DNA of 64,000 bases. It comes from an uncultured Selenomonadales bacterium (GTDB taxonomy: Bacteria; Bacillota; Negativicutes; Selenomonadales; Selenomonadaceae). The notes beneath the pieces were generated by a model. The model saw only the letters and a program-made list of their open reading frames with translations, searched no databases and had not been told where the DNA came from. Positions 1 through 64,000 of this stretch are shown piece after piece. The translations under genes and the position numbers were made by a program. The stretch's first letter is position 1. The number at the start of each line of letters is the position of its first letter. Location: positions 1 to 64,000 of the forward strand of contig CAMHCS010000005.1 of assembly GCA_946183785.1 (NCBI GenBank), given 5' to 3'.

Positions 1-607
1 TCAGGCAGGCTTCGTTGACGAGGCATTTGAGCCGGAATCCGGCGTCGTGCATCTCTTTCAGCTTACTTGGGGTTCTGAGGATTTCCCGGGGCGGGTTGAA
101 TACGGTCGCGCCGCATTTCTCGCGCCAGATTTCCATTTGCCGCAGATTCCACTGGTAGGCGTTGCATGAGGTGTGGATCTCCGCCTCCGGCAAGAGCGCA
201 TGCAGCAGCGCGGCCACCCGGTAATCGGAAAGGATGAAGCCTTCGATCTCAAAAGCCTTCGCCGCCCGCGCCAGGGTGAGGACGAAATTCTTCACCTCGT
301 CTTCGGCGGTGAACCGGTAGCACATGGCGTTGACCGGGCAGATGCGGCGCACCTTGCCCTTCGAGAGCCGCAGGAATTCGAGACAGTTGTTCAAATAACA
401 CTCGCGCATGGCGTCCACGTCGGCGGGATTTTCCCCCGCCGATTTCCGATCGTCAAAGGTGAACCGCACATGGGAAATCATTTCCTGAAAGGGGAGCTCG
501 CAATAGACGTGATCGATGTGCTTCTTGCGCTTCTCCGCCTCCTGCAGGAACCATTCGGGATCGGCGCCGTTATACGGAACGGAATAAATACGACAATCCG
601 GGTTCAT
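1..607 (-). CDS. U32-peptidase-like TIM-barrel protein, C-terminus outside the window
   Basis: The gene runs off the left edge, so only the first 202 residues are visible. Translation from ATG at 607 begins MNPDCRIYSVPYNGADPEWF and stays open to the edge. The start is preceded by a GGAAGGGGG ribosome site about 7 bases upstream. The alternating strand/helix pattern, with IRRICPVNAM, FEIEGFILSDY, EIHTSCNAYQ and a Cys-containing CLVNEACL near the edge, resembles the barrel of U32 peptidase-like proteins. The catalytic part of that family is C-terminal and not seen here, so the assignment is tentative. A second, clearer U32 member lies at 55854-57086. Confidence 0.6.
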   Translation of the reverse strand, partial: MNPDCRIYSVPYNGADPEWFLQEAEKRKKHIDHVYCELPFQEMISHVRFTFDDRKSAGENPADVDAMRECYLNNCLEFLRLSKGKVRRICPVNAMCYRFTAEDEVKNFVLTLARAAKAFEIEGFILSDYRVAALLHALLPEAEIHTSCNAYQWNLRQMEIWREKCGATVFNPPREILRTPSKLKEMHDAGFRLKCLVNEACL

Positions 608-793
608 TTCGTCCCCCTTCCGTTGCCCAATAATTGACATTTTTATAATTTGCAGCGTAATAGTCCCCCCTCTGCTATATGTTCCAATCTCCCTATGAGG
701 ATATACTTCGGCGATTCGATGACGACAGGAATATTTCCTTTTGCCCTTTCATACAGTTTTGCCTTGTAAGCAGGGGAAAACTGTAAAATCGAC

Positions 794-809
794 CTGTACC
801 CGAGTACAG
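794..809. repeat. Perfect 6-bp inverted repeat, possible operator
   Basis: CTGTAC and GTACAG flank a 4-base spacer. The site lies 36 bases upstream of the -35 box of the LuxR-type gene, where an activator could bind. It could also be a chance palindrome. Confidence 0.4.
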
Positions 810-845
810 TATTGCAATTTTATCCGCTAATCAGGGCTTTCTTAA

Positions 846-874
846 TTGCCAATACAAGATTTTTGGCTTATAAT
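846..874 (+). promoter_or_regulatory. Sigma-70-type promoter of the LuxR-type gene
   Basis: TTGCCA (846-851), a 17-base spacer and TATAAT (869-874). Transcription would start near 881, giving a leader of about 77 bases before ATG 958. Confidence 0.65.
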
Positions 875-957
875 ATTTATGTGCAATTGTTATCCTTAAC
901 AAGAAATCATTTGCATTTTTTTCATTTTGATTTCTAATTTGAACAGAAAAGGATTTG

Positions 958-2484
958 ATGGACGTGACTCCTGCATCTTTATCGCTGATATCGCGTTCCA
1001 TTATCTTACAAAAAACTGTCGGCGCCGATATATGCACCGTGTCCCTGTTCGTGGCCAATGCGTTGTACTTTTTCTGGGCCACCACGGTGTACATGGCGCT
1101 CCATTTTGCCGGCATCGACTGGCCGCAAACCTTTTTCTCTTCCATTATTCCCGGTACGGAAATGTTGCCGGATCTTTGCATGATGTTTGCGGTTTTCTCC
1201 GGCACCGTGTGCTACGGGTTCCGGTCTCCATGCTGGCAGCGGTATCTGCTTCCGGTGCTGGCGACGATCATGCTTTCCGTAATGGTGTTCCCATTCGTGG
1301 CAGCCGGCCCTCGCCTGTTGCTGCTTGCCTTCTTTATGGCACTTTCAGGGGGCGTGTTTGCGCTGATTTTCCATTTGGTTTCCCTGCACGTGGCGCCGGA
1401 CGTGACCGGTCGCTTCTTCGGTTTTTCGACCGCCTTTTCCCTGCTGCTGCAGTCTGGTTTCCATGCTGTTCTGGACGCCTCGTTGACCGGCTTTCTGACT
1501 GCCTCGGTGCTGTGCATGGGCGGTCTGGCAATGCTATTGCCAAAATGCCTGGAACAACTTGCCTCAATGGAAGCGTCGGCGGCTGAACAGCCTGCGGAAA
1601 AAACGGCTCCCCGTGTCGATATATCCGTTTTCGGCTGGTCCGTCCCCATGACGCTTTTGATTGTCGTCCTGCTTTCCCTGCTCCATGGCATTGGGGACCT
1701 GTATATGGACGCTTATCACAATTTTAATGATTTGTTTGGATTCTCCCGCCTGTCCTATTGCGCAGGTTCCATCGCAGCCGGTTATTTTGCCGACCGCAAC
1801 CGGCTGTATTTGCCCTTGGCCGCACTGTTTGCCAAAGCGCAGGACATTTTGGATATCTGGGTCGGACAAGAACAGGTTTTGTATTACCCACTTCATTATT
1901 TTGGCGATTTCATGAATGGCTTCTTTACCCTGTTCATCATTCTGGCCTTTGCAGACCTCGCCGCCCACCGGCCTTCGCTGAAGCCCTGGGCCGTAACCGG
2001 TCGTTCCTTACAGATGTTTACCGTCAGCGTGGCCACTGTTTTCGGCGCTTTTATACTGGATGCGGATAAACTGTTCTTTACGTTGCTGTATGTATTAGCC
2101 ATTGCCGGGTGCCTGGTCATTGTTTTTTACAGCAGTGCCCTGCGCTTTAACCTTGGTTCCGCCGCAGCAGAGGAGACAACCCCGCTCCCCGCATCGGAGG
2201 AGGAAACCTCGCTCCCCACAGTGAAGGATACAACCCCGCTACCCGCCTCGGATTACTGCGCCCGCTACGGGCTGACCCAGCGAGAGACCGAGGTGCTGGA
2301 TTGCATTCTTTCCGGCCAAAGCATTGCCGAAATCAGCAAAGCACTTTTCATCAGCCAGCGAACGGTCAAGTTTCACATCACCAACCTGCTGCGCAAGACC
2401 GGCGCCACTTCGCAAAAGGAATTGCTCCTGCTGCTGTACGAAAAGCAGGGAAAGAATATTACAAAGGGAACAACAATCGAGTAA
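958..2484 (+). CDS. Multi-spanning membrane protein with C-terminal LuxR-type DNA-binding domain
   Basis: A 508-residue protein. Residues about 25-400 form roughly a dozen hydrophobic segments resembling a 12-TM transporter-like sensor. A low-complexity linker with repeated EETTPLPA/EETSLPT units follows, and residues about 432-495 form a LuxR/GerE helix-turn-helix (LTQRETEVLDCILSGQS, ISQRTVKFHITNLLRKTG). It is likely a membrane-bound regulator; its signal and targets are unknown. ATG 958 is chosen over TTG 955 because the AAAAGGA ribosome site ends too close to 955. The final codons and TAA stop lie inside a group II intron tail (2475-2546), so the native C-terminus may have been replaced. 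Confidence 0.85.
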   Translation: MDVTPASLSLISRSIILQKTVGADICTVSLFVANALYFFWATTVYMALHFAGIDWPQTFFSSIIPGTEMLPDLCMMFAVFSGTVCYGFRSPCWQRYLLPVLATIMLSVMVFPFVAAGPRLLLLAFFMALSGGVFALIFHLVSLHVAPDVTGRFFGFSTAFSLLLQSGFHAVLDASLTGFLTASVLCMGGLAMLLPKCLEQLASMEASAAEQPAEKTAPRVDISVFGWSVPMTLLIVVLLSLLHGIGDLYMDAYHNFNDLFGFSRLSYCAGSIAAGYFADRNRLYLPLAALFAKAQDILDIWVGQEQVLYYPLHYFGDFMNGFFTLFIILAFADLAAHRPSLKPWAVTGRSLQMFTVSVATVFGAFILDADKLFFTLLYVLAIAGCLVIVFYSSALRFNLGSAAAEETTPLPASEEETSLPTVKDTTPLPASDYCARYGLTQRETEVLDCILSGQSIAEISKALFISQRTVKFHITNLLRKTGATSQKELLLLLYEKQGKNITKGTTIE

Positions 2485-2546
2485 GAGGCGGGGATTAGCC
2501 GCCTCCTCTCACACCACCGTGCGTACCGTTCGGTACACTGCGGTTT
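2475..2546 (-). mobile_element. 3' remnant of a class C-like group II intron (domains V and VI)
   Basis: Read on the minus strand, 2546-2512 folds as domain V: ACCGCAGTG pairs with CACGGTGGT, a TACC-GAAC-GGTA cap sits on top, and the conserved 2-base CG bulge is present. The base triad is CGC-like, as in class C introns. Next comes GTGAGAGG, then a GAGGCGG/CCCGCCTC hairpin matching domain VI, ending ACTCGATT near 2475. No reverse transcriptase or 5' intron domain was found, so this is a decayed tail. It overlaps the end of the LuxR-type gene in antisense. Confidence 0.65.
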
Positions 2547-2563
2547 CAATAGTTGACGTGCAC

Positions 2564-2618
2564 AGACTGATACTTCAAGGCTAAATCACAAAAGCCGAAG
2601 CGTATCAGTCTTTCTTTT
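2564..2618 (+). terminator. Hairpin with T-rich tail after the LuxR-type gene
   Basis: AGACTGATAC (2564-2573) pairs perfectly with GTATCAGTCT (2602-2611). An inner GGCT/AGCC stem is also present, and TTTCTTTT follows. It may terminate the LuxR-type transcript, or it may be part of the decayed intron. Confidence 0.6.
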
Positions 2619-2717
2619 GTCAAAGTATAATGAAAATAGAAGGACAACCTCGCTTTTTTCCTAAAACGAGAAAACGAAATAAGTCTTACGGAACAGTGAA
2701 AAAAGAATGATTATGAC

Positions 2718-2779
2718 AAAAATGTAAAGTATAGATTACATTTTCTGCTACAAAAATGTAATCTATACTTTACATTTTT
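2718..2779. repeat. Perfect 27-bp inverted repeat with 8-base spacer
   Basis: Arms 2718-2744 and 2753-2779 are exact reverse complements. Each arm contains TGTAAAGTATAGATTACA or its complement, which is itself a near-palindrome of the form TGTAA-N8-TTACA. Two dyad operators may therefore lie head to head. The right arm ends one base before the -35 box at 2781. Confidence 0.85.
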
Positions 2780-2780
2780 C

Positions 2781-2809
2781 TTTACAAGGACAGAAAACCG
2801 TGGTATTCT
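2781..2809 (+). promoter_or_regulatory. Promoter of the DUF4143 ATPase
   Basis: TTTACA (2781-2786), a 17-base spacer and TATTCT (2804-2809). It abuts the large palindrome, which suggests control by a dimeric DNA-binding protein. Confidence 0.5.
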
Positions 2810-2831
2810 CTGAGAAAGGAGGGGAATTACC

Positions 2832-4280
2832 ATGTCAATTATTAATATGTACAATATTTTGAAGGTATTATCTTCATTCAATCCATGGTGGAAAACCGGT
2901 AGTTTTCCTTCAGCGATGGCAAAGCCATATCGCCGGCTCGCTTTTTTCGAGGCAATGAAGCAACTGACTCGGGCAGATCTACGCCGTACTATCGTCCTGA
3001 CCGGCATTCGTCGCGTCGGTAAGACAACCATACAACAACAAATCATCGAAGCATTGCTCAAGGAAGGCACAAAGGCTGAGCAAATCCTTTATGTGTCTCT
3101 CGACCATCCGATACTGAAGCTTGGCGGCATCGGATATATTCTCTCGTGCTACCATGAAAATATCCATGCAGGACAAGACGTCTATTACTTTTTCGACGAA
3201 GTGCAATATGCGCCGGATTGGGCTCAATGGCTGAAAACCATTTACGATACACAGCCGGAAACCAAAGTCGTAGCAACCGGTTCTGCAAGCCCAATCCTCA
3301 TGCACGGCAACCAGGAAAGCGGCGTCGGGCGTTGGTCTGTACTTCCCGTTCCCACGCTTTCCTTTTATGAATACTGCGCGTTGATTGAAGCGCCTCACCC
3401 CAATCTCCCGCCAAACGTCAAGGCATCAGCACTCCTGGAAATGACATTGCAAAAGCGCACGCAGATAATGATGCAGCTTTCCATAGTGCAGAATTATTTC
3501 ACACGTTATCTGCAAATCGGCGGCTTCCCCGAGCTTGCATTGGCAAACGATGATCTGACAGCGCAGCGGCTTATGCGCGAGGATGTGGTGGATAAGATAT
3601 TGAAACGCGATTTGCCTGCACTCTACAATATCCGAAACGCGACGGAACTGGAACGCATTTTTCTTTATATCTGCAATGTATCTTCCAATATCGTCTCCAT
3701 TGACGCCATTGCGAAAGAACTAAACGGCGTATCTCGTCAAACCGTGGAAAATTACATCCAATATATGGAAAGCGCGAACCTAATTTACCGAAGCTGGCCA
3801 GTCCAACTCACGGGCAAGCGCATCCTGAAGGCGCGTGCCAAGGTATATATCGCCGACGCCGCAATACGGAACGCAGTGCTGATGGATGAATCTTTGCCGA
3901 GCGATCCGACAGAGCTGGGAAAAATAGTGGAAACGTCCGTTTATAAGCACGTTGCCGCTTTCTATTATCACGAAGCCGCGTCCATCGGATATTTCCGCGA
4001 CGGCGGCAAGGGGAAGGAAATCGATATTGTCGTGGAGTATCCGCGCATCCGCCCATTATTGATTGAAGTGAAATACCGTGAACAGGCGGCGGTAGCGGAA
4101 AGAGACGCCATCAGCAGCCTTGCAGACACAGCAAGCGTCTCGTTTATCATTACGAAACGCGCGGAGGATTATGGTATCCAAAAAACGCCATCCGGCGCCA
4201 CCATGCTCCGCATTCCCGCCTTCGCTTTTCTGTACCTTTTGGGACACGCAGAGCAAATTTCGTATCAAGAAGGTTTATAA
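2832..4280 (+). CDS. AAA_14/DUF4143 family ATPase
   Basis: A 482-residue protein of normal family length. An N-terminal AAA domain carries Walker A GIRRVGKTT (58-66) and Walker B YYFFDEVQ (118-125). The C-terminal part is DUF4143-like, ending in a nuclease-fold-like segment (KGKEIDIVVEY...LLIEVKYRE) found in many members. The family is widespread, often mobile, and its cellular role is not settled. Start 2832 is supported by AGGAGGGG 7 bases upstream. The gene stands alone between its own promoter/palindrome and a terminator and is less GC-rich than nifJ next to it, which fits an acquired gene. Confidence 0.88.
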   Translation: MSIINMYNILKVLSSFNPWWKTGSFPSAMAKPYRRLAFFEAMKQLTRADLRRTIVLTGIRRVGKTTIQQQIIEALLKEGTKAEQILYVSLDHPILKLGGIGYILSCYHENIHAGQDVYYFFDEVQYAPDWAQWLKTIYDTQPETKVVATGSASPILMHGNQESGVGRWSVLPVPTLSFYEYCALIEAPHPNLPPNVKASALLEMTLQKRTQIMMQLSIVQNYFTRYLQIGGFPELALANDDLTAQRLMREDVVDKILKRDLPALYNIRNATELERIFLYICNVSSNIVSIDAIAKELNGVSRQTVENYIQYMESANLIYRSWPVQLTGKRILKARAKVYIADAAIRNAVLMDESLPSDPTELGKIVETSVYKHVAAFYYHEAASIGYFRDGGKGKEIDIVVEYPRIRPLLIEVKYREQAAVAERDAISSLADTASVSFIITKRAEDYGIQKTPSGATMLRIPAFAFLYLLGHAEQISYQEGL

Positions 4281-4284
4281 TGAG

Positions 4285-4317
4285 AAAAGCGGCGCTCCGC
4301 AATGGAACGCCGCTTTT
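4285..4317. terminator. Bidirectional terminator between the ATPase gene and nifJ
   Basis: AAAAGCGGCG (4285-4294) pairs perfectly with CGCCGCTTTT (4308-4317). A/T runs at both ends serve the convergent genes. Confidence 0.85.
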
Positions 4318-4335
4318 ACTATGTCAATTTTTCTT

Positions 4336-7300
4336 TTACGCCTGTCCGGCAAGTTTCTTGTACCCTTCGAGTCTTGCCTTCGCGTCGCGCTCGGTCTTTG
4401 CGTAGAGCTCGTCCGCGATCTCGGGGAACGCGCGCTTCAGCGAGCTGAAGCGGACCTCGCCCTGCAGGAACTCCTGGAAGCTCTCCGTCGGCTCCTTCGA
4501 GTCGAGGGTGAACGGGTTCTTGTCCGTGCCGACCAGTTCCGGATTGTAACGATAAGTTGCCCAGTAGCCGGACTTGACCGCCTTTTCTTCCTCGCGCTGG
4601 CTCTTTCCCATGCCCGCGCGGATGCCGTGATTGATGCACGGCGCGTAAGCGATGACGAGGGACGGGCCGTGGTAGGCTTCCGCCTCGCAGATGGCTTTCA
4701 GCGTCTGGTTCTTGTCCGCGCCCATCGCGACCTGCGCAACGTAAACGTAGCCGTAGCTCATGGCCATCATGCCGAGGTCCTTCTTCTTCGTGCGCTTGCC
4801 GCTGGCCGCGAACTGCGCGATGGCCGCCGCCGGCGTCGATTTCGACGACTGGCCGCCCGTGTTCGAGTAAACCTCGGTGTCAAGCACCAGCACGTTGACA
4901 TCTTCGCCGGACGCCAGCACATGGTCGAGTCCGCCGTAGCCGATATCGTAGCTCCAGCCGTCGCCGCCGATGATCCACTGCGAGCGCTTGACAAAGAAGT
5001 CGCGCTTATCGTAAATCTTATTGAGGAGAGCGTCGCTTCCCTTTTCCTTCTCGAGCAGCGCGGTCAGTTTTGCCGCGCGGTCACGGGTGCCTTCGCCCTC
5101 GTTCATGTTCTCTTTCCATTCCTTCATGGCCGCCTGCAAATCAGCCGAGCCTTTGCCCGCCGCGATTGCTTCATCGACAGCTGCCGCCAGCGCGTCGCGA
5201 ACGGCCTTCGTGCCGAGGAACATGCCGAGACCGAATTCCGCGTTGTCCTCGAACAGCGAATTGCCCCAAGCCGGGCCCTGTCCGAGATGGTTCTTCGTGT
5301 AAGGCATCGACGGAGCGGAAGCGCCCCAGATCGACGAGCAGCCGGTGGCGTTCGCGATCATCATGCGGTCGCCGAAGAGCTGGGTGACGAGCTTCACATA
5401 CGGTGTCTCGCCGCAGCCCGCGCAGGCGCCGGAGAATTCCAGGAGCGGCTTCTCGAACTGGCTGCCCTTGACGGTCTTCTTGTTCATCGGGTTCTGTTTC
5501 GGCGCGACTACATTCACGCCATAGTCGAAGGTCGGCTGCTTGTGCTCCTGCGTACCGAAGGGCTTCATGACGAGCGCCTTACCCTTCGGCGCCGGGCAGA
5601 TCTCGGCGCAGTTGCCGCAGCCGAGGCAGTCCATCTGCGAAACCGCCATGGTGAAGAACATATCCTTCGCGCCGAGGGCCGGATTCGCCTGCGTGCCCTC
5701 GGGGGCTTTCGCCTTCTCGTCCGCCGTCATCAGGATCGGGCGGATCGCCGCGTGCGGGCAGACGAACGAGCACTGGTTGCACTGGATGCAAAGGTCGGGC
5801 TGCCACTCGGGCACGTCGATGGCGATGCCGCGTTTTTCATAGGCCGAGGTGCCGGACGGGAATGTGCCGTCGACGACGCCGAGCTTCTCAAATACGCCGA
5901 CAGACAGTTTCTCACCCTCCTGCCGATTCATGATATCCTGCGCCGCCGTGATATACTCCGGAACGTCCTTCTTGACTGCAGGCTCGTCTTTCGCGTTCGC
6001 CCAGTCTGCTGGAACCTTGACTTCAATCAGCGCCGCCGGGTCGATGCCTTTGTCGATCGCGGCGTTGTTCATATCAATAACCTTCTGCCCCTTGTTGCCG
6101 TAAGATGTGACGACGGAATCCTTCAAATATTTAACGGCCTTGTCCAGCGGAATGATATCGGCCAGCTTGAAGAACGCCGACTGCATGATCATGTTGAAGC
6201 GGCCGCCGAGGCCCAGCTCCTGCGCCGCCTCCACTGCATTGATGATGTAGAATTTCACATGCTTCTGCGCCAAAACGCGCTTCATGCTCGCGGGCAGATG
6301 CTCGCCGAGCTCCGATTCCTTCCAGGTCGTGTTGAGCAGGAACACGCCGCCGTCCTTGATGCCCGCCAAGAGATCGTACTGATGGACATAGGACTCCTTC
6401 GAGCAGGAAATGAAATTCGCCTTGTTGATCAGGTATGGGGAACGGATCGGCAGCTTGCCGAAGCGCAGATGGGACATCGTGATGCCGCCGGACTTCTTCG
6501 AGTCGTAAGCGAAATAGGCCTGCGCGTACATATCCGTGTTGTCGCCGATAATCTTGATGGCGGACTTGTTCGCGCCCACCGTGCCGTCCGAACCGAGGCC
6601 CCAGAACTTGCAAGCCGTGGTGCCCTCCGGCGTCAGGTCCACGTCGCTGTGCGCGGGGGCCAGCGAAAGATTCGTCACGTCATCCGCGATGCCGATGGTG
6701 AAGCTGTTCTTCGGCACGTCTTTTTTCAGTTCCTCGAATACGCCGAAAATCTGGTCCGGCGTCACGTCCTTGCCGCCAAGACCGTAGCGGCCGCCAACGA
6801 TGACCGGCTTCTCCGCCGCGTCGTAGTAAGCCGCCTTGACGTCGAGATAGAGCGGCTCGCCCAGCGCGCCCGGCTCTTTCGTGCGGTCGAGGACGGCGAT
6901 CTTTTTCACCGTCTTCGGCAGCGCGGAGAGGAAATGCCTGACGGAGAACGGACGATAGAGATGAACGGACACGACGCCGACCTTCTCGCTCTGCGAGGAG
7001 AGATAATCCACGGCTTCCGCCGCCGCCTCGGTGACGGAACCGATGGCGATGACGACGCGCTCCGCGTCCTTCGCTCCGTAATAGTCGAAAATATGATGCT
7101 CACGACCTGTGATTTTCGCAAGCGCAGCCATCGCTTCCTCGACCATGTCCGGAATTTTCGTATAGTATTCGTTGACTCCCTCGCGAGTCTGGAAATAAAT
7201 GTCGGGGTTCTGCGCCGTGCCGCGAACGACAGGATGATCCGGGTTCAGCGCGCGGTGGCGGAACGCCTCCACCGCATCCCAATCAAGAAGCTTGCCGAGA

Positions 7301-7869
7301 TCGGCGTAATCGATCGTCTCGATTTTCTGAATTTCATGAGACGTACGGAAGCCGTCGAAGAAATTGATGAACGGCACACGTCCTTTGATTGCTACGAGGT
7401 GCGCGACGGCGCCGAGGTCCATGACCTCCTGCACGCTCGCCTCGGCCAGCATCGCAACGCCGGTCTGGCGCGCCGCCATGACATCCTGATGGTCGCCAAA
7501 GATATTCAGCGACGAAGCCGCCAGCGCGCGGGCGCTGATATGGAACACGCCCGGCAAAAGCTCGCCGGCGATTTTATACATATTCGGGATCATCAGCAAC
7601 ATACCCTGGGACGCCGTGTAGGTCGTCGTCAGCGCACCGGCCTGCAGGGAGCCGTGTACCGCGCCCGCTGCGCCGCCTTCGGACTGCAGCTCGATGACGC
7701 GCACCTGCTGACCGAAGAGATTCTTCTCCCCCCGCGCCGCCATCTCATCCACATGCTCCGCCATCGGCGAGGACGGCGTAATCGGATAGATTGCCGCAAC
7801 GTCGGTGAACGCATACGATATATACGCAGCCGCCGTGTTGCCGTCCATCGTCTTCATTTTCTTTCCCAT
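4336..7869 (-). CDS. nifJ: Pyruvate:ferredoxin (flavodoxin) oxidoreductase
   Basis: A 1177-residue single-chain enzyme of usual length. It oxidises pyruvate to acetyl-CoA and CO2 in the cytoplasm and passes electrons to ferredoxin. The N-terminal domain (ITPSSPMAEHVDE) is followed by the gamma domain. Two 4Fe-4S motifs occur near residues 693 (CIQCNQCSFVCP) and 746 (CLGCGNCAEICP). The thiamine-diphosphate domain has GACAGCGETPYVKL and, near 970, GGDGWSYDIGYGGLDH with VYSNTGGQSS. Start 7869 follows a GAGGGGG site. It is a single gene with its own promoter (7969-7997) and terminator. Ferredoxin reduced here could feed a hydrogenase matured by HydG (38630-40060). Confidence 0.97.
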   Translation of the reverse strand: MGKKMKTMDGNTAAAYISYAFTDVAAIYPITPSSPMAEHVDEMAARGEKNLFGQQVRVIELQSEGGAAGAVHGSLQAGALTTTYTASQGMLLMIPNMYKIAGELLPGVFHISARALAASSLNIFGDHQDVMAARQTGVAMLAEASVQEVMDLGAVAHLVAIKGRVPFINFFDGFRTSHEIQKIETIDYADLGKLLDWDAVEAFRHRALNPDHPVVRGTAQNPDIYFQTREGVNEYYTKIPDMVEEAMAALAKITGREHHIFDYYGAKDAERVVIAIGSVTEAAAEAVDYLSSQSEKVGVVSVHLYRPFSVRHFLSALPKTVKKIAVLDRTKEPGALGEPLYLDVKAAYYDAAEKPVIVGGRYGLGGKDVTPDQIFGVFEELKKDVPKNSFTIGIADDVTNLSLAPAHSDVDLTPEGTTACKFWGLGSDGTVGANKSAIKIIGDNTDMYAQAYFAYDSKKSGGITMSHLRFGKLPIRSPYLINKANFISCSKESYVHQYDLLAGIKDGGVFLLNTTWKESELGEHLPASMKRVLAQKHVKFYIINAVEAAQELGLGGRFNMIMQSAFFKLADIIPLDKAVKYLKDSVVTSYGNKGQKVIDMNNAAIDKGIDPAALIEVKVPADWANAKDEPAVKKDVPEYITAAQDIMNRQEGEKLSVGVFEKLGVVDGTFPSGTSAYEKRGIAIDVPEWQPDLCIQCNQCSFVCPHAAIRPILMTADEKAKAPEGTQANPALGAKDMFFTMAVSQMDCLGCGNCAEICPAPKGKALVMKPFGTQEHKQPTFDYGVNVVAPKQNPMNKKTVKGSQFEKPLLEFSGACAGCGETPYVKLVTQLFGDRMMIANATGCSSIWGASAPSMPYTKNHLGQGPAWGNSLFEDNAEFGLGMFLGTKAVRDALAAAVDEAIAAGKGSADLQAAMKEWKENMNEGEGTRDRAAKLTALLEKEKGSDALLNKIYDKRDFFVKRSQWIIGGDGWSYDIGYGGLDHVLASGEDVNVLVLDTEVYSNTGGQSSKSTPAAAIAQFAASGKRTKKKDLGMMAMSYGYVYVAQVAMGADKNQTLKAICEAEAYHGPSLVIAYAPCINHGIRAGMGKSQREEEKAVKSGYWATYRYNPELVGTDKNPFTLDSKEPTESFQEFLQGEVRFSSLKRAFPEIADELYAKTERDAKARLEGYKKLAGQA

Positions 7870-7968
7870 AAAACGTGATCCCCCTCATAAATATTAGTTA
7901 CATGCCTCAAAACACTGCCCGGCTGCTTTCACTGTATCCGGGACAGGATTTTCACAACATACCATTAT

Positions 7969-7997
7969 ATTATACACCCCACATGAACGACTGTAAA
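7969..7997 (-). promoter_or_regulatory. nifJ promoter
   Basis: On the minus strand TTTACA (7997-7992), a 17-base spacer and TATAAT (7974-7969). The leader is about 95 bases. Confidence 0.7.
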
Positions 7998-8040
7998 ATA
8001 AAAAAGCGACGTTCCCGAAAAATTTCCGGGAAACGCCGTT
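7998..8040 (-). terminator. Terminator after the zinc-ribbon gene
   Basis: On the minus strand a hairpin built on GGCGTTTCCCG and CGGGAACGTC is followed by a T run (CTTTTTTATTTT). Confidence 0.7.
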
Positions 8041-8055
8041 TGGGTGCAAAAAATT

Positions 8056-8664
8056 TTACGCGCGGCTCGGAGCTCGGAGTCCGACGCCGAAGCGCAGCTT
8101 TTCCAAATCTCCCGCGTTCTCCGCGCGAAGCACGCAAAAGCTTCCACAGCGCTCGCATTCCAGAACGATATAGCTGCCGCGAATGTCCGCCGTCAATTCC
8201 TCGCCGCCGCAAGGACAGACAATGTCGCCGTCCCTCGCCATGTCATGGACGCGGTTCAACGCTTCAAGTAAAATACGCTGCTTCTCGATGAAATTCTTTC
8301 CATCGTGGGGATGGAGCGCCTCGAACTCTTCCTGATTGAAGCGCATCAATTCCTCGATGCGGCGTCGCCGTCCGATATATCCCAACTCGAAATGATCCGT
8401 CATACAGTAGATCTTTTCAAGGCCGACATGCCGGAGACGATGAAGCGCATACACAAAACGATTTTCCGTCCCGCAGACGACGCAGGACGCCTCGACGGCG
8501 ACCCGCCCTTTCCCCAGGCGAAGCAGGCGCGCCTTCTCATGGCCGCAGCTTTCGCAATAGAGCTCCGTCCGACGCTCCGCTGAAAAATACGGGACGTCGT
8601 GGATATGAATGCTTCCGCACTTCTGGCAATAAAGCGCCAACGAGCACACATCCCGAATCAGCAT
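8056..8664 (-). CDS. Uncharacterised protein with several Cys-x-x-Cys zinc-ribbon pairs
   Basis: A 202-residue cytoplasmic protein with no signal peptide or membrane segment. Cysteine pairs occur at about 13/16 (CQKC), 37/40 (CESC), 61/64 (CVVC), near 150 (CPCGG) and about 171/174 (CERC). The N-terminal half therefore looks like stacked zinc ribbons and the C-terminal half adds one more. The middle (YIGRRRRIEELMRFNQEEFEAL) is charged and helical. I do not recognise the family; RNA or DNA binding is only a guess from the zinc ribbons. Start 8664 follows an AAAGGGGGC site. It is monocistronic, ending at the terminator 7998-8040. Confidence 0.75.
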   Translation of the reverse strand: MLIRDVCSLALYCQKCGSIHIHDVPYFSAERRTELYCESCGHEKARLLRLGKGRVAVEASCVVCGTENRFVYALHRLRHVGLEKIYCMTDHFELGYIGRRRRIEELMRFNQEEFEALHPHDGKNFIEKQRILLEALNRVHDMARDGDIVCPCGGEELTADIRGSYIVLECERCGSFCVLRAENAGDLEKLRFGVGLRAPSRA

Positions 8665-8757
8665 ACCACGCAGCCCCCTTTCGTCTGTCAGTTATATTAC
8701 TTCGAGACGCACGAAAAAAATCCTGCCGGCTTTCTCCCGTTTTTGAAATTTTCCTTC

Positions 8758-8794
8758 CAAAAAAAGAACCGCACGACGCGTTTTCGTGCGGTTC
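8758..8794 (-). terminator. Terminator of the dctPQM TRAP operon
   Basis: GAACCGCACGA (8766-8776) pairs perfectly with TCGTGCGGTTC (8784-8794). A run of seven T on the minus strand follows. Confidence 0.85.
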
Positions 8795-8810
8795 GACCGT
8801 GATTTTGAGT

Positions 8811-10088
8811 TTATTTCAGGACCTGAGGCAGCCATGTGGCGAGCCCCGGCGCAAAACAGAGGAGCGCGATTTCTGCCGCCATAATCAATGCAAACGGAAG
8901 AGACCCGCGAATGATTTCCTGTATTTTACTGTCGGGGCTGATGCCCTTGATGACGAATAAATTCATTCCAATGGGCGGCGAAATCAGCGCCAACTCCATA
9001 TTGATCAGCAGCACCACATTGAACCAGATCAGGTCGAAGCCAAGAAGGCGCATGATTGGATAAAGCATCGGCAATGTAATCAAAATGATGGACACGGTCT
9101 CCAGCACACAGCCAAGAACCAGCAGCACAAGATTGACGCCGAGGAAAATCAACCAGCGGTTCAAGCCGCTTTCCGTGACTACCGCCATTAGTGCCTGCGG
9201 TACCTGCAGCGCGGTCAGGATAAAGCCGAACAGCATCGCGCCAATCATGATCGCGAAAATCATCGAGGTGGTCTTGACGCTGTCCTCCAAAATTTCCGGC
9301 ATGTCAGAGAGCTTTACTGTCCGATAGACGAAAAAGGTGATCATGAGACTGTAGACCGTTCCGACGGCGGCAGCCTCTGTGGGCGTGAAAGCGCCGGTGT
9401 AGATTCCGCCGACGACGATAATTGGAAGCAACAGCCCCCAGATTGCATGGCGCAAAATCTCCCATCGCTCCTCCCATGAGGCGGATGGCTGCCTCTCCAT
9501 ATCGCCGGACATGAATACCACATAAGCGATGAAAAGAAGCGTCAGCAGGGTCCCCGGCACGACGCCGGACAGGAACAGCTTACCCACGGACTCGTCGGTG
9601 ATGGAACCATAGAGAATCATCGGGATACTGGGCGGAATCAAAATGCCGAGGGTCCCGCCCGCCGCCACGGTACCGAGAACGACGGTTCGCTTATAGCCCC
9701 GGGACAGCATTTCGGGAATCGCCATTGCGCCGATGGTCACAGCTGTGGCAACGCTGGAGCCGGAAATTGCCGCAAAGATTGCACAGGCAAAGACTGTGGC
9801 GACGCCGAGGCCGCCGGGCAAATGGCCGAGCCATTTACTGCCCAGCTCGAAAAGCTCGCTGCCGACGCGGCCCTTCAAAAGAATCTGGCTCATCAAAATG
9901 TAAAGTGGAACGGCAGTCAATACAAAATCATCCAACGTCTTGTAAGCAATGACGGGAATCTGAGGAAACGCCGAAACGCCGCCGAGAAAAGCGAACATGC
10001 CGAGAACGCCGGACAGCGACAGCGCGAACGCCACGGGCATTCCCGCCACCAGAAGCAGGATGATGAACAAGGAAAAACCGAGCAGCAT
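8811..10088 (-). CDS. dctM: TRAP transporter large permease subunit
   Basis: A 425-residue DctM-family protein of normal length with about 12 membrane segments. It forms the Na+-coupled transport channel of a tripartite ATP-independent carboxylate transporter in the inner membrane. Typical stretches are AAISGSSVATAVTIGAMAIP and GGTLGILIPPSIPMILYG. Its ATG shares one base with the dctQ stop (TGATG), so the two permease subunits are translationally coupled. The substrate cannot be read from the sequence; C4-dicarboxylates or related acids are usual. Confidence 0.93.
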   Translation of the reverse strand: MLLGFSLFIILLLVAGMPVAFALSLSGVLGMFAFLGGVSAFPQIPVIAYKTLDDFVLTAVPLYILMSQILLKGRVGSELFELGSKWLGHLPGGLGVATVFACAIFAAISGSSVATAVTIGAMAIPEMLSRGYKRTVVLGTVAAGGTLGILIPPSIPMILYGSITDESVGKLFLSGVVPGTLLTLLFIAYVVFMSGDMERQPSASWEERWEILRHAIWGLLLPIIVVGGIYTGAFTPTEAAAVGTVYSLMITFFVYRTVKLSDMPEILEDSVKTTSMIFAIMIGAMLFGFILTALQVPQALMAVVTESGLNRWLIFLGVNLVLLVLGCVLETVSIILITLPMLYPIMRLLGFDLIWFNVVLLINMELALISPPIGMNLFVIKGISPDSKIQEIIRGSLPFALIMAAEIALLCFAPGLATWLPQVLK

Positions 10089-10636
10089 CAGTCCTCCCCT
10101 CCTTCCGTCGAACCGCTCCGGAAATCGGAGAAATCGCCTTTACTGAGCGCAATGGCGTCCGCCCAGCTCTGTCGTATCAGCTCCAGAAAGAGCAGCCCGG
10201 AGCCCAGCACAAGGGGAAGCTGGGGAATCCAGAGCGGAAAGCGCAAAATCGATGGCGACAGTTTGTGATATTCGTAAGACGTGAGCACAAAATCGGTGCT
10301 TTCCGTCATGAAGACGAAAAACAGCAGCACCGAAAGCACCGTCATGCAGAGCTCCAAAACACAGCGCGCTTTCGGCGAAAACCTTTCAACGATAAAATCC
10401 ACCTGGATATGGCCGCGCCTGCGGAGCGTGACTCCAAATCCAAGAAAGCCCGCCGCGATGATCAGATAGGTGGAAATCTCCAGAACCCATTCCGTCGGTG
10501 CGCCGAACAACCCGCGCATGACGATCTCATAGCAGACGATGAAGGCCACCGCCAGGATGCAAAGCCCCGCAATCACTGCTGCCAAACGCGAAAGCGCAAG
10601 CAACGCCCGATCATAAACGCGAAACAATTTTTCCAT
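10088..10636 (-). CDS. dctQ: TRAP transporter small permease subunit
   Basis: A 182-residue DctQ-family protein with four predicted membrane segments, pairing with DctM. Typical features are EIVMRGLFGAPTEWVLEIS near the second segment and IQVDFIVERF. ATG 10636 (MEKLFRVYDRALL) is preferred over the upstream in-frame ATG because AAAGGA lies 6 bases before it. The gene is separated from dctP by about 130 bases holding a hairpin that could lower its expression relative to the binding protein. Confidence 0.9.
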   Translation of the reverse strand: MEKLFRVYDRALLALSRLAAVIAGLCILAVAFIVCYEIVMRGLFGAPTEWVLEISTYLIIAAGFLGFGVTLRRRGHIQVDFIVERFSPKARCVLELCMTVLSVLLFFVFMTESTDFVLTSYEYHKLSPSILRFPLWIPQLPLVLGSGLLFLELIRQSWADAIALSKGDFSDFRSGSTEGGED

Positions 10637-10652
10637 GACAATCCTTTCCCGC

Positions 10653-10683
10653 AAAAAGGAGAGTGAAGTGCACTCCACTCTCC
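10653..10683 (-). terminator. Partial terminator/attenuator between dctP and dctQ
   Basis: The 26-base imperfect palindrome at 10658-10683 has arms GGAGAGTG and CACTCTCC around a GTGCAC centre. On the minus strand it is followed by TTTTTGC. It lies inside the operon, 22 bases before dctQ, so it likely reduces rather than stops read-through. Confidence 0.55.
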
Positions 10684-10767
10684 ACAGCCGCTTCGCGGCA
10701 TAAGCGGCCGCTAAGGCATTGCTGACGCAATACCAAGCGTCTGCTTATCTCCACATTCCACTCTTGT

Positions 10768-11811
10768 TTACTTGCTCGCCTTCAGGCACTCGTCGACGAC
10801 CTTTTTCCCCAGCTCGCCATTGTCTTTGATGAAGTTCTCGCGCACGGACATCGTCGCCGCCTGCCACTTCGCCACGTCTTCCGCCGGTACCGTGAACACT
10901 TCCATGCCGGCCTGCTTCAATGCCGCCGCGGTCTTCTCATCCTCGGCTTTCGTCTCCTTGCGGATTTCGTCTCGGATTTCCTTCGCGGCCTCCGCCAAGG
11001 CCTTCTGCTGCTCCGGCGAAAGGCTGTCCCACTTCGCCTTGTTCATCGCCAGCGAGAACTCGCAGAACGCGTGGTTCGTGATGGTCAGATACTTGGCGAC
11101 CTCGTAAATTTTCCGAGCGAACATCGCCGTAGTCCCGGAGGTCTGCCCGTCGATGGTACCGCGCTGGATTGCCATGTAGACCTCCGCCGATCCCATAGTA
11201 ACAGGGGACGCGCCAAGCGCCTTGATAGTCTCCGCCGGAATCTGACCGTAGCCGCGAAGCTGCAAGCCGGCAAAATCCTCCGGCTTCGTCAGCGGCCGCT
11301 TATTGTTTGCAAACTGCACATAACCGTAATCGGCCCAGATTAGATTTTTTACGCCTTTTTTCTCAAATTCTGCGTCCAGCGTCTTGCCAAGACCGCCATC
11401 GATGGCCTTTGCCACTGATTCATACGTCGGCAGCAGGAACGGCACGTCGAGCACGTTCAATGCCGGAATCACCGTGGTCCACATCGCAGTGGAGTTCAGC
11501 CCCATGTCAAGACCGCCCGACATAATCGCGTCGTTCATGCTCTTGTCCGTATAAAGCTGCCCCGCCGGGTATGTCGTCACGGTCAACTTGCCGCCGGACT
11601 TCTCCTCGACACGCTTCGCAAATTTTTCCATGCTCTTCGACAAATGATGATCAACGGGCAAATGATATGCGAGCTTCAACTCCGTCTTCCCGTCCTTCCC
11701 CGAGCCGCCGCCCGCGCTCTTCCCGGCGCCGCACCCAGCCAATACGACCGTCATCATCACAGCGGCGACGCAGAAAAACAGCCGCCGCCAATTTTTCGAC
11801 CACCTTTTCAT
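10768..11811 (-). CDS. dctP: TRAP transporter substrate-binding lipoprotein
   Basis: A 347-residue DctP-family solute receptor. The signal peptide ends in lipobox LAGC (residues about 24-27), so it is probably a lipid-anchored periplasmic protein. Family features include LKLAYHLPVDHHLSKSMEKF, PAGQLYTDKSMNDAIMSGGLDMG and the ligand-contact region LQLRGYGQIPAETIKALGASP. ATG 11811 (MKRWSK) is chosen because GGAGGGG lies 7 bases upstream; the longer reading frame lacks such a site. It is first in the operon with dctQ and dctM and has its own promoter (11875-11903). Confidence 0.93.
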   Translation of the reverse strand: MKRWSKNWRRLFFCVAAVMMTVVLAGCGAGKSAGGGSGKDGKTELKLAYHLPVDHHLSKSMEKFAKRVEEKSGGKLTVTTYPAGQLYTDKSMNDAIMSGGLDMGLNSTAMWTTVIPALNVLDVPFLLPTYESVAKAIDGGLGKTLDAEFEKKGVKNLIWADYGYVQFANNKRPLTKPEDFAGLQLRGYGQIPAETIKALGASPVTMGSAEVYMAIQRGTIDGQTSGTTAMFARKIYEVAKYLTITNHAFCEFSLAMNKAKWDSLSPEQQKALAEAAKEIRDEIRKETKAEDEKTAAALKQAGMEVFTVPAEDVAKWQAATMSVRENFIKDNGELGKKVVDECLKASK

Positions 11812-11874
11812 TCCAATCCCCTCCATAAAAGACAACGCCGCCCTCCGTTGTGGAAGGCAAAAAACTTAGAAAAT

Positions 11875-11903
11875 AGTATACACGATACCGCTTTCGTTTG
11901 CAA
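11875..11903 (-). promoter_or_regulatory. Promoter of the dctPQM operon
   Basis: On the minus strand TTGCAA (11903-11898), a 17-base spacer and TATACT (11880-11875), about 64 bases before the dctP start. Confidence 0.7.
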
Positions 11904-11924
11904 ATGTTTTTTTATAGAAGACAT

Positions 11925-13157
11925 TTACGTCAAATAGTCTTCCCCAGCATATAGCAGATTTTTCATGCAAGTGACAACGTTCTTCTGTCGCTTCAACGTA
12001 TCTCGTGCGACAGACCGCAGAAAAGCGACATTGTGATCAAAAGAAGATGCCATATGCTCAATCAATTCGACCAAACGATCCGCATCCGGTTTTGGTTCTT
12101 CCGTCATGACCATCGTAACAGCCATGAACTCCATAAGCTTATATGTCATGACAAATAGGATATAATTCTGAACAAACGTCCCAACCAAAGCGTACGGATA
12201 GTGATTCAAGAAAAATTCGTTGACAAGATAATTTTCAAAAATATAGCCATAATTCCGAAGCATATCGTCTCTAGCCGGACAAAAATCGTTTTTATATTTT
12301 TCGACCAACGACGCGAGCGACTCTTTTTCCTGCTCAAGACCGAACGCCCGAACGACACGTCTCATCAATACCCTTTCCCTGCCTTGAAATGCTGCTTTTT
12401 TCCCATACAGCGTCTCAATCAGATCGAACATACTCTTGACATACTCCACCGGGTGAAATATGATCGCATGCAACATATCTGGCACCTGCTTCTCAAAATC
12501 TTCCGCAGTATAAATCTTGGCAAGCAATTCAATTTTCTCCGATTCGCCCGCCTCGACAAAATCTCCCGCCTGATCGAGAAAAAAGCCCAGCACGATCAGC
12601 CGTTGGTCAATAGAAAGAGACCGGTTCTGAAGAATAAAAATTGCGCCACGCTGAATATCGAGCAATACAGCTTCCAGTTTTGGAAGTCGCCCTGTCGCAC
12701 GTCGAACAATCTCTTCATATTGCTCCGCGGGGATAAATATACGTTCAAACTGCATTGGCTCTTTGGAGAGCAGCGCTTGTTTCGCTGCGACGGGACAAGT
12801 CATTGTCAATGCTCGCAACAACAAATCAGCAACCGTATACATTATGCGCGGGTAAATCGTACAAGTATTCGACAGCCATTCCATCCCCTGCGTTTTTTGA
12901 ATATGGCAAAGGCCATCGCTCTGAAGAAAAGGACAGGAACCGTCCCGCGCCATCTCTACAATAAATTTCCCTTTTTGTTTTTTATATTTGATTTGTGAAA
13001 CAATTTTCTTGCGCTCTGACCGTGGTTCAATTGTGCAATATTTCTGATATGTCGCCCCGTCGATATCGACTTCCCATTTCTTGCAGCACTTGGATCCGCA
13101 AACCGCGCCATCGCACTGGAAATTGCTCACATACTCCGGCTGCAAGCAAATTTGCAT
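11925..13157 (-). CDS. fliB: FliB-type flagellin lysine-N-methylase
   Basis: A 410-residue protein with the Cys-rich head of the FliB family: CDGAVCGSKCCKKWEVDID (about residues 16-34), CPFLQSDGLCHIQ and NTCTIYPRIMY. In Salmonella FliB methylates surface lysines of flagellin. The cysteine layout suggests a metal or Fe-S cluster. Start 13157 (MQICLQPE) is set by GGAGGAACAGAAA, which lies within the longer frame, so the upstream ATG is not the start. The gene is visibly more AT-rich than its neighbours and sits at the 3' side of tRNA-Gln. No flagellar genes occur in the window. Confidence 0.85.
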   Translation of the reverse strand: MQICLQPEYVSNFQCDGAVCGSKCCKKWEVDIDGATYQKYCTIEPRSERKKIVSQIKYKKQKGKFIVEMARDGSCPFLQSDGLCHIQKTQGMEWLSNTCTIYPRIMYTVADLLLRALTMTCPVAAKQALLSKEPMQFERIFIPAEQYEEIVRRATGRLPKLEAVLLDIQRGAIFILQNRSLSIDQRLIVLGFFLDQAGDFVEAGESEKIELLAKIYTAEDFEKQVPDMLHAIIFHPVEYVKSMFDLIETLYGKKAAFQGRERVLMRRVVRAFGLEQEKESLASLVEKYKNDFCPARDDMLRNYGYIFENYLVNEFFLNHYPYALVGTFVQNYILFVMTYKLMEFMAVTMVMTEEPKPDADRLVELIEHMASSFDHNVAFLRSVARDTLKRQKNVVTCMKNLLYAGEDYLT

Positions 13158-13205
13158 TTTCTGTTCCTCCATAAAACATTTCGCCCCCGTTTTTTATTAC
13201 ATAAC

Positions 13206-13232
13206 AAAAAAAGCACCGCTCCCGCGATGCTT
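13206..13232 (-). terminator. Terminator after tRNA-Gln
   Basis: AAGCACCGC and GCGATGCTT (13211-13232) form a short stem with one mismatch. On the minus strand a run of T follows. Confidence 0.75.
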
Positions 13233-13241
13233 TGGTTTGCG

Positions 13242-13317
13242 TGGCTGGGGTAGCTGGACTCGAACCAACGCATGCGGGATTCAGAATCCCGTGCCTTACC
13301 AACTTGGCGATACCCCA
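13242..13317 (-). tRNA. tRNA-Gln (anticodon CTG)
   Basis: The minus-strand cloverleaf has acceptor arms TGGGGTA/TACCCCA, anticodon stem CGGGA/TCCCG around loop TTCTGAA (anticodon CTG, reading CAG) and a GGTTCGAGTCC T-arm. Discriminator G and CCA are encoded (13245-13242). It has its own perfect promoter and terminator. Confidence 0.95.
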
Positions 13318-13336
13318 ATCGGCTGTCAATATAAGA

Positions 13337-13365
13337 ATTATACAAAGCCGAAGGACGTTTGTCAA
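13337..13365 (-). promoter_or_regulatory. Consensus promoter of tRNA-Gln
   Basis: On the minus strand an exact TTGACA (13365-13360), a 17-base spacer and an exact TATAAT (13342-13337), 20 bases before the tRNA. Confidence 0.9.
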
Positions 13366-13393
13366 GGAAAATCTTTCAGCGGTCAGCAATCGG

Positions 13394-14518
13394 TCAGCGA
13401 TCAACGATTGCCTCATGATGGCACACTATGAGCGACAAGCAATTCGGCAGTTCCCCTTTCTCCGCCGTATAGCGGATATTCGCTGCGCTTCCCCTCACAA
13501 TCCGCAGCGAAATTTCGTTGTCGCTTTCCATAACGTCGAAAGGCTCGCCGTTGTATCGAACGGAAACCTCGGCGCATTCGCTCTTCGGCTCATACTCGAC
13601 GGTCCAAAGGATACGCGGCGGCTCCGGCAAACGCGCCAACAGGAGCTGCGTGACAAGCTCCTCGAAAAGCAGCATCAGGGAACGGACCACATCGTTCGGC
13701 AGGCCGTTCTTTTGCCCGAAGGCTTCGATTGCGATATGACAGCCGATGAAGTCGAACTCCCGCGACTCGACGGAAAGCGTCAGCACCTTCAGCCGGTGAA
13801 TGAACTGTCTCGTTTTCTCCCGCTGCGGGCGCTCGAAAATCTGCTCCGGCGAGCCGTCCTCGTAGACGCCGCCCTCGTCCATATAGAGGACCCGAGTCGA
13901 GATTTTGCGCGCAAATTCCATGTCGTGGGTCACGATCATCATCGTGACGCCCATTTCCGCCACCTTCCGGATGACCGTCTCGACCTCGCCGACCATCGTC
14001 GGATCGAGAGCCGAGGTCGGCTCGTCAAACAGCAGGATCTCCGGCTCCATGGCCAGTGCGCGGACAATCGCGATGCGCTGCTGCTGCCCGCCGGATAGCT
14101 CGTCGGGATAGGACAGCAACTTCTGCGAAAGGCCGACCTTTGCCGCCAACTCCTTCGCGCGATCATAGGCCTCCTGCCGGGAACGCCCCAAAAGCTCGAC
14201 CGGCGCGGCCATGATATTCTCGACGACGGTCAGATGGGAAAACAGATTGAAGGATTGGAAGATCATGCCGATTTTTTGTCGCAAAAGGTCTGTGCGATAA
14301 CCGGGCGCGGTAATCTCCTCGTCCCGAAGAAATATCTTCCCCGCCGTGGCTCGCTCCATTTGGTTGATTTGCCGAAGCAGCGTCGACTTGCCGCACCCGG
14401 AAGAGCCGATTACAGCGATGATTTCCCCCTCGTTCACCGTGAGATTTACATCTTTCAGCGGCGTCACGCCCGGATATTCTTTTTTCAGATGCTCGATGCG
14501 GAGAAGCGCGCCGCTCAT
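13394..14518 (-). CDS. Amino-acid ABC transporter ATPase fused to an RsbW/SpoIIAB-like domain
   Basis: A 374-residue protein. Residues 1-243 are a normal GlnQ-type ATPase: Walker A GSSGCGKST (38-46), signature LSGGQQQR (141-148), Walker B ILLFDEP (161-167). It would power import with the fused permease encoded just upstream. GlnQ proteins usually end near 245, whereas here about 130 residues follow. Their order (helix NDVVRSLMLLFEELVTQLL, strands, VSVRYNGEPFD, then a C-terminal strand) resembles a GHKL ATPase of the RsbW type. The N-box Asn and the G2 glycines are missing, so this part is probably not catalytic. ATG 14518 overlaps the upstream stop (ATGA) and has GGGGGGTGAG before it. Confidence 0.88.
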   Translation of the reverse strand: MSGALLRIEHLKKEYPGVTPLKDVNLTVNEGEIIAVIGSSGCGKSTLLRQINQMERATAGKIFLRDEEITAPGYRTDLLRQKIGMIFQSFNLFSHLTVVENIMAAPVELLGRSRQEAYDRAKELAAKVGLSQKLLSYPDELSGGQQQRIAIVRALAMEPEILLFDEPTSALDPTMVGEVETVIRKVAEMGVTMMIVTHDMEFARKISTRVLYMDEGGVYEDGSPEQIFERPQREKTRQFIHRLKVLTLSVESREFDFIGCHIAIEAFGQKNGLPNDVVRSLMLLFEELVTQLLLARLPEPPRILWTVEYEPKSECAEVSVRYNGEPFDVMESDNEISLRIVRGSAANIRYTAEKGELPNCLSLIVCHHEAIVDR

Positions 14519-16014
14519 GGTCTCACCCCCCGCAGAATCTCGTCCGCCGTCCGGTTTCTCGGATTGAGCTTCGTCAGCATCCAATCCGTGATCCGCTGGA
14601 ACAGCCAGGTCAATATCAGGTACAGCACCGAAATCACGATCAGCGGCATAAACGCGTCAAAGGTCCGCGCCCGGATCAGGTCCGCGACCTTCGTCAAATC
14701 CTGCACAGCGATATAGCCGACAATCGACGTGGATTTCAGCAAAGTCACAATCTCCGTTTGGTAGGCCGGGAAAAAGGTCCGTATCGCCTGCGGCAGCACG
14801 AATTTTCGGAAGGCCTGCCGCTCCGAGAATCCGAGCGCCAGCGCCGCCTCCGTCTGCCCCTTCGCTACGCTGGCCGCGCCGCTTTGGAGCAACCCGAAGA
14901 CCGAAAAGGCAAAGAGCAGGGAGAACACCAGCACAGACACGATTACGCCGTTCACATTCATGCCGCTGAAAACGATATAATAAAAGACCATCAACAGGAC
15001 CACCACGGGCATTCCCGCGAGGAAACGGGAGAAAAGATCCAGCGCCCGATTCAGCAGCGAATACCCCTCCCGATAGGCGAAGCACAAACCAAATCCCAGG
15101 AGCGTTCCCAGAATCACGGAAGACAATGTGATCGTCAGCGTCAGCCCCATACCGGAGAGCATCATTTTCCAGCGGTTTTCCCGAATCAGCGCACGTTCGA
15201 TCTTCTCCTTCAGGGTCGCCCAGATTCCTTCCCCCGTCCCTTTCTTTGCCCGGACGACAAGCACGCAGTCGTCCGTAAACGTCACATCGGAAAAACGGAA
15301 CGTCTCGGCGCGCTCCGGCGTGTACTCGGCGGCGTTGATGCCGATGTCGTTCTGCCCGTTACTCACGCTGGCCAGATTCGCCTCAAAGTTGGCGACGGTG
15401 AATTTGAAATCATAACCCCGCTCCATGCAGAAGCGTTCCAGAAGCTCCGCCTCGTAGCCACCGAGTTTCCCGTCCGAAAGGTAAATCAGCGGCGGACAGG
15501 AGCCGTCCGTGGCGATGGCGAGCGTCCCGTTCTCGCCGGAAAGGTTCGGCGGTTCCACCGGCGGCGTCTCCCCGCTGATCCAGCGCCCCTTCATCTCATC
15601 CAAAGCGCCGCTTTCCTTCAATGTTCGGAGGAATGCGTTGAACTCTCCTCGAAGCCGATCCCCGTGCTCCGAATAGGCGAATACGAAAGCGTAGTTTGTC
15701 TGCCCGATGGGGTCGCCCAGTACGGCGATACCTTTCTCCCCCTCGGCGCAAAGCGCGTTGAAGAAGACGCGGCTCATGGCGATGGCGTCGATTTTTCTTT
15801 GCCGAAGCGCCTCCATCATGTCGCCGATGGTCGCAAGATACACATACTCGATATCGTCGTGGAAATTCGCCCGGACATGCTCCTCCGACTTGGCGGGCCA
15901 TCCCCCGATCCGCCTGATCTCCTGCCCGTCCACCATCACGCCCTTCGCCGCGCAGCAAAGCCCCGTCAACAGGAACAGCGAAAGCAGCAGCAGCCATATG
16001 ACCTTTCTCGCCAA
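14515..16014 (-). CDS. Fused substrate-binding/permease subunit of an amino-acid ABC transporter
   Basis: A 499-residue protein starting at TTG 16014, 9 bases after AGGAGG; the start yields a clean signal peptide (ARKVIWLLLLSLFLLTGLCCA). Residues about 28-148 match the second lobe of an SBP_bac_3 binding protein (MMEALRQRKIDAIAMS, FLRTLKESGALDEMKGRWI). Residues about 162-256 match a first lobe (GTLAIATDGSCPPLIYLSDG, AAEYTPERAETFRFSDVTF). From 280 on it is a HisM/GlnP permease with the EAA loop (TEAALALGFSERQAFRKFVL, 388-407). The order lobe 2, lobe 1, permease is unusual. It is coupled to the ATPase gene by ATGA. Confidence 0.87.
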   Translation of the reverse strand: MARKVIWLLLLSLFLLTGLCCAAKGVMVDGQEIRRIGGWPAKSEEHVRANFHDDIEYVYLATIGDMMEALRQRKIDAIAMSRVFFNALCAEGEKGIAVLGDPIGQTNYAFVFAYSEHGDRLRGEFNAFLRTLKESGALDEMKGRWISGETPPVEPPNLSGENGTLAIATDGSCPPLIYLSDGKLGGYEAELLERFCMERGYDFKFTVANFEANLASVSNGQNDIGINAAEYTPERAETFRFSDVTFTDDCVLVVRAKKGTGEGIWATLKEKIERALIRENRWKMMLSGMGLTLTITLSSVILGTLLGFGLCFAYREGYSLLNRALDLFSRFLAGMPVVVLLMVFYYIVFSGMNVNGVIVSVLVFSLLFAFSVFGLLQSGAASVAKGQTEAALALGFSERQAFRKFVLPQAIRTFFPAYQTEIVTLLKSTSIVGYIAVQDLTKVADLIRARTFDAFMPLIVISVLYLILTWLFQRITDWMLTKLNPRNRTADEILRGVRP

Positions 16015-16094
16015 TCCTTCCGCCCTCCTCTTCAAAACTATCTTGATAATATAAATTCGACGCGGAAAGAAATATTCCTTCCGCGTCGTTCCGT

Positions 16095-16481
16095 TCACAA
16101 CAGAAAATACACGATACCCGCCACGAAGCTCACCGCGTTCGTCAAGAGCAGCACACGGAAGAGTCTCTTGCCTCCCTTTTCCCGCACCGCGTAACCACAA
16201 AGCGCATATTCCAGCAGGACGACGACGATCTCGCCCCAAAGCACGGCGGCAGCATACGGAAAGGTTCGAGGCGTTTCCGAGAGGAATTCGTTCAATAAAA
16301 GATTGCTGACGATATTGACAACGAAGAACCATATCCATTCCGCCGCCCGCCGGTAACCGAAGAGCCAGAAGATCGGCGTCTCGATGACCGCCGTCGCCAA
16401 CGCCGCGTCAAAAAGCCACGGCTCCGAGAACACGCCGCCCGCCAGCGCAAAAATGGTTTCCGACACGACAGGAATCGTCAT
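16095..16481 (-). CDS. Small uncharacterised membrane protein
   Basis: A 128-residue protein with about four hydrophobic segments (LFDAALATAVIETPIFWLFGY, WIWFFVVNIVSNLLL, YAAAVLWGEIVVVLLEYAL, LLLTNAVSFVAGIVYFLL). No family was recognised. ATG 16481 overlaps the stop of the preceding MFS-like gene (ATGA). It is the last of a chain of coupled genes that starts with lipopolysaccharide-core enzymes, so a role in the envelope is possible but unproven. Confidence 0.75.
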   Translation of the reverse strand: MTIPVVSETIFALAGGVFSEPWLFDAALATAVIETPIFWLFGYRRAAEWIWFFVVNIVSNLLLNEFLSETPRTFPYAAAVLWGEIVVVLLEYALCGYAVREKGGKRLFRVLLLTNAVSFVAGIVYFLL

Positions 16482-17470
16482 CGCGCGTCCTCCCCCCGTC
16501 CAATTTCCCGCCCTGCGAGCCACAGGCACAGGAATTGCAGGACGATCATCGCCGACGCGGGAACAAAGACCGCGCCGGGATAAAACGCTCCCGGCAACAG
16601 GCAGCCCGCCGCCAGCCCGAACATCAGCCCTGGACGCGCGGGCGCGCACCGATGGAGAAGCCGCAGCGTCAGCGGCATCGTCAGATTGAACGCGAACGCC
16701 AGCAGCAGCGCAGATATCAGCCCTTCACCCTGCAAGGCGAAAAAACCCAGCAGGAAAATCGCGAGAATCGTTTTCGGGTAGCCGACGCGGTCGCAAAGGA
16801 CGCCCCCCGCCGCTTTACCCAGCGCGAACACGCAGGGAAACAACAGCGTGGACGCACCCGATACGCCGCCCCCGCCGAAACCGCGAAGCACGACGCAAAG
16901 GAGCAGCGCCACCCCACAGCCCAAAATAGCGACGGAAGACGGCGCCCCGACAATCTGTTCCTGACCACCAAAAACCGGTTCCGATATATCGCAGTCGTTC
17001 CTATAAGCAAAAATCACAGCCGCAACATACGCGACGAAAAATAACCACGCGGTGCAAAAACCGCCGAGACCAAGCCCAAGCCCCACAGCGCCGCCGGATA
17101 CAAAAATCCCCGGCGGGCCGTAATTCTCATAGCGCCGCAGCACAAGCCCGCCGGCCGCCGCATGGAACAGGCAATTCCCCAGGCCGAGGGAAGCCACCCA
17201 AAGCCCGGTGGGAAGCATGGAAACGAAGCCGCCGCCAAGCAGCACGGCGGCGACAAAAAGGGCGGGCAAAACCGCCCGCGGCCGCCGGTCGAAAAACCAG
17301 CCCGCGCACCATTGCCCGCCAAACGCAATCAAATTGTAAAGGCCGAAATAATAGACAATCGGTTCAAGATACGGCTCATCCACCGCATACGCCGCCAATG
17401 CCGCGCCACAAACGCCGTCCACCGAAAAATGGGCGAGCGTCAAGAGCGGCAGGACAAGATCCCGTTTCAT
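16478..17470 (-). CDS. MFS-like multi-spanning membrane protein
   Basis: A 330-residue protein with 10-12 predicted membrane segments and an MFS-like loop (CAGWFFDRRPRAVLPALF) after the second or third segment; a second such loop is KAAGGVLCDRVGYPKTIL. It is probably an inner-membrane transporter with unknown substrate. ATG 17470 is preferred over the ATG at 17485 because AGGA lies 6 bases before it and it overlaps the previous stop (ATGA). It is shorter than usual MFS carriers (about 400). Confidence 0.8.
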   Translation of the reverse strand: MKRDLVLPLLTLAHFSVDGVCGAALAAYAVDEPYLEPIVYYFGLYNLIAFGGQWCAGWFFDRRPRAVLPALFVAAVLLGGGFVSMLPTGLWVASLGLGNCLFHAAAGGLVLRRYENYGPPGIFVSGGAVGLGLGLGGFCTAWLFFVAYVAAVIFAYRNDCDISEPVFGGQEQIVGAPSSVAILGCGVALLLCVVLRGFGGGGVSGASTLLFPCVFALGKAAGGVLCDRVGYPKTILAIFLLGFFALQGEGLISALLLAFAFNLTMPLTLRLLHRCAPARPGLMFGLAAGCLLPGAFYPGAVFVPASAMIVLQFLCLWLAGREIGRGEDAR

Positions 17471-18018
17471 TCGATTTCCTGCCATCCGTTGGAGAGATCT
17501 TCGGATTCGAAAATACGCGTTTTTCCGTCCTTCGTTTCAATATAGATGTGTCTCTCTATATCCAGCTCCTCCGGCTGGGCGCCGATTTTTTTGCCGAAGG
17601 AAGTCGGCTCGCGGCGCACGATGGCAAAATGCACCGTCAGACGATAGAGCGAACTTTCGCCTTCCTCGGGCACCGAATACGGAAACTCCACCGTCACCGT
17701 GCCGGGTACCGGCTCATTGTACGCGCCCGCTGTACCTTGGACAGGTTCCCCGCTTCTCTTGTCGTAGACGCGGTACTCGTAAGTGCCAATGTCGGGAAAG
17801 CTGAAATTGAACAGCAGCGTCCCGCCATATTCGCTCGTTTCCAAGATCGAGATGTCCACCGTCGGCTTCGCCTGCCCGGTCGGGTGCTCCACCGGTTGCT
17901 CAATCGGCGGACGAGGAGGACGCGGCGGCCTTGGCCCTCCAGGAAACGCGACGTCAGCGGACGCGGTAGACGCGCTGCACGCAGCAAGCAAAAACGCAAC
18001 AAGCCACTTTGCTTTCAT
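17467..18018 (-). CDS. Uncharacterised exported protein
   Basis: A 183-residue protein with a signal peptide ([21 protein letters not shown]) that carries a Cys at residue 14, not clearly a lipobox. A Pro-Arg-rich stretch follows (GGPRPPRPPRPPIEQP). The rest is rich in alternating beta strands (TLLFNFSFPDIGTYEYRVY, YRLTVHFAIV) and looks like a small beta-sandwich domain. No family was recognised. It overlaps its upstream neighbour, the glycosyltransferase, by ATGA. A periplasmic or outer-membrane location is likely. Confidence 0.78.
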   Translation of the reverse strand: MKAKWLVAFLLAACSASTASADVAFPGGPRPPRPPRPPIEQPVEHPTGQAKPTVDISILETSEYGGTLLFNFSFPDIGTYEYRVYDKRSGEPVQGTAGAYNEPVPGTVTVEFPYSVPEEGESSLYRLTVHFAIVRREPTSFGKKIGAQPEELDIERHIYIETKDGKTRIFESEDLSNGWQEIE

Positions 18019-19049
18019 GACGATTTTCCTCCTTCTGACAGAACAGTTTCTATTTTTTCCTTCACCGCTTGCAGACTAATTGACGCCAGACAGTCGATTC
18101 CCTTCGGGCAGGCGCGTTTCCAGCACCAACGGCAAGGGCGCTGGATCTCGATCGCGTTTCGCGGCTGCCCGTATGGGCCGTTACGGTTCGCGTCCGTCGG
18201 GCCCATCAGCATAATTGTCGGAATGGAAAGCCCCGCCGCCAGATGCACCGGCCCTGTGTCGCCTCCGACGGCGAAGCGCGCGCTACGCAAAACAGCGGCC
18301 AGCTGCTTCAGGGACGTCTTGCCGATCAGCTCCACCGGCGGAATTTCCGTTTTTGCCATAACGTCGGCGGCGATCCCCTCATCCACCGCGCCGCCGCCCA
18401 CCAGCACGGGAATGATTTTTTCCTCATAGAGCCAGTCGCAGAGTGCGGCATAGGACGAAGCCGGCCAGCGCTTATTCGGCCAGTTTGCTCCGATTGCCAG
18501 CGCTGCGTAGGCCGCACCCTCAGGCACGCCGCCGCGCACGAGCAAAGTTTTGGCAATCTGCTCGTCTTTTTCCGAGACGGCCAGCGGGAACTTCACCGTT
18601 TCTACGCGGCAGCCGATAGCCCGTGCCACGTCCAGATAACGCTCGACGATATGGCCTTCCGCGTGCGGCCCACGGACTGGTCTGCTGATTTTGTCGCTCA
18701 TTTCCCGCATATTGCAAGTGCCGAATCGACGCGTCGCGCCGGAAAAAAAGGCCAGCGCCGCGGATTTTCCGAGCCCCTGCAAATCCAGCGCGACGTCAAA
18801 TCGTCCTGCACGCAGTTTGTTCCGAAGCGGGCCGAAATTTACGAGGAATCCGCCGAAGGACTTGAATTTCTTCTTCTCAAACAGCAATATCTCGTCAATA
18901 TACGGATTACCCTCCAGAAGCTCCCGGGCCGGGGGCTCCACCGCCCATGTCACCCGCGTCTCGGGAAATGTCTCCTTGATTGCGTAAGATACGGGCAACG
19001 CGTGGATCACATCGCCGATGGCGCTGAGTTTGACAATCAGGACGTTCAT
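18015..19049 (-). CDS. Family 9 glycosyltransferase (heptosyltransferase type)
   Basis: A 344-residue protein of the ADP-heptose:LPS heptosyltransferase family (WaaC/WaaF/RfaF). Typical features are the N-terminal [20 protein letters not shown], the middle [13 protein letters not shown] and the C-terminal [19 protein letters not shown] with the nucleotide-sugar-binding acidic/Thr residues. It would add heptose to the inner core of lipopolysaccharide at the cytoplasmic face. The gene overlaps rfaE2 by ATGA, which agrees with ADP-heptose as donor. Which heptose is added cannot be told. Confidence 0.9.
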
Positions 19050-19513
19050 TTCCCGCTCTTGATCCTTTCGATGACATTTGTCGTCGAATGTCCCTCAACA
19101 AAGGGAATAAGTTCGACGCGCCCGCCCGCTTCCTGCACGATTTTCGCCTCAGGCAACGTATCGATTGAGTAGTCTCCGCCTTTGACATAAACGTCAGGCT
19201 TTACCAGCCGAACCAGCTCCTCTGCCGTCGTCTCGTCGAAAATCGTCACGATGTCCACCGCCCGGAGCGCGTCTAGCACCTCGGCGCGATCCGCCTCGGA
19301 AACGATCGGACGCCCCTCGCCCTTCAACCGACGCACCGACGCGTCACTGTTCAGCCCGATCACGAGGAAATCTCCCAGTTCCTCCGCCGCCGTCAAATAC
19401 CGTACATGACCCGCGTGCAGGATATCAAAACAGCCGTTCGTGAACACGATCGTCGCGCCATCCGCCCGCACCGTGTCGCAGGCTTCCTTTATATATGCCC
19501 GCGGAATAATCAT
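19046..19513 (-). CDS. rfaE2: Heptose-1-phosphate adenylyltransferase (HldE C-terminal half)
   Basis: A 155-residue cytidylyltransferase-fold enzyme with the HxGH-type motif [14 protein letters not shown] (about 30-43) and a late [14 protein letters not shown]. It adenylates heptose-1-phosphate to ADP-heptose for lipopolysaccharide core synthesis. In E. coli this is the C-terminal domain of HldE; here it is a separate gene next to the kinase. ATG 19513 (MIIPRAYI) is preferred because GGGGTGG precedes it. It is followed by the glycosyltransferase that would use the product. Confidence 0.92.
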
Positions 19514-19627
19514 ATTTGCCCACCCCTGCCGCTTGCACAAATATCCAAAGTTATTGTCGCCGGTCGACGTAGTTCCACCACTATGACTCCCCCTCGCCCG
19601 GCCTATGAAAATTCGTGCCGCGCTTTT

Positions 19628-20626
19628 TTATTTCAGTTGTTTTTCCGCCGCCGCCCGAAGTTCCTCCGCGCTGACCGTCGCCGTACCCATCTTTCGCACC
19701 GCGACCCCGGAAGCGACATTCGAGAGCCGCGCAGCGTCCTCCGGAGACGCTCCTGCCGCTATCGCGAGGATAAACGCCGCAACGCAGGTGTCGCCCGCGC
19801 CGGATACGTCGAAGACCTCGCTTTTATCTACGACGGGAATATCTACGGCTCTCCCGTTTTCAAGGCAAAGCGTCATGCCCTTCTCACCCCGGGTCACCAG
19901 CACACCCTTCGCCGAAAGCTCAGCCCGCAGTCTCTCGCCCGCCGCGCGGAGCGAATCCTCGTCAGTCAATTCCTCGCCCATGGCGTCAGCCAGCTCCGCG
20001 TCGTTCTGCTTCACGTAATCGACGCCCACGAAACGACGAATCGAATACCTTGAATCGACAATCGTAGACACGCCCTGCTTTTTGCAAGCCTCAATTACCT
20101 CGTTTGCCAAAGCTGAAGGAATTACCGCACCGCCGTAATCTGAAAGCACCATCCCGTCCAATCCTTCGATTTCCGCAAATATGCGTTCCCGAAGTTCCGA
20201 CATAATATCCGCCGTAAGCGGCGATCGGTCTTCTTTGTCAACACGGACGATCTGTTGGCTGACCGTCGCACGTCCACCGGCGATGATTCGCGTCTTTGCC
20301 GTCGTAGGCCGCGACGCATCCGTCACAAGGCCGGAAATGTCGACCCCCTTACCTGAAAGGATATCAAGAAGGCCTTCCGCCGCGGCGTCATCCCCAACGA
20401 CGCCGAGAGCGACGGCCTTGCCGCCCAATGTCGCCACATTATGTACCACGTTCGCGGCGCCGCCGGGTACAACGTGCTCTCCCTGATGCTCAAGCACCAG
20501 TACCGGCGCTTCCCGCGAGATGCGCGCTATTTTCCCCGTCAAGTACACGTCGGCAATCATATCGCCGAGAATCGCGACGCGCCTATCGCGCATGCCTTCC
20601 AATATCTTGGAAATCCGTCCGCCCAT
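19628..20626 (-). CDS. rfaE1: Heptose-7-phosphate kinase (HldE N-terminal half)
   Basis: A 332-residue PfkB-family sugar kinase. It carries LGDMIADVYLTG at the start, PGGAANVVHNVATLGG (about 52-67) and the anion-hole/catalytic motif DVSGAGDTCVAAF (about 273-285). It phosphorylates heptose-7-phosphate at C1, the step before RfaE2. It begins 10 bases after lptD and ends about 115 bases before rfaE2, which suggests one operon for lipopolysaccharide core synthesis and assembly. Confidence 0.93.
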   Translation of the reverse strand: MGGRISKILEGMRDRRVAILGDMIADVYLTGKIARISREAPVLVLEHQGEHVVPGGAANVVHNVATLGGKAVALGVVGDDAAAEGLLDILSGKGVDISGLVTDASRPTTAKTRIIAGGRATVSQQIVRVDKEDRSPLTADIMSELRERIFAEIEGLDGMVLSDYGGAVIPSALANEVIEACKKQGVSTIVDSRYSIRRFVGVDYVKQNDAELADAMGEELTDEDSLRAAGERLRAELSAKGVLVTRGEKGMTLCLENGRAVDIPVVDKSEVFDVSGAGDTCVAAFILAIAAGASPEDAARLSNVASGVAVRKMGTATVSAEELRAAAEKQLK

Positions 20627-20636
20627 TATCTCTACC

Positions 20637-22172
20637 TCACCAAGGAGTAAACTCGCAGCTCACATGCCAGGAATCACGCTTCGCCCGATAGCGAAGGATT
20701 ACCTGCGCACAGTGCATATCATGGAACCAATAGTAATCAATGTCGCGCACCGTATGCCGCTCTGCGTCCATCGCCTGCCCAAATACAAAGCGATCACGAT
20801 CCGTCACCGCCAAGCTGACGCCATAATCGAACCGTCGTGCGTAGTCGTCAGAATTATACGCGAACAGCGTCTTGCCCTTCGTGTTAGTCGAATACCGGTA
20901 CCCAACGTATGCCGTCAAAGCAGGGCTGAAATCGTACGACATCACCGCGCCGTAACTCGTGCCGCGGATTGATGAATGATCGTAGCTCTCCCGTGTAATC
21001 CCATAACTCGCCCGCGCGTTCAGCCGGAATTTGTCGCTGCCCAGCCGAATCGTATGGGGCCATATGGAAACGCCGTAATAGGTGTGCGTCGAATCAATCC
21101 CATTATGTGACCACCGGCCGCCCTCAAAATTCAAGCCGTAGGAAATCGGCAGGTTCCCAATCCGGTTGCCATAGCTGTATAAAAAGGTCGGCTGTTTCTC
21201 AATCCAGTTGTCGTCGCTGTCCTCATAATAGCCGTACTCCACCGCCGCGCGGCTGCCCGCATTCTGCCATTCGATACCGTACACGTTGCGGAACTGATGC
21301 TTCGTATAATATTTGAGATCCGCAAAGACGTCGAGCCTTTTAGCCAGATCGTAAGCGAGGCGATAACGAACCCAAACGCCGTCGCTGTTGTTGTAACCGA
21401 CGCGGGGCATCTGCATTTCGTTTTTTGCGTCGGGACTGATATCTGCGCGATAAAAGTCCCGCGAATACACGACCTTGTTCTTGATCCAATATTTTGCCTG
21501 ATAAATCAAGATCTCATGCTCGGGATAAATCTCGATCACGTCGCCCGACACGCGGTAATCCGGCGTCTTCGCACCGCACTTCGTCTGCCAGCCGTCGTAA
21601 ATCACAATCCTTTCAGGATGAAACTCGATACGGCGGCCGTACACATAATAGCCGCCTATCTTTCCCTTGACGTCCTCCATCCTGCCCGTCTGCTTTTTGT
21701 AATGATAGACGACCCGATAGCCGTCAAGCGTTGCCCGCATCTGCCCTTCCGTCATCTGCAGCATATGCGCCTTGCCGGGAATCTCCACGTCCTCAGTTTT
21801 AAGATTGCCTTTGACTTCTTCCGACTCAAACCGCCGCGCATCCAGCGATGTTATGCGCACGTTGCCCCGGGCATACACGTCTCCCGTCGCCTCGTCGTAA
21901 AAGAGGTCGTCTCCCTCCAGCGCCATAGGCACAGGCTTATCCGGATCGACAGGCTTCCGAAGGTTCGCCGTCATTTCCTTCGCGTCCTGCATCAGTCGCA
22001 GCTGCTCGTCTGACAAGCGGTTTTCACGCATGCGACGCCTTTCATTTTCAATATAATCAATCGCGTCCGCACCCGTGTCCGTATCCGCACTGTATCTCGC
22101 AGCTGCGGGCGTCGGCGCAAAAAGCGCGGCGGCTGTCCATGCAACGGCAAGAAATTTCCATCGTTTCTGCAT
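20637..22172 (-). CDS. lptD: LptD/OstA-family LPS-assembly outer-membrane protein
   Basis: A 511-residue protein with a signal peptide (FLAVAWTAAALFAPTPAAA). Residues about 80-200 are an OstA/LptA-like beta-jellyroll (ALEGDDLFYDEATGDVYARG, GKAHMLQMTEGQMRATLDGY). The rest is a predicted beta-barrel with aromatic-rich strands ending SCEFTPW. It would insert lipopolysaccharide into the outer leaflet. It is shorter than proteobacterial LptD (about 780) and has only three Cys in the mature region, so the LptD disulfide scheme may differ. It is first gene of the core-sugar operon, with a promoter at 22350-22378 and a structured leader. Confidence 0.87.
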   Translation of the reverse strand: MQKRWKFLAVAWTAAALFAPTPAAARYSADTDTGADAIDYIENERRRMRENRLSDEQLRLMQDAKEMTANLRKPVDPDKPVPMALEGDDLFYDEATGDVYARGNVRITSLDARRFESEEVKGNLKTEDVEIPGKAHMLQMTEGQMRATLDGYRVVYHYKKQTGRMEDVKGKIGGYYVYGRRIEFHPERIVIYDGWQTKCGAKTPDYRVSGDVIEIYPEHEILIYQAKYWIKNKVVYSRDFYRADISPDAKNEMQMPRVGYNNSDGVWVRYRLAYDLAKRLDVFADLKYYTKHQFRNVYGIEWQNAGSRAAVEYGYYEDSDDNWIEKQPTFLYSYGNRIGNLPISYGLNFEGGRWSHNGIDSTHTYYGVSIWPHTIRLGSDKFRLNARASYGITRESYDHSSIRGTSYGAVMSYDFSPALTAYVGYRYSTNTKGKTLFAYNSDDYARRFDYGVSLAVTDRDRFVFGQAMDAERHTVRDIDYYWFHDMHCAQVILRYRAKRDSWHVSCEFTPW

Positions 22173-22212
22173 TCTTCTTCCCCTGTTCCCGAGATTTTGT
22201 TTTATACCGAAA

Positions 22213-22333
22213 CCTGTAATACTTATCTGATTCTTACAGGTCCTGCATGAGACGTCATAGGAGCCGTAGGCTCGTATGCAGCCTGCGTAGCAGGTAGATC
22301 TTCGACTAAAAAATGAGATATTATTTAGTCGAA
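22213..22333 (-). promoter_or_regulatory. Leader RNA of lptD with several perfect hairpins
   Basis: Between the promoter and lptD lie TTCGACTAAA/TTTAGTCGAA (22301-22310 with 22324-22333), CCTGC-GTA-GCAGG (22282-22294), GAGCC-GTA-GGCTC (22261-22273) and CCTGTAA/TTACAGG (22213-22219 with 22234-22240). None is followed by a T run, so they are not terminators. Function unknown. Confidence 0.5.
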
Positions 22334-22349
22334 GAAAGTAATATACTTT

Positions 22350-22378
22350 ATACTACAACATCATAGCTCGACGCGCAA
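22350..22378 (-). promoter_or_regulatory. Possible promoter of the lptD operon
   Basis: On the minus strand TTGCGC (22378-22373), a 17-base spacer and TAGTAT (22355-22350). Confidence 0.45.
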
Positions 22379-22410
22379 CAAAAAAAGCCGCCCGCAAACC
22401 AGCGAGCGGC
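22379..22410 (-). terminator. Terminator after the exported protein gene
   Basis: GCCGCCCGC (22387-22395) pairs with GCGAGCGGC (22402-22410) with one mismatch. Seven T on the minus strand follow. Confidence 0.85.
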
Positions 22411-22426
22411 AAAAATCTCTTTCCCG

Positions 22427-23377
22427 TTACTTTTCAACAGCTTGCGTGCTTCCTTGCGCCTCCAAGCCGTAAATCGTCATCGGAGCGGCAGTCTGGATAT
22501 AAAGCTCCGTCCCCGCCGGAAGGTCGATGTTTTTGCCTTTCACGAATGCGCCGCCGATAATGCCGATGGGGCCGAGGAGCGCGATACCCGCGATGCTTGC
22601 GCCTGCCGCGAAAGCCATCGACTGCATTTTCTCTTTCGATTCCTCCCCAAGCATCATCGATGCGTCAGTCCCGTCCATCGTGCGGAGATTCTTGAAGTCA
22701 ATCTGCACCTCGGCGTCACGGCCGAAGTTACCCGCCTGCTTGACCTTCGTGACCTCGCCATAGCCGGGCGCGCCTTTGACAAACAAGAGCCGCCCGTTCT
22801 CGACAACGTCTTCCTCTGACTTGATTTCAATCCGGTCTCCTATTTTGATGTTCTTCGCGTTGACCGGAGTCACAAGGCTGACTTTGACCAATGTATTCGC
22901 CGGAACCTGCGTCTGGGCCAGCGGAATCTCCTGTGCTCCAAAAGCGTAGCCCGCCAGCGTCGCAATACGCGCGCGATAGGTTCCCTCTGACGGCGCTCCC
23001 GTCATGGAGATTTCCATATCACTGACGCGTTTCTGAATTGAATTCATGCTGACTGTCTGCGTGACAGCCCACTCGATTGCATTCATGCGCGTTACCAGCG
23101 ACGGCCCGGTCTCGTTCTTGAACATCATCGTATACAGGCTGTCGACGCGCTGCATGACGCTGTCGTTCGGCGAATGCGTCCCCTCAAAGTCCTTTTCCAA
23201 CTTATTGACACGATCGAGAAGCGCTCCCGTCTGCGGCTCACCGTAAGCCGTGCGCTCGATTTCCGCCAGCTTGTCCGCCATCGTCGTAGGCGCAGCGGCC
23301 ATCGCCAGCCCCATCGTCTCGAAGAGCAGAACCGCCGCAAGCAAAACGCCCAGCAGTTTTCGTCCCAACATTTTCAT
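22427..23377 (-). CDS. Uncharacterised exported protein
   Basis: A 316-residue protein with a signal peptide (LLGVLLAAVLLFETMGLAMA). A helical N-terminal region follows in which units such as DKLAEIERTAYGEPQTGALLDRVNKLEKD and MQRVDSLYTMMF suggest coiled coil. The C-terminal half (VSLVTPVNAKNIKIGDRIEIKSEEDVV, GYGEVTKVKQAGNFGRDAEVQIDF) is beta-rich, with a Gly-rich hydrophobic stretch near 260 (SIAGIALLGPIGIIGGAFV). ATG 23377 has GGGGAGG 8 bases upstream. I do not know the family; its place beside lptD suggests the cell envelope. Confidence 0.8.
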   Translation of the reverse strand: MKMLGRKLLGVLLAAVLLFETMGLAMAAAPTTMADKLAEIERTAYGEPQTGALLDRVNKLEKDFEGTHSPNDSVMQRVDSLYTMMFKNETGPSLVTRMNAIEWAVTQTVSMNSIQKRVSDMEISMTGAPSEGTYRARIATLAGYAFGAQEIPLAQTQVPANTLVKVSLVTPVNAKNIKIGDRIEIKSEEDVVENGRLLFVKGAPGYGEVTKVKQAGNFGRDAEVQIDFKNLRTMDGTDASMMLGEESKEKMQSMAFAAGASIAGIALLGPIGIIGGAFVKGKNIDLPAGTELYIQTAAPMTIYGLEAQGSTQAVEK

Positions 23378-23487
23378 AAGCAAAACCTCCCCATTGAAAT
23401 TCAGACTACCTCTCACTCCATTTTTAATTATATCAGCACATTCTTAAAAGCGCCTTAAAAAGCGCCATCATAGCTTCAAAAAACAAC

Positions 23488-23997
23488 TTAATTTTCCTGC
23501 ATCTGCTTGACGGGCACAGGACCACGTGACAGGGCAATCGCGCCGGTGCGGGCAATTTCGACGATCTCGTATTCGGACAGCACCTCGCAAATCGCGTTGA
23601 TTTTCGACTCCTCTCCTGTCAGCTCGATCACGACGTTTTCCTTCGACACGTCGACAATCTTCGCACGGAAAATATTGACGATGTTGATCAAGTCGGAGCG
23701 TGCTTCCGCCGTGGCGCGTACTTTGATCAGCACCAGTTCCCGCGTAATGTTGTCCACCTCGGTCAGGTTTACGATTTTTACCACATCGATGAGCTTTGAC
23801 AGCTGATGTTTGACCTGCTCCAGCTCCCGCTCGCTGTCCACCGATACGACGATATTGATGCGTGTCACCGATTCCTCCTCGGTGTAGCCCGCGTTAATAC
23901 TCTCGATGTTAAACGCGCGGCGGCTGATCAGCCCCGCAACGTGGGTCAGGACGCCCGGCTTGTTGTCCACGAGGATTGCCAGCAAAAATTTACTCAT
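23488..23997 (-). CDS. ilvN: Acetolactate synthase small (regulatory) subunit
   Basis: A 169-residue IlvH/IlvN-family protein. The N-terminal ACT domain has the valine-site region VDNKPGVLTHVAGLISRRAF and NIESI; the C-terminal domain follows. It confers feedback control and full activity on the IlvB catalytic subunit in branched-chain amino acid synthesis. Its ATG overlaps the ilvB stop (ATGA), giving coupled translation. Confidence 0.95.
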   Translation of the reverse strand: MSKFLLAILVDNKPGVLTHVAGLISRRAFNIESINAGYTEEESVTRINIVVSVDSERELEQVKHQLSKLIDVVKIVNLTEVDNITRELVLIKVRATAEARSDLINIVNIFRAKIVDVSKENVVIELTGEESKINAICEVLSEYEIVEIARTGAIALSRGPVPVKQMQEN

Positions 23998-25694
23998 TTC
24001 GCCGCCTCCTTTTCCAAAATCATATCGTCGAGGCGCTTGCCGCCCGGCACCATCGGCAGTACGTCCGCATCTTCCGGCACCATCACGTCAATCAGCGTCG
24101 CACCCTTCTGGGAAAGCGCTTCAGCGAGCACCTTCTCAAGCTCCTCCGGCTTTTCAATGCGGACGCCCCCAATCCCCATCGCTTCCGCCAACTTCACGAG
24201 ATCAGTATGTCCGTTGAGCTGGGACTGGGAATAATGATGCTCATAGAACATCCGCTGCCACTGGGCGACCATGCCGAGCAAATGATTGTGCAGGACGACA
24301 ATCTTTACATCTATGTTGTTGTCCGCCGCCGTTGCCATTTCCTGGCAGTTCATCATAATGCTGCCGTCGCCGGTGAACAGCACGACTTTCTGCTTCGGCC
24401 TGCCAATCTTCGCGCCGATGGCCGCCGGAAGGCCGTATCCCATCGTACCGAGGCCGCCCGAGGTTAGAAAACGGCGAGGCTCGGAAACGGAGCAGAACTG
24501 CGCCGCCCACATTTGATGCTGACCTACGTCGGTGACAAAGATTGTATCGTCGCCCGCGAGTTTTCGCACCGTCTCAATGACCTGCTGCGGCATGATGACG
24601 CCGTCCCGCTTCCGATACGAGAATGGGTGCTCCGCATGCATGGCTTTGACTTTCTCGCGCCATGGAGCAAAGCGGGCTGGAAAATCCTCGCCGCTTTTTT
24701 TCAGCTTTTTCGCCAAAAGGGGCAGCGACCAATTCAGGTCTCCAAGAACCGGTACGTCGACGCGCACATTCTTGTTGAGCTCCGCCGCATCGATATCGAA
24801 ATGGGCAATTTTCGCTTCCGGCGCGAACTCCTTGACGATTCCGGTCACGCGATCGTCAAAGCGGACGCCAATTCCGAGCAGGAGGTCGCAGCCCATGATC
24901 GCCATATTCGCGGCGTAGGAGCCGTGCATGCCTGCCATGCCGAGATACGCCTCCGTATCCGGCGGAACGCAGCCAAGCCCCATCAACGTTGAGCAAACGG
25001 GAATACCCATTTTTTTCAATACATTTCGAAGATCCTTCGCTTCGTCCGCCAGCGTTACGCCGCCGCCCACAAAGGCCAGCGGACGCTTCGCCTGCAGGAG
25101 AGCTTCCACAGCCGCGTCGACAGCACTTTCTTCTCCTTTGAAAAGCCCGGAGTAGCCTTTCAAATGCACTTCCTCCGGATAGTCGAAATCCATCACCGCG
25201 CGGAAAACATCGGTGGCGATGTCCACCACCACCGGCCCCGGGCGCCCCGTCCGCGCGATGAAAAACGCTTCTTTAATCGTCCGAAGTAAATCCTCCGGGC
25301 GCTTTACAAGATAATTATGCTTCGTGATCGGCGTCGTGATACCGCAGATATCCGCTTCCTGGAACGAGTCTTTGCCGATGACGGAGGTCGCCACCTGTCC
25401 GGTGAAACAAACGAGCGGAATCGAATCCATATAGGCCGTCGCGATACCCGTTACGAGATTCGTGCAACCCGGTCCCGAAGTCGAGAGGCAAACGCCGACT
25501 TCGCCCGTAGCGCGCGCGTAACCATCCGCCGCCAGCGCCGCGCCCTGTTCGTGACGCACGAGGATATGCGGGAACTTCATTTTATAGATTTCATCGTACA
25601 GCGGCAGGACGACGCCGCCCGGATAGCCGAAAATGACGTCCACGCCTTCCTGCTTCAGGCTTTCCAGCACCGCCTGTGCTCCATTGATCCGCAA
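23994..25694 (-). CDS. ilvB: Acetolactate synthase large (catalytic) subunit
   Basis: A 566-residue thiamine-diphosphate enzyme making acetolactate from pyruvate. The catalytic Glu lies in LVRHEQGAALAADGYARA (about 44-61) and the diphosphate motif is GDGSIMMNCQEMATAADNN (about 441-459). The start is TTG 25694, 8 bases after AGGGGG; no in-frame ATG fits. Upstream on the minus strand an extended -10 (TGCTACAAT, 25734-25729 core) is present without a clear -35 box. No branched-chain leader peptide was found in the 240-base upstream region. It heads the ilvB-ilvN pair. Confidence 0.95.
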   Translation of the reverse strand: MRINGAQAVLESLKQEGVDVIFGYPGGVVLPLYDEIYKMKFPHILVRHEQGAALAADGYARATGEVGVCLSTSGPGCTNLVTGIATAYMDSIPLVCFTGQVATSVIGKDSFQEADICGITTPITKHNYLVKRPEDLLRTIKEAFFIARTGRPGPVVVDIATDVFRAVMDFDYPEEVHLKGYSGLFKGEESAVDAAVEALLQAKRPLAFVGGGVTLADEAKDLRNVLKKMGIPVCSTLMGLGCVPPDTEAYLGMAGMHGSYAANMAIMGCDLLLGIGVRFDDRVTGIVKEFAPEAKIAHFDIDAAELNKNVRVDVPVLGDLNWSLPLLAKKLKKSGEDFPARFAPWREKVKAMHAEHPFSYRKRDGVIMPQQVIETVRKLAGDDTIFVTDVGQHQMWAAQFCSVSEPRRFLTSGGLGTMGYGLPAAIGAKIGRPKQKVVLFTGDGSIMMNCQEMATAADNNIDVKIVVLHNHLLGMVAQWQRMFYEHHYSQSQLNGHTDLVKLAEAMGIGGVRIEKPEELEKVLAEALSQKGATLIDVMVPEDADVLPMVPGGKRLDDMILEKEAAK

Positions 25695-25793
25695 TTTTAT
25701 TTCCCCCTAACTTTCAATAATCTTTTTTATTGTAGCACAACCCGACGACAAAGCGCTAGTTTTAAATTTAAGGAGTATGTGTCTAAGAAGTTC

Positions 25794-25822
25794 TTGCAGA
25801 TTTTTAAATATTCCTTTATACT
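25794..25822 (+). promoter_or_regulatory. lysA promoter
   Basis: TTGCAG (25794-25799), a 17-base spacer and TATACT (25817-25822). The leader of about 110 bases holds GGGAATTCCC and a CCGAC-TTCGC-GTCGG hairpin. Confidence 0.6.
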
Positions 25823-25938
25823 TTTCACCGTACATTTGAGGGAATTCCCCTATCCGACTTCGCGTCGGCACGTTAGCTTTCGTTATCGAGGAATTATTTT
25901 TTAGAACCCATACCATTTATCGCAATAGGAGGCAAATC

Positions 25939-27204
25939 ATGCCAGAGAAAGTTTTTCCGCTCTCCCAGAACGAACTGGAAGAAGTTATCCATCGCTTTCC
26001 AACGCCGTTCCACATCTACGACGAGGCGGCGATCCGTAAAAACCTGCGTCGGCTTTTTAAAGCGTTCTCATGGGCGCCGTCGTTCCGCGAGCATTTCGCG
26101 GTCAAAGCGACGCCAAACCCGTATATTCTCCGCTTGCTTGCCGAAGAAGGCGCAGGCGCGGACTGCAGCTCGCTGGCGGAGCTTTTGCTCGCAGAAATGG
26201 CAGGCATTCGCGGCGAAAAAATCATGCTGACCTCTAACGACACCCCCGCTGACGAATTCCAGAAGGCGCGGAAACTTGGCGCCATCATCAACCTTGACGA
26301 CATTTCTCATATCGACTACCTGGAAAAATGCGCGGGCTTCCCGGACTGTCTTTCCTTCCGCTACAATCCCGGCTCCCTCGTTACAGGCAACGACATCATC
26401 GGAAAGCCGGAGGAGGCAAAGTACGGTCTGACCCACGACCAGCTCCTCGAAGCGTACCGCATTGCAAAAGAGCGCGGCGTCAAGCGCTTCGGCCTGCACT
26501 GTATGATTATCTCCAACGAATTGAACGCCAATTCTTTCATCGAGACGGCAAAGCTGATGTTCCACACCGCCGTCGAGATCAGGGAAAAGCTCGGCGTCAG
26601 TCTCGAATTCGTCAACCTCGGCGGCGGCGTCGGCATTCCCTACCGCCCGGAGGAAAAGCCGGTCAATCTCGAATTCGTCGGCGCGGGAATCCACAAGGCC
26701 TATCAGGAGATCATCGTTCCGGCGGGGCTGGACGGTCTCGCTATCGCTATGGAGCTTGGCCGCGCCATCACCGGCCCTTACGGCTGGCTCGTCGCGACGG
26801 CAATCCACGAGAAAAAGACCTACAAGGACTACATCGGCCTTGACGCCTGCATGGCGAATCTGATGCGTCCCGCCATGTACGGCGCCTACCATCATATCGT
26901 TGTCGTCGGCAAGGAAGACGCCTTCTGCGACCACGTCTACGACGTCACAGGTTCCCTCTGCGAGAACAACGACAAGTTCGCCATCGACCGGAAGCTTCCG
27001 GAAATTGCAATCGGCGACCGCCTCGTAATTTTCGACGCCGGCGCCCACGGCCACGCGATGGGCTTCAATTACAACGGCAAACTGAGAAGCGCCGAGTTGC
27101 TGCTGAAGGAAAACGGAGAAGTACAGTTGATCCGCCGCGCCGAAACCCTCAACGACTATTTCGCTACGCTGGACTTCGACGGCTCGGAATTCGGATCTCG
27201 CTGA
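25939..27204 (+). CDS. lysA: Diaminopimelate decarboxylase family enzyme
   Basis: A 421-residue fold-III PLP decarboxylase. The PLP lysine is in HFAVKATPNPYILRLL (about residue 55). The glycine-rich phosphate loop is VNLGGGVGIPY (about 228-238). DACMANLMRPAMYGAYHHI carries conserved active-site residues. It would convert meso-diaminopimelate to lysine. Length and motifs agree with LysA. The related lysine/ornithine decarboxylase of Selenomonas belongs to the same fold, so specificity is inferred. AGGAGG lies 7 bases before ATG 25939. It is a single gene. Confidence 0.88.
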   Translation: MPEKVFPLSQNELEEVIHRFPTPFHIYDEAAIRKNLRRLFKAFSWAPSFREHFAVKATPNPYILRLLAEEGAGADCSSLAELLLAEMAGIRGEKIMLTSNDTPADEFQKARKLGAIINLDDISHIDYLEKCAGFPDCLSFRYNPGSLVTGNDIIGKPEEAKYGLTHDQLLEAYRIAKERGVKRFGLHCMIISNELNANSFIETAKLMFHTAVEIREKLGVSLEFVNLGGGVGIPYRPEEKPVNLEFVGAGIHKAYQEIIVPAGLDGLAIAMELGRAITGPYGWLVATAIHEKKTYKDYIGLDACMANLMRPAMYGAYHHIVVVGKEDAFCDHVYDVTGSLCENNDKFAIDRKLPEIAIGDRLVIFDAGAHGHAMGFNYNGKLRSAELLLKENGEVQLIRRAETLNDYFATLDFDGSEFGSR

Positions 27205-27349
27205 ATAAGTCACGCGACTGTTTCGTCTATAGTTTTTTCGTCTCCTACTTTCCTCCTAAAATTCATAAAACATATCCATAATTTTGCTTCGGATTATAGA
27301 TTGTAGAAATGAGCAGTCGGAAGGAACCACGATAAGAGGCGATTATAAT

Positions 27350-28333
27350 ATGGAAACAAAAAAGATTTATTGGACGGCGAGCACAGTTTTAGTGATTGTG
27401 CTCGCATTCCTTTTAGGCAGTTATGCTCTGGAAGAAGACCCCGATATCGTGGTGCGCGAGGATTCCACCCGGCGGGAGACAAAAAAACCGGCGAGCGCCG
27501 ACTCCCAATACAAAGTATTCCTGATCACCATAGATCAAGGCAGCAACTATTGGCAGAACGTCGATGCCGGATGTCGCCAGGCGGCAGAGGAACTTGGCGG
27601 AATCGATTATCATTGGATTGCTCCCACCGTCCGTTCCGTCGATGAGCAGAAAAAATGCATTGACCGAGCCGTCGCCGAAGGCGCGCAGGCCATTTTGATC
27701 TCAGCCGCCTCGCAAACGGAAGTGAACGAGAATCTGCGGAACGCGGCGAAAGCCGGCGCCAAGATTGTCTATGTGGACAGCGCCGCCACTGAGAAAGCAT
27801 TGGCCACCCTGATGACGGACAATGAACAGGCCGGGCGCATTGCCGGTGCGACCATGCGTCAGGCCCTCTACGAGGCGGGCATTTCCTCCGGCACAATCGG
27901 AATCGTGGCGATGAATCGGCAGGCCCAGAATACGATCCTGCGAATCCAGGGTTTCCGCTCAATCTTCCAAAACACTCATTTCACGGTAGCGCCGACCATC
28001 TATATGCAGGCCGATCGCCAGGACGTCAAGGACAACGTGCGGGTTCACCCGGAATACATCGGCTTCTTTGGAGCGAACGAACAAATGACGCGAGCTGTCA
28101 GCGAACAAGTCTGGGAATCCGGCACCAAACAAATCATCATCGGCTTCGATACCTCGGACTTCACTCTTTCCATGATACAGGAAGGCGTCATCTACGCAAC
28201 CATGCAGCAAAAACCGGAAAAAATGGGGCATGACGGCCTTGTGCTGGCTGTCCGCGCCCTGAAAGGCGAATTCACGGCGACCGGCTCCGTCACGGACACC
28301 GGCGTCGCCGTAATCACGAAGGAGCAGCTATGA
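27350..28333 (+). CDS. Membrane-anchored periplasmic sugar-binding-type protein
   Basis: A 327-residue protein. An N-terminal segment (IYWTASTVLVIVLAFLLGSYA) may be an uncleaved anchor. The rest is a type I periplasmic binding domain of the RbsB/Peripla_BP_4 kind: VFLITIDQGSNYWQNVDAGCRQAAEELG, then CIDRAVAEGAQAILISAAS, TDNEQAGRIAG and IIIGFDTSDFTLSMIQEG. ATG 27350 is chosen over 27284 because AGAGGC precedes it and the hydrophobic segment then lies at the N-terminus. Its stop overlaps the start of a diguanylate cyclase (ATGA), and no permease or ATPase follows. It is therefore likely a ligand sensor, not a transporter part. Confidence 0.85.
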   Translation: METKKIYWTASTVLVIVLAFLLGSYALEEDPDIVVREDSTRRETKKPASADSQYKVFLITIDQGSNYWQNVDAGCRQAAEELGGIDYHWIAPTVRSVDEQKKCIDRAVAEGAQAILISAASQTEVNENLRNAAKAGAKIVYVDSAATEKALATLMTDNEQAGRIAGATMRQALYEAGISSGTIGIVAMNRQAQNTILRIQGFRSIFQNTHFTVAPTIYMQADRQDVKDNVRVHPEYIGFFGANEQMTRAVSEQVWESGTKQIIIGFDTSDFTLSMIQEGVIYATMQQKPEKMGHDGLVLAVRALKGEFTATGSVTDTGVAVITKEQL

Positions 28334-29499
28334 AATTCCGAACAAAGCTCTTGCTATTGAATTGCCTGCCGCTGCTCATCTTCGCAGCGATTTCTCTTTT
28401 TCTCGGCCTCACGCAGTTTCGCGCGAATCTGTACAATGAAAAAGAAGGCAATCTACGCGCCGCGGCGATGGCGGCTTTGACCTTTTACTCCAGCCAAGGC
28501 TACGGGGATTATCGTCGGCAGGATGACGGCTATGTCTGGCGCGGCATGAATCTCAACGTCTCGGAAAAAACCTCCATCGTCGACGATCTGAAAAAACAAA
28601 CCGGCACGGACTTCACCTTTTATTTCGGCAAGACGGCAATCATGACGTCCATTCACGACGAAAACGGCCGACGCTGCATCGGGTTGCCTACTGACGAGGC
28701 AATTCTGACTTATACCATCGAGCAGGGAAATCAGCTTTGGTGCCGCCATATCATCATCAACGGGAAACCGTGCCAAGCCTATGTAATCCCAATCCGGCAA
28801 GAGAGCGACGACTCCGTTGTCGGGGCGCTGATGGCATCGACGCCCGCAGACGGATTCAACTCCGCTCTCCGCAACTACGTTCTGACCACCGTCGCCGCCA
28901 TGCTTCTGGTGCTCATAGCAGTCCTGATCCTCATTTGCTGGCATGTGAACTGGTTTGCGCAGAAATTCGCGGAAGTAACTGGCAGGAGCCGTCAGGATCT
29001 CTTGACGGGCCTATACAACAAGCTCACCTTCGAGTACGAGGCAGCCAAACATCTGGCCCAGCGAAAAGACGGCGAAACGTCCGCGCTCTTTATAATCGAT
29101 CTCGACGACTTCAAACAAGTCAACGACTCTTTTGGTCACCAAACGGGCGACGAGCTTTTGAAAGCCTTTGGCGGAATTCTGCTTCAAGCCTTCCGGTCGT
29201 CCGACATCATCGGCAGAATCGGCGGCGACGAATTCATGATTCTCATGCCGATAACAGAAAACGAGCCGCTCACTCGAGTGGATGAAATCGCCCGGGAGAT
29301 TCTGGAAAACCTCCGCGAGCTCGAAATCGGCGAGGCCAGACATCTGACATGCAGCATCGGCGTTGGCGTCGACGACGCAAATTGCGGCTTCCGCGAGCTT
29401 TACGCGCTGGCCGACAAAGCACTTTACGCTGCCAAGAAAAAGGGCAAGGCAAGCTTCATACGATATTCGTGCCCACAGGTAGCGAATGAAGAAAAGTAA
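28330..29499 (+). CDS. Membrane diguanylate cyclase with periplasmic sensor domain
   Basis: A 389-residue protein: membrane segment (about 6-28), extracytoplasmic domain (about 30-178) resembling a Cache sensor, second membrane segment (about 180-205), then GGDEF domain (about 220-380). The active site is RIGGDEF (about 296-302). RSSD lies 5 residues before GGDEF, the position of the inhibitory I-site, so product feedback is likely. It would make cyclic di-GMP in response to a periplasmic signal. The ATGA overlap with the binding-protein gene suggests they form one sensory unit. Confidence 0.9.
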   Translation: MKFRTKLLLLNCLPLLIFAAISLFLGLTQFRANLYNEKEGNLRAAAMAALTFYSSQGYGDYRRQDDGYVWRGMNLNVSEKTSIVDDLKKQTGTDFTFYFGKTAIMTSIHDENGRRCIGLPTDEAILTYTIEQGNQLWCRHIIINGKPCQAYVIPIRQESDDSVVGALMASTPADGFNSALRNYVLTTVAAMLLVLIAVLILICWHVNWFAQKFAEVTGRSRQDLLTGLYNKLTFEYEAAKHLAQRKDGETSALFIIDLDDFKQVNDSFGHQTGDELLKAFGGILLQAFRSSDIIGRIGGDEFMILMPITENEPLTRVDEIAREILENLRELEIGEARHLTCSIGVGVDDANCGFRELYALADKALYAAKKKGKASFIRYSCPQVANEEK

Positions 29500-29506
29500 T
29501 ATAAGC

Positions 29507-29546
29507 AAAAACCACTGTTTCCATTTCGCAAGGCAGTGGTTTTTCT
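29507..29546 (+). terminator. First of two tandem terminators after the diguanylate cyclase
   Basis: AAAAACCACTG (29507-29517) pairs perfectly with CAGTGGTTTTT (29534-29544). More T follows. Confidence 0.85.
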
Positions 29547-29565
29547 TTTTGTACATTTTCTTGAC

Positions 29566-29605
29566 AAAAACCGCTGCTCCCCATACCGGAAGGCAGCGAT
29601 TTTTT
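29566..29605 (+). terminator. Second tandem terminator, an imperfect copy of the first
   Basis: AAAAACCGCTGC and GCAGCGATTTTTT form a second stem about 60 bases after the first. The loops share AAGGCAG and similar layout, so this looks like a local duplication. Confidence 0.7.
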
Positions 29606-29679
29606 GCGTATTTGAGCGTATCGTTTTCATTCCGATTTTCATTCTAAATAATTTTGGAGGGCAAATTTTCCCTTTGTAC

Positions 29680-29708
29680 TTGCGCACGGCACTACATTTC
29701 GCTATTAT
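29680..29708 (+). promoter_or_regulatory. Promoter of the lemA cluster
   Basis: TTGCGC (29680-29685), a 17-base spacer and TATTAT (29703-29708), 40 bases before lemA. Confidence 0.55.
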
Positions 29709-29748
29709 ATGGATGGAAATATCAAGCAATGAAACGGAGGACAATATC

Positions 29749-30300
29749 ATGCATATTCTCGGCGTTATTCTCGGCGTGCTGCTTTTGATCGGCGGATCTT
29801 GCATCGGCACTTACAATTCATTGAAGAGCGCTTATATTGAAGTAGGCGCACAGTACGGGCAGGTGGAGAACCAGATTCAGCGGCGGGCCGACCTGATCCC
29901 CAATCTCGTCAACACCGTCAAAGGTTATATGCAATATGAGGAAAAGGTTTTGAAGGAAGTCACCGACGCCCGCGCTCGTGTCATGGGCGCGGGGTCGCCG
30001 GAGGAAATGGCGGCGGCGAACGCGGAGCTTTCCGGCGCTCTCGGACGACTGATTGCCGTCGCGGAAAATTACCCGAATTTGAAAGCTGACGCCCATTTCA
30101 CAGAGCTGATGCGCGAGATTGCGGGAACGGAAAACCGCATTGCGGTGGCAAGGCGAGATTACAACGAGGCAATCAAGCGTTACAACGTAAAAATTGAAAC
30201 CTTCCCCGGGAATCTATTCGCGGGCATGCTGGGGTATTCACCGATGAAACCATTTGCGGCGGAGGAATCGGCCCACGCTGTACCGAAAGTGGAGTTTTAG
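29749..30300 (+). CDS. lemA: LemA family protein
   Basis: A 183-residue protein of normal LemA length. One N-terminal membrane segment (ILGVILGVLLLIGGSCIGTYNSL) is followed by the helical LemA core with the hallmark VENQIQRRADLIPNLVNTVKGY and AVARRDYNEAIKRYNVKIETFPGN. The family is envelope-associated and of unknown biochemical role. ATG 29749 follows CGGAGG by 8 bases; the longer upstream frame has no such site. It lies directly before two genes with glycine-rich tails, one of which is a TPM-domain protein, a common LemA partner. Confidence 0.93.
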   Translation: MHILGVILGVLLLIGGSCIGTYNSLKSAYIEVGAQYGQVENQIQRRADLIPNLVNTVKGYMQYEEKVLKEVTDARARVMGAGSPEEMAAANAELSGALGRLIAVAENYPNLKADAHFTELMREIAGTENRIAVARRDYNEAIKRYNVKIETFPGNLFAGMLGYSPMKPFAAEESAHAVPKVEF

Positions 30301-30305
30301 TTTAT

Positions 30306-30632
30306 ATGGAAGATACGCTGCTGGATATTCTTGCCTTCCTTGTCGTCATCGTGGGTTTTGTCTTTATCCTTATTCTGTTTCGAGTAATCGCCTGCACGAT
30401 TGCCAACCTGATTCTCCTTGTGCTTTGGTGGAGCCTCTACCTCTTGACCTCCGGCTTTGTCGACTGGCGGGACGATCTGGTCGGCGGCAGCTTCTTTGGC
30501 CCTTGGAGGGACGTTTTCACCAACGGCTGGAAAGGGTTGCTAAAAGGTATCTTCTACGGCAAAGGCAGTTCCTCGAGCGGAGGCTTTGGCGGCGGCAGTT
30601 CCGGCGGCGGCGGTTCGTCGGGCGGCTGGTAA
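30306..30632 (+). CDS. Small membrane protein with Gly/Ser-rich tail
   Basis: A 108-residue protein with two hydrophobic segments (LLDILAFLVVIVGFVFILILF and ACTIANLILLVLWWSLYLL), a short polar part (GGSFFGPWRDVFTNGWKGL) and a tail GGFGGGSSGGGGSSGGW. The tail nearly matches the last residues of the next protein, and both have LLTSG followed by VD after the last membrane helix, so the C-terminal part of the two genes is related. It starts 6 bases after the lemA stop. No named family was recognised. Confidence 0.82.
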   Translation: MEDTLLDILAFLVVIVGFVFILILFRVIACTIANLILLVLWWSLYLLTSGFVDWRDDLVGGSFFGPWRDVFTNGWKGLLKGIFYGKGSSSSGGFGGGSSGGGGSSGGW

Positions 30633-30648
30633 TAATGGAGTATATACT

Positions 30649-31536
30649 ATGGAAAACAAAGTAAAACGCTTTTCTTTTATCTTGGTCTTTTTGTGCGCGT
30701 GGCTGGTGTTGCTTTCGCCCTCCTGTCGCGCGGCATGGCCGGTGCCCCCGCCGCCGACGCAGGACATTTACCTTGTGGACGATGCGGGCATGGTAGAGCC
30801 TGGCGACCGACAAAAAATCCTCACGATGGGCCGGGATCTCGACCATGTGACAAAGGCGCAGGTCGTCGTCGTGACAATGACCACGCTGGAAGACGAAAGC
30901 ATTGAAAGTTACGCGAACCGGCTGTTCCGCTCCTGGGGAATCGGCGACAAAAAGAAAAACAACGGCGTATTGCTCCTGATCGCGAAAGAGGATCGGAAAT
31001 TTCGGATTGAAGTCGGCTACGGACTGGAAGGCGCAATCACCGACGGCTTTTCCGGCTCAGTGCTCGACGGCATGAAGGCGGACTTCCGAAAAGGGAATTA
31101 CTCCCCTGCGATTGTCGCCGCCTACGGCAAGCTGACGCAAAAAGCGTATGAAGCGGAAAACATGGCCGCGCCGGAAAATGTCGGCACGGCAGTCGCAGCC
31201 ACCGGCGCCATGTCTTCGTCCTCATCTTCGTCAGAAGATGACGACGAAGAATGGTCCTGGACAGAGATTTTACTTGGACTCCCCATCGGCCTTCTGCTTA
31301 TCGGCGCGCTTCTCTGGTGCCTGTGGCAAATGCTTCGCATGGTCTTCATGCTGTGCGCGCTTTTGCTGTTCCTTCTGACCTCCGGCGCTGTCGATCTGAC
31401 CGACTATTTCTCCGGCGGAGGCGGAGGAGGCGGCGGCGGCGGTGGTTTTTCCGGCGGCGGCTGGAGCAGCGGCGGAGGAGGAGGCGGTTTCGGCGGCGGA
31501 AGTTCCGGCGGCGGCGGCTCGTCCAGCGGCTGGTGA
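30649..31536 (+). CDS. TPM-domain (YgcG-type) membrane protein with Gly-rich tail
   Basis: A 295-residue protein: signal peptide (about 1-28), TPM domain (about 38-170) with YLVDDAGMVEPGDRQKI, SIESYANRLFRSWGIGDKKKNNGVLLLI and the GLEGAITDGFSGSVLD stretch, an acidic Ser-rich linker, membrane segments (about 207-250) and a glycine-rich tail ending GGGSSGGGGSSSGW. Members of this family sit near LemA and are thought to act in envelope maintenance. ATG 30649 follows TGGAG. Long GGC/GGA runs in the tail may be prone to slippage. Confidence 0.9.
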   Translation: MENKVKRFSFILVFLCAWLVLLSPSCRAAWPVPPPPTQDIYLVDDAGMVEPGDRQKILTMGRDLDHVTKAQVVVVTMTTLEDESIESYANRLFRSWGIGDKKKNNGVLLLIAKEDRKFRIEVGYGLEGAITDGFSGSVLDGMKADFRKGNYSPAIVAAYGKLTQKAYEAENMAAPENVGTAVAATGAMSSSSSSSEDDDEEWSWTEILLGLPIGLLLIGALLWCLWQMLRMVFMLCALLLFLLTSGAVDLTDYFSGGGGGGGGGGGFSGGGWSSGGGGGGFGGGSSGGGGSSSGW

Positions 31537-31596
31537 AAGGAATCGTTACGAAATTATTCTTCTTATTCTTCCATAGCATTTTTGATATACTTGCTA

Positions 31597-31625
31597 TTCA
31601 CTTTTTATCATTCTTGTGTTATAAT
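31597..31625 (+). promoter_or_regulatory. Promoter of the TAXI-TRAP operon
   Basis: TTCACT (31597-31602), a 17-base spacer and TATAAT (31620-31625), about 40 bases before the first gene. Confidence 0.6.
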
Positions 31626-31665
31626 CACCTACGGAGTTTGTGAAATTATTAGAGGAGGAACTGTT

Positions 31666-32643
31666 ATGAAAAAAACAGGCTTCGGAAAAATCGCTTGGGT
31701 TTGCGCGCTCCTCATGATTGCAACGATGGCGTTGGTCGGCTGCGGCGGTGGCGGCGGCGAAAAGAAGAGCGACAGCAAGAAATTCATCAACATCGCCACA
31801 GGCGGCACGGCAGGCACCTACTACCCGATCGGCGGCGCGATGGCCGAAATCCTGAACAAGGCTATTCCCGGCATGAACGCCAGTGCACAGTCCACAGGCG
31901 CATCGGTGGCGAACATCAACATGCTGAAGGACGGCTCCGTCGATCTGGCCATTGTACAGAACGACATCACGTATTACGCGTCGAACGGCGCCGAGATGTT
32001 CAAGGACAAGAAAATCGATAATTTGCGCGGTATCGCGACCCTCTACCCCGAAACCTGCCAAATCGTGACGCTGGAGGACAGCGGCATTAAGACGATTGCC
32101 GATTTCCGCGGTCGGCGCGTAGCGGTCGGCGCGGCCGGCAGCGGTACCGAGGCAAACGCCCGGCAGATCATGGAAGCTTACGGCGTGACTTACGACGACG
32201 TCACGGTGCAGTTCCTCTCCTTCGGCGAAGCGGCGAGCGCTCTGAAGGACGGAAACGTGGACGTAGCTTTCGTCACGGCGGGTTATCCGACGGCGGCGAT
32301 CCAGGATATCGCCTCCCAGCGCAAAGTACGTCTGATTCCAGTGGAAGCCGATAAGGCGGACGCGCTGATCGCCAAGTACCCGTTCTACACGAAAACAAAA
32401 ATCCCCGCAGGCACTTACGCAGGCTTTAACGAAGACGCTGCCGCGGTGTCGATCATGGCTATGCTCGTCGCAACGGATAAGTTGGACGACGCCCTGGGCG
32501 GCGAAATTGCCAAGGCTCTCTTCACGAACCTGGATCGTCTGCAGGCCGCGCACTCCGTCGGCAAGATGATTACGAAGGAAAGCGCGATGAACGGAATGTC
32601 CATTAAGATGAACGGCGGCGCGGAGAAGTTCTTCAAGAAATGA
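31666..32643 (+). CDS. TAXI-family TRAP substrate-binding lipoprotein
   Basis: A 325-residue protein with a lipoprotein signal (ALVGCGGGGG; lipobox Cys about residue 25). Then FINIATGGTAGTYYPIGGAMAEILNK, the hallmark of TAXI receptors, and DLAIVQNDITYYASNG. It captures an unknown organic anion for the fused TRAP permease two genes downstream. ATG 31666 is set by GAGGAGG. Its stop overlaps the next start (ATGA). Confidence 0.93.
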   Translation: MKKTGFGKIAWVCALLMIATMALVGCGGGGGEKKSDSKKFINIATGGTAGTYYPIGGAMAEILNKAIPGMNASAQSTGASVANINMLKDGSVDLAIVQNDITYYASNGAEMFKDKKIDNLRGIATLYPETCQIVTLEDSGIKTIADFRGRRVAVGAAGSGTEANARQIMEAYGVTYDDVTVQFLSFGEAASALKDGNVDVAFVTAGYPTAAIQDIASQRKVRLIPVEADKADALIAKYPFYTKTKIPAGTYAGFNEDAAAVSIMAMLVATDKLDDALGGEIAKALFTNLDRLQAAHSVGKMITKESAMNGMSIKMNGGAEKFFKK

Positions 32644-33224
32644 GCCTAGTAAATGGGCACGGGCAACGAAGCCTTTACGAAAAGCGGAGAACGGGTGCTT
32701 TGCGGCGCCCGTTTCTTCGTTTGCCGGCGAAAATCGGTCTCTTTGTCCTTGCCGTTGTCGCGATGCTCGCGTTCTTCTGGAACGCCACGCGCCCACAGGT
32801 TTCCATCATTGCGGAGGACGGCCTGCTCGCCTCCTGCCCCGCCGATGCGGGAATGGAATTTTCAACACGTTTCATCCATTCCGTGCAAAAAACACCGGTG
32901 GAAGAATTCTTCGCGGTGAACGAAACGCGGGACGGTTTTGTCCTGCTTCAGACACGATACCGCTCTTATGGCGTCGGCCTGCCGTTTCTGCCGACGGACG
33001 GTTCCTTCCACCGCGAGGACGACGCCTTCGTCATGGACGGCATGAACCGCCCCATGCCGGAGATTCAGTTTCGTCCCGGTCTCCTGACCGATCTGACGAT
33101 CAGGCTCCCGAAGGAAGAAATACTCCTCGCCGACCGTGTTCCCATCGGCAGTCTCGTTCTCGTCGCAATCGTACCAAATTGGCGGATTTGGCTGAACTGT
33201 TTTAATTTACCCGGAAAGGGCTGA
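32640..33224 (+). CDS. DUF1850 protein of the TAXI-TRAP operon
   Basis: A 194-residue protein with one N-terminal membrane segment (IGLFVLAVVAMLAFFW) and an extracytoplasmic beta-rich domain containing RFIHSVQKTPVEEFFAV and RYRSYGVGLPFLPTDG, typical of DUF1850. Such genes commonly lie between a TAXI receptor and a fused TRAP permease; the role is unknown. It starts by ATGA overlap with the receptor gene and ends 6 bases before the permease gene. Confidence 0.88.
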   Translation: MSLVNGHGQRSLYEKRRTGALRRPFLRLPAKIGLFVLAVVAMLAFFWNATRPQVSIIAEDGLLASCPADAGMEFSTRFIHSVQKTPVEEFFAVNETRDGFVLLQTRYRSYGVGLPFLPTDGSFHREDDAFVMDGMNRPMPEIQFRPGLLTDLTIRLPKEEILLADRVPIGSLVLVAIVPNWRIWLNCFNLPGKG

Positions 33225-33230
33225 AATGAT

Positions 33231-35153
33231 ATGACGACCGACGACAAGCATAAGCAGCTTGCGGAAGACGCACTGAAAAAATACGACAAGGAGTCAAACG
33301 CATTAAAACACACGGGATTTATGGCAAAATTCGTCTCCGCGCTGGCCATCGCCTTTTCGATGTTTCAACTATACACGGCGATTTTCGGCGTGCTCGACGC
33401 CCAGCTCCAACGCGCCATACACCTCGGCTTCGGCCTGGCGCTGGTCTACCTCCTGTATCCGACCCGCCGCACATGGTCCAACAACGGCGTCCACCCCATC
33501 GACCTCGTATTGGCTTTCCTTGGCGCGGCTGCGCCCGCCTACCTTGTGATTAAGTACCACGAATTGGTTCTTCGCGCGGGAACCGTTACGCAAACGGACT
33601 TCATCGTCGGTCTTGTCGGCGTGCTGTTGGTCATCGAGGCGACGCGGCGCGTCGTCGGAATCCCGATGGTTTGCGTCGTACTGCTGTTCCTCACTTACGC
33701 GTTCCTCGGCCCCGATATGCCCGGCATGCTCGCTCATCGCGGCGTTACACCTCAGCAGCTCGTCGGCCACCTTTTCTATACCACCGAGGGCGTTTTCGGC
33801 ATTCCGCTGGGCGTTTCCTCGACCTTCATTTTCCTGTTCATCCTGTTCGGCGCCTATCTTGAATCCACAGGGCTCGGAAAATTCTTCATCGACCTGGCGA
33901 ACGCGATTGCCGGTTGGGCCAGCGGCGGCCCGGCAAAGGTCGCGGTGCTTTCCAGCGGGCTCATGGGCACCGTGTCCGGCAGCTCCGTGGCGAACGTCGC
34001 GGGCACGGGCAGCTTCACGATTCCAATGATGAAAAAGCTCGGCTACGACAAGGAATTTGCCGGCGCGGTGGAGGCGGCCGCTTCCACCGGCGGACAGCTG
34101 ATGCCGCCGGTCATGGGCGCCGCTGCGTTCCTGATGGCGGAATTTGTCGGCGTTCCCTATGTGGAAATCGTGAAAGCCGCGGTCATTCCCGCCGCACTGT
34201 ATTTCACCGGCGTCTGGCTCGGCGTCCATTTCGAAGCGAAGCGCAAAGGGCTCAAAGGCATGCCCCGGGAAGAGCTGCCCAAGGCCTGGGACATTTTCCG
34301 CGACCGCGGGCACCTTGCGCTGCCGCTGGTCGTAATCGTCTATCTTCTGGTGTCCGGCTACACGCCGATGCGCGCCGCGCTGTTCGCCATCGTGCTTTCG
34401 ATTCTCGCCTCCAGTCTCCGCGCTTCCACTCGCATGAAACCGATGGACATTGTCAACGGTCTTGAGAACGGCGCGAAATCCGTACTCGGCGTGCTGGTGG
34501 CCTGCGCCTCGGCGGGCATCATCATCGGCGTCGTCACGAAAACAGGCGTCGGCTTGAAACTCGCCTCTGCGCTGCTGTCCTTCGCCGGCGGCATGATGCT
34601 CCCGACCATGTTCTTCACGATGATTACCGCGCTGCTGCTCGGCATGGGCGTTCCGACCACTGCGAACTACGTCATTACCTCGACGATTGCCGCCCCGGCC
34701 CTCGTGCAAATGGGAATCCCGGTTCTCGCGGCACACATGTTCGTCTTTTACTTCGGCATCATCGCCGACGTCACGCCGCCTGTCGCCCTCGCCGCTTACG
34801 CCGGCGCGGCCATCAGCGGCGGCAACGCACTGAAGACCGGCGTCAACGCCTCGAAGCTCGCGATTGCCGCGTTTATCATTCCATACATTTTCGTACTGTC
34901 CCCGGTCATTTTGATGATCGACGCGACGCCGCTCAGCCTTGTGACGACCCTCGTCACCGCAATGATCGGCATGATCGCGCTCTCCTCGTCGCTGATCGGC
35001 CACCTTGTAACCGACATGAATATACTGGAGCGCGCCGTACTGTTCGCCGGAGGGCTTTTGATGATTATCCCCGGCGCCGTTACGGACCTGGGCGGTCTCG
35101 CCGTCTTCGCGCTCTCTGTGCTCATACAGAAAAGACGGCAGAAAAACCAATAA
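33231..35153 (+). CDS. Fused TRAP permease (4TM/12TM)
   Basis: A 640-residue inner-membrane protein joining the small (DctQ-like, first about 180 residues) and large (DctM-like) permease parts, as is usual for TAXI systems. Recognisable stretches are SSGLMGTVSGSSVANVAGTG, AASTGGQLMPPVMGAAAFLM and GMGVPTTANYVITSTIAAPA. It uses the ion gradient to import the substrate bound by the TAXI lipoprotein. It is the last gene of the operon, followed at once by a terminator. Confidence 0.95.
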   Translation: MTTDDKHKQLAEDALKKYDKESNALKHTGFMAKFVSALAIAFSMFQLYTAIFGVLDAQLQRAIHLGFGLALVYLLYPTRRTWSNNGVHPIDLVLAFLGAAAPAYLVIKYHELVLRAGTVTQTDFIVGLVGVLLVIEATRRVVGIPMVCVVLLFLTYAFLGPDMPGMLAHRGVTPQQLVGHLFYTTEGVFGIPLGVSSTFIFLFILFGAYLESTGLGKFFIDLANAIAGWASGGPAKVAVLSSGLMGTVSGSSVANVAGTGSFTIPMMKKLGYDKEFAGAVEAAASTGGQLMPPVMGAAAFLMAEFVGVPYVEIVKAAVIPAALYFTGVWLGVHFEAKRKGLKGMPREELPKAWDIFRDRGHLALPLVVIVYLLVSGYTPMRAALFAIVLSILASSLRASTRMKPMDIVNGLENGAKSVLGVLVACASAGIIIGVVTKTGVGLKLASALLSFAGGMMLPTMFFTMITALLLGMGVPTTANYVITSTIAAPALVQMGIPVLAAHMFVFYFGIIADVTPPVALAAYAGAAISGGNALKTGVNASKLAIAAFIIPYIFVLSPVILMIDATPLSLVTTLVTAMIGMIALSSSLIGHLVTDMNILERAVLFAGGLLMIIPGAVTDLGGLAVFALSVLIQKRRQKNQ

Positions 35154-35160
35154 AACAAAG

Positions 35161-35194
35161 CCGCGCCCGATTGGTCACGGGCGCGGTTCTTTTG
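35161..35194 (+). terminator. Terminator of the TAXI-TRAP operon
   Basis: CCGCGCCCG (35161-35169) pairs perfectly with CGGGCGCGG (35178-35186). TTCTTTTG follows. Confidence 0.85.
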
Positions 35195-35216
35195 TCGAAA
35201 CGGAAGATGATATGAT

Positions 35217-36179
35217 TTGAAAAAACCCTGGTTCGCCGTGTTGCTGACGGCGATTTTTACCGCACTCCTGACAGCGGCGGCGCTTTGTGCGGGCGCCGCG
35301 TATTTTGTGGGCGGCTATCTGGTCGACCTCGCGCTGAAGCGCGGCACCGTCGACAATCCAGACGCGCCGCCCGCCGTCTTTCGCAGCGCCATCGAAGGCA
35401 ACGGCAGAGCCATACGCCCCTCGCCGAAGCCAAACTTCGACGCGGAAAACTGGACGCTTCAATCCTTTGACCGTCTAACGCTCCAAGCAACGCATTTCGA
35501 GCCGGAGGAGGACAGTCATCGTTGGGTGCTCCTGCTCCACGGCTACGGCCTGACGCAGGCACACGTCTGGAGTTACGCGAACGCCTATCTCGCCCACGGC
35601 TATCACGCCGTAACGCCCGACCTTCGGGCCTCAGGCATGAGCGACGGCGTCTATGTCACCATGGGAGCCCTCGAAGCTCGCGACGTTGCTGCCTGGACGC
35701 GGCAAATCGTCGCCGCCGACCCGGGCGCCCGTATCGTACTGCACGGCGTCTCGATGGGCGCGGCGGCGGCCATGCTCGCCACCGGCGAGCCGCTTCCGAA
35801 AAACGTCGTCGCCGTCGTCGAGGACAGCGGATACGCCGACGCTTATGCGCTTTTCGCGTTGGAAATGGACAAGCTGCTCTCGCTCCCCGCGTTCCCGCTG
35901 CTTGACGCCGTCGATCTTGTCTGCGAGCACCGCGTCGGCTTCTCGTTCCGCGCGGCCAGCCCTGTCGAAACCGTCCGCCGCTCCAGTCTCCCGATCCTGT
36001 TCATTCACGGTACTGCCGACCGCCTTGTTCCGTTCGCGACGATGCAGACGCTCTACGACGCCTCCGCCTCCCCTGCAAAAGAGAAACTCGTCATAGAAAA
36101 AACCGGCCACGGCGCGCTCTATCAAGCGAAAAACTATTTCCCGAATGTATTTGCCTTTACGGACAAATGGACGGAATGA
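35217..36179 (+). CDS. Membrane-anchored alpha/beta hydrolase
   Basis: A 320-residue protein with an N-terminal hydrophobic anchor (WFAVLLTAIFTALLTAAALC). The hydrolase fold shows VLLLHGYG (about 104-111), nucleophile motif HGVSMGAAAAM (Ser about 179), the acid in LFIHGTADRLVPF and a late His in KTGHGALYQAK. It resembles the family of extracytoplasmic alpha/beta hydrolases with large lid-like N-terminal region; the substrate is unknown. The start is TTG 35217, with GGAAGATG upstream; no in-frame ATG is near. Confidence 0.88.
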   Translation: MKKPWFAVLLTAIFTALLTAAALCAGAAYFVGGYLVDLALKRGTVDNPDAPPAVFRSAIEGNGRAIRPSPKPNFDAENWTLQSFDRLTLQATHFEPEEDSHRWVLLLHGYGLTQAHVWSYANAYLAHGYHAVTPDLRASGMSDGVYVTMGALEARDVAAWTRQIVAADPGARIVLHGVSMGAAAAMLATGEPLPKNVVAVVEDSGYADAYALFALEMDKLLSLPAFPLLDAVDLVCEHRVGFSFRAASPVETVRRSSLPILFIHGTADRLVPFATMQTLYDASASPAKEKLVIEKTGHGALYQAKNYFPNVFAFTDKWTE

Positions 36180-36182
36180 AAA

Positions 36183-37961
36183 TCATTTCCTGTTTCTTCG
36201 GCGATCATGCTTCGTATAATAGGCAGCCTTTTCCTGATACATGACTCGATCCGCCCGGCGGAAGACTTCCTGATACTCCGTGTCTTCTCCGGGCTGGAAA
36301 ACAGCGGCTCCTTTGGAAACGGAAAGAAGCGTCTTATACGGTCTGTCCGCATGTTGATTCGACGCCATCTTTTGTTCCAAATCCTGATAATACCGTTCTA
36401 TATCGCTCGGCTGCATTCCGTCCAGGATTACAATAAACTCGTCTCCGCCAATCCGGTAGATATGATCCTTTCCAAACACTTTCTTCAACATTTGCGCCGT
36501 ATCGGCAATCGCAAGGTCGCCGCACTCGTGCCCGTATTCGTCGTTGATTTCTTTCAGCCTGTTCAGATCAAACATAAAAACTGTGAACGACGCTTTTCCC
36601 TGCCGAATCTCCTGATTCAGGGAATGGATTTTTTCCAGATAAGCGGTCTTGTTGCTGACCCCGGTCATCCCGTCGGTGACAGCAATCTTTCTGAGCTTTC
36701 GGTTCGCCTCTTGCAGTTCTTCCGTTGTAGCTGTAATAAATGTGGCCAGCCGATTGATCATGGAAACCTTGCCTTCGAGGTCTCGTTCCGCCCTGTGGAA
36801 TTCCGCAGCGGAATGCTCTTTCGCTTCGCCCTCCCGCATAATGGCAATGACCTGCGTTATATTGTGCTGGTCGACGCGATCGCCCGTCCGCAAAAACTCC
36901 CCGGAGGTATAAAACCCGGAAGTGGGCGCAACCATCTGATAAGGTTCGGTTTCTTTTCCCACCTCGCTGTTTCCCCAAAACGTACGGCGCGCCGCACAGG
37001 AAAAGACGAAAATGCACTCCGGCGCATACTTCAGGAATCTGTTTCCCTCCTTCCATACGGAATCCAGGATCGTCCACGGATCGCCATAGGCAATCCTCAC
37101 CTGTACGCCCTGGCGCATATTCGAAGTCATGGTCAGCGAACCGTCCGGATTGCTTGCGACCGGGGCGCGCATGATATCAATGCCGTGCTCCCGGTACAGG
37201 AAGGGAAACTCCAATGTATTGTTGAAAAAATATTCGTCGTCGCGAATATGCAGATACTTGTAATACGTTTCATACGCCGGACGATGATTCAGTTCCCTGA
37301 GAACGCATCCGTCCGCCATCGTGACGTCCATAAAGGAACCGAGCGGTTTCCAGCCGGTGACATAGGAACTCTCAATGTGGAAATCGTCGCCGCCGAAGAG
37401 GATAAAAACGACGCCGTGCTCCATATATCCTCCTGTCCCGGAAAAAACACACGCGTCATTTTTTCCCAGGTCCTCGCAAAAAGCCCCTCCCCCAAAAATC
37501 TGAACACCCGGCCGAACACGGGAAAGGCCGTCGCAAAGCGACGTCATCGACATGCCGCGAATCGTGACAAGCATCTCCACCGCCTTGACCCACGGCCTTT
37601 TTTCGACTTCGCCCGCCAGCTTTTCGGCAACGCTATCCTGCATGCCGGGCGCCATCGGATACTGCAGCAATTCCACTTTTGTGGAAGGATACTCGAACAG
37701 CGTGCAGACAACGGCAACCGACCCGCTTGAAAAATCGCCGCTCACGATATTCCCATAGGTCGAGCAGCCTGCATAAACAGCTTCCGGCAGTATCCGTCCG
37801 ATGGTTTCACCAACATGCGCAATCCGGCTGCTGTCCAGACTTTCAGTGAAGATTTGAATCATCACATTGGAACAAAGGCTGCTTCTTACCCACCGCCGCA
37901 GTTTTCGCAACTCTTCTTCGAGGGTTTTGTCATCCTGAAAGGTAAACTGATATTGTTTCAT
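36183..37961 (-). CDS. FIST-domain diguanylate cyclase
   Basis: A 592-residue soluble protein. Residues about 30-390 form FIST N and C sensor domains (IGRILPEAVYAGCSTYGNIVSGDF; CIFVFSCAARRTFWG; APTSGFYTSGEF), proposed for sensing small ligands in the cytoplasm. A coiled linker (DLEGKVSMINRLATFITATTEELQEANRKL) leads to a GGDEF domain with the exact RIGGDEF. The inhibitory I-site is degenerate (FGKD in place of RxxD). It would make cyclic di-GMP upon ligand sensing. It converges on the hydrolase gene with only 3 bases between stops. Confidence 0.92.
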   Translation of the reverse strand: MKQYQFTFQDDKTLEEELRKLRRWVRSSLCSNVMIQIFTESLDSSRIAHVGETIGRILPEAVYAGCSTYGNIVSGDFSSGSVAVVCTLFEYPSTKVELLQYPMAPGMQDSVAEKLAGEVEKRPWVKAVEMLVTIRGMSMTSLCDGLSRVRPGVQIFGGGAFCEDLGKNDACVFSGTGGYMEHGVVFILFGGDDFHIESSYVTGWKPLGSFMDVTMADGCVLRELNHRPAYETYYKYLHIRDDEYFFNNTLEFPFLYREHGIDIMRAPVASNPDGSLTMTSNMRQGVQVRIAYGDPWTILDSVWKEGNRFLKYAPECIFVFSCAARRTFWGNSEVGKETEPYQMVAPTSGFYTSGEFLRTGDRVDQHNITQVIAIMREGEAKEHSAAEFHRAERDLEGKVSMINRLATFITATTEELQEANRKLRKIAVTDGMTGVSNKTAYLEKIHSLNQEIRQGKASFTVFMFDLNRLKEINDEYGHECGDLAIADTAQMLKKVFGKDHIYRIGGDEFIVILDGMQPSDIERYYQDLEQKMASNQHADRPYKTLLSVSKGAAVFQPGEDTEYQEVFRRADRVMYQEKAAYYTKHDRRRNRK

Positions 37962-38147
37962 GATTCAAAATCCTTCCGGATCTGTCTGCCATAGCAGACC
38001 TGATCCACACTTCACAGGCTTTTGTATGGTATGCGCAAAACAGGGGATTGATGTTTCCAAGGATAATTATAAGTCAGGTTTATAAGGCCGTCAATGTTTT
38101 TACCCGGGAATTTAACTTAACTTGTCTGATTGTATTTCCTCCCACGG

Positions 38148-38176
38148 TTGCCCTGTTCTCCGTTTCATGCTATAAT
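38148..38176 (+). promoter_or_regulatory. Promoter of the hydG leader RNA
   Basis: TTGCCC (38148-38153), a 17-base spacer and TATAAT (38171-38176), with TG extending the -10 box. Transcription should start near 38183. Confidence 0.75.
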
Positions 38177-38182
38177 ACCTCC

Positions 38183-38338
38183 AGCAAGGCGGAAGGCTTA
38201 CTGACGCCAAGCGCGGGAAAAATGCAACCCCAAGGGATCACTGAAAAAGTCCCGCCGCGCCCCCTGCCGGGTCACGACCTGACTTATTCCGTGATTCCCA
38301 AGAACTCCCTGCGACGCCTTGCGGGGAGCTTTTATTTT
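38183..38338 (+). ncRNA. Structured leader or small RNA ending in a terminator, upstream of hydG
   Basis: About 155 bases. The basal helix GCAAGGCG (38184-38191) pairs perfectly with CGCCTTGC (38315-38322). Inside are an arm GCGCGGGA/TCCCGC-C-GCGC (38211-38218 with 38250-38260) and an arm GGG-TCACG/CGTGA-TT-CCC (38269-38276 with 38290-38299). The 3' strand of the basal helix is also the loop and part of the terminator stem (38305-38328), so the two are mutually exclusive. That layout suggests a riboswitch or attenuator for the operon starting at 38365. A free-standing 6S-like RNA is the main alternative. I matched it to no known class. Confidence 0.6.
38305..38338 (+). terminator. Terminator of the hydG leader RNA
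   Basis: CTCCCTGC (38305-38312) pairs with GCGGGGAG (38321-38328) with one G-U pair. TTTTATTTT follows (38330-38338). It ends 26 bases before the first gene of the operon. Confidence 0.75.
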
Positions 38339-38364
38339 GCACGATGTAAGCGGGAGGATTACGT

Positions 38365-38625
38365 ATGGAAAACAGAGTGGCCTTGATTGGCATTATCGTA
38401 AGCGACCGTTCGGCAGCGGAAAAGATGAACGCGATCCTGCACGAGTACGGCGACTATATTATCGGACGCATGGGCGTGCCATATAAGAAGCGCGGCATTT
38501 CCGTCATCAGCGTCGTAGTGGACGCCCCGGCGGACGTGGTCAGCGCTCTTTCCGGCAAGCTCGGCGCCCTGAAGGACGTCAGTACGAAGACGGTCTATAC
38601 GAAGACCTCCGACGACGAGGAGTGA
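38365..38625 (+). CDS. TM1266-type iron-only hydrogenase system regulator
   Basis: An 86-residue protein with an ACT-like beta-alpha-beta pattern (RVALIGIIVSDRSAAEKMNAIL; GISVISVVVDAPADVVSALSGKLG). It matches small proteins encoded beside [FeFe]-hydrogenase maturation genes (TM1266/YP_0 type), proposed as regulators. Its position 4 bases before hydG supports this. GGGAGG precedes ATG 38365. Direct DNA or ligand binding has not been read from the sequence. Confidence 0.85.
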   Translation: MENRVALIGIIVSDRSAAEKMNAILHEYGDYIIGRMGVPYKKRGISVISVVVDAPADVVSALSGKLGALKDVSTKTVYTKTSDDEE

Positions 38626-38629
38626 CGAC

Positions 38630-40060
38630 ATGGAGAACTTGAAATACGATCCGAAATCCCTGCGCGCCGAGGAGTTTATTCATCACGGCGAAATCATGGA
38701 TTCTCTCGCTTATGCCGAGGAAAACAAGTCGAACCGCGCCCTGATCGAAGGGCTGCTCGACCGCGCCGTCGACTGCAAGGGGCTGACACACCGCGAGGCG
38801 GCGGTACTGCTGGCCTGCGATTTACCCGACCTGAACGAGAAGATGTTCTCGTTGGCGAAAAAAATCAAGGAAGAACTGTACGGGCAGCGCATCGTGCTGT
38901 TCGCGCCGCTGTACCTTTCGAATTACTGCATCAACAGCTGCGTTTATTGCCCGTATCACGCGAAGAACAGGAACATTCGCCGCAAGAAGCTGACGCAGGA
39001 AGAAATCCGCCGCGAAGTCGTCGCGCTCCAGGACATGGGACATAAGCGTCTCGCGCTGGAGACCGGCGAGGACCCTGTAAACAACCCGATCGAGTACGTG
39101 CTGGAAAGCATTAAGACCATTTACTCCATCAAGCATAAAAACGGCGCGATCCGGCGCGTCAACGTCAATATCGCCGCGACGACGGTGGAGAATTACCGCC
39201 GCCTGAAAGAGGCGGGTATCGGCACGTACATCCTTTTCCAGGAAACGTATCACAAGGAGAATTATGAAAAGCTGCACCCCGCCGGACCGAAGCACGACTA
39301 CGCATGGCACACGGAGGCGATGGACCGCGCCATGGAGGGCGGCATCGACGACGTGGGCTGCGGCGTGCTGTTCGGGCTGAATCTTTACCGTTATGATTTC
39401 GTCGGGCTCTTGATGCACGCCGAACATTTGGAGGCCGTGCACGGCGTCGGGCCGCACACCATCAGCGTGCCGCGTATCCGCCCCGCCGACGACATCGATC
39501 CTTCCGCATTCTCCAACGCCATCGACGACGACACCTTCGCAAAGCTCGTCGCGGTCATCCGCATCGCCGTACCGTACACGGGCATGATCGTCTCAACGCG
39601 GGAATCCGAAGAAAGCCGCAAGCGCGTCCTCGATCTTGGTATCTCCCAAATTTCCGGCGCGTCCTCGACCAGCGTCGGCGGCTACGAGAAAAAGGAACGC
39701 CCGGAGGAGAATTCCGCCCAGTTCGACGTGAACGACACGCGAACGCTGGACGAGGTCGTTCAGTGGCTCCTCGACCTCGGCTACGTGCCGAGCTTCTGCA
39801 CGGCCTGCTACCGCGCGGGACGCACCGGCGACCGCTTCATGGCGCTCTGCAAAAGCGGGCAAATCAAGAACTGCTGCCTGCCCAACGCGCTGATGACGCT
39901 GAAGGAATACCTCGAAGACTACGCCAGCGAGGAAACGCAGAAGAAAGGCGAAGCCGTCATCAAGGCCCAGCTGGAGGAAATCCCCAGTCCCGCCGTCCGT
40001 GCGAAAGCGGCGGAATACCTGAAAGAGCTCCACGACGGCATGAGGGACTTCCGGTTTTGA
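38630..40060 (+). CDS. hydG: [FeFe] hydrogenase maturase HydG
   Basis: A 476-residue radical SAM enzyme of normal length. The SAM cluster motif is CINSCVYCPYH (Cys-x3-Cys-x2-Cys, about 103-110). The C-terminal auxiliary-cluster cysteines are in SFCTACYRAGRTG and IKNCCLPNA. HydG cleaves tyrosine and makes the CO- and CN-bearing iron unit of the hydrogenase H-cluster. HydE, HydF and the hydrogenase itself are not in this window. It follows the TM1266-like gene and is probably co-transcribed with it. Its TGA overlaps a TTG start of a small downstream gene. Confidence 0.96.
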   Translation: MENLKYDPKSLRAEEFIHHGEIMDSLAYAEENKSNRALIEGLLDRAVDCKGLTHREAAVLLACDLPDLNEKMFSLAKKIKEELYGQRIVLFAPLYLSNYCINSCVYCPYHAKNRNIRRKKLTQEEIRREVVALQDMGHKRLALETGEDPVNNPIEYVLESIKTIYSIKHKNGAIRRVNVNIAATTVENYRRLKEAGIGTYILFQETYHKENYEKLHPAGPKHDYAWHTEAMDRAMEGGIDDVGCGVLFGLNLYRYDFVGLLMHAEHLEAVHGVGPHTISVPRIRPADDIDPSAFSNAIDDDTFAKLVAVIRIAVPYTGMIVSTRESEESRKRVLDLGISQISGASSTSVGGYEKKERPEENSAQFDVNDTRTLDEVVQWLLDLGYVPSFCTACYRAGRTGDRFMALCKSGQIKNCCLPNALMTLKEYLEDYASEETQKKGEAVIKAQLEEIPSPAVRAKAAEYLKELHDGMRDFRF

Positions 40061-40311
40061 GCAGGGAATTTTCACTCCTGACCGTCGAGGAATACACGAA
40101 AATTTGCCTGCGCTTCGCCGAGGATACGAAAAACGACGGCGACCTCGACGACGGACGATTTTTCGTCACCTGGCGCGGCGGCTGGACGTCAAGCTGCGAC
40201 AACGCCCACGGAGGCGTCGGCGTGCGCTGGGCCTTCGGCAAAAGCGCGGAGGAAATCCGCCACCTCGCGCCGCAAAAATTTGAGGAACTGCTGCGGCTCG
40301 CCTCCCGATGA
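40057..40311 (+). CDS. Small uncharacterised protein coupled to hydG
   Basis: An 84-residue reading frame starting at TTG 40057, which overlaps the hydG stop (TTGA); there is no strong ribosome site of its own. The sequence (LTVEEYTKICLRFAEDTKNDGD, RFFVTWRGGWTSSCDNAHGGVGVRWAFG, EIRHLAPQKFEELLRLASR) looks like a real soluble protein with high local complexity and one Cys. No family was recognised. It is followed by a terminator. Confidence 0.65.
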   Translation: MSREFSLLTVEEYTKICLRFAEDTKNDGDLDDGRFFVTWRGGWTSSCDNAHGGVGVRWAFGKSAEEIRHLAPQKFEELLRLASR

Positions 40312-40330
40312 AAAAAAACATTCCATTGCA

Positions 40331-40385
40331 GAAAAAATCACCCCTGCCTGTGACGCAACCGTCATGGACAGGGGTGAACATTTTT
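40331..40385. terminator. Bidirectional terminator between the hydG and M50 genes
   Basis: TCACCCCTG (40338-40346) pairs perfectly with CAGGGGTGA (40369-40377). Runs of A before and T after fit both directions. Confidence 0.8.
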
Positions 40386-40391
40386 ATAGTC

Positions 40392-41021
40392 TCACAGAAG
40401 CACCAGCCATATCCCGCTGAACAAGCCCAGCAGAAACTGCGCTATCGGGACCAGGATATAGCTCAAAATCGGCGTGGCGATGAAAATGATGAAGATAATC
40501 ATGCTGTAACGTTCGAGGCTCGCGAAGCGATACTGCATCTCGTAAGGCAGGACGGCCATCAAAATGCGCGAACCATCCAGCGGCGGCAACGGAATCAGGT
40601 TGAATACGCCGAAGTTGATATTGTAGACGACAATCAGCCAAAGCACCGCACGCAGGCCGTAGCTCATTTCCATGTGCAACGTATGCGTGAGGAAAAACAT
40701 CACGCCAAGTGCAATGAATGCCAACAAAAAATTCATCGCGGGTCCGGCCAGCGCGACGAGAATTTCTCCTTTTTTCCTGTCGCGGAAATTATTCGGATTG
40801 ATGACGACAGGCTTCGCCCAACCGAACCGGGCGATAAACAGCATCGCGAGGCCGATGGGGTCGATATGCGCCAACGGATTCAACGTAAGCCGCCCCATCA
40901 GGCGCGGCGTGAAATCCCCCATCGCCACCGCAGCTCGCGCGTGCGCGTATTCGTGCAGCGCGAGGGCTATAATCAGGCCGGGAAGCCCCGCGATCATTTC
41001 CATCAAATTGAAGCCAAACAT
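40392..41021 (-). CDS. Site-2 protease family (M50) membrane metalloprotease
   Basis: A 209-residue inner-membrane protein with the zinc motif ALALHEYAHARAA (HExxH about 23-27) and the second motif FNLIPLPPLDGSRIL (Asp about 151), plus several membrane helices. It resembles the compact YwhC-type M50 proteases; the substrate is unknown. It is the last gene of the leftward housekeeping operon, starting 1 base after the NUDIX gene stop. Confidence 0.93.
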   Translation of the reverse strand: MFGFNLMEMIAGLPGLIIALALHEYAHARAAVAMGDFTPRLMGRLTLNPLAHIDPIGLAMLFIARFGWAKPVVINPNNFRDRKKGEILVALAGPAMNFLLAFIALGVMFFLTHTLHMEMSYGLRAVLWLIVVYNINFGVFNLIPLPPLDGSRILMAVLPYEMQYRFASLERYSMIIFIIFIATPILSYILVPIAQFLLGLFSGIWLVLL

Positions 41022-41022
41022 T

Positions 41023-41574
41023 TTAGTTCTCCTTTTCTCGTCGCGCCGAGTACATCAAAAGCGCGGTGACGGTTTTGCCGTCGATGATCGTATTGTCGTA
41101 TATCTTGTCCACCGCTTCTGACAACGGCATGCGGACGGCGTTGATGAATTCATCCTCATCCGGGCAGTCCTCGCCCGCCGTCAAACCTTTCGCCAAATAG
41201 ATATGGATCCACTCGTCGGAGAAGCCCACCGTCGTCGCCAATGAAAACAGTTTCGTATAACATTCGGCGGAATAGCCCGTTTCCTCTTTCAATTCGCGCT
41301 TCGCACATTCCAACGGATCCTCTCCGGGAACGTCGAGCTTTCCGGCGGGGATTTCCAACGTGACTCGCCCGACGGGATAGCGATACTGGCGCACGAGAAT
41401 CACCATGCCGTCCTCAGTCACCGGCAGCACCGCCGACGCACCGGGATGCTTGACCCATTCGCGTGTCGTCTCATGCCCGTTCGGGAGCATTACCTTATCC
41501 CGGCGCACATGGAGCAGCCGTCCGTCGAAGATACTTTCGCTCGAAATCCTTTTTTCAATCAAATCCTCGTCCAT
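41023..41574 (-). CDS. nudF: ADP-ribose pyrophosphatase (NUDIX hydrolase)
   Basis: A 183-residue NUDIX enzyme. The box spans GEDPLECAKRELKEETGYSAE with its REx2EE core. The N-terminal VMLPNGHETTREWVKHPGAS and the EIPAGKLDVPGE lead-in are typical of ADP-ribose hydrolases. ATG 41574 (MDEDLIEK) has GGAGG upstream and sits 1 base after the recN stop. It is commonly encoded after recN in Firmicutes. Confidence 0.93.
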   Translation of the reverse strand: MDEDLIEKRISSESIFDGRLLHVRRDKVMLPNGHETTREWVKHPGASAVLPVTEDGMVILVRQYRYPVGRVTLEIPAGKLDVPGEDPLECAKRELKEETGYSAECYTKLFSLATTVGFSDEWIHIYLAKGLTAGEDCPDEDEFINAVRMPLSEAVDKIYDNTIIDGKTVTALLMYSARREKEN

Positions 41575-41575
41575 T

Positions 41576-43285
41576 TCACGCCTCCGCCCGTATTCGCAAC
41601 GTTTTTTTGATTTCAGCCGCCCGTGCAATCATTTCCTTCGCGTTCGTCAACGAGGCCGCCGTCGCGTCCGCGCCAGACGCCATGCGAGCAATCTCCTTCG
41701 CACGCTCCTTCGGCGGCAATGCACGCACATCGGTGGACGTCTTGCCGTCCTTCGCCGATTTTTCAAGATAATAATGAACGTCCGCCATGCAGGCAATCTG
41801 CGGCAGATGCGTGATGCAGAGCACCTGCTTCCGGCTCGCGACGAGGGCGATGCGCTCGGCGACCATCTGTGCCGTCCGGCCGCCGATACCCGTGTCGATC
41901 TCGTCGAAGACCATGCTCTGCGCTACGGAATCCCCCGCCGCCGCCACGGTCTTAATCGCCAGGGCGATGCGCGAAAGCTCGCCGCCGGATGCGACCTTCG
42001 CCAGCGGCCGCATCTCTTCCCCGGCGTTGGCGGAGAAAAGCATCTCGATTGCATCCGCGCCCCGCGCCGAAAGATTCGATGCGGAAAGCGCGACGTCAAG
42101 CCGCGCGTCGGGCATGCCTAGCGCGACAAGCTGCTCCACTATGGCGGCGGAAAGTTTTTTCGCCGCCGCCTTTCTTTTTTCTGTCAAAAACGCGGCTTGA
42201 CGCTCCGCTTCCGCGCGTGTCTCCGCACATTTTTCCTCCAGCGCAGCCATGCGCTCGTCAAAATTCTCGAAGCCCTCTATTTCTTTTTCAATCTTTTCCC
42301 GGTAGGCAAGCACGTCCTCGATGGACGCCCCATACTTCCGTTCTAGCTTGTCGATGACGTCCATACGGGACTGGAGCGCATCGAGCCGCTCCGGATCGAA
42401 TTCGAGACCGTCCCGATAGCCCTGTACGGCGTAAAAAACTTCCTTGAGCTGGCAGACGGCGTCCTCTACCATCGGCGCCGCCTCGTCGAAGGCCTTGTCA
42501 AACTGCCGGAGCGTCCCAATCCTCCGCTGCAATTCCCCAATCGAAGCGAGAAGTCCCTCGCTTCCTCCGCCGCCCTCCAGAAGCGCGGCGGCCCCTTCGA
42601 CGTTCTCCGTGATGCGCTCGGCATTTGAAAGGCGATTGATCTCCGCTTCCAGTTCCTCATCCTCGTGCAGCCGGAGGTTCGCCTCACCGATTTCCCGCGC
42701 CTGCCATTTCAACATATCCATGCGATCAGCGGAAATATTCGCCGAAGCCTTTATCTCTTCCAATTCCGCCGCCATATCCCGCCACGCGAAGTACGACTCG
42801 ACATAGGAAGACCGCAGCCTCGCTATCGAATCGTCGCTGCCGTCCAGAAGTGCAAATTGGTTTTCCGAGCGAACGAGCGAGAGATTTTCATGCTGGCCGT
42901 GAATATCTACCAGGAATTCGCCGATGGCCCGCAAAGTTCCGAGCGTCACATGGCATCCGTTGACAAGAATGACATTTTTCCCCTTTGTCGCAATCTGTCG
43001 CGTGACAATCAGAGAATCATCCTCATCGTCGATGGCCTGCTCCGCCAAAAGCTCGTGAAGCCTTGTCTCTCCCGAAATGTCGAAAATCGCCTCTACCCGC
43101 AACCAGTCGCACCCTGTACGGATTGCATCGGCGGAAAGGCGATGACCGAGTACCGCGCCGAGGGCGTCGATCAATATAGACTTGCCCGCGCCTGTTTCAC
43201 CCGTCAAAATGTTGAGCCCGCCGTCGAAATTGATCTCGACATGCTCCAGCAGCGCGAAATTCCAAACGGTCAGCGTCCTCAGCAT
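41576..43285 (-). CDS. recN: DNA repair protein RecN
   Basis: A 569-residue SMC-like ATPase. Walker A is GETGAGKSILIDALG (about 28-42). The centre is coiled coil, and the C-terminal half holds VASGGELSRIALAIK and the Walker B region MVFDEIDTGIGGRTAQMVAE. It acts at double-strand breaks on the nucleoid. ATG 43285 follows GGGAGG by 8 bases and overlaps the end of argR by 7 bases, the usual Firmicute order. Confidence 0.96.
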   Translation of the reverse strand: MLRTLTVWNFALLEHVEINFDGGLNILTGETGAGKSILIDALGAVLGHRLSADAIRTGCDWLRVEAIFDISGETRLHELLAEQAIDDEDDSLIVTRQIATKGKNVILVNGCHVTLGTLRAIGEFLVDIHGQHENLSLVRSENQFALLDGSDDSIARLRSSYVESYFAWRDMAAELEEIKASANISADRMDMLKWQAREIGEANLRLHEDEELEAEINRLSNAERITENVEGAAALLEGGGGSEGLLASIGELQRRIGTLRQFDKAFDEAAPMVEDAVCQLKEVFYAVQGYRDGLEFDPERLDALQSRMDVIDKLERKYGASIEDVLAYREKIEKEIEGFENFDERMAALEEKCAETRAEAERQAAFLTEKRKAAAKKLSAAIVEQLVALGMPDARLDVALSASNLSARGADAIEMLFSANAGEEMRPLAKVASGGELSRIALAIKTVAAAGDSVAQSMVFDEIDTGIGGRTAQMVAERIALVASRKQVLCITHLPQIACMADVHYYLEKSAKDGKTSTDVRALPPKERAKEIARMASGADATAASLTNAKEMIARAAEIKKTLRIRAEA

Positions 43286-43764
43286 ACTGCGTTCCTCCCG
43301 GTCAGCTTCTGCATGCGTTCCGCGACGGAGGGCACGACGCGCTCCGGCTTCACGACGGCAAGGATTGTGTCGTCGCCCGCCACCGTTCCGATAATCTCCG
43401 ACCACGCCGCCGCGTCGAGAGCGGAAGCGACAGCGTTTGCCATGCCCGGCAGCGTCCGCAGAACGACGATATTGCCGCTGGCGTCGATGCTCGTAACGGC
43501 ATCGGCAAAAAGACTTTCCAGCCGACTCTCCCTGCGCGTTCCATTCTCCACGTTCGGAACCGCATAACGGGACCGCCCGTCACCCGTCGGCGCTTTGACG
43601 AGCCGAAGCTCTTTGATATCACGGGAAACCGTAGCCTGCGTGACTGCTATATGCGCCCTGCGCAAATGTTCCGCCAAATCTTCCTGCGTCTCAACGATGT
43701 AGTTTTCAACGATTTCCCGTATTTTTTCCTGCCGAAGCGGCTTCGTCCGCTCGTCCTTCTTCAT
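43279..43764 (-). CDS. argR: Arginine repressor
   Basis: A 161-residue ArgR/AhrC protein. An N-terminal winged helix (IREIVENYIVETQEDLAEHL, VTQATVSRDIKELRLVK) and a C-terminal oligomerisation/arginine-binding domain with GTVAGDDTILAV are present. It would control arginine metabolism genes elsewhere; none is in the window. ATG 43764 (MKKDERTK) is preferred over the in-frame ATG at 43803; a GGCGGGC site precedes it. Confidence 0.95.
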   Translation of the reverse strand: MKKDERTKPLRQEKIREIVENYIVETQEDLAEHLRRAHIAVTQATVSRDIKELRLVKAPTGDGRSRYAVPNVENGTRRESRLESLFADAVTSIDASGNIVVLRTLPGMANAVASALDAAAWSEIIGTVAGDDTILAVVKPERVVPSVAERMQKLTGRNAVC

Positions 43765-43817
43765 AAAAACGCCCGCCTTTTCGGAACCAACGAACAAGTC
43801 CATTCATTGTTTCCTTC

Positions 43818-44672
43818 TTACGCATTATATAGTAGCTTTGTGCGAATGGTCTGGTAGTAATTCTTGTCGTCAAACTTTACGATCTTCGCCGGAAACGGCG
43901 CGCGCCGCACAAAAACCGCGTCCCCTGGCCGGATATGGAAGCTCTCCTGCCCGTCGAAGGTAACGATGATGTCCTGATGGAACGCAGCTACGTCAATCCT
44001 GATCTCGTCGTTCTCGTCCATGACGATGGGCCGTGCGTTGAACGTATGCGGGCAAATCGGCGTCATAAGCAGCGCCTTGATCTTCGGATTGACCAACGGG
44101 CCGCCCGCCGAAAGCGAATAAGCCGTCGAACCCGTCGCCGTCGAGACGATCAGCCCGTCCGCTTTGTAGTCCATAACATGAAAGCCGTTCACCGTCAGAC
44201 CGAGCTGGAGCATACGTGCCGCACCGCCCTTCGTGACGACCACGTCGTTGATTGCGTGCCCCAAAAAACATTCCTCTTTTTCCTCGCTCTGCACGAAGCC
44301 CGATATGACCATGCGCTCCTCCAGATGGTAATCGCCGCACAAAATCTTTTCGAGCTTGCTCTCAAGCTCCGTCAGCTCGATGTCCACCAGAAAACCAAAG
44401 GTTCCAATATTGACGCCGCAGACAGGAACGTTTTTTTCATAGACGCGGCGGCAGACGCCAAGCAACGTGCCGTCGCCGCCGAGAGAAAGCGCCATGTCCA
44501 TCGGTTGCTCGTCGATATCGGGAACGCCGTATCCCTCGCAATGAAAAAAAGCTGCGCTGTCCGGCGGAATCATCAGCCGCACGTCCTTATCCCCAAAGAA
44601 GCGAACGATGCGCTCCACCACTTTGGACGCGTCCTGTTTGTCGATATTCGGAAACATCGCGATCCGCTGCAT
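43818..44672 (-). CDS. nadK: NAD kinase
   Basis: A 284-residue enzyme making NADP from NAD in the cytoplasm. The ATP-binding GGDGT motif is in MALSLGGDGTLLG (about 65-77). The substrate-binding region YKADGLIVSTATGSTAYSLSAGG and the late GDAVFVRRAPFPAKIVK are typical. Its ATG shares one base with the tlyA stop. Confidence 0.95.
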   Translation of the reverse strand: MQRIAMFPNIDKQDASKVVERIVRFFGDKDVRLMIPPDSAAFFHCEGYGVPDIDEQPMDMALSLGGDGTLLGVCRRVYEKNVPVCGVNIGTFGFLVDIELTELESKLEKILCGDYHLEERMVISGFVQSEEKEECFLGHAINDVVVTKGGAARMLQLGLTVNGFHVMDYKADGLIVSTATGSTAYSLSAGGPLVNPKIKALLMTPICPHTFNARPIVMDENDEIRIDVAAFHQDIIVTFDGQESFHIRPGDAVFVRRAPFPAKIVKFDDKNYYQTIRTKLLYNA

Positions 44673-45496
44673 TATCTGTCTCCCTTTCCCTTGTCAAGTT
44701 CCTTATGCGCCTCGGTCACAACCGCGTCGATTTTTTCCTCCGTCGCCGCGTCCGTCTCCACTGCTTGCTGCACGAGATGCACGAGGTACTCGATATTTCC
44801 TTCCGGCCCCCTGATCGGCGAAAAAGTCAGCCCCGCCGGAAAAAACCCAATCCCACGGCTGTAGGCAGCGACCTCGCGGATCACCGATCGATGCACCTCG
44901 GGATCGCGGACGACGCCCTTCTTGCCGACGTTGCCGCGCCCCGCTTCAAACTGGGGCTTAATCAAAGCGACAATCTCGCCCGTATCCTTCAAAAGCGCCT
45001 TTACCGGCTCCAACACCTTCGTCAGCGAAATAAACGCGACGTCGATAGAAGCGAAATCGAGAAGCTCTCCTATATCCTCGGGCCGAACGTAGCGGATATT
45101 CGTACGTTCCATATTCACAACGCGCGAATCGCTCCGAAGCTTCCACGCAAGCTGTCCATAGCCGACGTCAATAGCGTAGACCTTCGCCGCGCCGCGCTGG
45201 AGCGCGCAGTCGGTAAAACCGCCCGTCGACGCGCCGATATCGGCGGCGACCTTGCCGTCGATGGCAATCCCGAAGGTCTCCATTGCTTTTTCGAGCTTTA
45301 AGCCGCCGCGGCTCACATAGGGAAGGGCGCTTCCGAGAACGCGAAGCTCCGCCTCCTCCTTGACCATCGTTCCGGCCTTGTCAATCTTTTGCCCGTCCAC
45401 CAGCACGAGCCCCGCCATCAGCGTTGTCTTCGCCTTTTCCCGCGTCTCGACGAGCCCGCGCTTCACCAGCAGCACGTCCAAGCGTTCTTTAGCCAT
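44672..45496 (-). CDS. tlyA: TlyA-family rRNA 2'-O-methyltransferase
   Basis: A 274-residue protein. An N-terminal S4 RNA-binding domain (RLDVLLVKRGLVETREKAKT, KIDKAGTMV) is followed by an FtsJ-like methyltransferase (AADIGASTGGFTDCALQRGA, YAIDVGYGQLAW). It likely methylates ribosomal RNA as in TlyA; some members act as haemolysins by report. ATG 45496 (MAKERLD) overlaps the dxs end by 8 bases. Confidence 0.94.
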   Translation of the reverse strand: MAKERLDVLLVKRGLVETREKAKTTLMAGLVLVDGQKIDKAGTMVKEEAELRVLGSALPYVSRGGLKLEKAMETFGIAIDGKVAADIGASTGGFTDCALQRGAAKVYAIDVGYGQLAWKLRSDSRVVNMERTNIRYVRPEDIGELLDFASIDVAFISLTKVLEPVKALLKDTGEIVALIKPQFEAGRGNVGKKGVVRDPEVHRSVIREVAAYSRGIGFFPAGLTFSPIRGPEGNIEYLVHLVQQAVETDAATEEKIDAVVTEAHKELDKGKGDR

Positions 45497-47378
45497 TATG
45501 CGAAAGCCCCGCCCATTTTTCCATGATTCTCCCCGCAATCTGTTCCGGCAGAAGCCCGCAGGATTCCAAAAGTTTTTTGCGCGCGCCCTGCGGTACGAAT
45601 CGATCGGGAATGCCGACACGCAAAAGCGGAACCTTATGCCCAGCATCCGTCATATATTCCGACACTTCCGAGCCGAAACCGCCCCCTAATGTATTCTCTT
45701 CCAATGTCACGACAAGCTTCATTGACGCGGCGGCCTTGTCGACAGCCTTCGTATCTAAAGGCTTAACAAAGCGCATATTGACAACCGACGCATGGACGCC
45801 CTTTTCTTCCAACAGTGCCGCCGCTCTCCTTGCCGCGTCCACCATCGTACCCACCGCGAGCAAAGCAACGTCGTTTCCTTCCGAAAGCCTCTCGGCCTTG
45901 CCGATCTCAATCTCATGAAAGCCCTCAGAAATCTCGACGCCGAGCCCCGATCCGCGCGGATAGCGGATTGCCGTCGGAGAATCCATGCGCACAGCCGTAT
46001 AAAGCATGTCGCGAAGCTCATTCTCGTCCTTCGGCACAAATACCGTCATGCCCGGCATCGTGCGTAAATACGAAAGATCGAATACGCCGTGATGTGTAGG
46101 CCCGTCTTCCCCCACCAGACCGGCTCTGTCAAGGCAGAGGGTGACCGGCAGTCTTTGCAGGCAGACGTCATGTACCAACTGGTCATAAGCACGCTGTGCA
46201 AAAGTCGAATAAATCGCCGCCACGGGGTGAAGCCCCGCAGCCGCCATACCTGCCGCCAGCGTCACCGCATGTTCCTCTGCGATTCCCACGTCGAAAAAAC
46301 GCTTTGGATAGCGCTCGGCAAATTTTTTCAGCCCCGTGCCGCTGGGCATCGCTGCCGTAATCGCCGTGAGGCTCGGCATTTCCGTCGCCAACTCGATCAA
46401 TGCGTCGCCAAAGACCGACGTATAAGATACGGGCGCGGCCGGATCTTTGTGAACGGCGCCCGTCGCCGCGTCAAATTTCCCGACGCCGTGGAACTTATCC
46501 GGCTCCATTTCCGCCGGCAGATAGCCGCGCCCCTTCTTCGTCCGCAAATGGACGAGAATCGGGCCGTCCATCATGCAGGCCTCGGCGAATACCTCGCGCA
46601 TCAGCCGGATATTGTGGCCGTCGATGGGGCCGATGTAGGTAAAGCCCATCTCCTGGAAAATCCCGCCCGGCACCAGCACGGACTTGACGCCTTCCTTGAT
46701 GTACTCCGCCGTCTTGACCACCGTGTCGCCAATGTGCGGAATACTGCGGAGAAGCCCCTTGATGTCCTCCTTCGCGCGGTTATACTGCGGCGCGACGCGA
46801 ATGCGGGACAAATACTCGCTCATCGCGCCCACGTTGCAGTCGATACTCATACCGTTGTCGTTCAAAACGACGATTAGGTTCGTGCCAAGGTCTCCCGCGT
46901 GGTTCAGCGCCTCGAAGGCCTCGCCGCCGGTCATGGCGCCGTCGCCGATCACCGCGACAACATGCTCTCCGCGTCCCTTGAGATCGCGGGCAATTGCCAT
47001 ACCGAGCGCCGCCGAAATCGACGTGCTGGCGTGACCGACGCCGAACGCGTCGTATTCCGATTCCGCCCGGGACGGAAAGCCGAGAATGCCTTCCCACTGA
47101 CGAAGCCCGGAAAAGCGAGACTGCCGACCAGTCAACAGCTTGTGCGCGTAAGCTTGATGGCCGACATCCCAAACCACTTTGTCCACCGGCAGATGCAGCA
47201 CGCTGTAAAGCGCCAGCGTCAACTCTACCGCGCCAAGGCTCGGCGCGAGATGGCCGCCCGTCCGCGAAACCGTCCGGACAATCGTCTCGCGAATCTCCGC
47301 CGCCAGCGAGTCAAGTTCCTCGACGGACAGCGCATGCAGTTTTTCAGGCTCGTCAATCCGCTCTAAAAGATTTCCCAT
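45489..47378 (-). CDS. dxs: 1-deoxy-D-xylulose-5-phosphate synthase
   Basis: A 629-residue thiamine-diphosphate enzyme of normal length. It condenses pyruvate and glyceraldehyde-3-phosphate in the non-mevalonate isoprenoid pathway. Motifs are VWDVGHQAYAHKLLTG, VIGDGAMTGGEAFEALNHAG (diphosphate binding), FFDVGIAEEHAVTLAAGMA (catalytic Glu) and DRAGLVGEDGPTHHG. It lies next to ispA, so isoprenoid precursors and their chain elongation are encoded together. Confidence 0.96.
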   Translation of the reverse strand: MGNLLERIDEPEKLHALSVEELDSLAAEIRETIVRTVSRTGGHLAPSLGAVELTLALYSVLHLPVDKVVWDVGHQAYAHKLLTGRQSRFSGLRQWEGILGFPSRAESEYDAFGVGHASTSISAALGMAIARDLKGRGEHVVAVIGDGAMTGGEAFEALNHAGDLGTNLIVVLNDNGMSIDCNVGAMSEYLSRIRVAPQYNRAKEDIKGLLRSIPHIGDTVVKTAEYIKEGVKSVLVPGGIFQEMGFTYIGPIDGHNIRLMREVFAEACMMDGPILVHLRTKKGRGYLPAEMEPDKFHGVGKFDAATGAVHKDPAAPVSYTSVFGDALIELATEMPSLTAITAAMPSGTGLKKFAERYPKRFFDVGIAEEHAVTLAAGMAAAGLHPVAAIYSTFAQRAYDQLVHDVCLQRLPVTLCLDRAGLVGEDGPTHHGVFDLSYLRTMPGMTVFVPKDENELRDMLYTAVRMDSPTAIRYPRGSGLGVEISEGFHEIEIGKAERLSEGNDVALLAVGTMVDAARRAAALLEEKGVHASVVNMRFVKPLDTKAVDKAAASMKLVVTLEENTLGGGFGSEVSEYMTDAGHKVPLLRVGIPDRFVPQGARKKLLESCGLLPEQIAGRIMEKWAGLSHNG

Positions 47379-47401
47379 CTTGATTCAATCCAATCCGTGT
47401 T

Positions 47402-48280
47402 TTATCTGTCTCTTGTTACAAGATATTCGGCAAGTTCATCGAGAAACGCCGCGTTTTCTCCCAGCGGATCCAGCGCGCGATGTGCTCTGTCCGCCGCTTT
47501 ACGCGCAAGACGTTTTGCCTCGTCCAGCGAAGTCAGCGTCACATAAGTCGACTTGTGGTTGCGCTCGTCGCTGCCGACGGGTTTCCCGATCGTCGCCTCG
47601 TCTCCCGTCACGTCGAGAATGTCGTCAGTGATCTGGAACGCCAGTCCGAACGCTTCGGCGTATTCCGTCAAGGCCGCCAGCTTCGCCTCGTCAGCCCCCG
47701 CGAGAACCGCGCCGGAGCGCACTGCCGCGCGGAACAGCGCGCCGGTTTTCGCCATATGCATGCGGCGAAGCGTGTCACGGTCGATACGCTTGCCTTCGGA
47801 CTCCAGATCGAGAGCCTGTCCGCCCACCATTCCGTTCGCTCCCGCCGCAATACTGACCTCCCGCACCACGTGCAGAATCGTCTCCGCCGATACGCCTTCC
47901 TGCCGCGTCAGCACTTCGAAGGCCAGGGTCAAAAGCGCGTCCCCCGCCAGCGTAGCGGCACCCGCGCCATACACCTTGTGATTCGTCAGCCGTCCTCGTC
48001 GGTAATCGTCGTCGTCCATCGCCGGAAGATCGTCATGAATCAACGAATAGGTATGAATCATTTCGAGCGCGCAGGCCGAGGGCAAAAAATCCTCGCCGCG
48101 GCCGCCGACCGCGTCCGCCGACGCCATCAAAAGAATCGGCCGCAGCCGCTTCCCCCCCGCCATCAGGCTGTACTTCATCGACTCCGCAAGGCGCGCGTCA
48201 AACGCCTCGTCTTCCCGGAGCTCGCGCAAAAGTCCCGCCTCGACCAATGCGCGCCGTTTCTCCCATTCCGCCTTCAGCAT
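47402..48280 (-). CDS. ispA: Farnesyl-diphosphate-type polyprenyl synthase
   Basis: A 292-residue short-chain prenyl synthase. First Asp-rich motif is SLIHDDLPAMDDDDYRRG (DDxxxxD form of the FPP group, about 83-100). The second is FQITDDILDVTGD (about 225-237). It makes C15 or C20 prenyl diphosphate in the cytoplasm. Its position between dxs and xseB is the usual Firmicute arrangement. Confidence 0.95.
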   Translation of the reverse strand: MLKAEWEKRRALVEAGLLRELREDEAFDARLAESMKYSLMAGGKRLRPILLMASADAVGGRGEDFLPSACALEMIHTYSLIHDDLPAMDDDDYRRGRLTNHKVYGAGAATLAGDALLTLAFEVLTRQEGVSAETILHVVREVSIAAGANGMVGGQALDLESEGKRIDRDTLRRMHMAKTGALFRAAVRSGAVLAGADEAKLAALTEYAEAFGLAFQITDDILDVTGDEATIGKPVGSDERNHKSTYVTLTSLDEAKRLARKAADRAHRALDPLGENAAFLDELAEYLVTRDR

Positions 48281-48281
48281 C

Positions 48282-48536
48282 TTATTCTCCTTCGATTTTC
48301 AGCTCCAGAGCTTCCGTCTCGCCCGTCTTTTCTTTCACAAGCAAATCCATCGCTTTCTCCGCGCGCTCCAGAGATTTCATGCATTTCTGCGAAAGCCGGA
48401 TGCCCCGACTGTAATTCTCCATCAAATCGGCAAGGCTCGGCTCGCCGGATTCCATCTGCTCAACAATCGCCTCAAGCTCCGCCAGCGATTCCTCAAAGGA
48501 CGCTTCCTTCACCGCTTCCTTTCGCGCCGCCATCAT
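48282..48536 (-). CDS. xseB: Exodeoxyribonuclease VII small subunit
   Basis: An 84-residue helical protein with the family core FEESLAELEAIVEQMESGEP and LADLMENYSRGIRLSQKCMKSLE. It partners XseA in single-strand DNA degradation. The first of two adjacent ATG codons (48536) overlaps the xseA stop (ATGA) and has AGGAGG 6 bases before it. It ends 1 base before ispA. Confidence 0.95.
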   Translation of the reverse strand: MMAARKEAVKEASFEESLAELEAIVEQMESGEPSLADLMENYSRGIRLSQKCMKSLERAEKAMDLLVKEKTGETEALELKIEGE

Positions 48537-49744
48537 CTTTTTCCTCCTCGCTCCACTTCCCGCACGTCTGCGTGAACGCGCCCGTCAGCCAAAATCACCG
48601 TCAGCCTGTCGCCTTTTTGCGTCTCGGCGACCGACCGTACAATCTTTTCGTCCGTATTTTCCACGACGCCGTATCCTCGCCGCAGCATGCGGATCGGATT
48701 CAAAAGCTCCAACCGATCCATCGTCAAATCGAGCCGCTGCTGCTTTTCGCGAAAACGCTGCCAAACGCCTGCGGAAAAGCGCTCGGAAACGCGGGCCAGC
48801 CGCTCCCGCTTGGCATCGACGATTCGCTGCGGCGTCGCCATCGCCCTGCGGCGCAGGCACATCAAAAGCTTCATGCGCTTCGCGTTCATCCATCGATTCC
48901 GCACCCCCGAAAGGCGCGCCGTCAATCCGGAAACTCGGGCCGTCAGTTCCCGTACATCCGGGACTGCAAGTTCCGCCGCCTGCGACGGCGTCGCCGCGCG
49001 CACGTCCGCCGCCAGGTCGGATAGCGTGTAGTCCGTTTCGTGCCCCACTGCGGAAATCACCGGAATCTTCGACGCGTAAATCGCGCGGACGACCTCCTCG
49101 GTGTTGAAGGACCAAAGGTCCTCCGCCGAGCCGCCGCCCCGCCCGACAATCATCACGTCAACGGGGAATTTTTCATTGAAATAACGGATTCCTGCCGCCA
49201 CCCCCGCCGCCGACGTCTCGCCCTGCACCTGCACCGGGTACAGCACAAGCCGCACCGACGGAAACCGCCGCTTTGACACGCGGTAAATATCGCGAAGCAC
49301 CGCCCCCGAGAGCGAAGTCACGACGCCGATTGTCGCAGGCATCTTCGGCAACGGCACCTTGTGCGCCGCGTCAAACAGCCCCTCCGCCGTCAGCTTTTCC
49401 TTGATCTGCTGGAACGCTGCGGCAAGATCTCCCGTTCCTTCGGGAATCATCGTCTCCACATAAAGCTGGTAGACGCCGCCGGCCTCGTAAATGCGAATTC
49501 CGCCGCCGGCGATGACCTGCATGCCATCCTTCGGCTGAAAACGAAGGCCCTTGTCGCGCCATGAAAACATCACGCACTTCAGGCAGGCGTCTTTATCCTT
49601 CAGCGTAAAATACGCGTGCCCTGAACGATACGCGTTGAAATTGGAAATCTCGCCGCGCACCATGATATTGCGAAGAATCGGATCGCCCGCAAGCAAATTC
49701 CGTATCCACTTCGTAACCTCGCCGACACTGTGAACGGTTCCCAT
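48533..49744 (-). CDS. xseA: Exodeoxyribonuclease VII large subunit
   Basis: A 403-residue protein. An N-terminal OB fold (VRGEISNFNAYRSGHAYFTLKD) is followed by the catalytic domain with VVTSLSGAVLRDIYRV, DVMIVGRGGGSAEDLWSFN and ISAVGHETDYTLSDLAADVRAATPSQAAEL. It degrades single-stranded DNA to oligonucleotides. Its start follows GGAGG and lies beyond a terminator after nusB, so xseA may have its own transcription start or depend on read-through. Confidence 0.96.
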   Translation of the reverse strand: MGTVHSVGEVTKWIRNLLAGDPILRNIMVRGEISNFNAYRSGHAYFTLKDKDACLKCVMFSWRDKGLRFQPKDGMQVIAGGGIRIYEAGGVYQLYVETMIPEGTGDLAAAFQQIKEKLTAEGLFDAAHKVPLPKMPATIGVVTSLSGAVLRDIYRVSKRRFPSVRLVLYPVQVQGETSAAGVAAGIRYFNEKFPVDVMIVGRGGGSAEDLWSFNTEEVVRAIYASKIPVISAVGHETDYTLSDLAADVRAATPSQAAELAVPDVRELTARVSGLTARLSGVRNRWMNAKRMKLLMCLRRRAMATPQRIVDAKRERLARVSERFSAGVWQRFREKQQRLDLTMDRLELLNPIRMLRRGYGVVENTDEKIVRSVAETQKGDRLTVILADGRVHADVREVERGGKR

Positions 49745-49765
49745 ACGTCCTCCATGTCTTCATAA

Positions 49766-49799
49766 GAAAAAAGCCAGACCCTTGCTTCGCGGCCCGGCT
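49766..49799 (-). terminator. Terminator-like hairpin after nusB
   Basis: AGCCAGACC (49772-49780) pairs with GGCCCGGCT (49791-49799) using two wobble pairs. On the minus strand TTTTTT follows. Confidence 0.6.
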
Positions 49800-49808
49800 G
49801 ATTCCCTA

Positions 49809-50246
49809 TTACTCCTCCCGCATCATCGTACCTAAAACGCCGTTGACGAATCGGCCCGAATCGTCCGTGCCGAACTTTTTCGCCAGCTCCACAGCCTCGT
49901 TGATGACGATTCCCGGCGTCACATCCGGCTCGTTTTGCAGCTCGTGCACAGCGAGCCGCAAAATGCTCCGGTCGATGCCCGCCATGCGCGGTACCTTCCA
50001 TTCCTTCGACAGCCGCGATAATGTCTCGTCAATCGACGCGAGGCTTTCATACGTTCCCACGAGAAGCGCCCACGCGTACGCGTAGTCCGCCTCTTGGTTC
50101 CGTTCGTCCTGACGTTCCGTCGCTCCGTCCTGCCACGCCGCGTCCAGCGCCTTTTTCCAGTCCTCCCTCGCACCCTCCGGCGGAGGATTCATATCGAGCT
50201 GGAAAAGCGCCTGCATCGCCGCTTCGCGCGCCCGTCTCCGACTCAT
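49809..50246 (-). CDS. nusB: Transcription antitermination factor NusB
   Basis: A 145-residue all-helical protein with the family start RRRAREAAMQALFQLDM and the C-terminal DVTPGIVINEAVELAKKFGTDDSGRFVNGVLG. It acts with NusE on rRNA boxA. The insert after residue 25 (ERQDERNQEADYAYA) is charged but within family variation. Its start overlaps the DUF2273 gene end by 4 bases. A terminator-like hairpin lies directly after it. Confidence 0.95.
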   Translation of the reverse strand: MSRRRAREAAMQALFQLDMNPPPEGAREDWKKALDAAWQDGATERQDERNQEADYAYAWALLVGTYESLASIDETLSRLSKEWKVPRMAGIDRSILRLAVHELQNEPDVTPGIVINEAVELAKKFGTDDSGRFVNGVLGTMMREE

Positions 50247-50509
50247 AACTTCCCTCTTTTTTGGTTAAACAACGTAGTCAAAGTGCGCACGCCGTTCTCC
50301 CGGAGATTTTGCAGCCAACCGTCGTCGGCTTCGTCCACTTTCTGCCCAAGCCAAAGACCGGCCGCAACGCAAATGCCGATAAAAAGCATGTTCCAGAAGC
50401 CGAATAATAGAATCGAAACCGCAATCAGCGCCCCAAAAACGGCGCCCAACACGCAGCCCCGGTGATTCTCCCACGCTTCCTGAAACAGCCTTGCGCATTC
50501 TTCCTTCAT
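50243..50509 (-). CDS. DUF2273-type small membrane protein
   Basis: An 88-residue protein with two hydrophobic segments (CVLGAVFGALIAVSILLFGF and MLFIGICVAAGLWLGQKV), typical of the DUF2273 proteins that accompany Asp23 and AmaP. ATG 50509 (MKEECARL) follows GAGGTGG; a longer in-frame ATG upstream would lie inside amaP without a site. It probably helps anchor the Asp23 complex at the membrane. Confidence 0.88.
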   Translation of the reverse strand: MKEECARLFQEAWENHRGCVLGAVFGALIAVSILLFGFWNMLFIGICVAAGLWLGQKVDEADDGWLQNLRENGVRTLTTLFNQKRGKL

Positions 50510-50522
50510 CTTGCCGACCACC

Positions 50523-51125
50523 TCAGGACACCCGCGACTTCTTCGCCGCGTCTTTGCCCGCAATCTCGGAAATCGAAATATCAATCGCATAATCCGAGAG
50601 GCCAAGCACTTCGTTCATCTGCTCTGATACCGCCGCCCGAACCGCATCCGAAACCTGCACAACATTCTGTCCGCCGCCTAACTGGACGTCGAGGCCGATC
50701 AGGACCTCAGACGACGGCTCCACGCCCTCACCCTTGACGACACGGCGCGACTCAACCTTTGCATTGACTTCCTCAACGCCGTAAACCTTCGCCGCGCTCT
50801 TTTCGGCAAGGCTCGAAACAGCGGACGTCGCGACGCGCACCTCTCCGCCCGCGCCGCGCACCACGACCGCCTCAGGTTCCTTCTGCGCCTTCTCCTGCGT
50901 TTCGCTCTTCGAGCCGCAGGTCAGGCTGCAAGCCGCCAAATGGACACTGATCAGGAACACCAACGCCGCGCCCGCCATCGTTTCCCAGCGGGACAACGCA
51001 AACGCCGTCTCGTTCAGGATCACAGGCACGGGAATCACCGGCAGACAAAGCACGATCACGCCGAGTGCCGCCAGCGCAACGGCCAGCGCATACAGAAACA
51101 GCAAAAACCGATTGAGATATCCCAT
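50523..51125 (-). CDS. amaP: Alkaline-shock membrane anchor protein AmaP
   Basis: A 200-residue protein. Two N-terminal membrane segments (FLLFLYALAVALAALGVIVL and MAGAALVFLISVHLAACSL) precede an Asp23-like domain (RVATSAVSSLAEKSAAKVYGVEEVNAKV, VSDAVRAAVSEQMNEVLGL). In Gram-positive bacteria AmaP anchors Asp23 at the membrane. It lies between asp23 and the DUF2273 gene, as expected. Confidence 0.9.
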   Translation of the reverse strand: MGYLNRFLLFLYALAVALAALGVIVLCLPVIPVPVILNETAFALSRWETMAGAALVFLISVHLAACSLTCGSKSETQEKAQKEPEAVVVRGAGGEVRVATSAVSSLAEKSAAKVYGVEEVNAKVESRRVVKGEGVEPSSEVLIGLDVQLGGGQNVVQVSDAVRAAVSEQMNEVLGLSDYAIDISISEIAGKDAAKKSRVS

Positions 51126-51142
51126 ATTACGCCTTTCCTATC

Positions 51143-51550
51143 TCAACGAACGCGGGCGGCTTCCTCTTCCTTCGGCTCCTCTTCGGGAATGCCGACGCCC
51201 TGCACATGGATATTGACCTCGACTACGGAAAGGCCCGTCATTGTCTCGATTGCCTGCTTGACGTTCTCCTGCACCGCCAGCGCGACCTCGGGAATACGCA
51301 CGCCGTATTTCACGATAATATAGAGATCCACGGCCGCTTCCGTCTCGCCGACCTCGACCTTGACGCCCTTCGCGAAATTCTTCTTGCCAAGGATCTCCGC
51401 GATACCGCCTGCAATGCCGCCGCTCATGCCCTCGATGCCCTTGACCTCAGTCGCTGCAAGACCGGCTATGATGCTGACTACCTCGTCCGCAATCCGCACT
51501 GCGCCCAGCGCGCCCTTCTTGTTCAAAGCCTCCGATTTGTTCTCTGCCAT
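51143..51550 (-). CDS. asp23: Asp23/Gls24 family envelope stress protein
   Basis: A 135-residue protein with the Asp23 core (VRIADEVVSIIAGLAATEVKGIEGMSGG; YIIVKYGVRIPEVALAVQENVKQAIETMTGLSV). It is linked to cell-envelope stress. ATG 51550 follows GGGGAGGTAATTTTC. It heads the operon with AmaP, DUF2273 and NusB and has a clear promoter (51640-51668). Confidence 0.93.
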   Translation of the reverse strand: MAENKSEALNKKGALGAVRIADEVVSIIAGLAATEVKGIEGMSGGIAGGIAEILGKKNFAKGVKVEVGETEAAVDLYIIVKYGVRIPEVALAVQENVKQAIETMTGLSVVEVNIHVQGVGIPEEEPKEEEAARVR

Positions 51551-51606
51551 GAAAATTACCTCCCCGTTATCATTTTTTCTGCCGTTTTGCAGGGCAACTA
51601 TACGCC

Positions 51607-51624
51607 CCTCCCGCGAGCGGGAGG
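51607..51624 (-). promoter_or_regulatory. Hairpin in the asp23 leader
   Basis: CCTCCCG and CGGGAGG form a perfect 7-bp stem with a 4-base loop, in the leader RNA. No T run follows, so it is not a terminator. Confidence 0.5.
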
Positions 51625-51639
51625 CAGATTACCTCTTTT

Positions 51640-51668
51640 ATTATAACAGACATTGAAGCGGTGCACAA
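51640..51668 (-). promoter_or_regulatory. Promoter of the asp23 operon
   Basis: On the minus strand TTGTGC (51668-51663), a 17-base spacer and exact TATAAT (51645-51640). It may drive the whole block down to nusB or beyond. Confidence 0.7.
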
Positions 51669-51681
51669 TCAAAATCCAAAA

Positions 51682-51709
51682 CAAAAAGGCCGCCGAAAAA
51701 ACGACGGCC
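51682..51709 (-). terminator. Terminator after efp
   Basis: GGCCGCCG (51688-51695) pairs with CGACGGCC (51702-51709) with one mismatch. TTTTTG follows on the minus strand. Confidence 0.8.
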
Positions 51710-51723
51710 CTCTTGGTCAAATA

Positions 51724-52281
51724 TTATGCGCGCTCAATGTATGCGCCGGTGCGAGTGTCGACGCGGAGCTTGTCGCCCTCGTTGACGAAAAGCGGCACGC
51801 GGACCTCGTAGCCCGTCTCGACCTTCGCCATTTTCGTCGCGCCGGTGGCCGTGTTGCCTTTGACGCTGGGCTCGCACTCGACAACCTCGAGCACGACGGC
51901 GTTCGGCAGTGTGATGCCGATGACCTTCCCCTTGAAGCTCTGGACGACGACTTCCATTTCTTCTTTCAGATAGTTCAACGCGTCGCCAAGCTGCTCCTTT
52001 GTCAGCTCGGTCTGTTCAAAGGACTCGGTATCCATGAACGTATACTGACCGTCGGACTCATAAAGGTACTGCATTTTGCGGCTCTCCAGATGCGCGGGCG
52101 GCATTTTCTCGTTCGGGTTGAACGTGCGCTCGATGACGGCGCCCGTCTCCACGTTCTTGATCTTCGTGCGGACAAAGGCTGCACCCTTTCCCGGCTTGAC
52201 ATGCTGGAACTCGACGACCTGCCACGCGCCGCCGTCAATCTCGATCGTAAGTCCCGTCCTGAAATCTGTGCTTGAAATCAT
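51724..52281 (-). CDS. efp: Elongation factor P
   Basis: A 185-residue three-domain protein of normal length. The tip region is HVKPGKGAAFVRTKIKN (Lys about 32, the usual modification site). The late signature is VLEVVECEPSVKGNTATGATKMAKVETG. It rescues ribosomes stalled at polyproline stretches; several proteins here have such stretches (TonB, the exported protein at 17467). It follows the aminopeptidase gene by about 30 bases and ends at a terminator. Confidence 0.96.
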   Translation of the reverse strand: MISSTDFRTGLTIEIDGGAWQVVEFQHVKPGKGAAFVRTKIKNVETGAVIERTFNPNEKMPPAHLESRKMQYLYESDGQYTFMDTESFEQTELTKEQLGDALNYLKEEMEVVVQSFKGKVIGITLPNAVVLEVVECEPSVKGNTATGATKMAKVETGYEVRVPLFVNEGDKLRVDTRTGAYIERA

Positions 52282-52313
52282 TTGTTTCTCTCCCTTTTGT
52301 TTTTATAATTTTA

Positions 52314-53390
52314 TTATAATATTTCCATCAGCTCTTTGCCGCTTTTCGTCAGCGGCACGCCGCCGGTCTCCGTCACCAACACAGTGTCCTCGATACGTAA
52401 TCCGCATTTCCCCGGCAGGTAGACGCCCGGTTCCACCGTGACGATCATGCCGGGCAACAGGCTTTCACAGTCGCTCTTCCTGGAAAGACGCGGTTCCTCA
52501 TGAATCTCAAGGCCGAGACTGTGCCCGAGCCCGTGCCCGAAATACTCGCCGTAGCCTGCGTCCGTCAACCGCTGCCGAACTTCCGCGTCTATCGCTCTGC
52601 CCGACGCGCCGGGCTTCACCATGGAAACGCCCAGCTTCTGCGCGTCCAGCACGGTTTGGTACAACACGCGCTGCGCGTCGCTCGCCCGCCCGACGCAGAC
52701 GGTGCGCGTCATGTCCGAATGATAGCCTTCGTACACCGCGCCGTAGTCCATTGTAACAAATTCTCCCAAAACAATCAACTTTTCCGTTGCAACTCCGTGC
52801 GGCAGGCTACCGCGCTCTCCTGAAGCGACAATCGTCGGGAACGCGGGGCGCTCGGAGCCAAGATCGCGCATCGTCGTTTCGAGCTGCGCCGCGACCTCCC
52901 GCTCTGTGACGCCCGGACGGATAAACCCGACGATGTCCAGAAACGCCGCGTCACCGATTTCGGCAGCCTTTTCCATCGCAGCGATTTCCTCCGCCTCTTT
53001 GACCATCCGAAGTTCATCAAGATGGACGGAAATATCGAGCGCCGCCGCCCCATCCAAAAATTCGCGAAACTTCGTAAAGGAATCATACGTCATCGCGTTG
53101 CCCTCAAAGGCGAGTTTTTTCCAGCCATGCGCTTTGACGCACTTTGCCGCCCGGACAAAAAGACCGTCTTTTTGCTCAGCGAGTTCAAAAAGCGGGGCCT
53201 GTTTCGCCGCCTGTTCCATGTAGCGGGCATCAGTGACGAGCAGCGCGTCATTCTGCGAAATCAGGAGCAATGTGTCGTCGCCGCGAAAGCCGCTGAAATA
53301 ATGGAGATTGACTTCCTTGTTGACGGCGACGGCGTCCGCGCCCTTTTCGCGCAAAAAATCGCGCAGCCGCGAAAGTCGGTCCGCGATCAT
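52314..53390 (-). CDS. Xaa-Pro aminopeptidase (M24 family)
   Basis: A 358-residue protein. The N-terminal creatinase-like domain is followed by the pita-bread metallopeptidase with VTMDYGAVYEGYHSDMTRTV (two Asp), GEYFGHGLGHSLGLEIHEEP (His) and MIVTVEPGVYLPGKCGLRIEDTV (two Glu). It removes N-terminal residues before proline in the cytoplasm. Its start overlaps aroQ by ATGA, and efp follows, a common Firmicute order. Confidence 0.94.
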   Translation of the reverse strand: MIADRLSRLRDFLREKGADAVAVNKEVNLHYFSGFRGDDTLLLISQNDALLVTDARYMEQAAKQAPLFELAEQKDGLFVRAAKCVKAHGWKKLAFEGNAMTYDSFTKFREFLDGAAALDISVHLDELRMVKEAEEIAAMEKAAEIGDAAFLDIVGFIRPGVTEREVAAQLETTMRDLGSERPAFPTIVASGERGSLPHGVATEKLIVLGEFVTMDYGAVYEGYHSDMTRTVCVGRASDAQRVLYQTVLDAQKLGVSMVKPGASGRAIDAEVRQRLTDAGYGEYFGHGLGHSLGLEIHEEPRLSRKSDCESLLPGMIVTVEPGVYLPGKCGLRIEDTVLVTETGGVPLTKSGKELMEIL

Positions 53391-53836
53391 GAACGCGCCT
53401 CCGAAAGCCGCCGGATTACGACCTCCAGCGCCGCCATATAGCTGTCCTCGCCAAAGCCTGCAATCTGTCCCATCACCACCGGGGAGATTACCGAATGATG
53501 ACGAAACTCCTCCCGCTGATGAATATTCGAAAGATGCACCTCAATAACCGGCGTCGGGATTGCCGCGATCGCGTCGCGAATTGCCACGCTGTAATGGGTA
53601 AACGCGGCCGCGTTCAAGATCACGAACGCATATCCCTTCTTCGGCACTTCCTGCAAAGTGTCTACCAGAACACCCTCATGATTCGACTGCAAAAAGTCGA
53701 CCGCAATCCCCGCTTCCTTCGCCCGCGCCGCAATCATCGCATTGATATCGTACAGCGTCGTCCGCCCGTAAATCTCCGGTTCCCTCGTCCCCAAAAGATT
53801 CAGGTTCGGCCCGTGCAGGACCAAGATTTTATTCAT
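53387..53836 (-). CDS. aroQ: Type II 3-dehydroquinate dehydratase
   Basis: A 149-residue enzyme of normal length for the dodecameric type. Motifs are VLHGPNLNLLGTREPEIYG, FLQSNHEGVLVDTLQ, AFVILNAAAFTHYSVAIRDA and EVHLSNIHQREEFRHHSVIS. It acts in the shikimate pathway. It is the first gene of the aroQ-peptidase-efp operon. AAAGGGATATGGT precedes ATG 53836. Confidence 0.95.
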   Translation of the reverse strand: MNKILVLHGPNLNLLGTREPEIYGRTTLYDINAMIAARAKEAGIAVDFLQSNHEGVLVDTLQEVPKKGYAFVILNAAAFTHYSVAIRDAIAAIPTPVIEVHLSNIHQREEFRHHSVISPVVMGQIAGFGEDSYMAALEVVIRRLSEARS

Positions 53837-53950
53837 ACCATATCCCTTTCACTTCAAGATTTACAAAATTTGTTTTTCATTATATAATAACTTAGATTAC
53901 TCCGCAACTGGATCAACGCGGATGTCGAAAACAATCATATTATAGTGGAA

Positions 53951-54026
53951 ATCCCTGTCCGTCAAAAAGCAACGGACAGAGAACGGGGATATGCCTCTTG
54001 CATGGCAAGGCCGTATTCCCGTTATT
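53951..54026 (+). promoter_or_regulatory. Two-hairpin structured leader before a diguanylate cyclase gene
   Basis: ATCCC-CTGTCCGT...ACGGACAG-...GGGGAT folds at 53951-53990 (8-bp inner stem 53955-53962 with 53972-53979). Overlapping it, GGGGATATGCC...GGCCGTATTCCC folds at 53984-54020 around TTGC/GCAA. The two share GGGGAT, so they could be alternative structures. No T run follows. Confidence 0.45.
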
Positions 54027-54053
54027 TCGTTCAGGAAAAGGAATTGAATAATT

Positions 54054-55430
54054 ATGGCTATCGTTCGTTTTCTGCAGTCTGATTCCGACATAACTATATC
54101 TCTGAGAAAACTCAATGTTTTTATGCTGATTGCCGCCGCTCTCATTTCGGCAACCCTTTTTTTCGCGATGCGTCAGACCAAGTCGATGTACGAAGACGCC
54201 CATGCAATCACGCAGCAGCTCCGCGAATCGGAGGAAACCTCTTTCAATCTGCAGGCTGCTTCCGATTTTCTGACCGAGGAATGCCGACTATTCGTCGTCA
54301 CCGGTGAGAAAAAACACCTCGATAATTATTTCCAAGAAGCCTTTGTCGAAAAACGCCGCGAGAAATCATTGGAATTGATCAAATCCAAGTATAACAACTC
54401 GACAGCCTATCTGGAATTGCAGACCGCGATGAACGGCTCCCTTTTCCTCATGGTCATGGAGTATCACGCCGCAAGGCTCGCGGTTGACGCGTACGGCTAT
54501 AATATCAAAGATTTTCCGAACGAAATTCAGCTGGTCCAGCTGCCTCAAAACGAAGCGTCGCTTTCTCCCCAGCAAAAGGGCGACATCGCGAAAGCAATGC
54601 TTTTCAACGAAGAGTACAGACGCCAAAAGAAATTTATTTCCAATCATATGATGAACTGCGTGATGGAGCTCGAAAGAGCGATTTGGGAAAAGCAAGCGGA
54701 GGTTGCCGACCGCCTTAAGAGCACGATATTCATCGAACACGTTTTAACGGTGCTTTTGATTGCAGTCTTGCTCGGCATCGTATACCTGACCTCACGATTG
54801 GTGATTTTCCCATTGCAAGACTGTGTGACGCTGATTCGCAAAGACGAGAAAATACCTGTGAAGGGCGCCAAAGAAATACAATTCCTCGCGAAAACGTATA
54901 ACGAGATGCGGGAAGCGAATCTTCGCCAACGTGAACAGCTCAATTTTGAAGCAATGCACGACAAACTGACAACCCTGTATAACCGTCGGGGCTTCGAAAA
55001 ACTGCTGGACAATCTCGATCTCAGCGAAGCTGCCGTCCTGATGGTCGATCTCGACAAGTTCAAATCGGTCAACGATATCTACGGCCACGATATAGGAGAC
55101 AAAATATTGGTCAAGGTATCCAAGACGCTGCTTGACTACTTTGGGAACGACGGACATGTGTGCCGGCTCGGCGGGGACGAGTTTGTCGTCGTTATGGAAA
55201 ACACAACTCCAGCCGTGCAGGATCAACTAAAAAAACAAATAGATTTAATCAACAAAAAACTCAAAGCCGGAGCGGACGGGCTCCCTCCCATATCGGTCAG
55301 TGTAGGCGTATCGTTCTGCAACGGGCACAAGAACGTCAAGTCCATCCTGAAACTCGCCGATGCCTCGCTTTACGAAGCGAAGGAGAGCGGCAGAAGCAAC
55401 GTACGTTTCAGCACCGAACCCGAAACATAA
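54054..55430 (+). CDS. Membrane diguanylate cyclase with extracytoplasmic helical sensor
   Basis: A 458-residue protein: membrane segment (about 23-42), helical extracytoplasmic domain (about 43-225), second membrane segment (about 227-249), a short HAMP-like linker and a GGDEF domain (about 300-450) with the exact RLGGDEF. The I-site is absent (GNDG where RxxD would be), so product inhibition is unlikely. The extracytoplasmic region is a long four-helix-like chain (QQLRESEETSFNLQAASDFL). No ribosome site is close (AAGGA 11 bases upstream of ATG 54054). It is monocistronic with a structured leader. Confidence 0.9.
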   Translation: MAIVRFLQSDSDITISLRKLNVFMLIAAALISATLFFAMRQTKSMYEDAHAITQQLRESEETSFNLQAASDFLTEECRLFVVTGEKKHLDNYFQEAFVEKRREKSLELIKSKYNNSTAYLELQTAMNGSLFLMVMEYHAARLAVDAYGYNIKDFPNEIQLVQLPQNEASLSPQQKGDIAKAMLFNEEYRRQKKFISNHMMNCVMELERAIWEKQAEVADRLKSTIFIEHVLTVLLIAVLLGIVYLTSRLVIFPLQDCVTLIRKDEKIPVKGAKEIQFLAKTYNEMREANLRQREQLNFEAMHDKLTTLYNRRGFEKLLDNLDLSEAAVLMVDLDKFKSVNDIYGHDIGDKILVKVSKTLLDYFGNDGHVCRLGGDEFVVVMENTTPAVQDQLKKQIDLINKKLKAGADGLPPISVSVGVSFCNGHKNVKSILKLADASLYEAKESGRSNVRFSTEPET

Positions 55431-55442
55431 TATCCGTACTGA

Positions 55443-55490
55443 AAAGTCCCTAAAAGCCAATCAAGCGCTTTTAGGGACTTTCTATTTTGC
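55443..55490. terminator. Strong terminator after the diguanylate cyclase, probably bidirectional
   Basis: AAAGTCCCTAAAAGC (55443-55457) pairs perfectly over 15 bp with GCTTTTAGGGACTTT (55467-55481), followed by CTATTTT. Its A/T-rich ends suit both strands, so it may also end the leftward acylphosphatase operon. Confidence 0.85.
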
Positions 55491-55571
55491 CTGGTGTGAT
55501 GACACTATGACGTCATATGCGTCGTCGTTTAAACGACCAAAATCATCGTTTCAATATGCTGGTTCTGAATC

Positions 55572-55850
55572 TTATTTTCTCACTTCAAAACCCGTCTCTC
55601 CCTCAACGTTCTTGCAGAACTCGAAGGTCATGTGCTCGACCTTGCAGAAACCGTTGCCTTCTTGGATCCGCGATTTCAGCTCGCCGAAGTGCGCCTCGTC
55701 GCCCTGCGCCTCCATGACCACCGAACCGTCGGGCATATTCTTCACCCACCCCGTGAACCCAAGCGCCTGCGCAACGCCTTGCACAAAGACGCGAAAGCCG
55801 ACGCCCTGGACTCTGCCCATAAAGCGCCCCGCATGTCGAACCGTTGCCAT
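55572..55850 (-). CDS. acyP: Acylphosphatase
   Basis: A 92-residue enzyme of normal size. The phosphate loop is GRVQGVGFRVFV (Arg about 19) and the Asn is in GWVKNMPDGSVVMEAQG (about 38). It hydrolyses acyl phosphates in the cytoplasm. It lies 3 bases after the U32 peptidase gene. Confidence 0.95.
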   Translation of the reverse strand: MATVRHAGRFMGRVQGVGFRVFVQGVAQALGFTGWVKNMPDGSVVMEAQGDEAHFGELKSRIQEGNGFCKVEHMTFEFCKNVEGETGFEVRK

Positions 55851-55853
55851 GTT

Positions 55854-57086
55854 TCATTCCTCCTTCGTATCTCTTCGCAATATCGCAAATTTCTCGATCG
55901 GCCGCTCCATGCGGATATGAACTCGCTGCTGCGGGTGCGGCGCAGCCCCGATCGGCGAGCCCTCCTCGTCCGTCATCTCTGCCAGCGGCTGCCGCCAGCC
56001 CTCGCCCGTTGGCTGAAAAATCTCGATTTCCTCGCCGACCCGCATATGATTTCGCTGCTCGACAAGCGCGAAACCCGTCGCCGGGTCGTAATCAAGCGCG
56101 AGACCGACGAACTCCGAGGTTTGCATATAAGAGGAACTGCCGTAAATCTGCGCGTCGTTCGGCGGCCCGCCATGAAAAAAACCATCCGTATAGGCACGGT
56201 GTGAAACCTTCCCCAGCTCCTCCATCCACGCCGAATTAACCGAAAATTTCTCCGGCGCGGCAAAATACGCGTCTATGGCCATACGGTATGCCTTCGTGAC
56301 GCCGGCGACATAGTGAACGCTCTTCATGCGTCCCTCAATCTTCAGACTGTCAACGCCGCTCTCGATGACCTCCGCCAGATACGGCATCAGGCAAAGATCT
56401 TTTGAGTTAAAAATATAGGTCCCCCGCGCGTCCTCTTCGACGGGAAAATACTGTCCCGGCCTCGTCTCCTCCATCAGCGTGTACCGCCAGCGGCACGCCT
56501 GCGCGCAGTTTCCCCGGTTCGCGTCGCGCCCCGTAAAGTAATTGCTCATCAGGCAGCGGCCAGAATAAGAAATGCACATCGCGCCATGCACGAACAGTTC
56601 CAATTCGACGTCACAGCGTCGACGAATTTCTTTTATATCCTCGATCGGGACCTCCCGCGCCAGCACCACGCGTTCCGCACCGAGCCGCTCCCACGCCGCC
56701 ACCGCCGCATAATTCAATGTGTTCGCCTGCGTGCTGATATGCAAGGACAGATTGGGAACAACCTCCCGAGCGATAGAAAACACGCCGAGGTCAGAAACGA
56801 GAATCGCGTCCGCGCCGGCCATCTGCAAAAAGCGAAGATATTCCGGCAACGCCGAAAGCTCCTCGTTATGCGGATAGACGTTGACCGTCACGTAAACCTT
56901 TTTCCCGCACGCATGAGCAAACCGCGCCGCCTCCTTGAGTTCCTGCCGGGAGAAATTGCCGCCCTGCGCCCGCAGTCCGTAAGCCTCGCCGCCGAGATAA
57001 ACGGCGTCCGCGCCGTAAAGCAGCGCCATTTTCAATTTCTCCATATTCCCGGCGGGAGCCAAAAGTTCCGGCTTTTTCCGTTTCAT
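55854..57086 (-). CDS. U32 family peptidase
   Basis: A 410-residue protein. The N-terminal KPELLAPAGNMEKLKMALLYGADAVYLGG is the family start. The signature is ELFVHGAMCISYSGRCLMSNY with RGNCAQACRW following. U32 members include collagenase-like peptidases and the tRNA/rRNA hydroxylase partners TrhP and RlhA, so RNA modification is as likely as proteolysis. ATG 57086 overlaps the methyltransferase stop (ATGA) and has GGAGG 6 bases upstream. Confidence 0.92.
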   Translation of the reverse strand: MKRKKPELLAPAGNMEKLKMALLYGADAVYLGGEAYGLRAQGGNFSRQELKEAARFAHACGKKVYVTVNVYPHNEELSALPEYLRFLQMAGADAILVSDLGVFSIAREVVPNLSLHISTQANTLNYAAVAAWERLGAERVVLAREVPIEDIKEIRRRCDVELELFVHGAMCISYSGRCLMSNYFTGRDANRGNCAQACRWRYTLMEETRPGQYFPVEEDARGTYIFNSKDLCLMPYLAEVIESGVDSLKIEGRMKSVHYVAGVTKAYRMAIDAYFAAPEKFSVNSAWMEELGKVSHRAYTDGFFHGGPPNDAQIYGSSSYMQTSEFVGLALDYDPATGFALVEQRNHMRVGEEIEIFQPTGEGWRQPLAEMTDEEGSPIGAAPHPQQRVHIRMERPIEKFAILRRDTKEE

Positions 57087-57688
57087 TCGTTCCTCCACGA
57101 TACCGCCATGCCGTCTCCCTCGGGGAAGATCTTCGTCCGAAACCCAGGCGCGGAACGGACGAGCCGCAAGTATTCCCGAAGCTGAAGCACCATCGTCCGA
57201 TACGAATGCTTCGGCCACGCCTCGCTTCCCTCGCCCTCGACGAGTCCACGAAAGAGCACGTTGTCCGCGACGACGACAGCGCGAGATGTGAGCAGGGGCT
57301 GAACGCCGAGCCAGAAATCAGGATAGCGCGACTTCGCCGCGTCGATGAACACAAAGTCAAAAGCGCCTGAAAGCGTCGGCAAAAGCGCCTCCGCTGCGCC
57401 GACGAGGACCTTGGCCCGCGCCTCATATCCTGTGCGGCGAAGAAACGATCGCGCAGTCTCCGCAAAGGCGGCGTCGCGCTCGATCGTCACGATTTCCGCC
57501 TCCGGCAAAGTCCGAAGCGCCAGAATCGCCGAATAGCCAATGGCCGTCCCAAGCTCCAAGATCCGGCGCGGCAAAGTCTCGCGCAGCGTTCGCAAAAACA
57601 CGGGTCGAGCCGCCTCGGTCAAAATCGGCGTCTCGTTTTCCCGCGCATACTGCTCCATCTCGTCAAGCAATGCATCGATATTATCCAT
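57083..57688 (-). CDS. SAM-dependent O-methyltransferase (YrrM/TrmR type)
   Basis: A 201-residue class I methyltransferase with ILELGTAIGYSAILAL (SAM-binding, about 40-55), VTIERD and FDFVFIDAAKSRYPDFW (about 107-123) of the catechol-O-methyltransferase-like group. In Bacillus the relative YrrM/TrmR methylates tRNA 5-hydroxyuridine. The coupling with a U32 gene, whose relatives make that hydroxyuridine, supports a tRNA wobble role here. ATG 57688 overlaps the stop of an 11-codon leader. Confidence 0.9.
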   Translation of the reverse strand: MDNIDALLDEMEQYARENETPILTEAARPVFLRTLRETLPRRILELGTAIGYSAILALRTLPEAEIVTIERDAAFAETARSFLRRTGYEARAKVLVGAAEALLPTLSGAFDFVFIDAAKSRYPDFWLGVQPLLTSRAVVVADNVLFRGLVEGEGSEAWPKHSYRTMVLQLREYLRLVRSAPGFRTKIFPEGDGMAVSWRNE

Positions 57689-57723
57689 TACCAGCGCACG
57701 CGGCTTTTTTCTGCAGGTTTCAT
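57688..57723 (-). CDS. Possible 11-residue leader peptide before the methyltransferase
   Basis: On the minus strand AAGGGGAAG lies 6 bases before ATG 57723. The frame reads MKPAEKSRVRW and stops at TAA, which shares its last base with the ATG of the methyltransferase (TAATG). The larger gene has no strong ribosome site of its own, so termination-reinitiation coupling is likely. Confidence 0.5.
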   Translation of the reverse strand: MKPAEKSRVRW

Positions 57724-57776
57724 TTCAACTTCCCCTTATTTTATACGGGTTCTGCTTTCATAATATCATAAACGCA

Positions 57777-57823
57777 GTCAAAAAACATCCTCTTTTTGTT
57801 CAAACCACAAAGAGAGGATGTTT
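57777..57823 (-). terminator. Terminator of the TonB-receptor operon
   Basis: AAACATCCTCT (57783-57793) pairs perfectly with AGAGGATGTTT (57813-57823). TTTTTTG follows on the minus strand. Confidence 0.85.
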
Positions 57824-57922
57824 CGGTTATGTGCGGCAGCCGCTTGATTTGTTTTTTTAATCGCTACAAACAAGCTCCGCAGGGGAAATATCCCTTGCGT
57901 ATCAGTTAAGACTCAAAACTGC

Positions 57923-58924
57923 TCATTCTCCCGAAAATGAAAGATGACGGTTGTCTTCCTGGCGAAAAGCGTCGCCATAGGCGCAGAAGGCGATTTCCTG
58001 AATGCCGAAGACAAAATCCTGGGAACCGTTATAGATGTAGCCCTCCCGTGGGTAAAAGAACGCCTGATTCTGGATGGCCTTCATGGATTGCAGTGCAGGG
58101 TCTTCCAAATAACCGCGGATGAACTCTTTTGTGTCAAAGGTTCCTTGGTCATCATAGTTCGGCAAGAGCAGGATATCCGGGTTGATCTTGACGAGCAGTT
58201 CCTTCGTCAGAATCTGGCTGTTTCTCAGGCCAATCGCCGCAATGCCGTTGATGACGCCCGCGTGCTTGCACATATCGTCGAAAGCGCTCCCCGCGCCGCC
58301 ATAAGTCGTCATCACCGACAGTAATACGACAGACTTTCGCTCGCTCTCCGGGATTTCGGCCACCTTAGCCTCAATCTCACGCATCACCTCGTCCATGGCC
58401 ACGATAAGCTTTTCCCCGCGCTCCTCCTCCCAAAGCCCTGTCGCCATCAGTCGGATATTCGCCTGCACATCCTCGTAGTTCTCACTGGAGCCGCAGACAA
58501 TGACGGGGATTTTCAAATCATCCATCACTGCAATTTGCTCCGGGCTCGTCCAGGGTGTGGCGAATACCACGTCAGGCCGTAAAGCGGCGACTTGCTCCGC
58601 TGTGGGATTTCCCACTTTCTCAGGGATCTTACGCGCCTTCTCCACGATCACCGATTCCTTCGGATCGTCGTGGAACCGGTTGATAGCCACCATCTTATCG
58701 GTGGTGACGAGACCGAGGGCAATCTCGTCCGTGTAAATAGACAGCGTCAGGATACGCTCTGGTTTCTTCGGAATCTCTACGACACGGCCAAGCGCATCTC
58801 GTACCTTGCGCCCCTGCACGTCGGAAGAGCGTTGAGCCGGAGGCTTGCCGCAGGAAACGGTGAGAAGCACGGCAAACAGCACGAACACCGCACATACGCT
58901 GTATAAAAGCCGAGGTCTCATCAC
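57923..58924 (-). CDS. Periplasmic metal-chelate/cobalamin-type binding lipoprotein
   Basis: A 333-residue FecB/BtuF-family receptor (class III binding fold). The lipoprotein signal ends in LLTVSCGK (Cys about 26). The domain begins RVVEIPKKPERILTLSIYTDEIALGLV and continues with VAALRPDVVFATPWTSPEQ and LLVKINPDILLLPNYD. It would deliver a siderophore, haem or corrinoid from the TonB receptor to an inner-membrane ABC transporter that is not in the window. Its start overlaps the TIM-barrel gene by ATGA, and a terminator follows. Confidence 0.9.
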   Translation of the reverse strand: MMRPRLLYSVCAVFVLFAVLLTVSCGKPPAQRSSDVQGRKVRDALGRVVEIPKKPERILTLSIYTDEIALGLVTTDKMVAINRFHDDPKESVIVEKARKIPEKVGNPTAEQVAALRPDVVFATPWTSPEQIAVMDDLKIPVIVCGSSENYEDVQANIRLMATGLWEEERGEKLIVAMDEVMREIEAKVAEIPESERKSVVLLSVMTTYGGAGSAFDDMCKHAGVINGIAAIGLRNSQILTKELLVKINPDILLLPNYDDQGTFDTKEFIRGYLEDPALQSMKAIQNQAFFYPREGYIYNGSQDFVFGIQEIAFCAYGDAFRQEDNRHLSFSGE

Positions 58925-59907
58925 GTCTCCTCCTTTCCTTCAATCAATCCTGACGCGGTTCGCTGAATACGAATCTTCTCTTTCCAGTCCTCACAAGACG
59001 CCGGCATGAACTCATGCACGAGATACTTGGGACGCACCGTTTCCACGATGCGCCGTGCCGCATCCGTCCGGAACGGCAGGTGTGCGTCCATCGTAATCAC
59101 GTAATCCATGCACGCCTCGGGCGAAAGAGGAGCGGACTCGCCCGCGTGTTCCCGCATCATCCGGCGGACGAAGTCCCCCGTCAGCGACTGGTGCAAATGC
59201 AGCCCTTTCACCGCCTCGCCCAAGGAACCGAGCTTTTGGAAAACGCCAATCACATAGGCCGCCGCCTCCGCCTCGTTCAAAAGAGCCAGTTCCATGTGCA
59301 TCAGATGTCCGACGTCGAGCATAAAGCCCGTGCGCCGATGGCGGATGCCCCGCAAAAGATGCTCGGCGATCTTTGGGTCGATGAATGTCAGCCCCGGCCA
59401 CCAGAGATTTTCCAACAGCAGCCAGCAGTCCTCGGGCAATATGTCCGACACATCGTTCAAAAGCTCGATTGCGGCGTCAATCACCGCTACGTCGTCATAG
59501 GGGAAGCGCCGAGAATACAGGCCATAGGACGGCGCGTCCGCCACATGGAAAACCACATATTCCGGCTTCGGCGCCAAAGCCTCCCGAATATGCTCCCGCA
59601 GCAGCGCAATCCACTCGTCCGGCGTGTCGCCCCCGTAATAGGCGCGCACATCCTCAGCCCGGGGAAACTCCCGCCGCAGCACCGCCTCGTCGCCGAGAAA
59701 AAAGGCAACCCAAGAAGGCCAATAGCGAAGATGGATGCCGCGGACATACTCCGCCGGATGAAGTGCCGAATCCCAATCCCCGCAGGGCAGGAGCTCGACG
59801 CCATTCAGCACTTCCGCCCGCAGAAAGGATTCCAAAGCGCCTTCAGCGTTGCCCAAAAGCCCTTTGTTGTCGCAGTCCGCGTTGGAGAGATTCACAAGCT
59901 CCAGCAT
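58921..59907 (-). CDS. Xylose-isomerase-like TIM-barrel protein; candidate CbiR-type cobamide amidohydrolase
   Basis: A 328-residue AP-endonuclease-2/xylose-isomerase-like barrel. Putative metal ligands stand in VELLPCGDWD, LLLENLWWPG, GFMLDVGHLMHM, VKGLHLHQSLTG, TMDAHLPF and YLVHEFMP. It lies between a TonB receptor gene and a BtuF/FecB-type lipoprotein gene in one transcription unit. CbiR, a cobamide-remodelling enzyme, belongs to this superfamily, so removal of the nucleotide loop of imported corrinoids is an attractive inference. A sugar isomerase or an enzyme acting on a metal chelate is not excluded. ATG 59907 follows AGGAGG. Confidence 0.82.
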   Translation of the reverse strand: MLELVNLSNADCDNKGLLGNAEGALESFLRAEVLNGVELLPCGDWDSALHPAEYVRGIHLRYWPSWVAFFLGDEAVLRREFPRAEDVRAYYGGDTPDEWIALLREHIREALAPKPEYVVFHVADAPSYGLYSRRFPYDDVAVIDAAIELLNDVSDILPEDCWLLLENLWWPGLTFIDPKIAEHLLRGIRHRRTGFMLDVGHLMHMELALLNEAEAAAYVIGVFQKLGSLGEAVKGLHLHQSLTGDFVRRMMREHAGESAPLSPEACMDYVITMDAHLPFRTDAARRIVETVRPKYLVHEFMPASCEDWKEKIRIQRTASGLIEGKEET

Positions 59908-59934
59908 GGGACGCCTCCTCCAGAAGACACAGCC

Positions 59935-59955
59935 TGCGGAGGCGGCGCCTCCGCA
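59935..59955 (-). repeat. Perfect GC-rich hairpin between receptor and TIM-barrel genes
   Basis: TGCGGAGGC and GCCTCCGCA form a 9-bp stem with a 3-base loop. No T run follows on the minus strand. It may protect the receptor message end or lower downstream expression. Confidence 0.6.
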
Positions 59956-59971
59956 AGAAAAGATACTGAGA

Positions 59972-61984
59972 TCAGAAGCTGACAGACACGCCGATCTGGA
60001 AGAAACGGCCCTTGCCGGGGTAAAGATTTCCAGATTGAGCTGACAAGGGGAAAACCTGATATTCTTGGTTAGTTAGATTATTGACCTTGAAATAAGCCGT
60101 CAAATTCTTGGTGATGTCATAGCTGGCATTGAAGTCAATCAACGTATAACTGCTAGTAGTGTAAAAGTTACGGTCGAGCCCGCTGCCAAGGGTACCCATG
60201 AGGTTTGCCTTCCATGGCCCCTGCTTAAAATGGATACCCAACCGATAAGTGTTTGGCGCTTGGTTTCTTGCACTTCTGGCGAACCCCTCACCATTGGGAT
60301 CCTGAATATTTACATTTATATAAGAATAGGTTGCATCCATGCTCCAGTGCTCGTTAAATTGCTTCTGTATAGATAGTTCGATACCATGCTTTTTTTCATC
60401 GTTTATGTTGAACGCTTTCCATGGCGACCACAGGTCATACGGATCAATAGGTGCCCATTTTATAGCATTATGAAGTTCACTCCAAAAATAACTGGCGCCG
60501 ACAGTCATGGTGTCATCAATCTTATGCGTGATACCAATGGTTTCTGTATGACCGGACTCCGGCTTCAAATTCGGGTCCCCGAGCATAGTATCATACTGAT
60601 CATGATAGTAAAGATCATCCGCAGTGGGTGCCTTAAAGACACGCCCCCATGATGCGTAGATTTGCGTGTTGTCATCGGCATTGTAATTGATAGCCGCCTT
60701 TGGGGTCCAATGGGTGCCAAACATGCTGTGACGGTCAATACGAACACCCGGCACTAAAGACCACTTCGGAGCGATATTCCAAGTGTCCTGCAGATAGGCA
60801 GCGGCATTGCGGATTTTTTTATCGCTATAATTTCCTCCGCTGGGGTCAATACTTTCCGAATTACTTTCTCGCCACTCAGCCCCAGCTATCAAAGAATTGG
60901 TTTTACTTAAAGTCCAGCCGTTCTGGTATTCAACACCAATGGTGTTGGTGTTGAAGGGGGGATTCTGTTTTCCGGTTGCCCAATATTCATTTCCGGATGA
61001 TACCCACTTGTAATTATTATAAACTCGCAAGAAGCCCGGAGTTTTAGTGCCTTCCTTAAAATGATAAGACACTGCTACGTTATTGTAAAGTTCGTCTTGC
61101 TTTCCATACTCCCTAAAGGGCATCCCATAGCCATGTGTATAGTTACCGCCATGAATGGACTTGTGTTCGAATTGAACCCGCACAGAGCTGCGATTGTCAA
61201 TTTCCGCGTCCACTCGTGCCGTGAAAGTATTGTTCTTCTGATCGCTGTTCGGCATGGAATTATTACTGCCATTGAGTTTATAATCAAAATGATTCCTGCG
61301 CTGGAAGCCGCCAGTAACGAACCAGCTCAATTTATCGATGCTGCCTTCATTGGACAGCTCGTAATTATAGGTACCCCAAGAGCCCGCATTGACGTCCAAT
61401 GTGGTACGAAGACCTTCTCCCTTCTTCGTGATGATATTGACCACACCCCCGACGGCGTCGCTGCCGTAGAGAGCTGAACCGCCGCCCTTAATGACCTCAA
61501 TGCGCTCAATGTTTTTCATGGAGGCGATGCTTTCAAGGTTAGCGCTGGAACGGGTACTGGCTGATCCTTGATCGTTGTTGATCCGACGACCATCCACGAG
61601 GATGACTACGCGCTCGTCGCCGTTGATACGTACCTCATTGTCGTTTCCACTAGCACCATTAGATACGAAAACGCCGTTCACATGGCTCAGAGCCTCGGCG
61701 ACACTGCTATAATGATTATCTTCAATCTCCTCCGCAGTAATAACCGCCACGTTCGCCGGGGTGTCCATCCGCTTCGTCGGAATCCTCTCCGCCGTAACGA
61801 CGACGTCCTCCAGCATGTACTTCGGCGTCTCCGCGGCTTCCGCAGGCTTCGCAGCCTCCGGCTCCGCAGCCAGCGCTTCGCCCATCATCGTCATCGAGAC
61901 GCCGCCAACGGCCAACAGCGCAACCAGTCGTCGAAGCGTTCGACGCTCCGACATGCGCTTCCGCCAATTTCTCATCAGTTCCAT
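59972..61984 (-). CDS. TonB-dependent outer-membrane receptor
   Basis: A 670-residue protein. A signal peptide (LVALLAVGGVSMTMMGEALA) is followed by a TonB-box-like EDVVVTAERI. The plug domain has DTPANVAVITAEEI, ERVVILVDGRRIN and RIEVIKGGGSALYGSDAVGGVVNI. A 22-strand-type barrel ends in the terminal aromatic signal (GRFFQIGVSVSF). It imports a large scarce ligand such as a corrinoid, haem or siderophore. ATG 61984 (MELMRNW) follows GGGGGG by 6 bases. The gene is more AT-rich than its neighbours. Confidence 0.93.
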   Translation of the reverse strand: MELMRNWRKRMSERRTLRRLVALLAVGGVSMTMMGEALAAEPEAAKPAEAAETPKYMLEDVVVTAERIPTKRMDTPANVAVITAEEIEDNHYSSVAEALSHVNGVFVSNGASGNDNEVRINGDERVVILVDGRRINNDQGSASTRSSANLESIASMKNIERIEVIKGGGSALYGSDAVGGVVNIITKKGEGLRTTLDVNAGSWGTYNYELSNEGSIDKLSWFVTGGFQRRNHFDYKLNGSNNSMPNSDQKNNTFTARVDAEIDNRSSVRVQFEHKSIHGGNYTHGYGMPFREYGKQDELYNNVAVSYHFKEGTKTPGFLRVYNNYKWVSSGNEYWATGKQNPPFNTNTIGVEYQNGWTLSKTNSLIAGAEWRESNSESIDPSGGNYSDKKIRNAAAYLQDTWNIAPKWSLVPGVRIDRHSMFGTHWTPKAAINYNADDNTQIYASWGRVFKAPTADDLYYHDQYDTMLGDPNLKPESGHTETIGITHKIDDTMTVGASYFWSELHNAIKWAPIDPYDLWSPWKAFNINDEKKHGIELSIQKQFNEHWSMDATYSYINVNIQDPNGEGFARSARNQAPNTYRLGIHFKQGPWKANLMGTLGSGLDRNFYTTSSYTLIDFNASYDITKNLTAYFKVNNLTNQEYQVFPLSAQSGNLYPGKGRFFQIGVSVSF

Positions 61985-62081
61985 AATAAACCCCCCTTGC
62001 CCTTCTTGCAATGAAACTTCGCGAAGTCTTCATCTCCCTTTTTCGCTTCGCTTCAAAAAATAATAATTTAAAAACAGACTC

Positions 62082-62110
62082 ATAATAGCAGACTTTATGA
62101 ACTTATTCAA
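62082..62110 (-). promoter_or_regulatory. Promoter of the TonB-receptor operon
   Basis: On the minus strand TTGAAT (62110-62105), a 17-base spacer and TATTAT (62087-62082) extended by TGC. The leader is about 90 bases, too short for a cobalamin riboswitch, and none of its conserved boxes was seen. Confidence 0.7.
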
Positions 62111-62168
62111 GAATATTTCCTATATTTTTCATAATTAGATAAACCAATCGACATCCTCATGTGACGCC

Positions 62169-62948
62169 TCATTCCAGCCGGAAGGTGAAAGACTGATAGA
62201 CATAGCAGCGCACGGGGCGCCCATAACCGTCGAGGCCAGGACTGAATGTGAAGCCTTCCGCAGCTTCCATCGCGGCGCGATCCAATGCATTATTTCCCGA
62301 GGAATCCACGATTTCCAAATCGTCTATGCCTCCGTCCTTGGCCAAGAGGAATCGAACTACCACCGTACCTTGTGTGCCTCGGTTCTGCGCTGAACGAGGG
62401 TATTCCGGCGCGCGGGAAGAAAGGACGCTGGGCGGAACCGTAGGTGCCTCGATGGCGTCACTGGCGGCGGGGATACCGTCGCCGTTTCCTCCGCCGTCTC
62501 CTGTACCCGCCTGCTCTTTGTCACCGGCGCCTTGACCTATGCCGCCGTCCCCGGCGCCCGTTGCGGGAGCCGTTGGCGTCGCTGCAGGAGATGCCGGCGG
62601 CTGCACTGGTTCCTGCGGTTGCGGCTGTGGGACAGGCTCCGGCAGTGGCTCCTGCACCGTCTCCTTTTCCTCGATGATGTCGTCAGGCTGCGGGGGCGGC
62701 GTTGGCTCGACCGGCGTCTCCTGCACGGCAGGCGGCGCGGCGGGCGCTGTTGCTGGCGCAGGAGCAGAGGAACCCGGCGCTCCAATCAGGGCCACGTCAT
62801 ATATGGGATCCGATGGTCGGCTTTGCTCAAGACGCATAGCCGCCGCTCCTAATAAGACGAAAAACAGCAGATGGAGCAGCAGGGAAGCGGCCAGCCCTTT
62901 CGCTGCACGATCTCGTTGGGCGTTTCCCGTCTTTTCCCCGCCCGTCAC
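62169..62948 (-). CDS. tonB: TonB energy-transducing protein
   Basis: A 259-residue protein. One N-terminal membrane anchor (GLAASLLLHLLFFVLLGAAAM) is followed by a long periplasm-spanning region rich in Pro, Glu and Gln (about 55-120), a Gly-rich spacer and the C-terminal domain (SRAPEYPRSAQNRGTQGTVVVRFLLAKDG). It carries proton-motive energy from ExbB-ExbD to the receptor encoded next. Its start overlaps exbD by ATGA. Confidence 0.93.
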   Translation of the reverse strand: MTGGEKTGNAQRDRAAKGLAASLLLHLLFFVLLGAAAMRLEQSRPSDPIYDVALIGAPGSSAPAPATAPAAPPAVQETPVEPTPPPQPDDIIEEKETVQEPLPEPVPQPQPQEPVQPPASPAATPTAPATGAGDGGIGQGAGDKEQAGTGDGGGNGDGIPAASDAIEAPTVPPSVLSSRAPEYPRSAQNRGTQGTVVVRFLLAKDGGIDDLEIVDSSGNNALDRAAMEAAEGFTFSPGLDGYGRPVRCYVYQSFTFRLE

Positions 62949-63358
62949 GATCCAGCTTCCTTATCTGTCGCGAGGCCGACCCGGGAAATCCCCGCCTTTT
63001 TGAAGGCGTCCAACAGGTGAATGACGGCTCGATACGGAACGCTCTCATCGGCGCGAATGATCACGGCGAATTTCTCGTCTCGCTGCCGTTCCTCTTTGGC
63101 CCGCACCATAAGCTCCGTTTCATGGATCGGCTTATCCTGCAGCCAATACGCGCCCTCGCCCTTTACGGTCACGGAAAATTTAGCCGCGCTTTGGGTCTGC
63201 GTCTCGGAAGCGACCGGCAGCTTGACCGGAATCGTGCGAAGCTCGCTCATGTACATCGTGCTGACGATAAAAAATATCAGCAGCAGGAACATCATGTCGA
63301 TCATTGGACTCAGCATCAGCTCCGGCGTACTCCTGCCGCGCCTTTTCAGCTTGATCAT
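62945..63358 (-). CDS. exbD: ExbD/TolR biopolymer transport protein
   Basis: A 137-residue protein with one membrane segment carrying the essential Asp (ELMLSPMIDMMFLLLIFFIV, Asp about 22) and a periplasmic domain. It forms the ExbB-ExbD-TonB energy complex. Its start overlaps exbB by ATGA, and tonB follows the same way. Confidence 0.94.
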   Translation of the reverse strand: MIKLKRRGRSTPELMLSPMIDMMFLLLIFFIVSTMYMSELRTIPVKLPVASETQTQSAAKFSVTVKGEGAYWLQDKPIHETELMVRAKEERQRDEKFAVIIRADESVPYRAVIHLLDAFKKAGISRVGLATDKEAGS

Positions 63359-64000
63359 ACGTCTCCCTCCTGCCGTCGGGCACTGCCGTGAACGGGATGT
63401 CTGCGGTCAAGGTTTTTGGCGATGGCTTCGAGAAGCGTGTTTCCCACTTCCTCGATATTCAGCGAGATTCCTTTGAGCCTGCGCATAAAATAAGCATACA
63501 TGCAGATGGCGACGATGGAAATACAGAGACCGAACACCGTCGTAATCAGCGCCTCCCCGATGCCCGCAGTCACGGCCAACGGGTCCTCCATTCGCTGATT
63601 GAAATTATTGAAGGAGCCGATCATGCCCGTCACAGTGCCGAGAAGTCCCAGAACAGGGGAGAGTGTGACCAGCACATTCAAATAATTGAGATTCTTCTCG
63701 AACTTGTCCATCGCCCGCTCGGCGCGAACGCTGACGAAACTCTCCAATCGCTCGAAATTCCCGTGCCGCGACATGACGACGGTGGCCAGCTTCGCCACTT
63801 CCCCGTGCGTGGAGTCCGCCAAACTTTTCGCGGTTTCCCAATCGTCGCGCTCGATGGCGTCGCAAAACTTCTTTGTGAATTCCATGCCGCTGTCTCCTGC
63901 ACGGAAGAACAGCCAACGCTCCACCGAAATCGCAACGGCAGCCAACGAGCAAAAAAGCAGCGGATACATAACCGGTCCGCCATTGACAAAATATTGAACG
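63355..64000 (-). CDS. exbB: ExbB/TolQ/MotA-type proton channel, N-terminus outside the window
   Basis: At least 214 residues. The frame is open from ATG 63969 back to the right edge, reading VQYFVNGGPVMYPLLF, which fits the normal ExbB start region, so the true start probably lies beyond 64000. The family features are YPLLFCSLAAVAISVERWLFF, VTLSPVLGLLGTVTGMIGSF and AVTAGIGEALITTVFGLCISI. It forms the inner-membrane proton channel driving TonB. It is followed by exbD and tonB with ATGA overlaps. Confidence 0.9.
   Translation of the reverse strand, partial: VQYFVNGGPVMYPLLFCSLAAVAISVERWLFFRAGDSGMEFTKKFCDAIERDDWETAKSLADSTHGEVAKLATVVMSRHGNFERLESFVSVRAERAMDKFEKNLNYLNVLVTLSPVLGLLGTVTGMIGSFNNFNQRMEDPLAVTAGIGEALITTVFGLCISIVAICMYAYFMRRLKGISLNIEEVGNTLLEAIAKNLDRRHPVHGSARRQEGDV

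Follow-up and report, generated by a model that had tools for sequence, protein, structure and literature searches.

Within the 64,000-nucleotide stretch of DNA analysed here (the window), a gene for a TM1266-family protein of 86 residues is followed by hydG, and the two are preceded by a promoter, a 29-nt hairpin and an intrinsic terminator (Table 1). The two genes had been named in the original prediction, together with a strong promoter and a terminator upstream of them; the matches to TIGR03959 (115 bits, cut-off 60.8) and TIGR03955 agreed with the gene assignments, and both leader signals were located. The terminator hairpin proper spans 38305-38328 and is followed by CTTTTATTTT. Promoter, hairpin and terminator were all retained in seven relatives of the window genus, in which the -10 element and its gap of 6-8 nt to the hairpin were also maintained. 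The leader has its intergenic region in common with a divergent gene for a FIST-GGDEF protein (36183-37961, minus strand), and a second promoter-like site (TTGACG-17-TATAAT) was seen there on the minus strand at 38094-38066.

Table 1. Features of the TM1266-hydG leader and of the genes behind it, in window positions
Feature	Position	Strand	Sequence, evidence or remark
Extended -10 promoter	38148..38176	+	TTGCCC-17-TATAAT with extended TG
Conserved double tandem-G·A hairpin	38184..38212	+	GC-AA-GGCG-GA-AGGCTTACU-GA-CGCC-AA-GC
P1 5' strand of antiterminator	38184..38191	+	GCAAGGCG; 5 bp conserved, 8 bp in window
P3 5' strand of antiterminator	38212..38217	+	CGCGGG; pairs with terminator 5' arm
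Palindromic repeat insertion inside P3 loop	~38233..38300 (edges approximate)	.	MITE-like, internally deleted copy
Intrinsic terminator	38305..38338	+	10-bp stem and U tract
P3 3' strand	38308..38313	+	CCTGCG; shared with terminator 5' arm
P1 3' strand	38315..38322	+	CGCCTTGC; shared with terminator loop and 3' arm
TM1266-family protein (NikR-C/ACT fold), candidate RNA-binding autoregulator	38365..38625	+	
hydG, H-cluster radical SAM maturase	38630..40060	+	TIGR03955, 921 bits

The leader was more stably folded than its dinucleotide shuffles (z -3.0), with 1 of 200 shuffles as good. The approximately 130 bases of folded RNA claimed for it thus held as to the folding, but about half of this length was found to be an inserted repeat. 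The inserted segment matched a repeat scattered through this genome (G000) in at least 40 copies, probably a MITE, and the site was empty in the seven same-genus relatives (L031-L036, L005), where the leader is continuous. Other copies in the genome had a common left end, AAGGAAGCACTGAATAAGTC, and extended well past the 41-60 aligned bases, and the window copy was a short palindrome with an internal deletion. Discounting the insertion leaves an ancestral leader of just ~85 nt. The repeat had entered the terminal loop of P3, a position in which an independently folding hairpin was presumably tolerated.

The eight genus leaders (window, L031-L036, L005) were aligned after removal of the insertion. 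All of them retained GCAARGCGGAAGG…CUGACGCCRAGCGCGGGAAAA followed by the terminator, and in L031 and L032 the apical loop contained an additional hairpin. The perfect 8-bp basal helix of the original prediction was confirmed in the window, with its 3' strand in the 3' arm of the terminator, but this 8-bp form of P1 was found elsewhere only in L031 and L032, and just 5 bp (GCAAR/YUUGC) were conserved genus-wide. The pairs of P1, P2 and P3 that were checked were standard in 8/8 leaders apart from one P2 pair of the window, and a few terminator pairs were missing in some of the eight. Unconstrained folding of the full leader gave the hairpin and the terminator in seven of the eight members, the exception being L035 with a different fold; the hairpin was complete in the window, L031-L034 and L036, and its outer pairing was shifted in L005. 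When the RNA was ended immediately 5' of the terminator G-run, a P1/P2/P3-type antiterminator was predicted, cleanly in L033, L034, L035 and L005 and approximately in the others. As the P1 and P3 bases are common to both, the full hairpin and this three-way antiterminator are mutually exclusive. A conserved terminator and a mutually exclusive alternative structure, the two marks of a transcription attenuator, were therefore both present, and as far as sequence can indicate, an attenuator preceding TM1266-hydG is well supported. The claim that the basal helix prevents termination agreed with the conserved terminator and with an antiterminator built from the terminator's own bases.

The hairpin pattern recurred upstream of TM1266 homologues from Clostridia and from other groups. 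Its consensus is CUGA-N4-RA-AGg…CUGA-N4'-RA-AG, in which two tandem G·A loops flank a covarying helix; the hairpin is nearly two-fold symmetric and its apical loop is variable. A model built from 22 such sites of the Clostridia type, with the window genus left out (R2), located additional sites at the same positions, and its match to the window was weak (E 4.3) but exactly on the hairpin (38187-38210). The window variant (GC:GC, AA) deviates from the CUGA/AAG consensus at the outer end, and subtypes in which the 5' strand is extended (CUGAAUGCAUGAGGGUUCGUCCCGAAUGAGAAGGC) were frequent in Clostridium and Negativicutes. With the covariance model R3, of which the window is a training row, the window hairpin was the sole match in the genome (E 7.6e-5). 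The model of the whole genus leader (R1) gave significant matches confined to the genus and weaker ones of at most 27 bits. Altogether, at least 14 Bacillota families carry a hairpin of this class upstream of TM1266 or hydG, and apparent tandem copies within one leader were seen in L341, L365, L370 and L383.

The copies were associated with two kinds of signal. A terminator lay between the element and the start codon in 57 of 67 leaders, and copies located directly 5' of hydG (L050, L099, L100, L103, L199, L201) abutted or overlapped its Shine-Dalgarno sequence. Leader-terminator complementarity amounted to 61%, compared with 41±6% for permuted pairs (maximum 56%), a mild excess that makes the antiterminator less certain outside the genus. 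Genus leaders form stable hairpins regardless, which would suit a plain promoter with a leaky terminator and a conserved hairpin that merely stabilises the mRNA, with no regulated switch. Such a reading is very improbable in view of the reuse of the element at ribosome-binding sites, the conservation of the loop letters across many families and the maintenance of the competing folds in the genus.

The statistical significance of the hairpin was assessed with a descriptor that scores the pairs and the loop A positions. The first descriptor alone was unspecific (shuffles up to 24.8), and shuffle, reverse-strand and sequence-only controls were added; the window site scored 27.85, which was reached by 0/2000 shuffles. 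Selection by letters only, with no pairing required, yielded 46 distinct sites against 1.45 expected in shuffles, and two sites on the reverse strand. At the letters-only sites, N4 pairing was 84%; when the partners were permuted 1000 times it averaged 45±3% and never exceeded 55%. In the 41 aligned sites including the window (A4), all nine pairs varied on both sides, with C-G exchanged for G-C at the outer position among these changes, the outer pairs being CU:AG, CC:GG, GU:AC (L188, L195) or GC:GC (window genus); since these rows were partly chosen by pairing, the letters-only test is the cleaner evidence for N4. The covariation in an earlier alignment (A2) was set aside as inflated, its rows having been picked by pairing, and the N4 test was redone with the letters-only selection. 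In an independent draw of 110 TM1266 loci across the phylum, 24 had the element upstream at p≤0.01 (approximately 1 expected) and six had it in the downstream gap, four of these being CUGA/CUAA-type copies; the far-upstream control regions of the independent TM1266 draw gave 0/30 matches. A loose DNA pattern with two mismatches allowed was uninformative across 299 genomes, a scan of viral contigs gave no matches, and six weak R3 matches that were examined (E >0.005) fell within or next to coding genes and were attributed to chance.

The element was present at 32/93 TM1266 loci (descriptor p≤0.02) and at 0/21 HydG loci of TM1266-free genomes (p≤0.05; Fisher p 0.0004), although lineage could explain part of this association, as the controls were mostly Selenomonadaceae and other Negativicutes. 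An R3 match at the TM1266/hydG locus was found in 31 of 40 TM1266-positive genomes, a partly circular count as many of these supplied training rows, and the sole R3 match at E <0.01 in 40 TM1266-negative genomes was inside a coding gene (G013, E 8e-5). Approximately two-thirds of the TM1266 genes had no upstream element detected at the threshold used; some of the undetected loci were clear subtype members that the descriptor scored low, and others were truly element-free. In G008, which belongs to the same genus, HydG is present and both TM1266 and the element are absent. Conversely, TM1266 is present and HydG is below the cut-off in G024, G039 and G212, with a clear element in G024 and G212. 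The element is thus kept with TM1266 in the absence of HydG, indicating that it tracks TM1266 rather than hydG. As in an autogenous leader, it stands at the gene of the candidate protein and is absent where that protein is absent. The original prediction named the finding of the RNA away from hydG in relatives as a refutation; this was so only for the few genomes with TM1266 and no HydG (G024, G039/G212) and for a second hairpin copy in G512, located with a terminator-like sequence before a NitT/TauT-type ABC transporter operon (L439, G512:C32:32701). The substrate of this transporter might point to the signal. Another exception was a copy in G601 just 3' of an [FeFe]-hydrogenase gene, identified by eye from a C-terminal motif like CPGGCIGGGGQP.

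Several other features were noted around these loci. In G039 (L290, 207-9256), TM1266 is followed by NifH-like, nitrogenase-component-like, HypF, HypE and HypD-like genes (by eye), and L291 (G212) is a second TM1266 locus in a genome with no HydG above the cut-off. Two near-identical TTTTGCCTATGGCAAAA palindromes precede the promoter of the TM1266-free hydG of G008 (L224), and the similar TTGCCTATGGCAA is found in the promoter region of L032; these may represent a putative Crp/Fnr-type operator.

The promoter-terminator distance would also suit a discrete RNA of ~155 nt, and a 6S-like or other free-standing small RNA had been offered as the alternative. Like the leader, 6S RNA (RF00013) is a folded RNA between a promoter and a terminator. 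No RF00013 match was obtained in the window or the leader, and the true 6S RNA of the genome was located elsewhere (L111, G000 C2:44355-44534, 79.8 bits). The element, moreover, nearly always adjoins TM1266 or hydG, often within operons, which leaves a free-standing RNA a chance close to nil. The claimed absence of a match to any known class was borne out: riboswitch, T-box and leader families of Rfam had no gathering-score match to the element, whether in the window, at 29 homologous loci or at 20 further ones, permissive Rfam scans gave chance-level matches only, and no description of a hydG, TM1266 or hydrogenase riboswitch or leader was found in the open-access papers searched. With respect to Rfam and these papers, the hairpin is regarded as a cis-regulatory RNA of attenuator type that had not been described.

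The predicted structure of TM1266 (pLDDT 91.7) matched 2NZC (Z 15.7), a TM1266 structure released in 2006 and listed only as an uncharacterised protein, and resembled the C-terminal domains of NikR (Z about 13; 2bj3, Z 13.2). R35, G37, P39, G64 and G67 were invariant in 154/154 sequences. The hairpin tip of the protein, PY[KR]x[KR] at 39-43, was basic in proteins whose genes have an element close by and was replaced (R/K/H-H/P-E-E/T) in 13 divergent homologues with no detectable element. The list of structure matches also contained RNA-contacting ACT and related folds, namely RelA on the ribosome and S6. The tip and the kinship of the modelled fold are no more than suggestive of RNA contact.

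We infer a direction of control, an effector and a signal for the element, whose covariation, genomic position, competing folds and association with TM1266 were observed in the sequences. The probability that the leader acts as a cis-acting OFF switch, with TM1266 itself as the most likely effector, is estimated at about 0.5. Transcription would start a few bases 5' of the hairpin, which lies at the transcript's 5' end and is probably the part bound by the effector. By default, the nascent RNA would adopt the three-way junction of P1 (GCAAG/CUUGC), the inner portion of the hairpin and P3 (CGCGGG/CCUGCG), occupying both terminator arms and allowing RNA polymerase to read through into TM1266-hydG. 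The effector would stabilise the complete 29-nt hairpin, whose outer GC:GC pairs would sequester P1 and P3 bases so that the terminator could form; in other species, the hairpin abutting or overlapping the hydG Shine-Dalgarno sequence would block translation. As the hairpin competes with the antiterminator here and abuts or overlaps Shine-Dalgarno sequences elsewhere, its stabilisation should mean OFF.

TM1266 is favoured as the binder because the RNA is symmetric, stands at the TM1266 gene itself and co-occurs with it. An oligomer of this protein, which has no DNA-binding domain, would bind the symmetric RNA and limit its own and HydG synthesis, perhaps when signalled by a metal or cofactor. 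In a wider and more tentative reading, TM1266 may be an ACT/NikR-C-fold RNA-binding regulator of [FeFe]-hydrogenase maturation across Bacillota that reads a two-fold symmetric hairpin. It might then, as we propose with equal reserve, control both termination and translation start, and would constitute a novel type of regulator that responds to a metal or cofactor and has a dedicated RNA element.

The chief alternative to TM1266 as the effector is a small ligand. The 29-nt hairpin would in this case be a true riboswitch, which we consider rather unlikely; it would bind an H-cluster-related metal or small molecule, for which tyrosine, SAM, Fe(II) or an Fe-CO/CN product would be candidates, and would switch through the same competing folds with no protein. 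Short stretches of strongly conserved letters in the loops, set against a helix that is free to vary, the use of the element with both terminators and ribosome-binding sites, and the tandem copies in some leaders are all compatible with a riboswitch, as is the copy before the ABC transporter, a location more easily reconciled with a ligand or a wider regulon than with autoregulation alone. The simple helix, however, lacks the junctions or pseudoknots of most aptamers, its apical loop is variable and its symmetry nearly two-fold, and the element is missing where HydG is present and TM1266 absent, including G008. The overlap of hairpin and terminator is also the layout of protein-dependent attenuators such as the LicT/SacY and PyrR sites, and the hairpin could be the site of another RNA-binding antiterminator or terminator protein that co-occurs with TM1266 by chance. 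This is improbable, since no candidate gene was found and the element co-occurs specifically with TM1266 and is located at TM1266's own gene.

The maturation of [FeFe]-hydrogenase is costly and toxic, as HydG makes CO and cyanide. A compact RNA element in at least 14 Bacillota families would open access to the control of this maturation, and would hint at what TM1266 does, a protein whose annotation goes no further than putative regulator of the hydrogenase system. Direct tests are feasible, as they involve a single 29-nt RNA and a single protein of 86 residues and can be read out as termination or as translation.

Among known systems, NikR has in its C-terminal domain the same beta-alpha-beta-beta-alpha-beta fold as TM1266, with a weak Pfam match below the cut-off; NikR carries a ribbon-helix-helix DNA-binding domain, which TM1266 lacks. 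Riboswitches that control terminators or Shine-Dalgarno sequences likewise use one element with either output, but the present element matches no Rfam class and is a small, nearly symmetric hairpin. The RAT of LicT/SacY is a hairpin of ~29 nt with two asymmetric internal loops, and this identity was rejected as both loops here are symmetric 2x2 loops with CUGA/RAAG letters. Autoregulation by attenuation is known for the L10(L12)4 leader of Bacillus subtilis (PMC4538822). In the L10 leader, as in the systems of LicT/SacY, PyrR and TRAP, a leader hairpin is also exclusive with a terminator or antiterminator, often under autogenous control; the leader described here differs from these protein-dependent attenuators in sequence, in loop geometry, with two symmetric 2x2 loops of tandem G·A, and in a candidate protein of the ACT/NikR-C fold.
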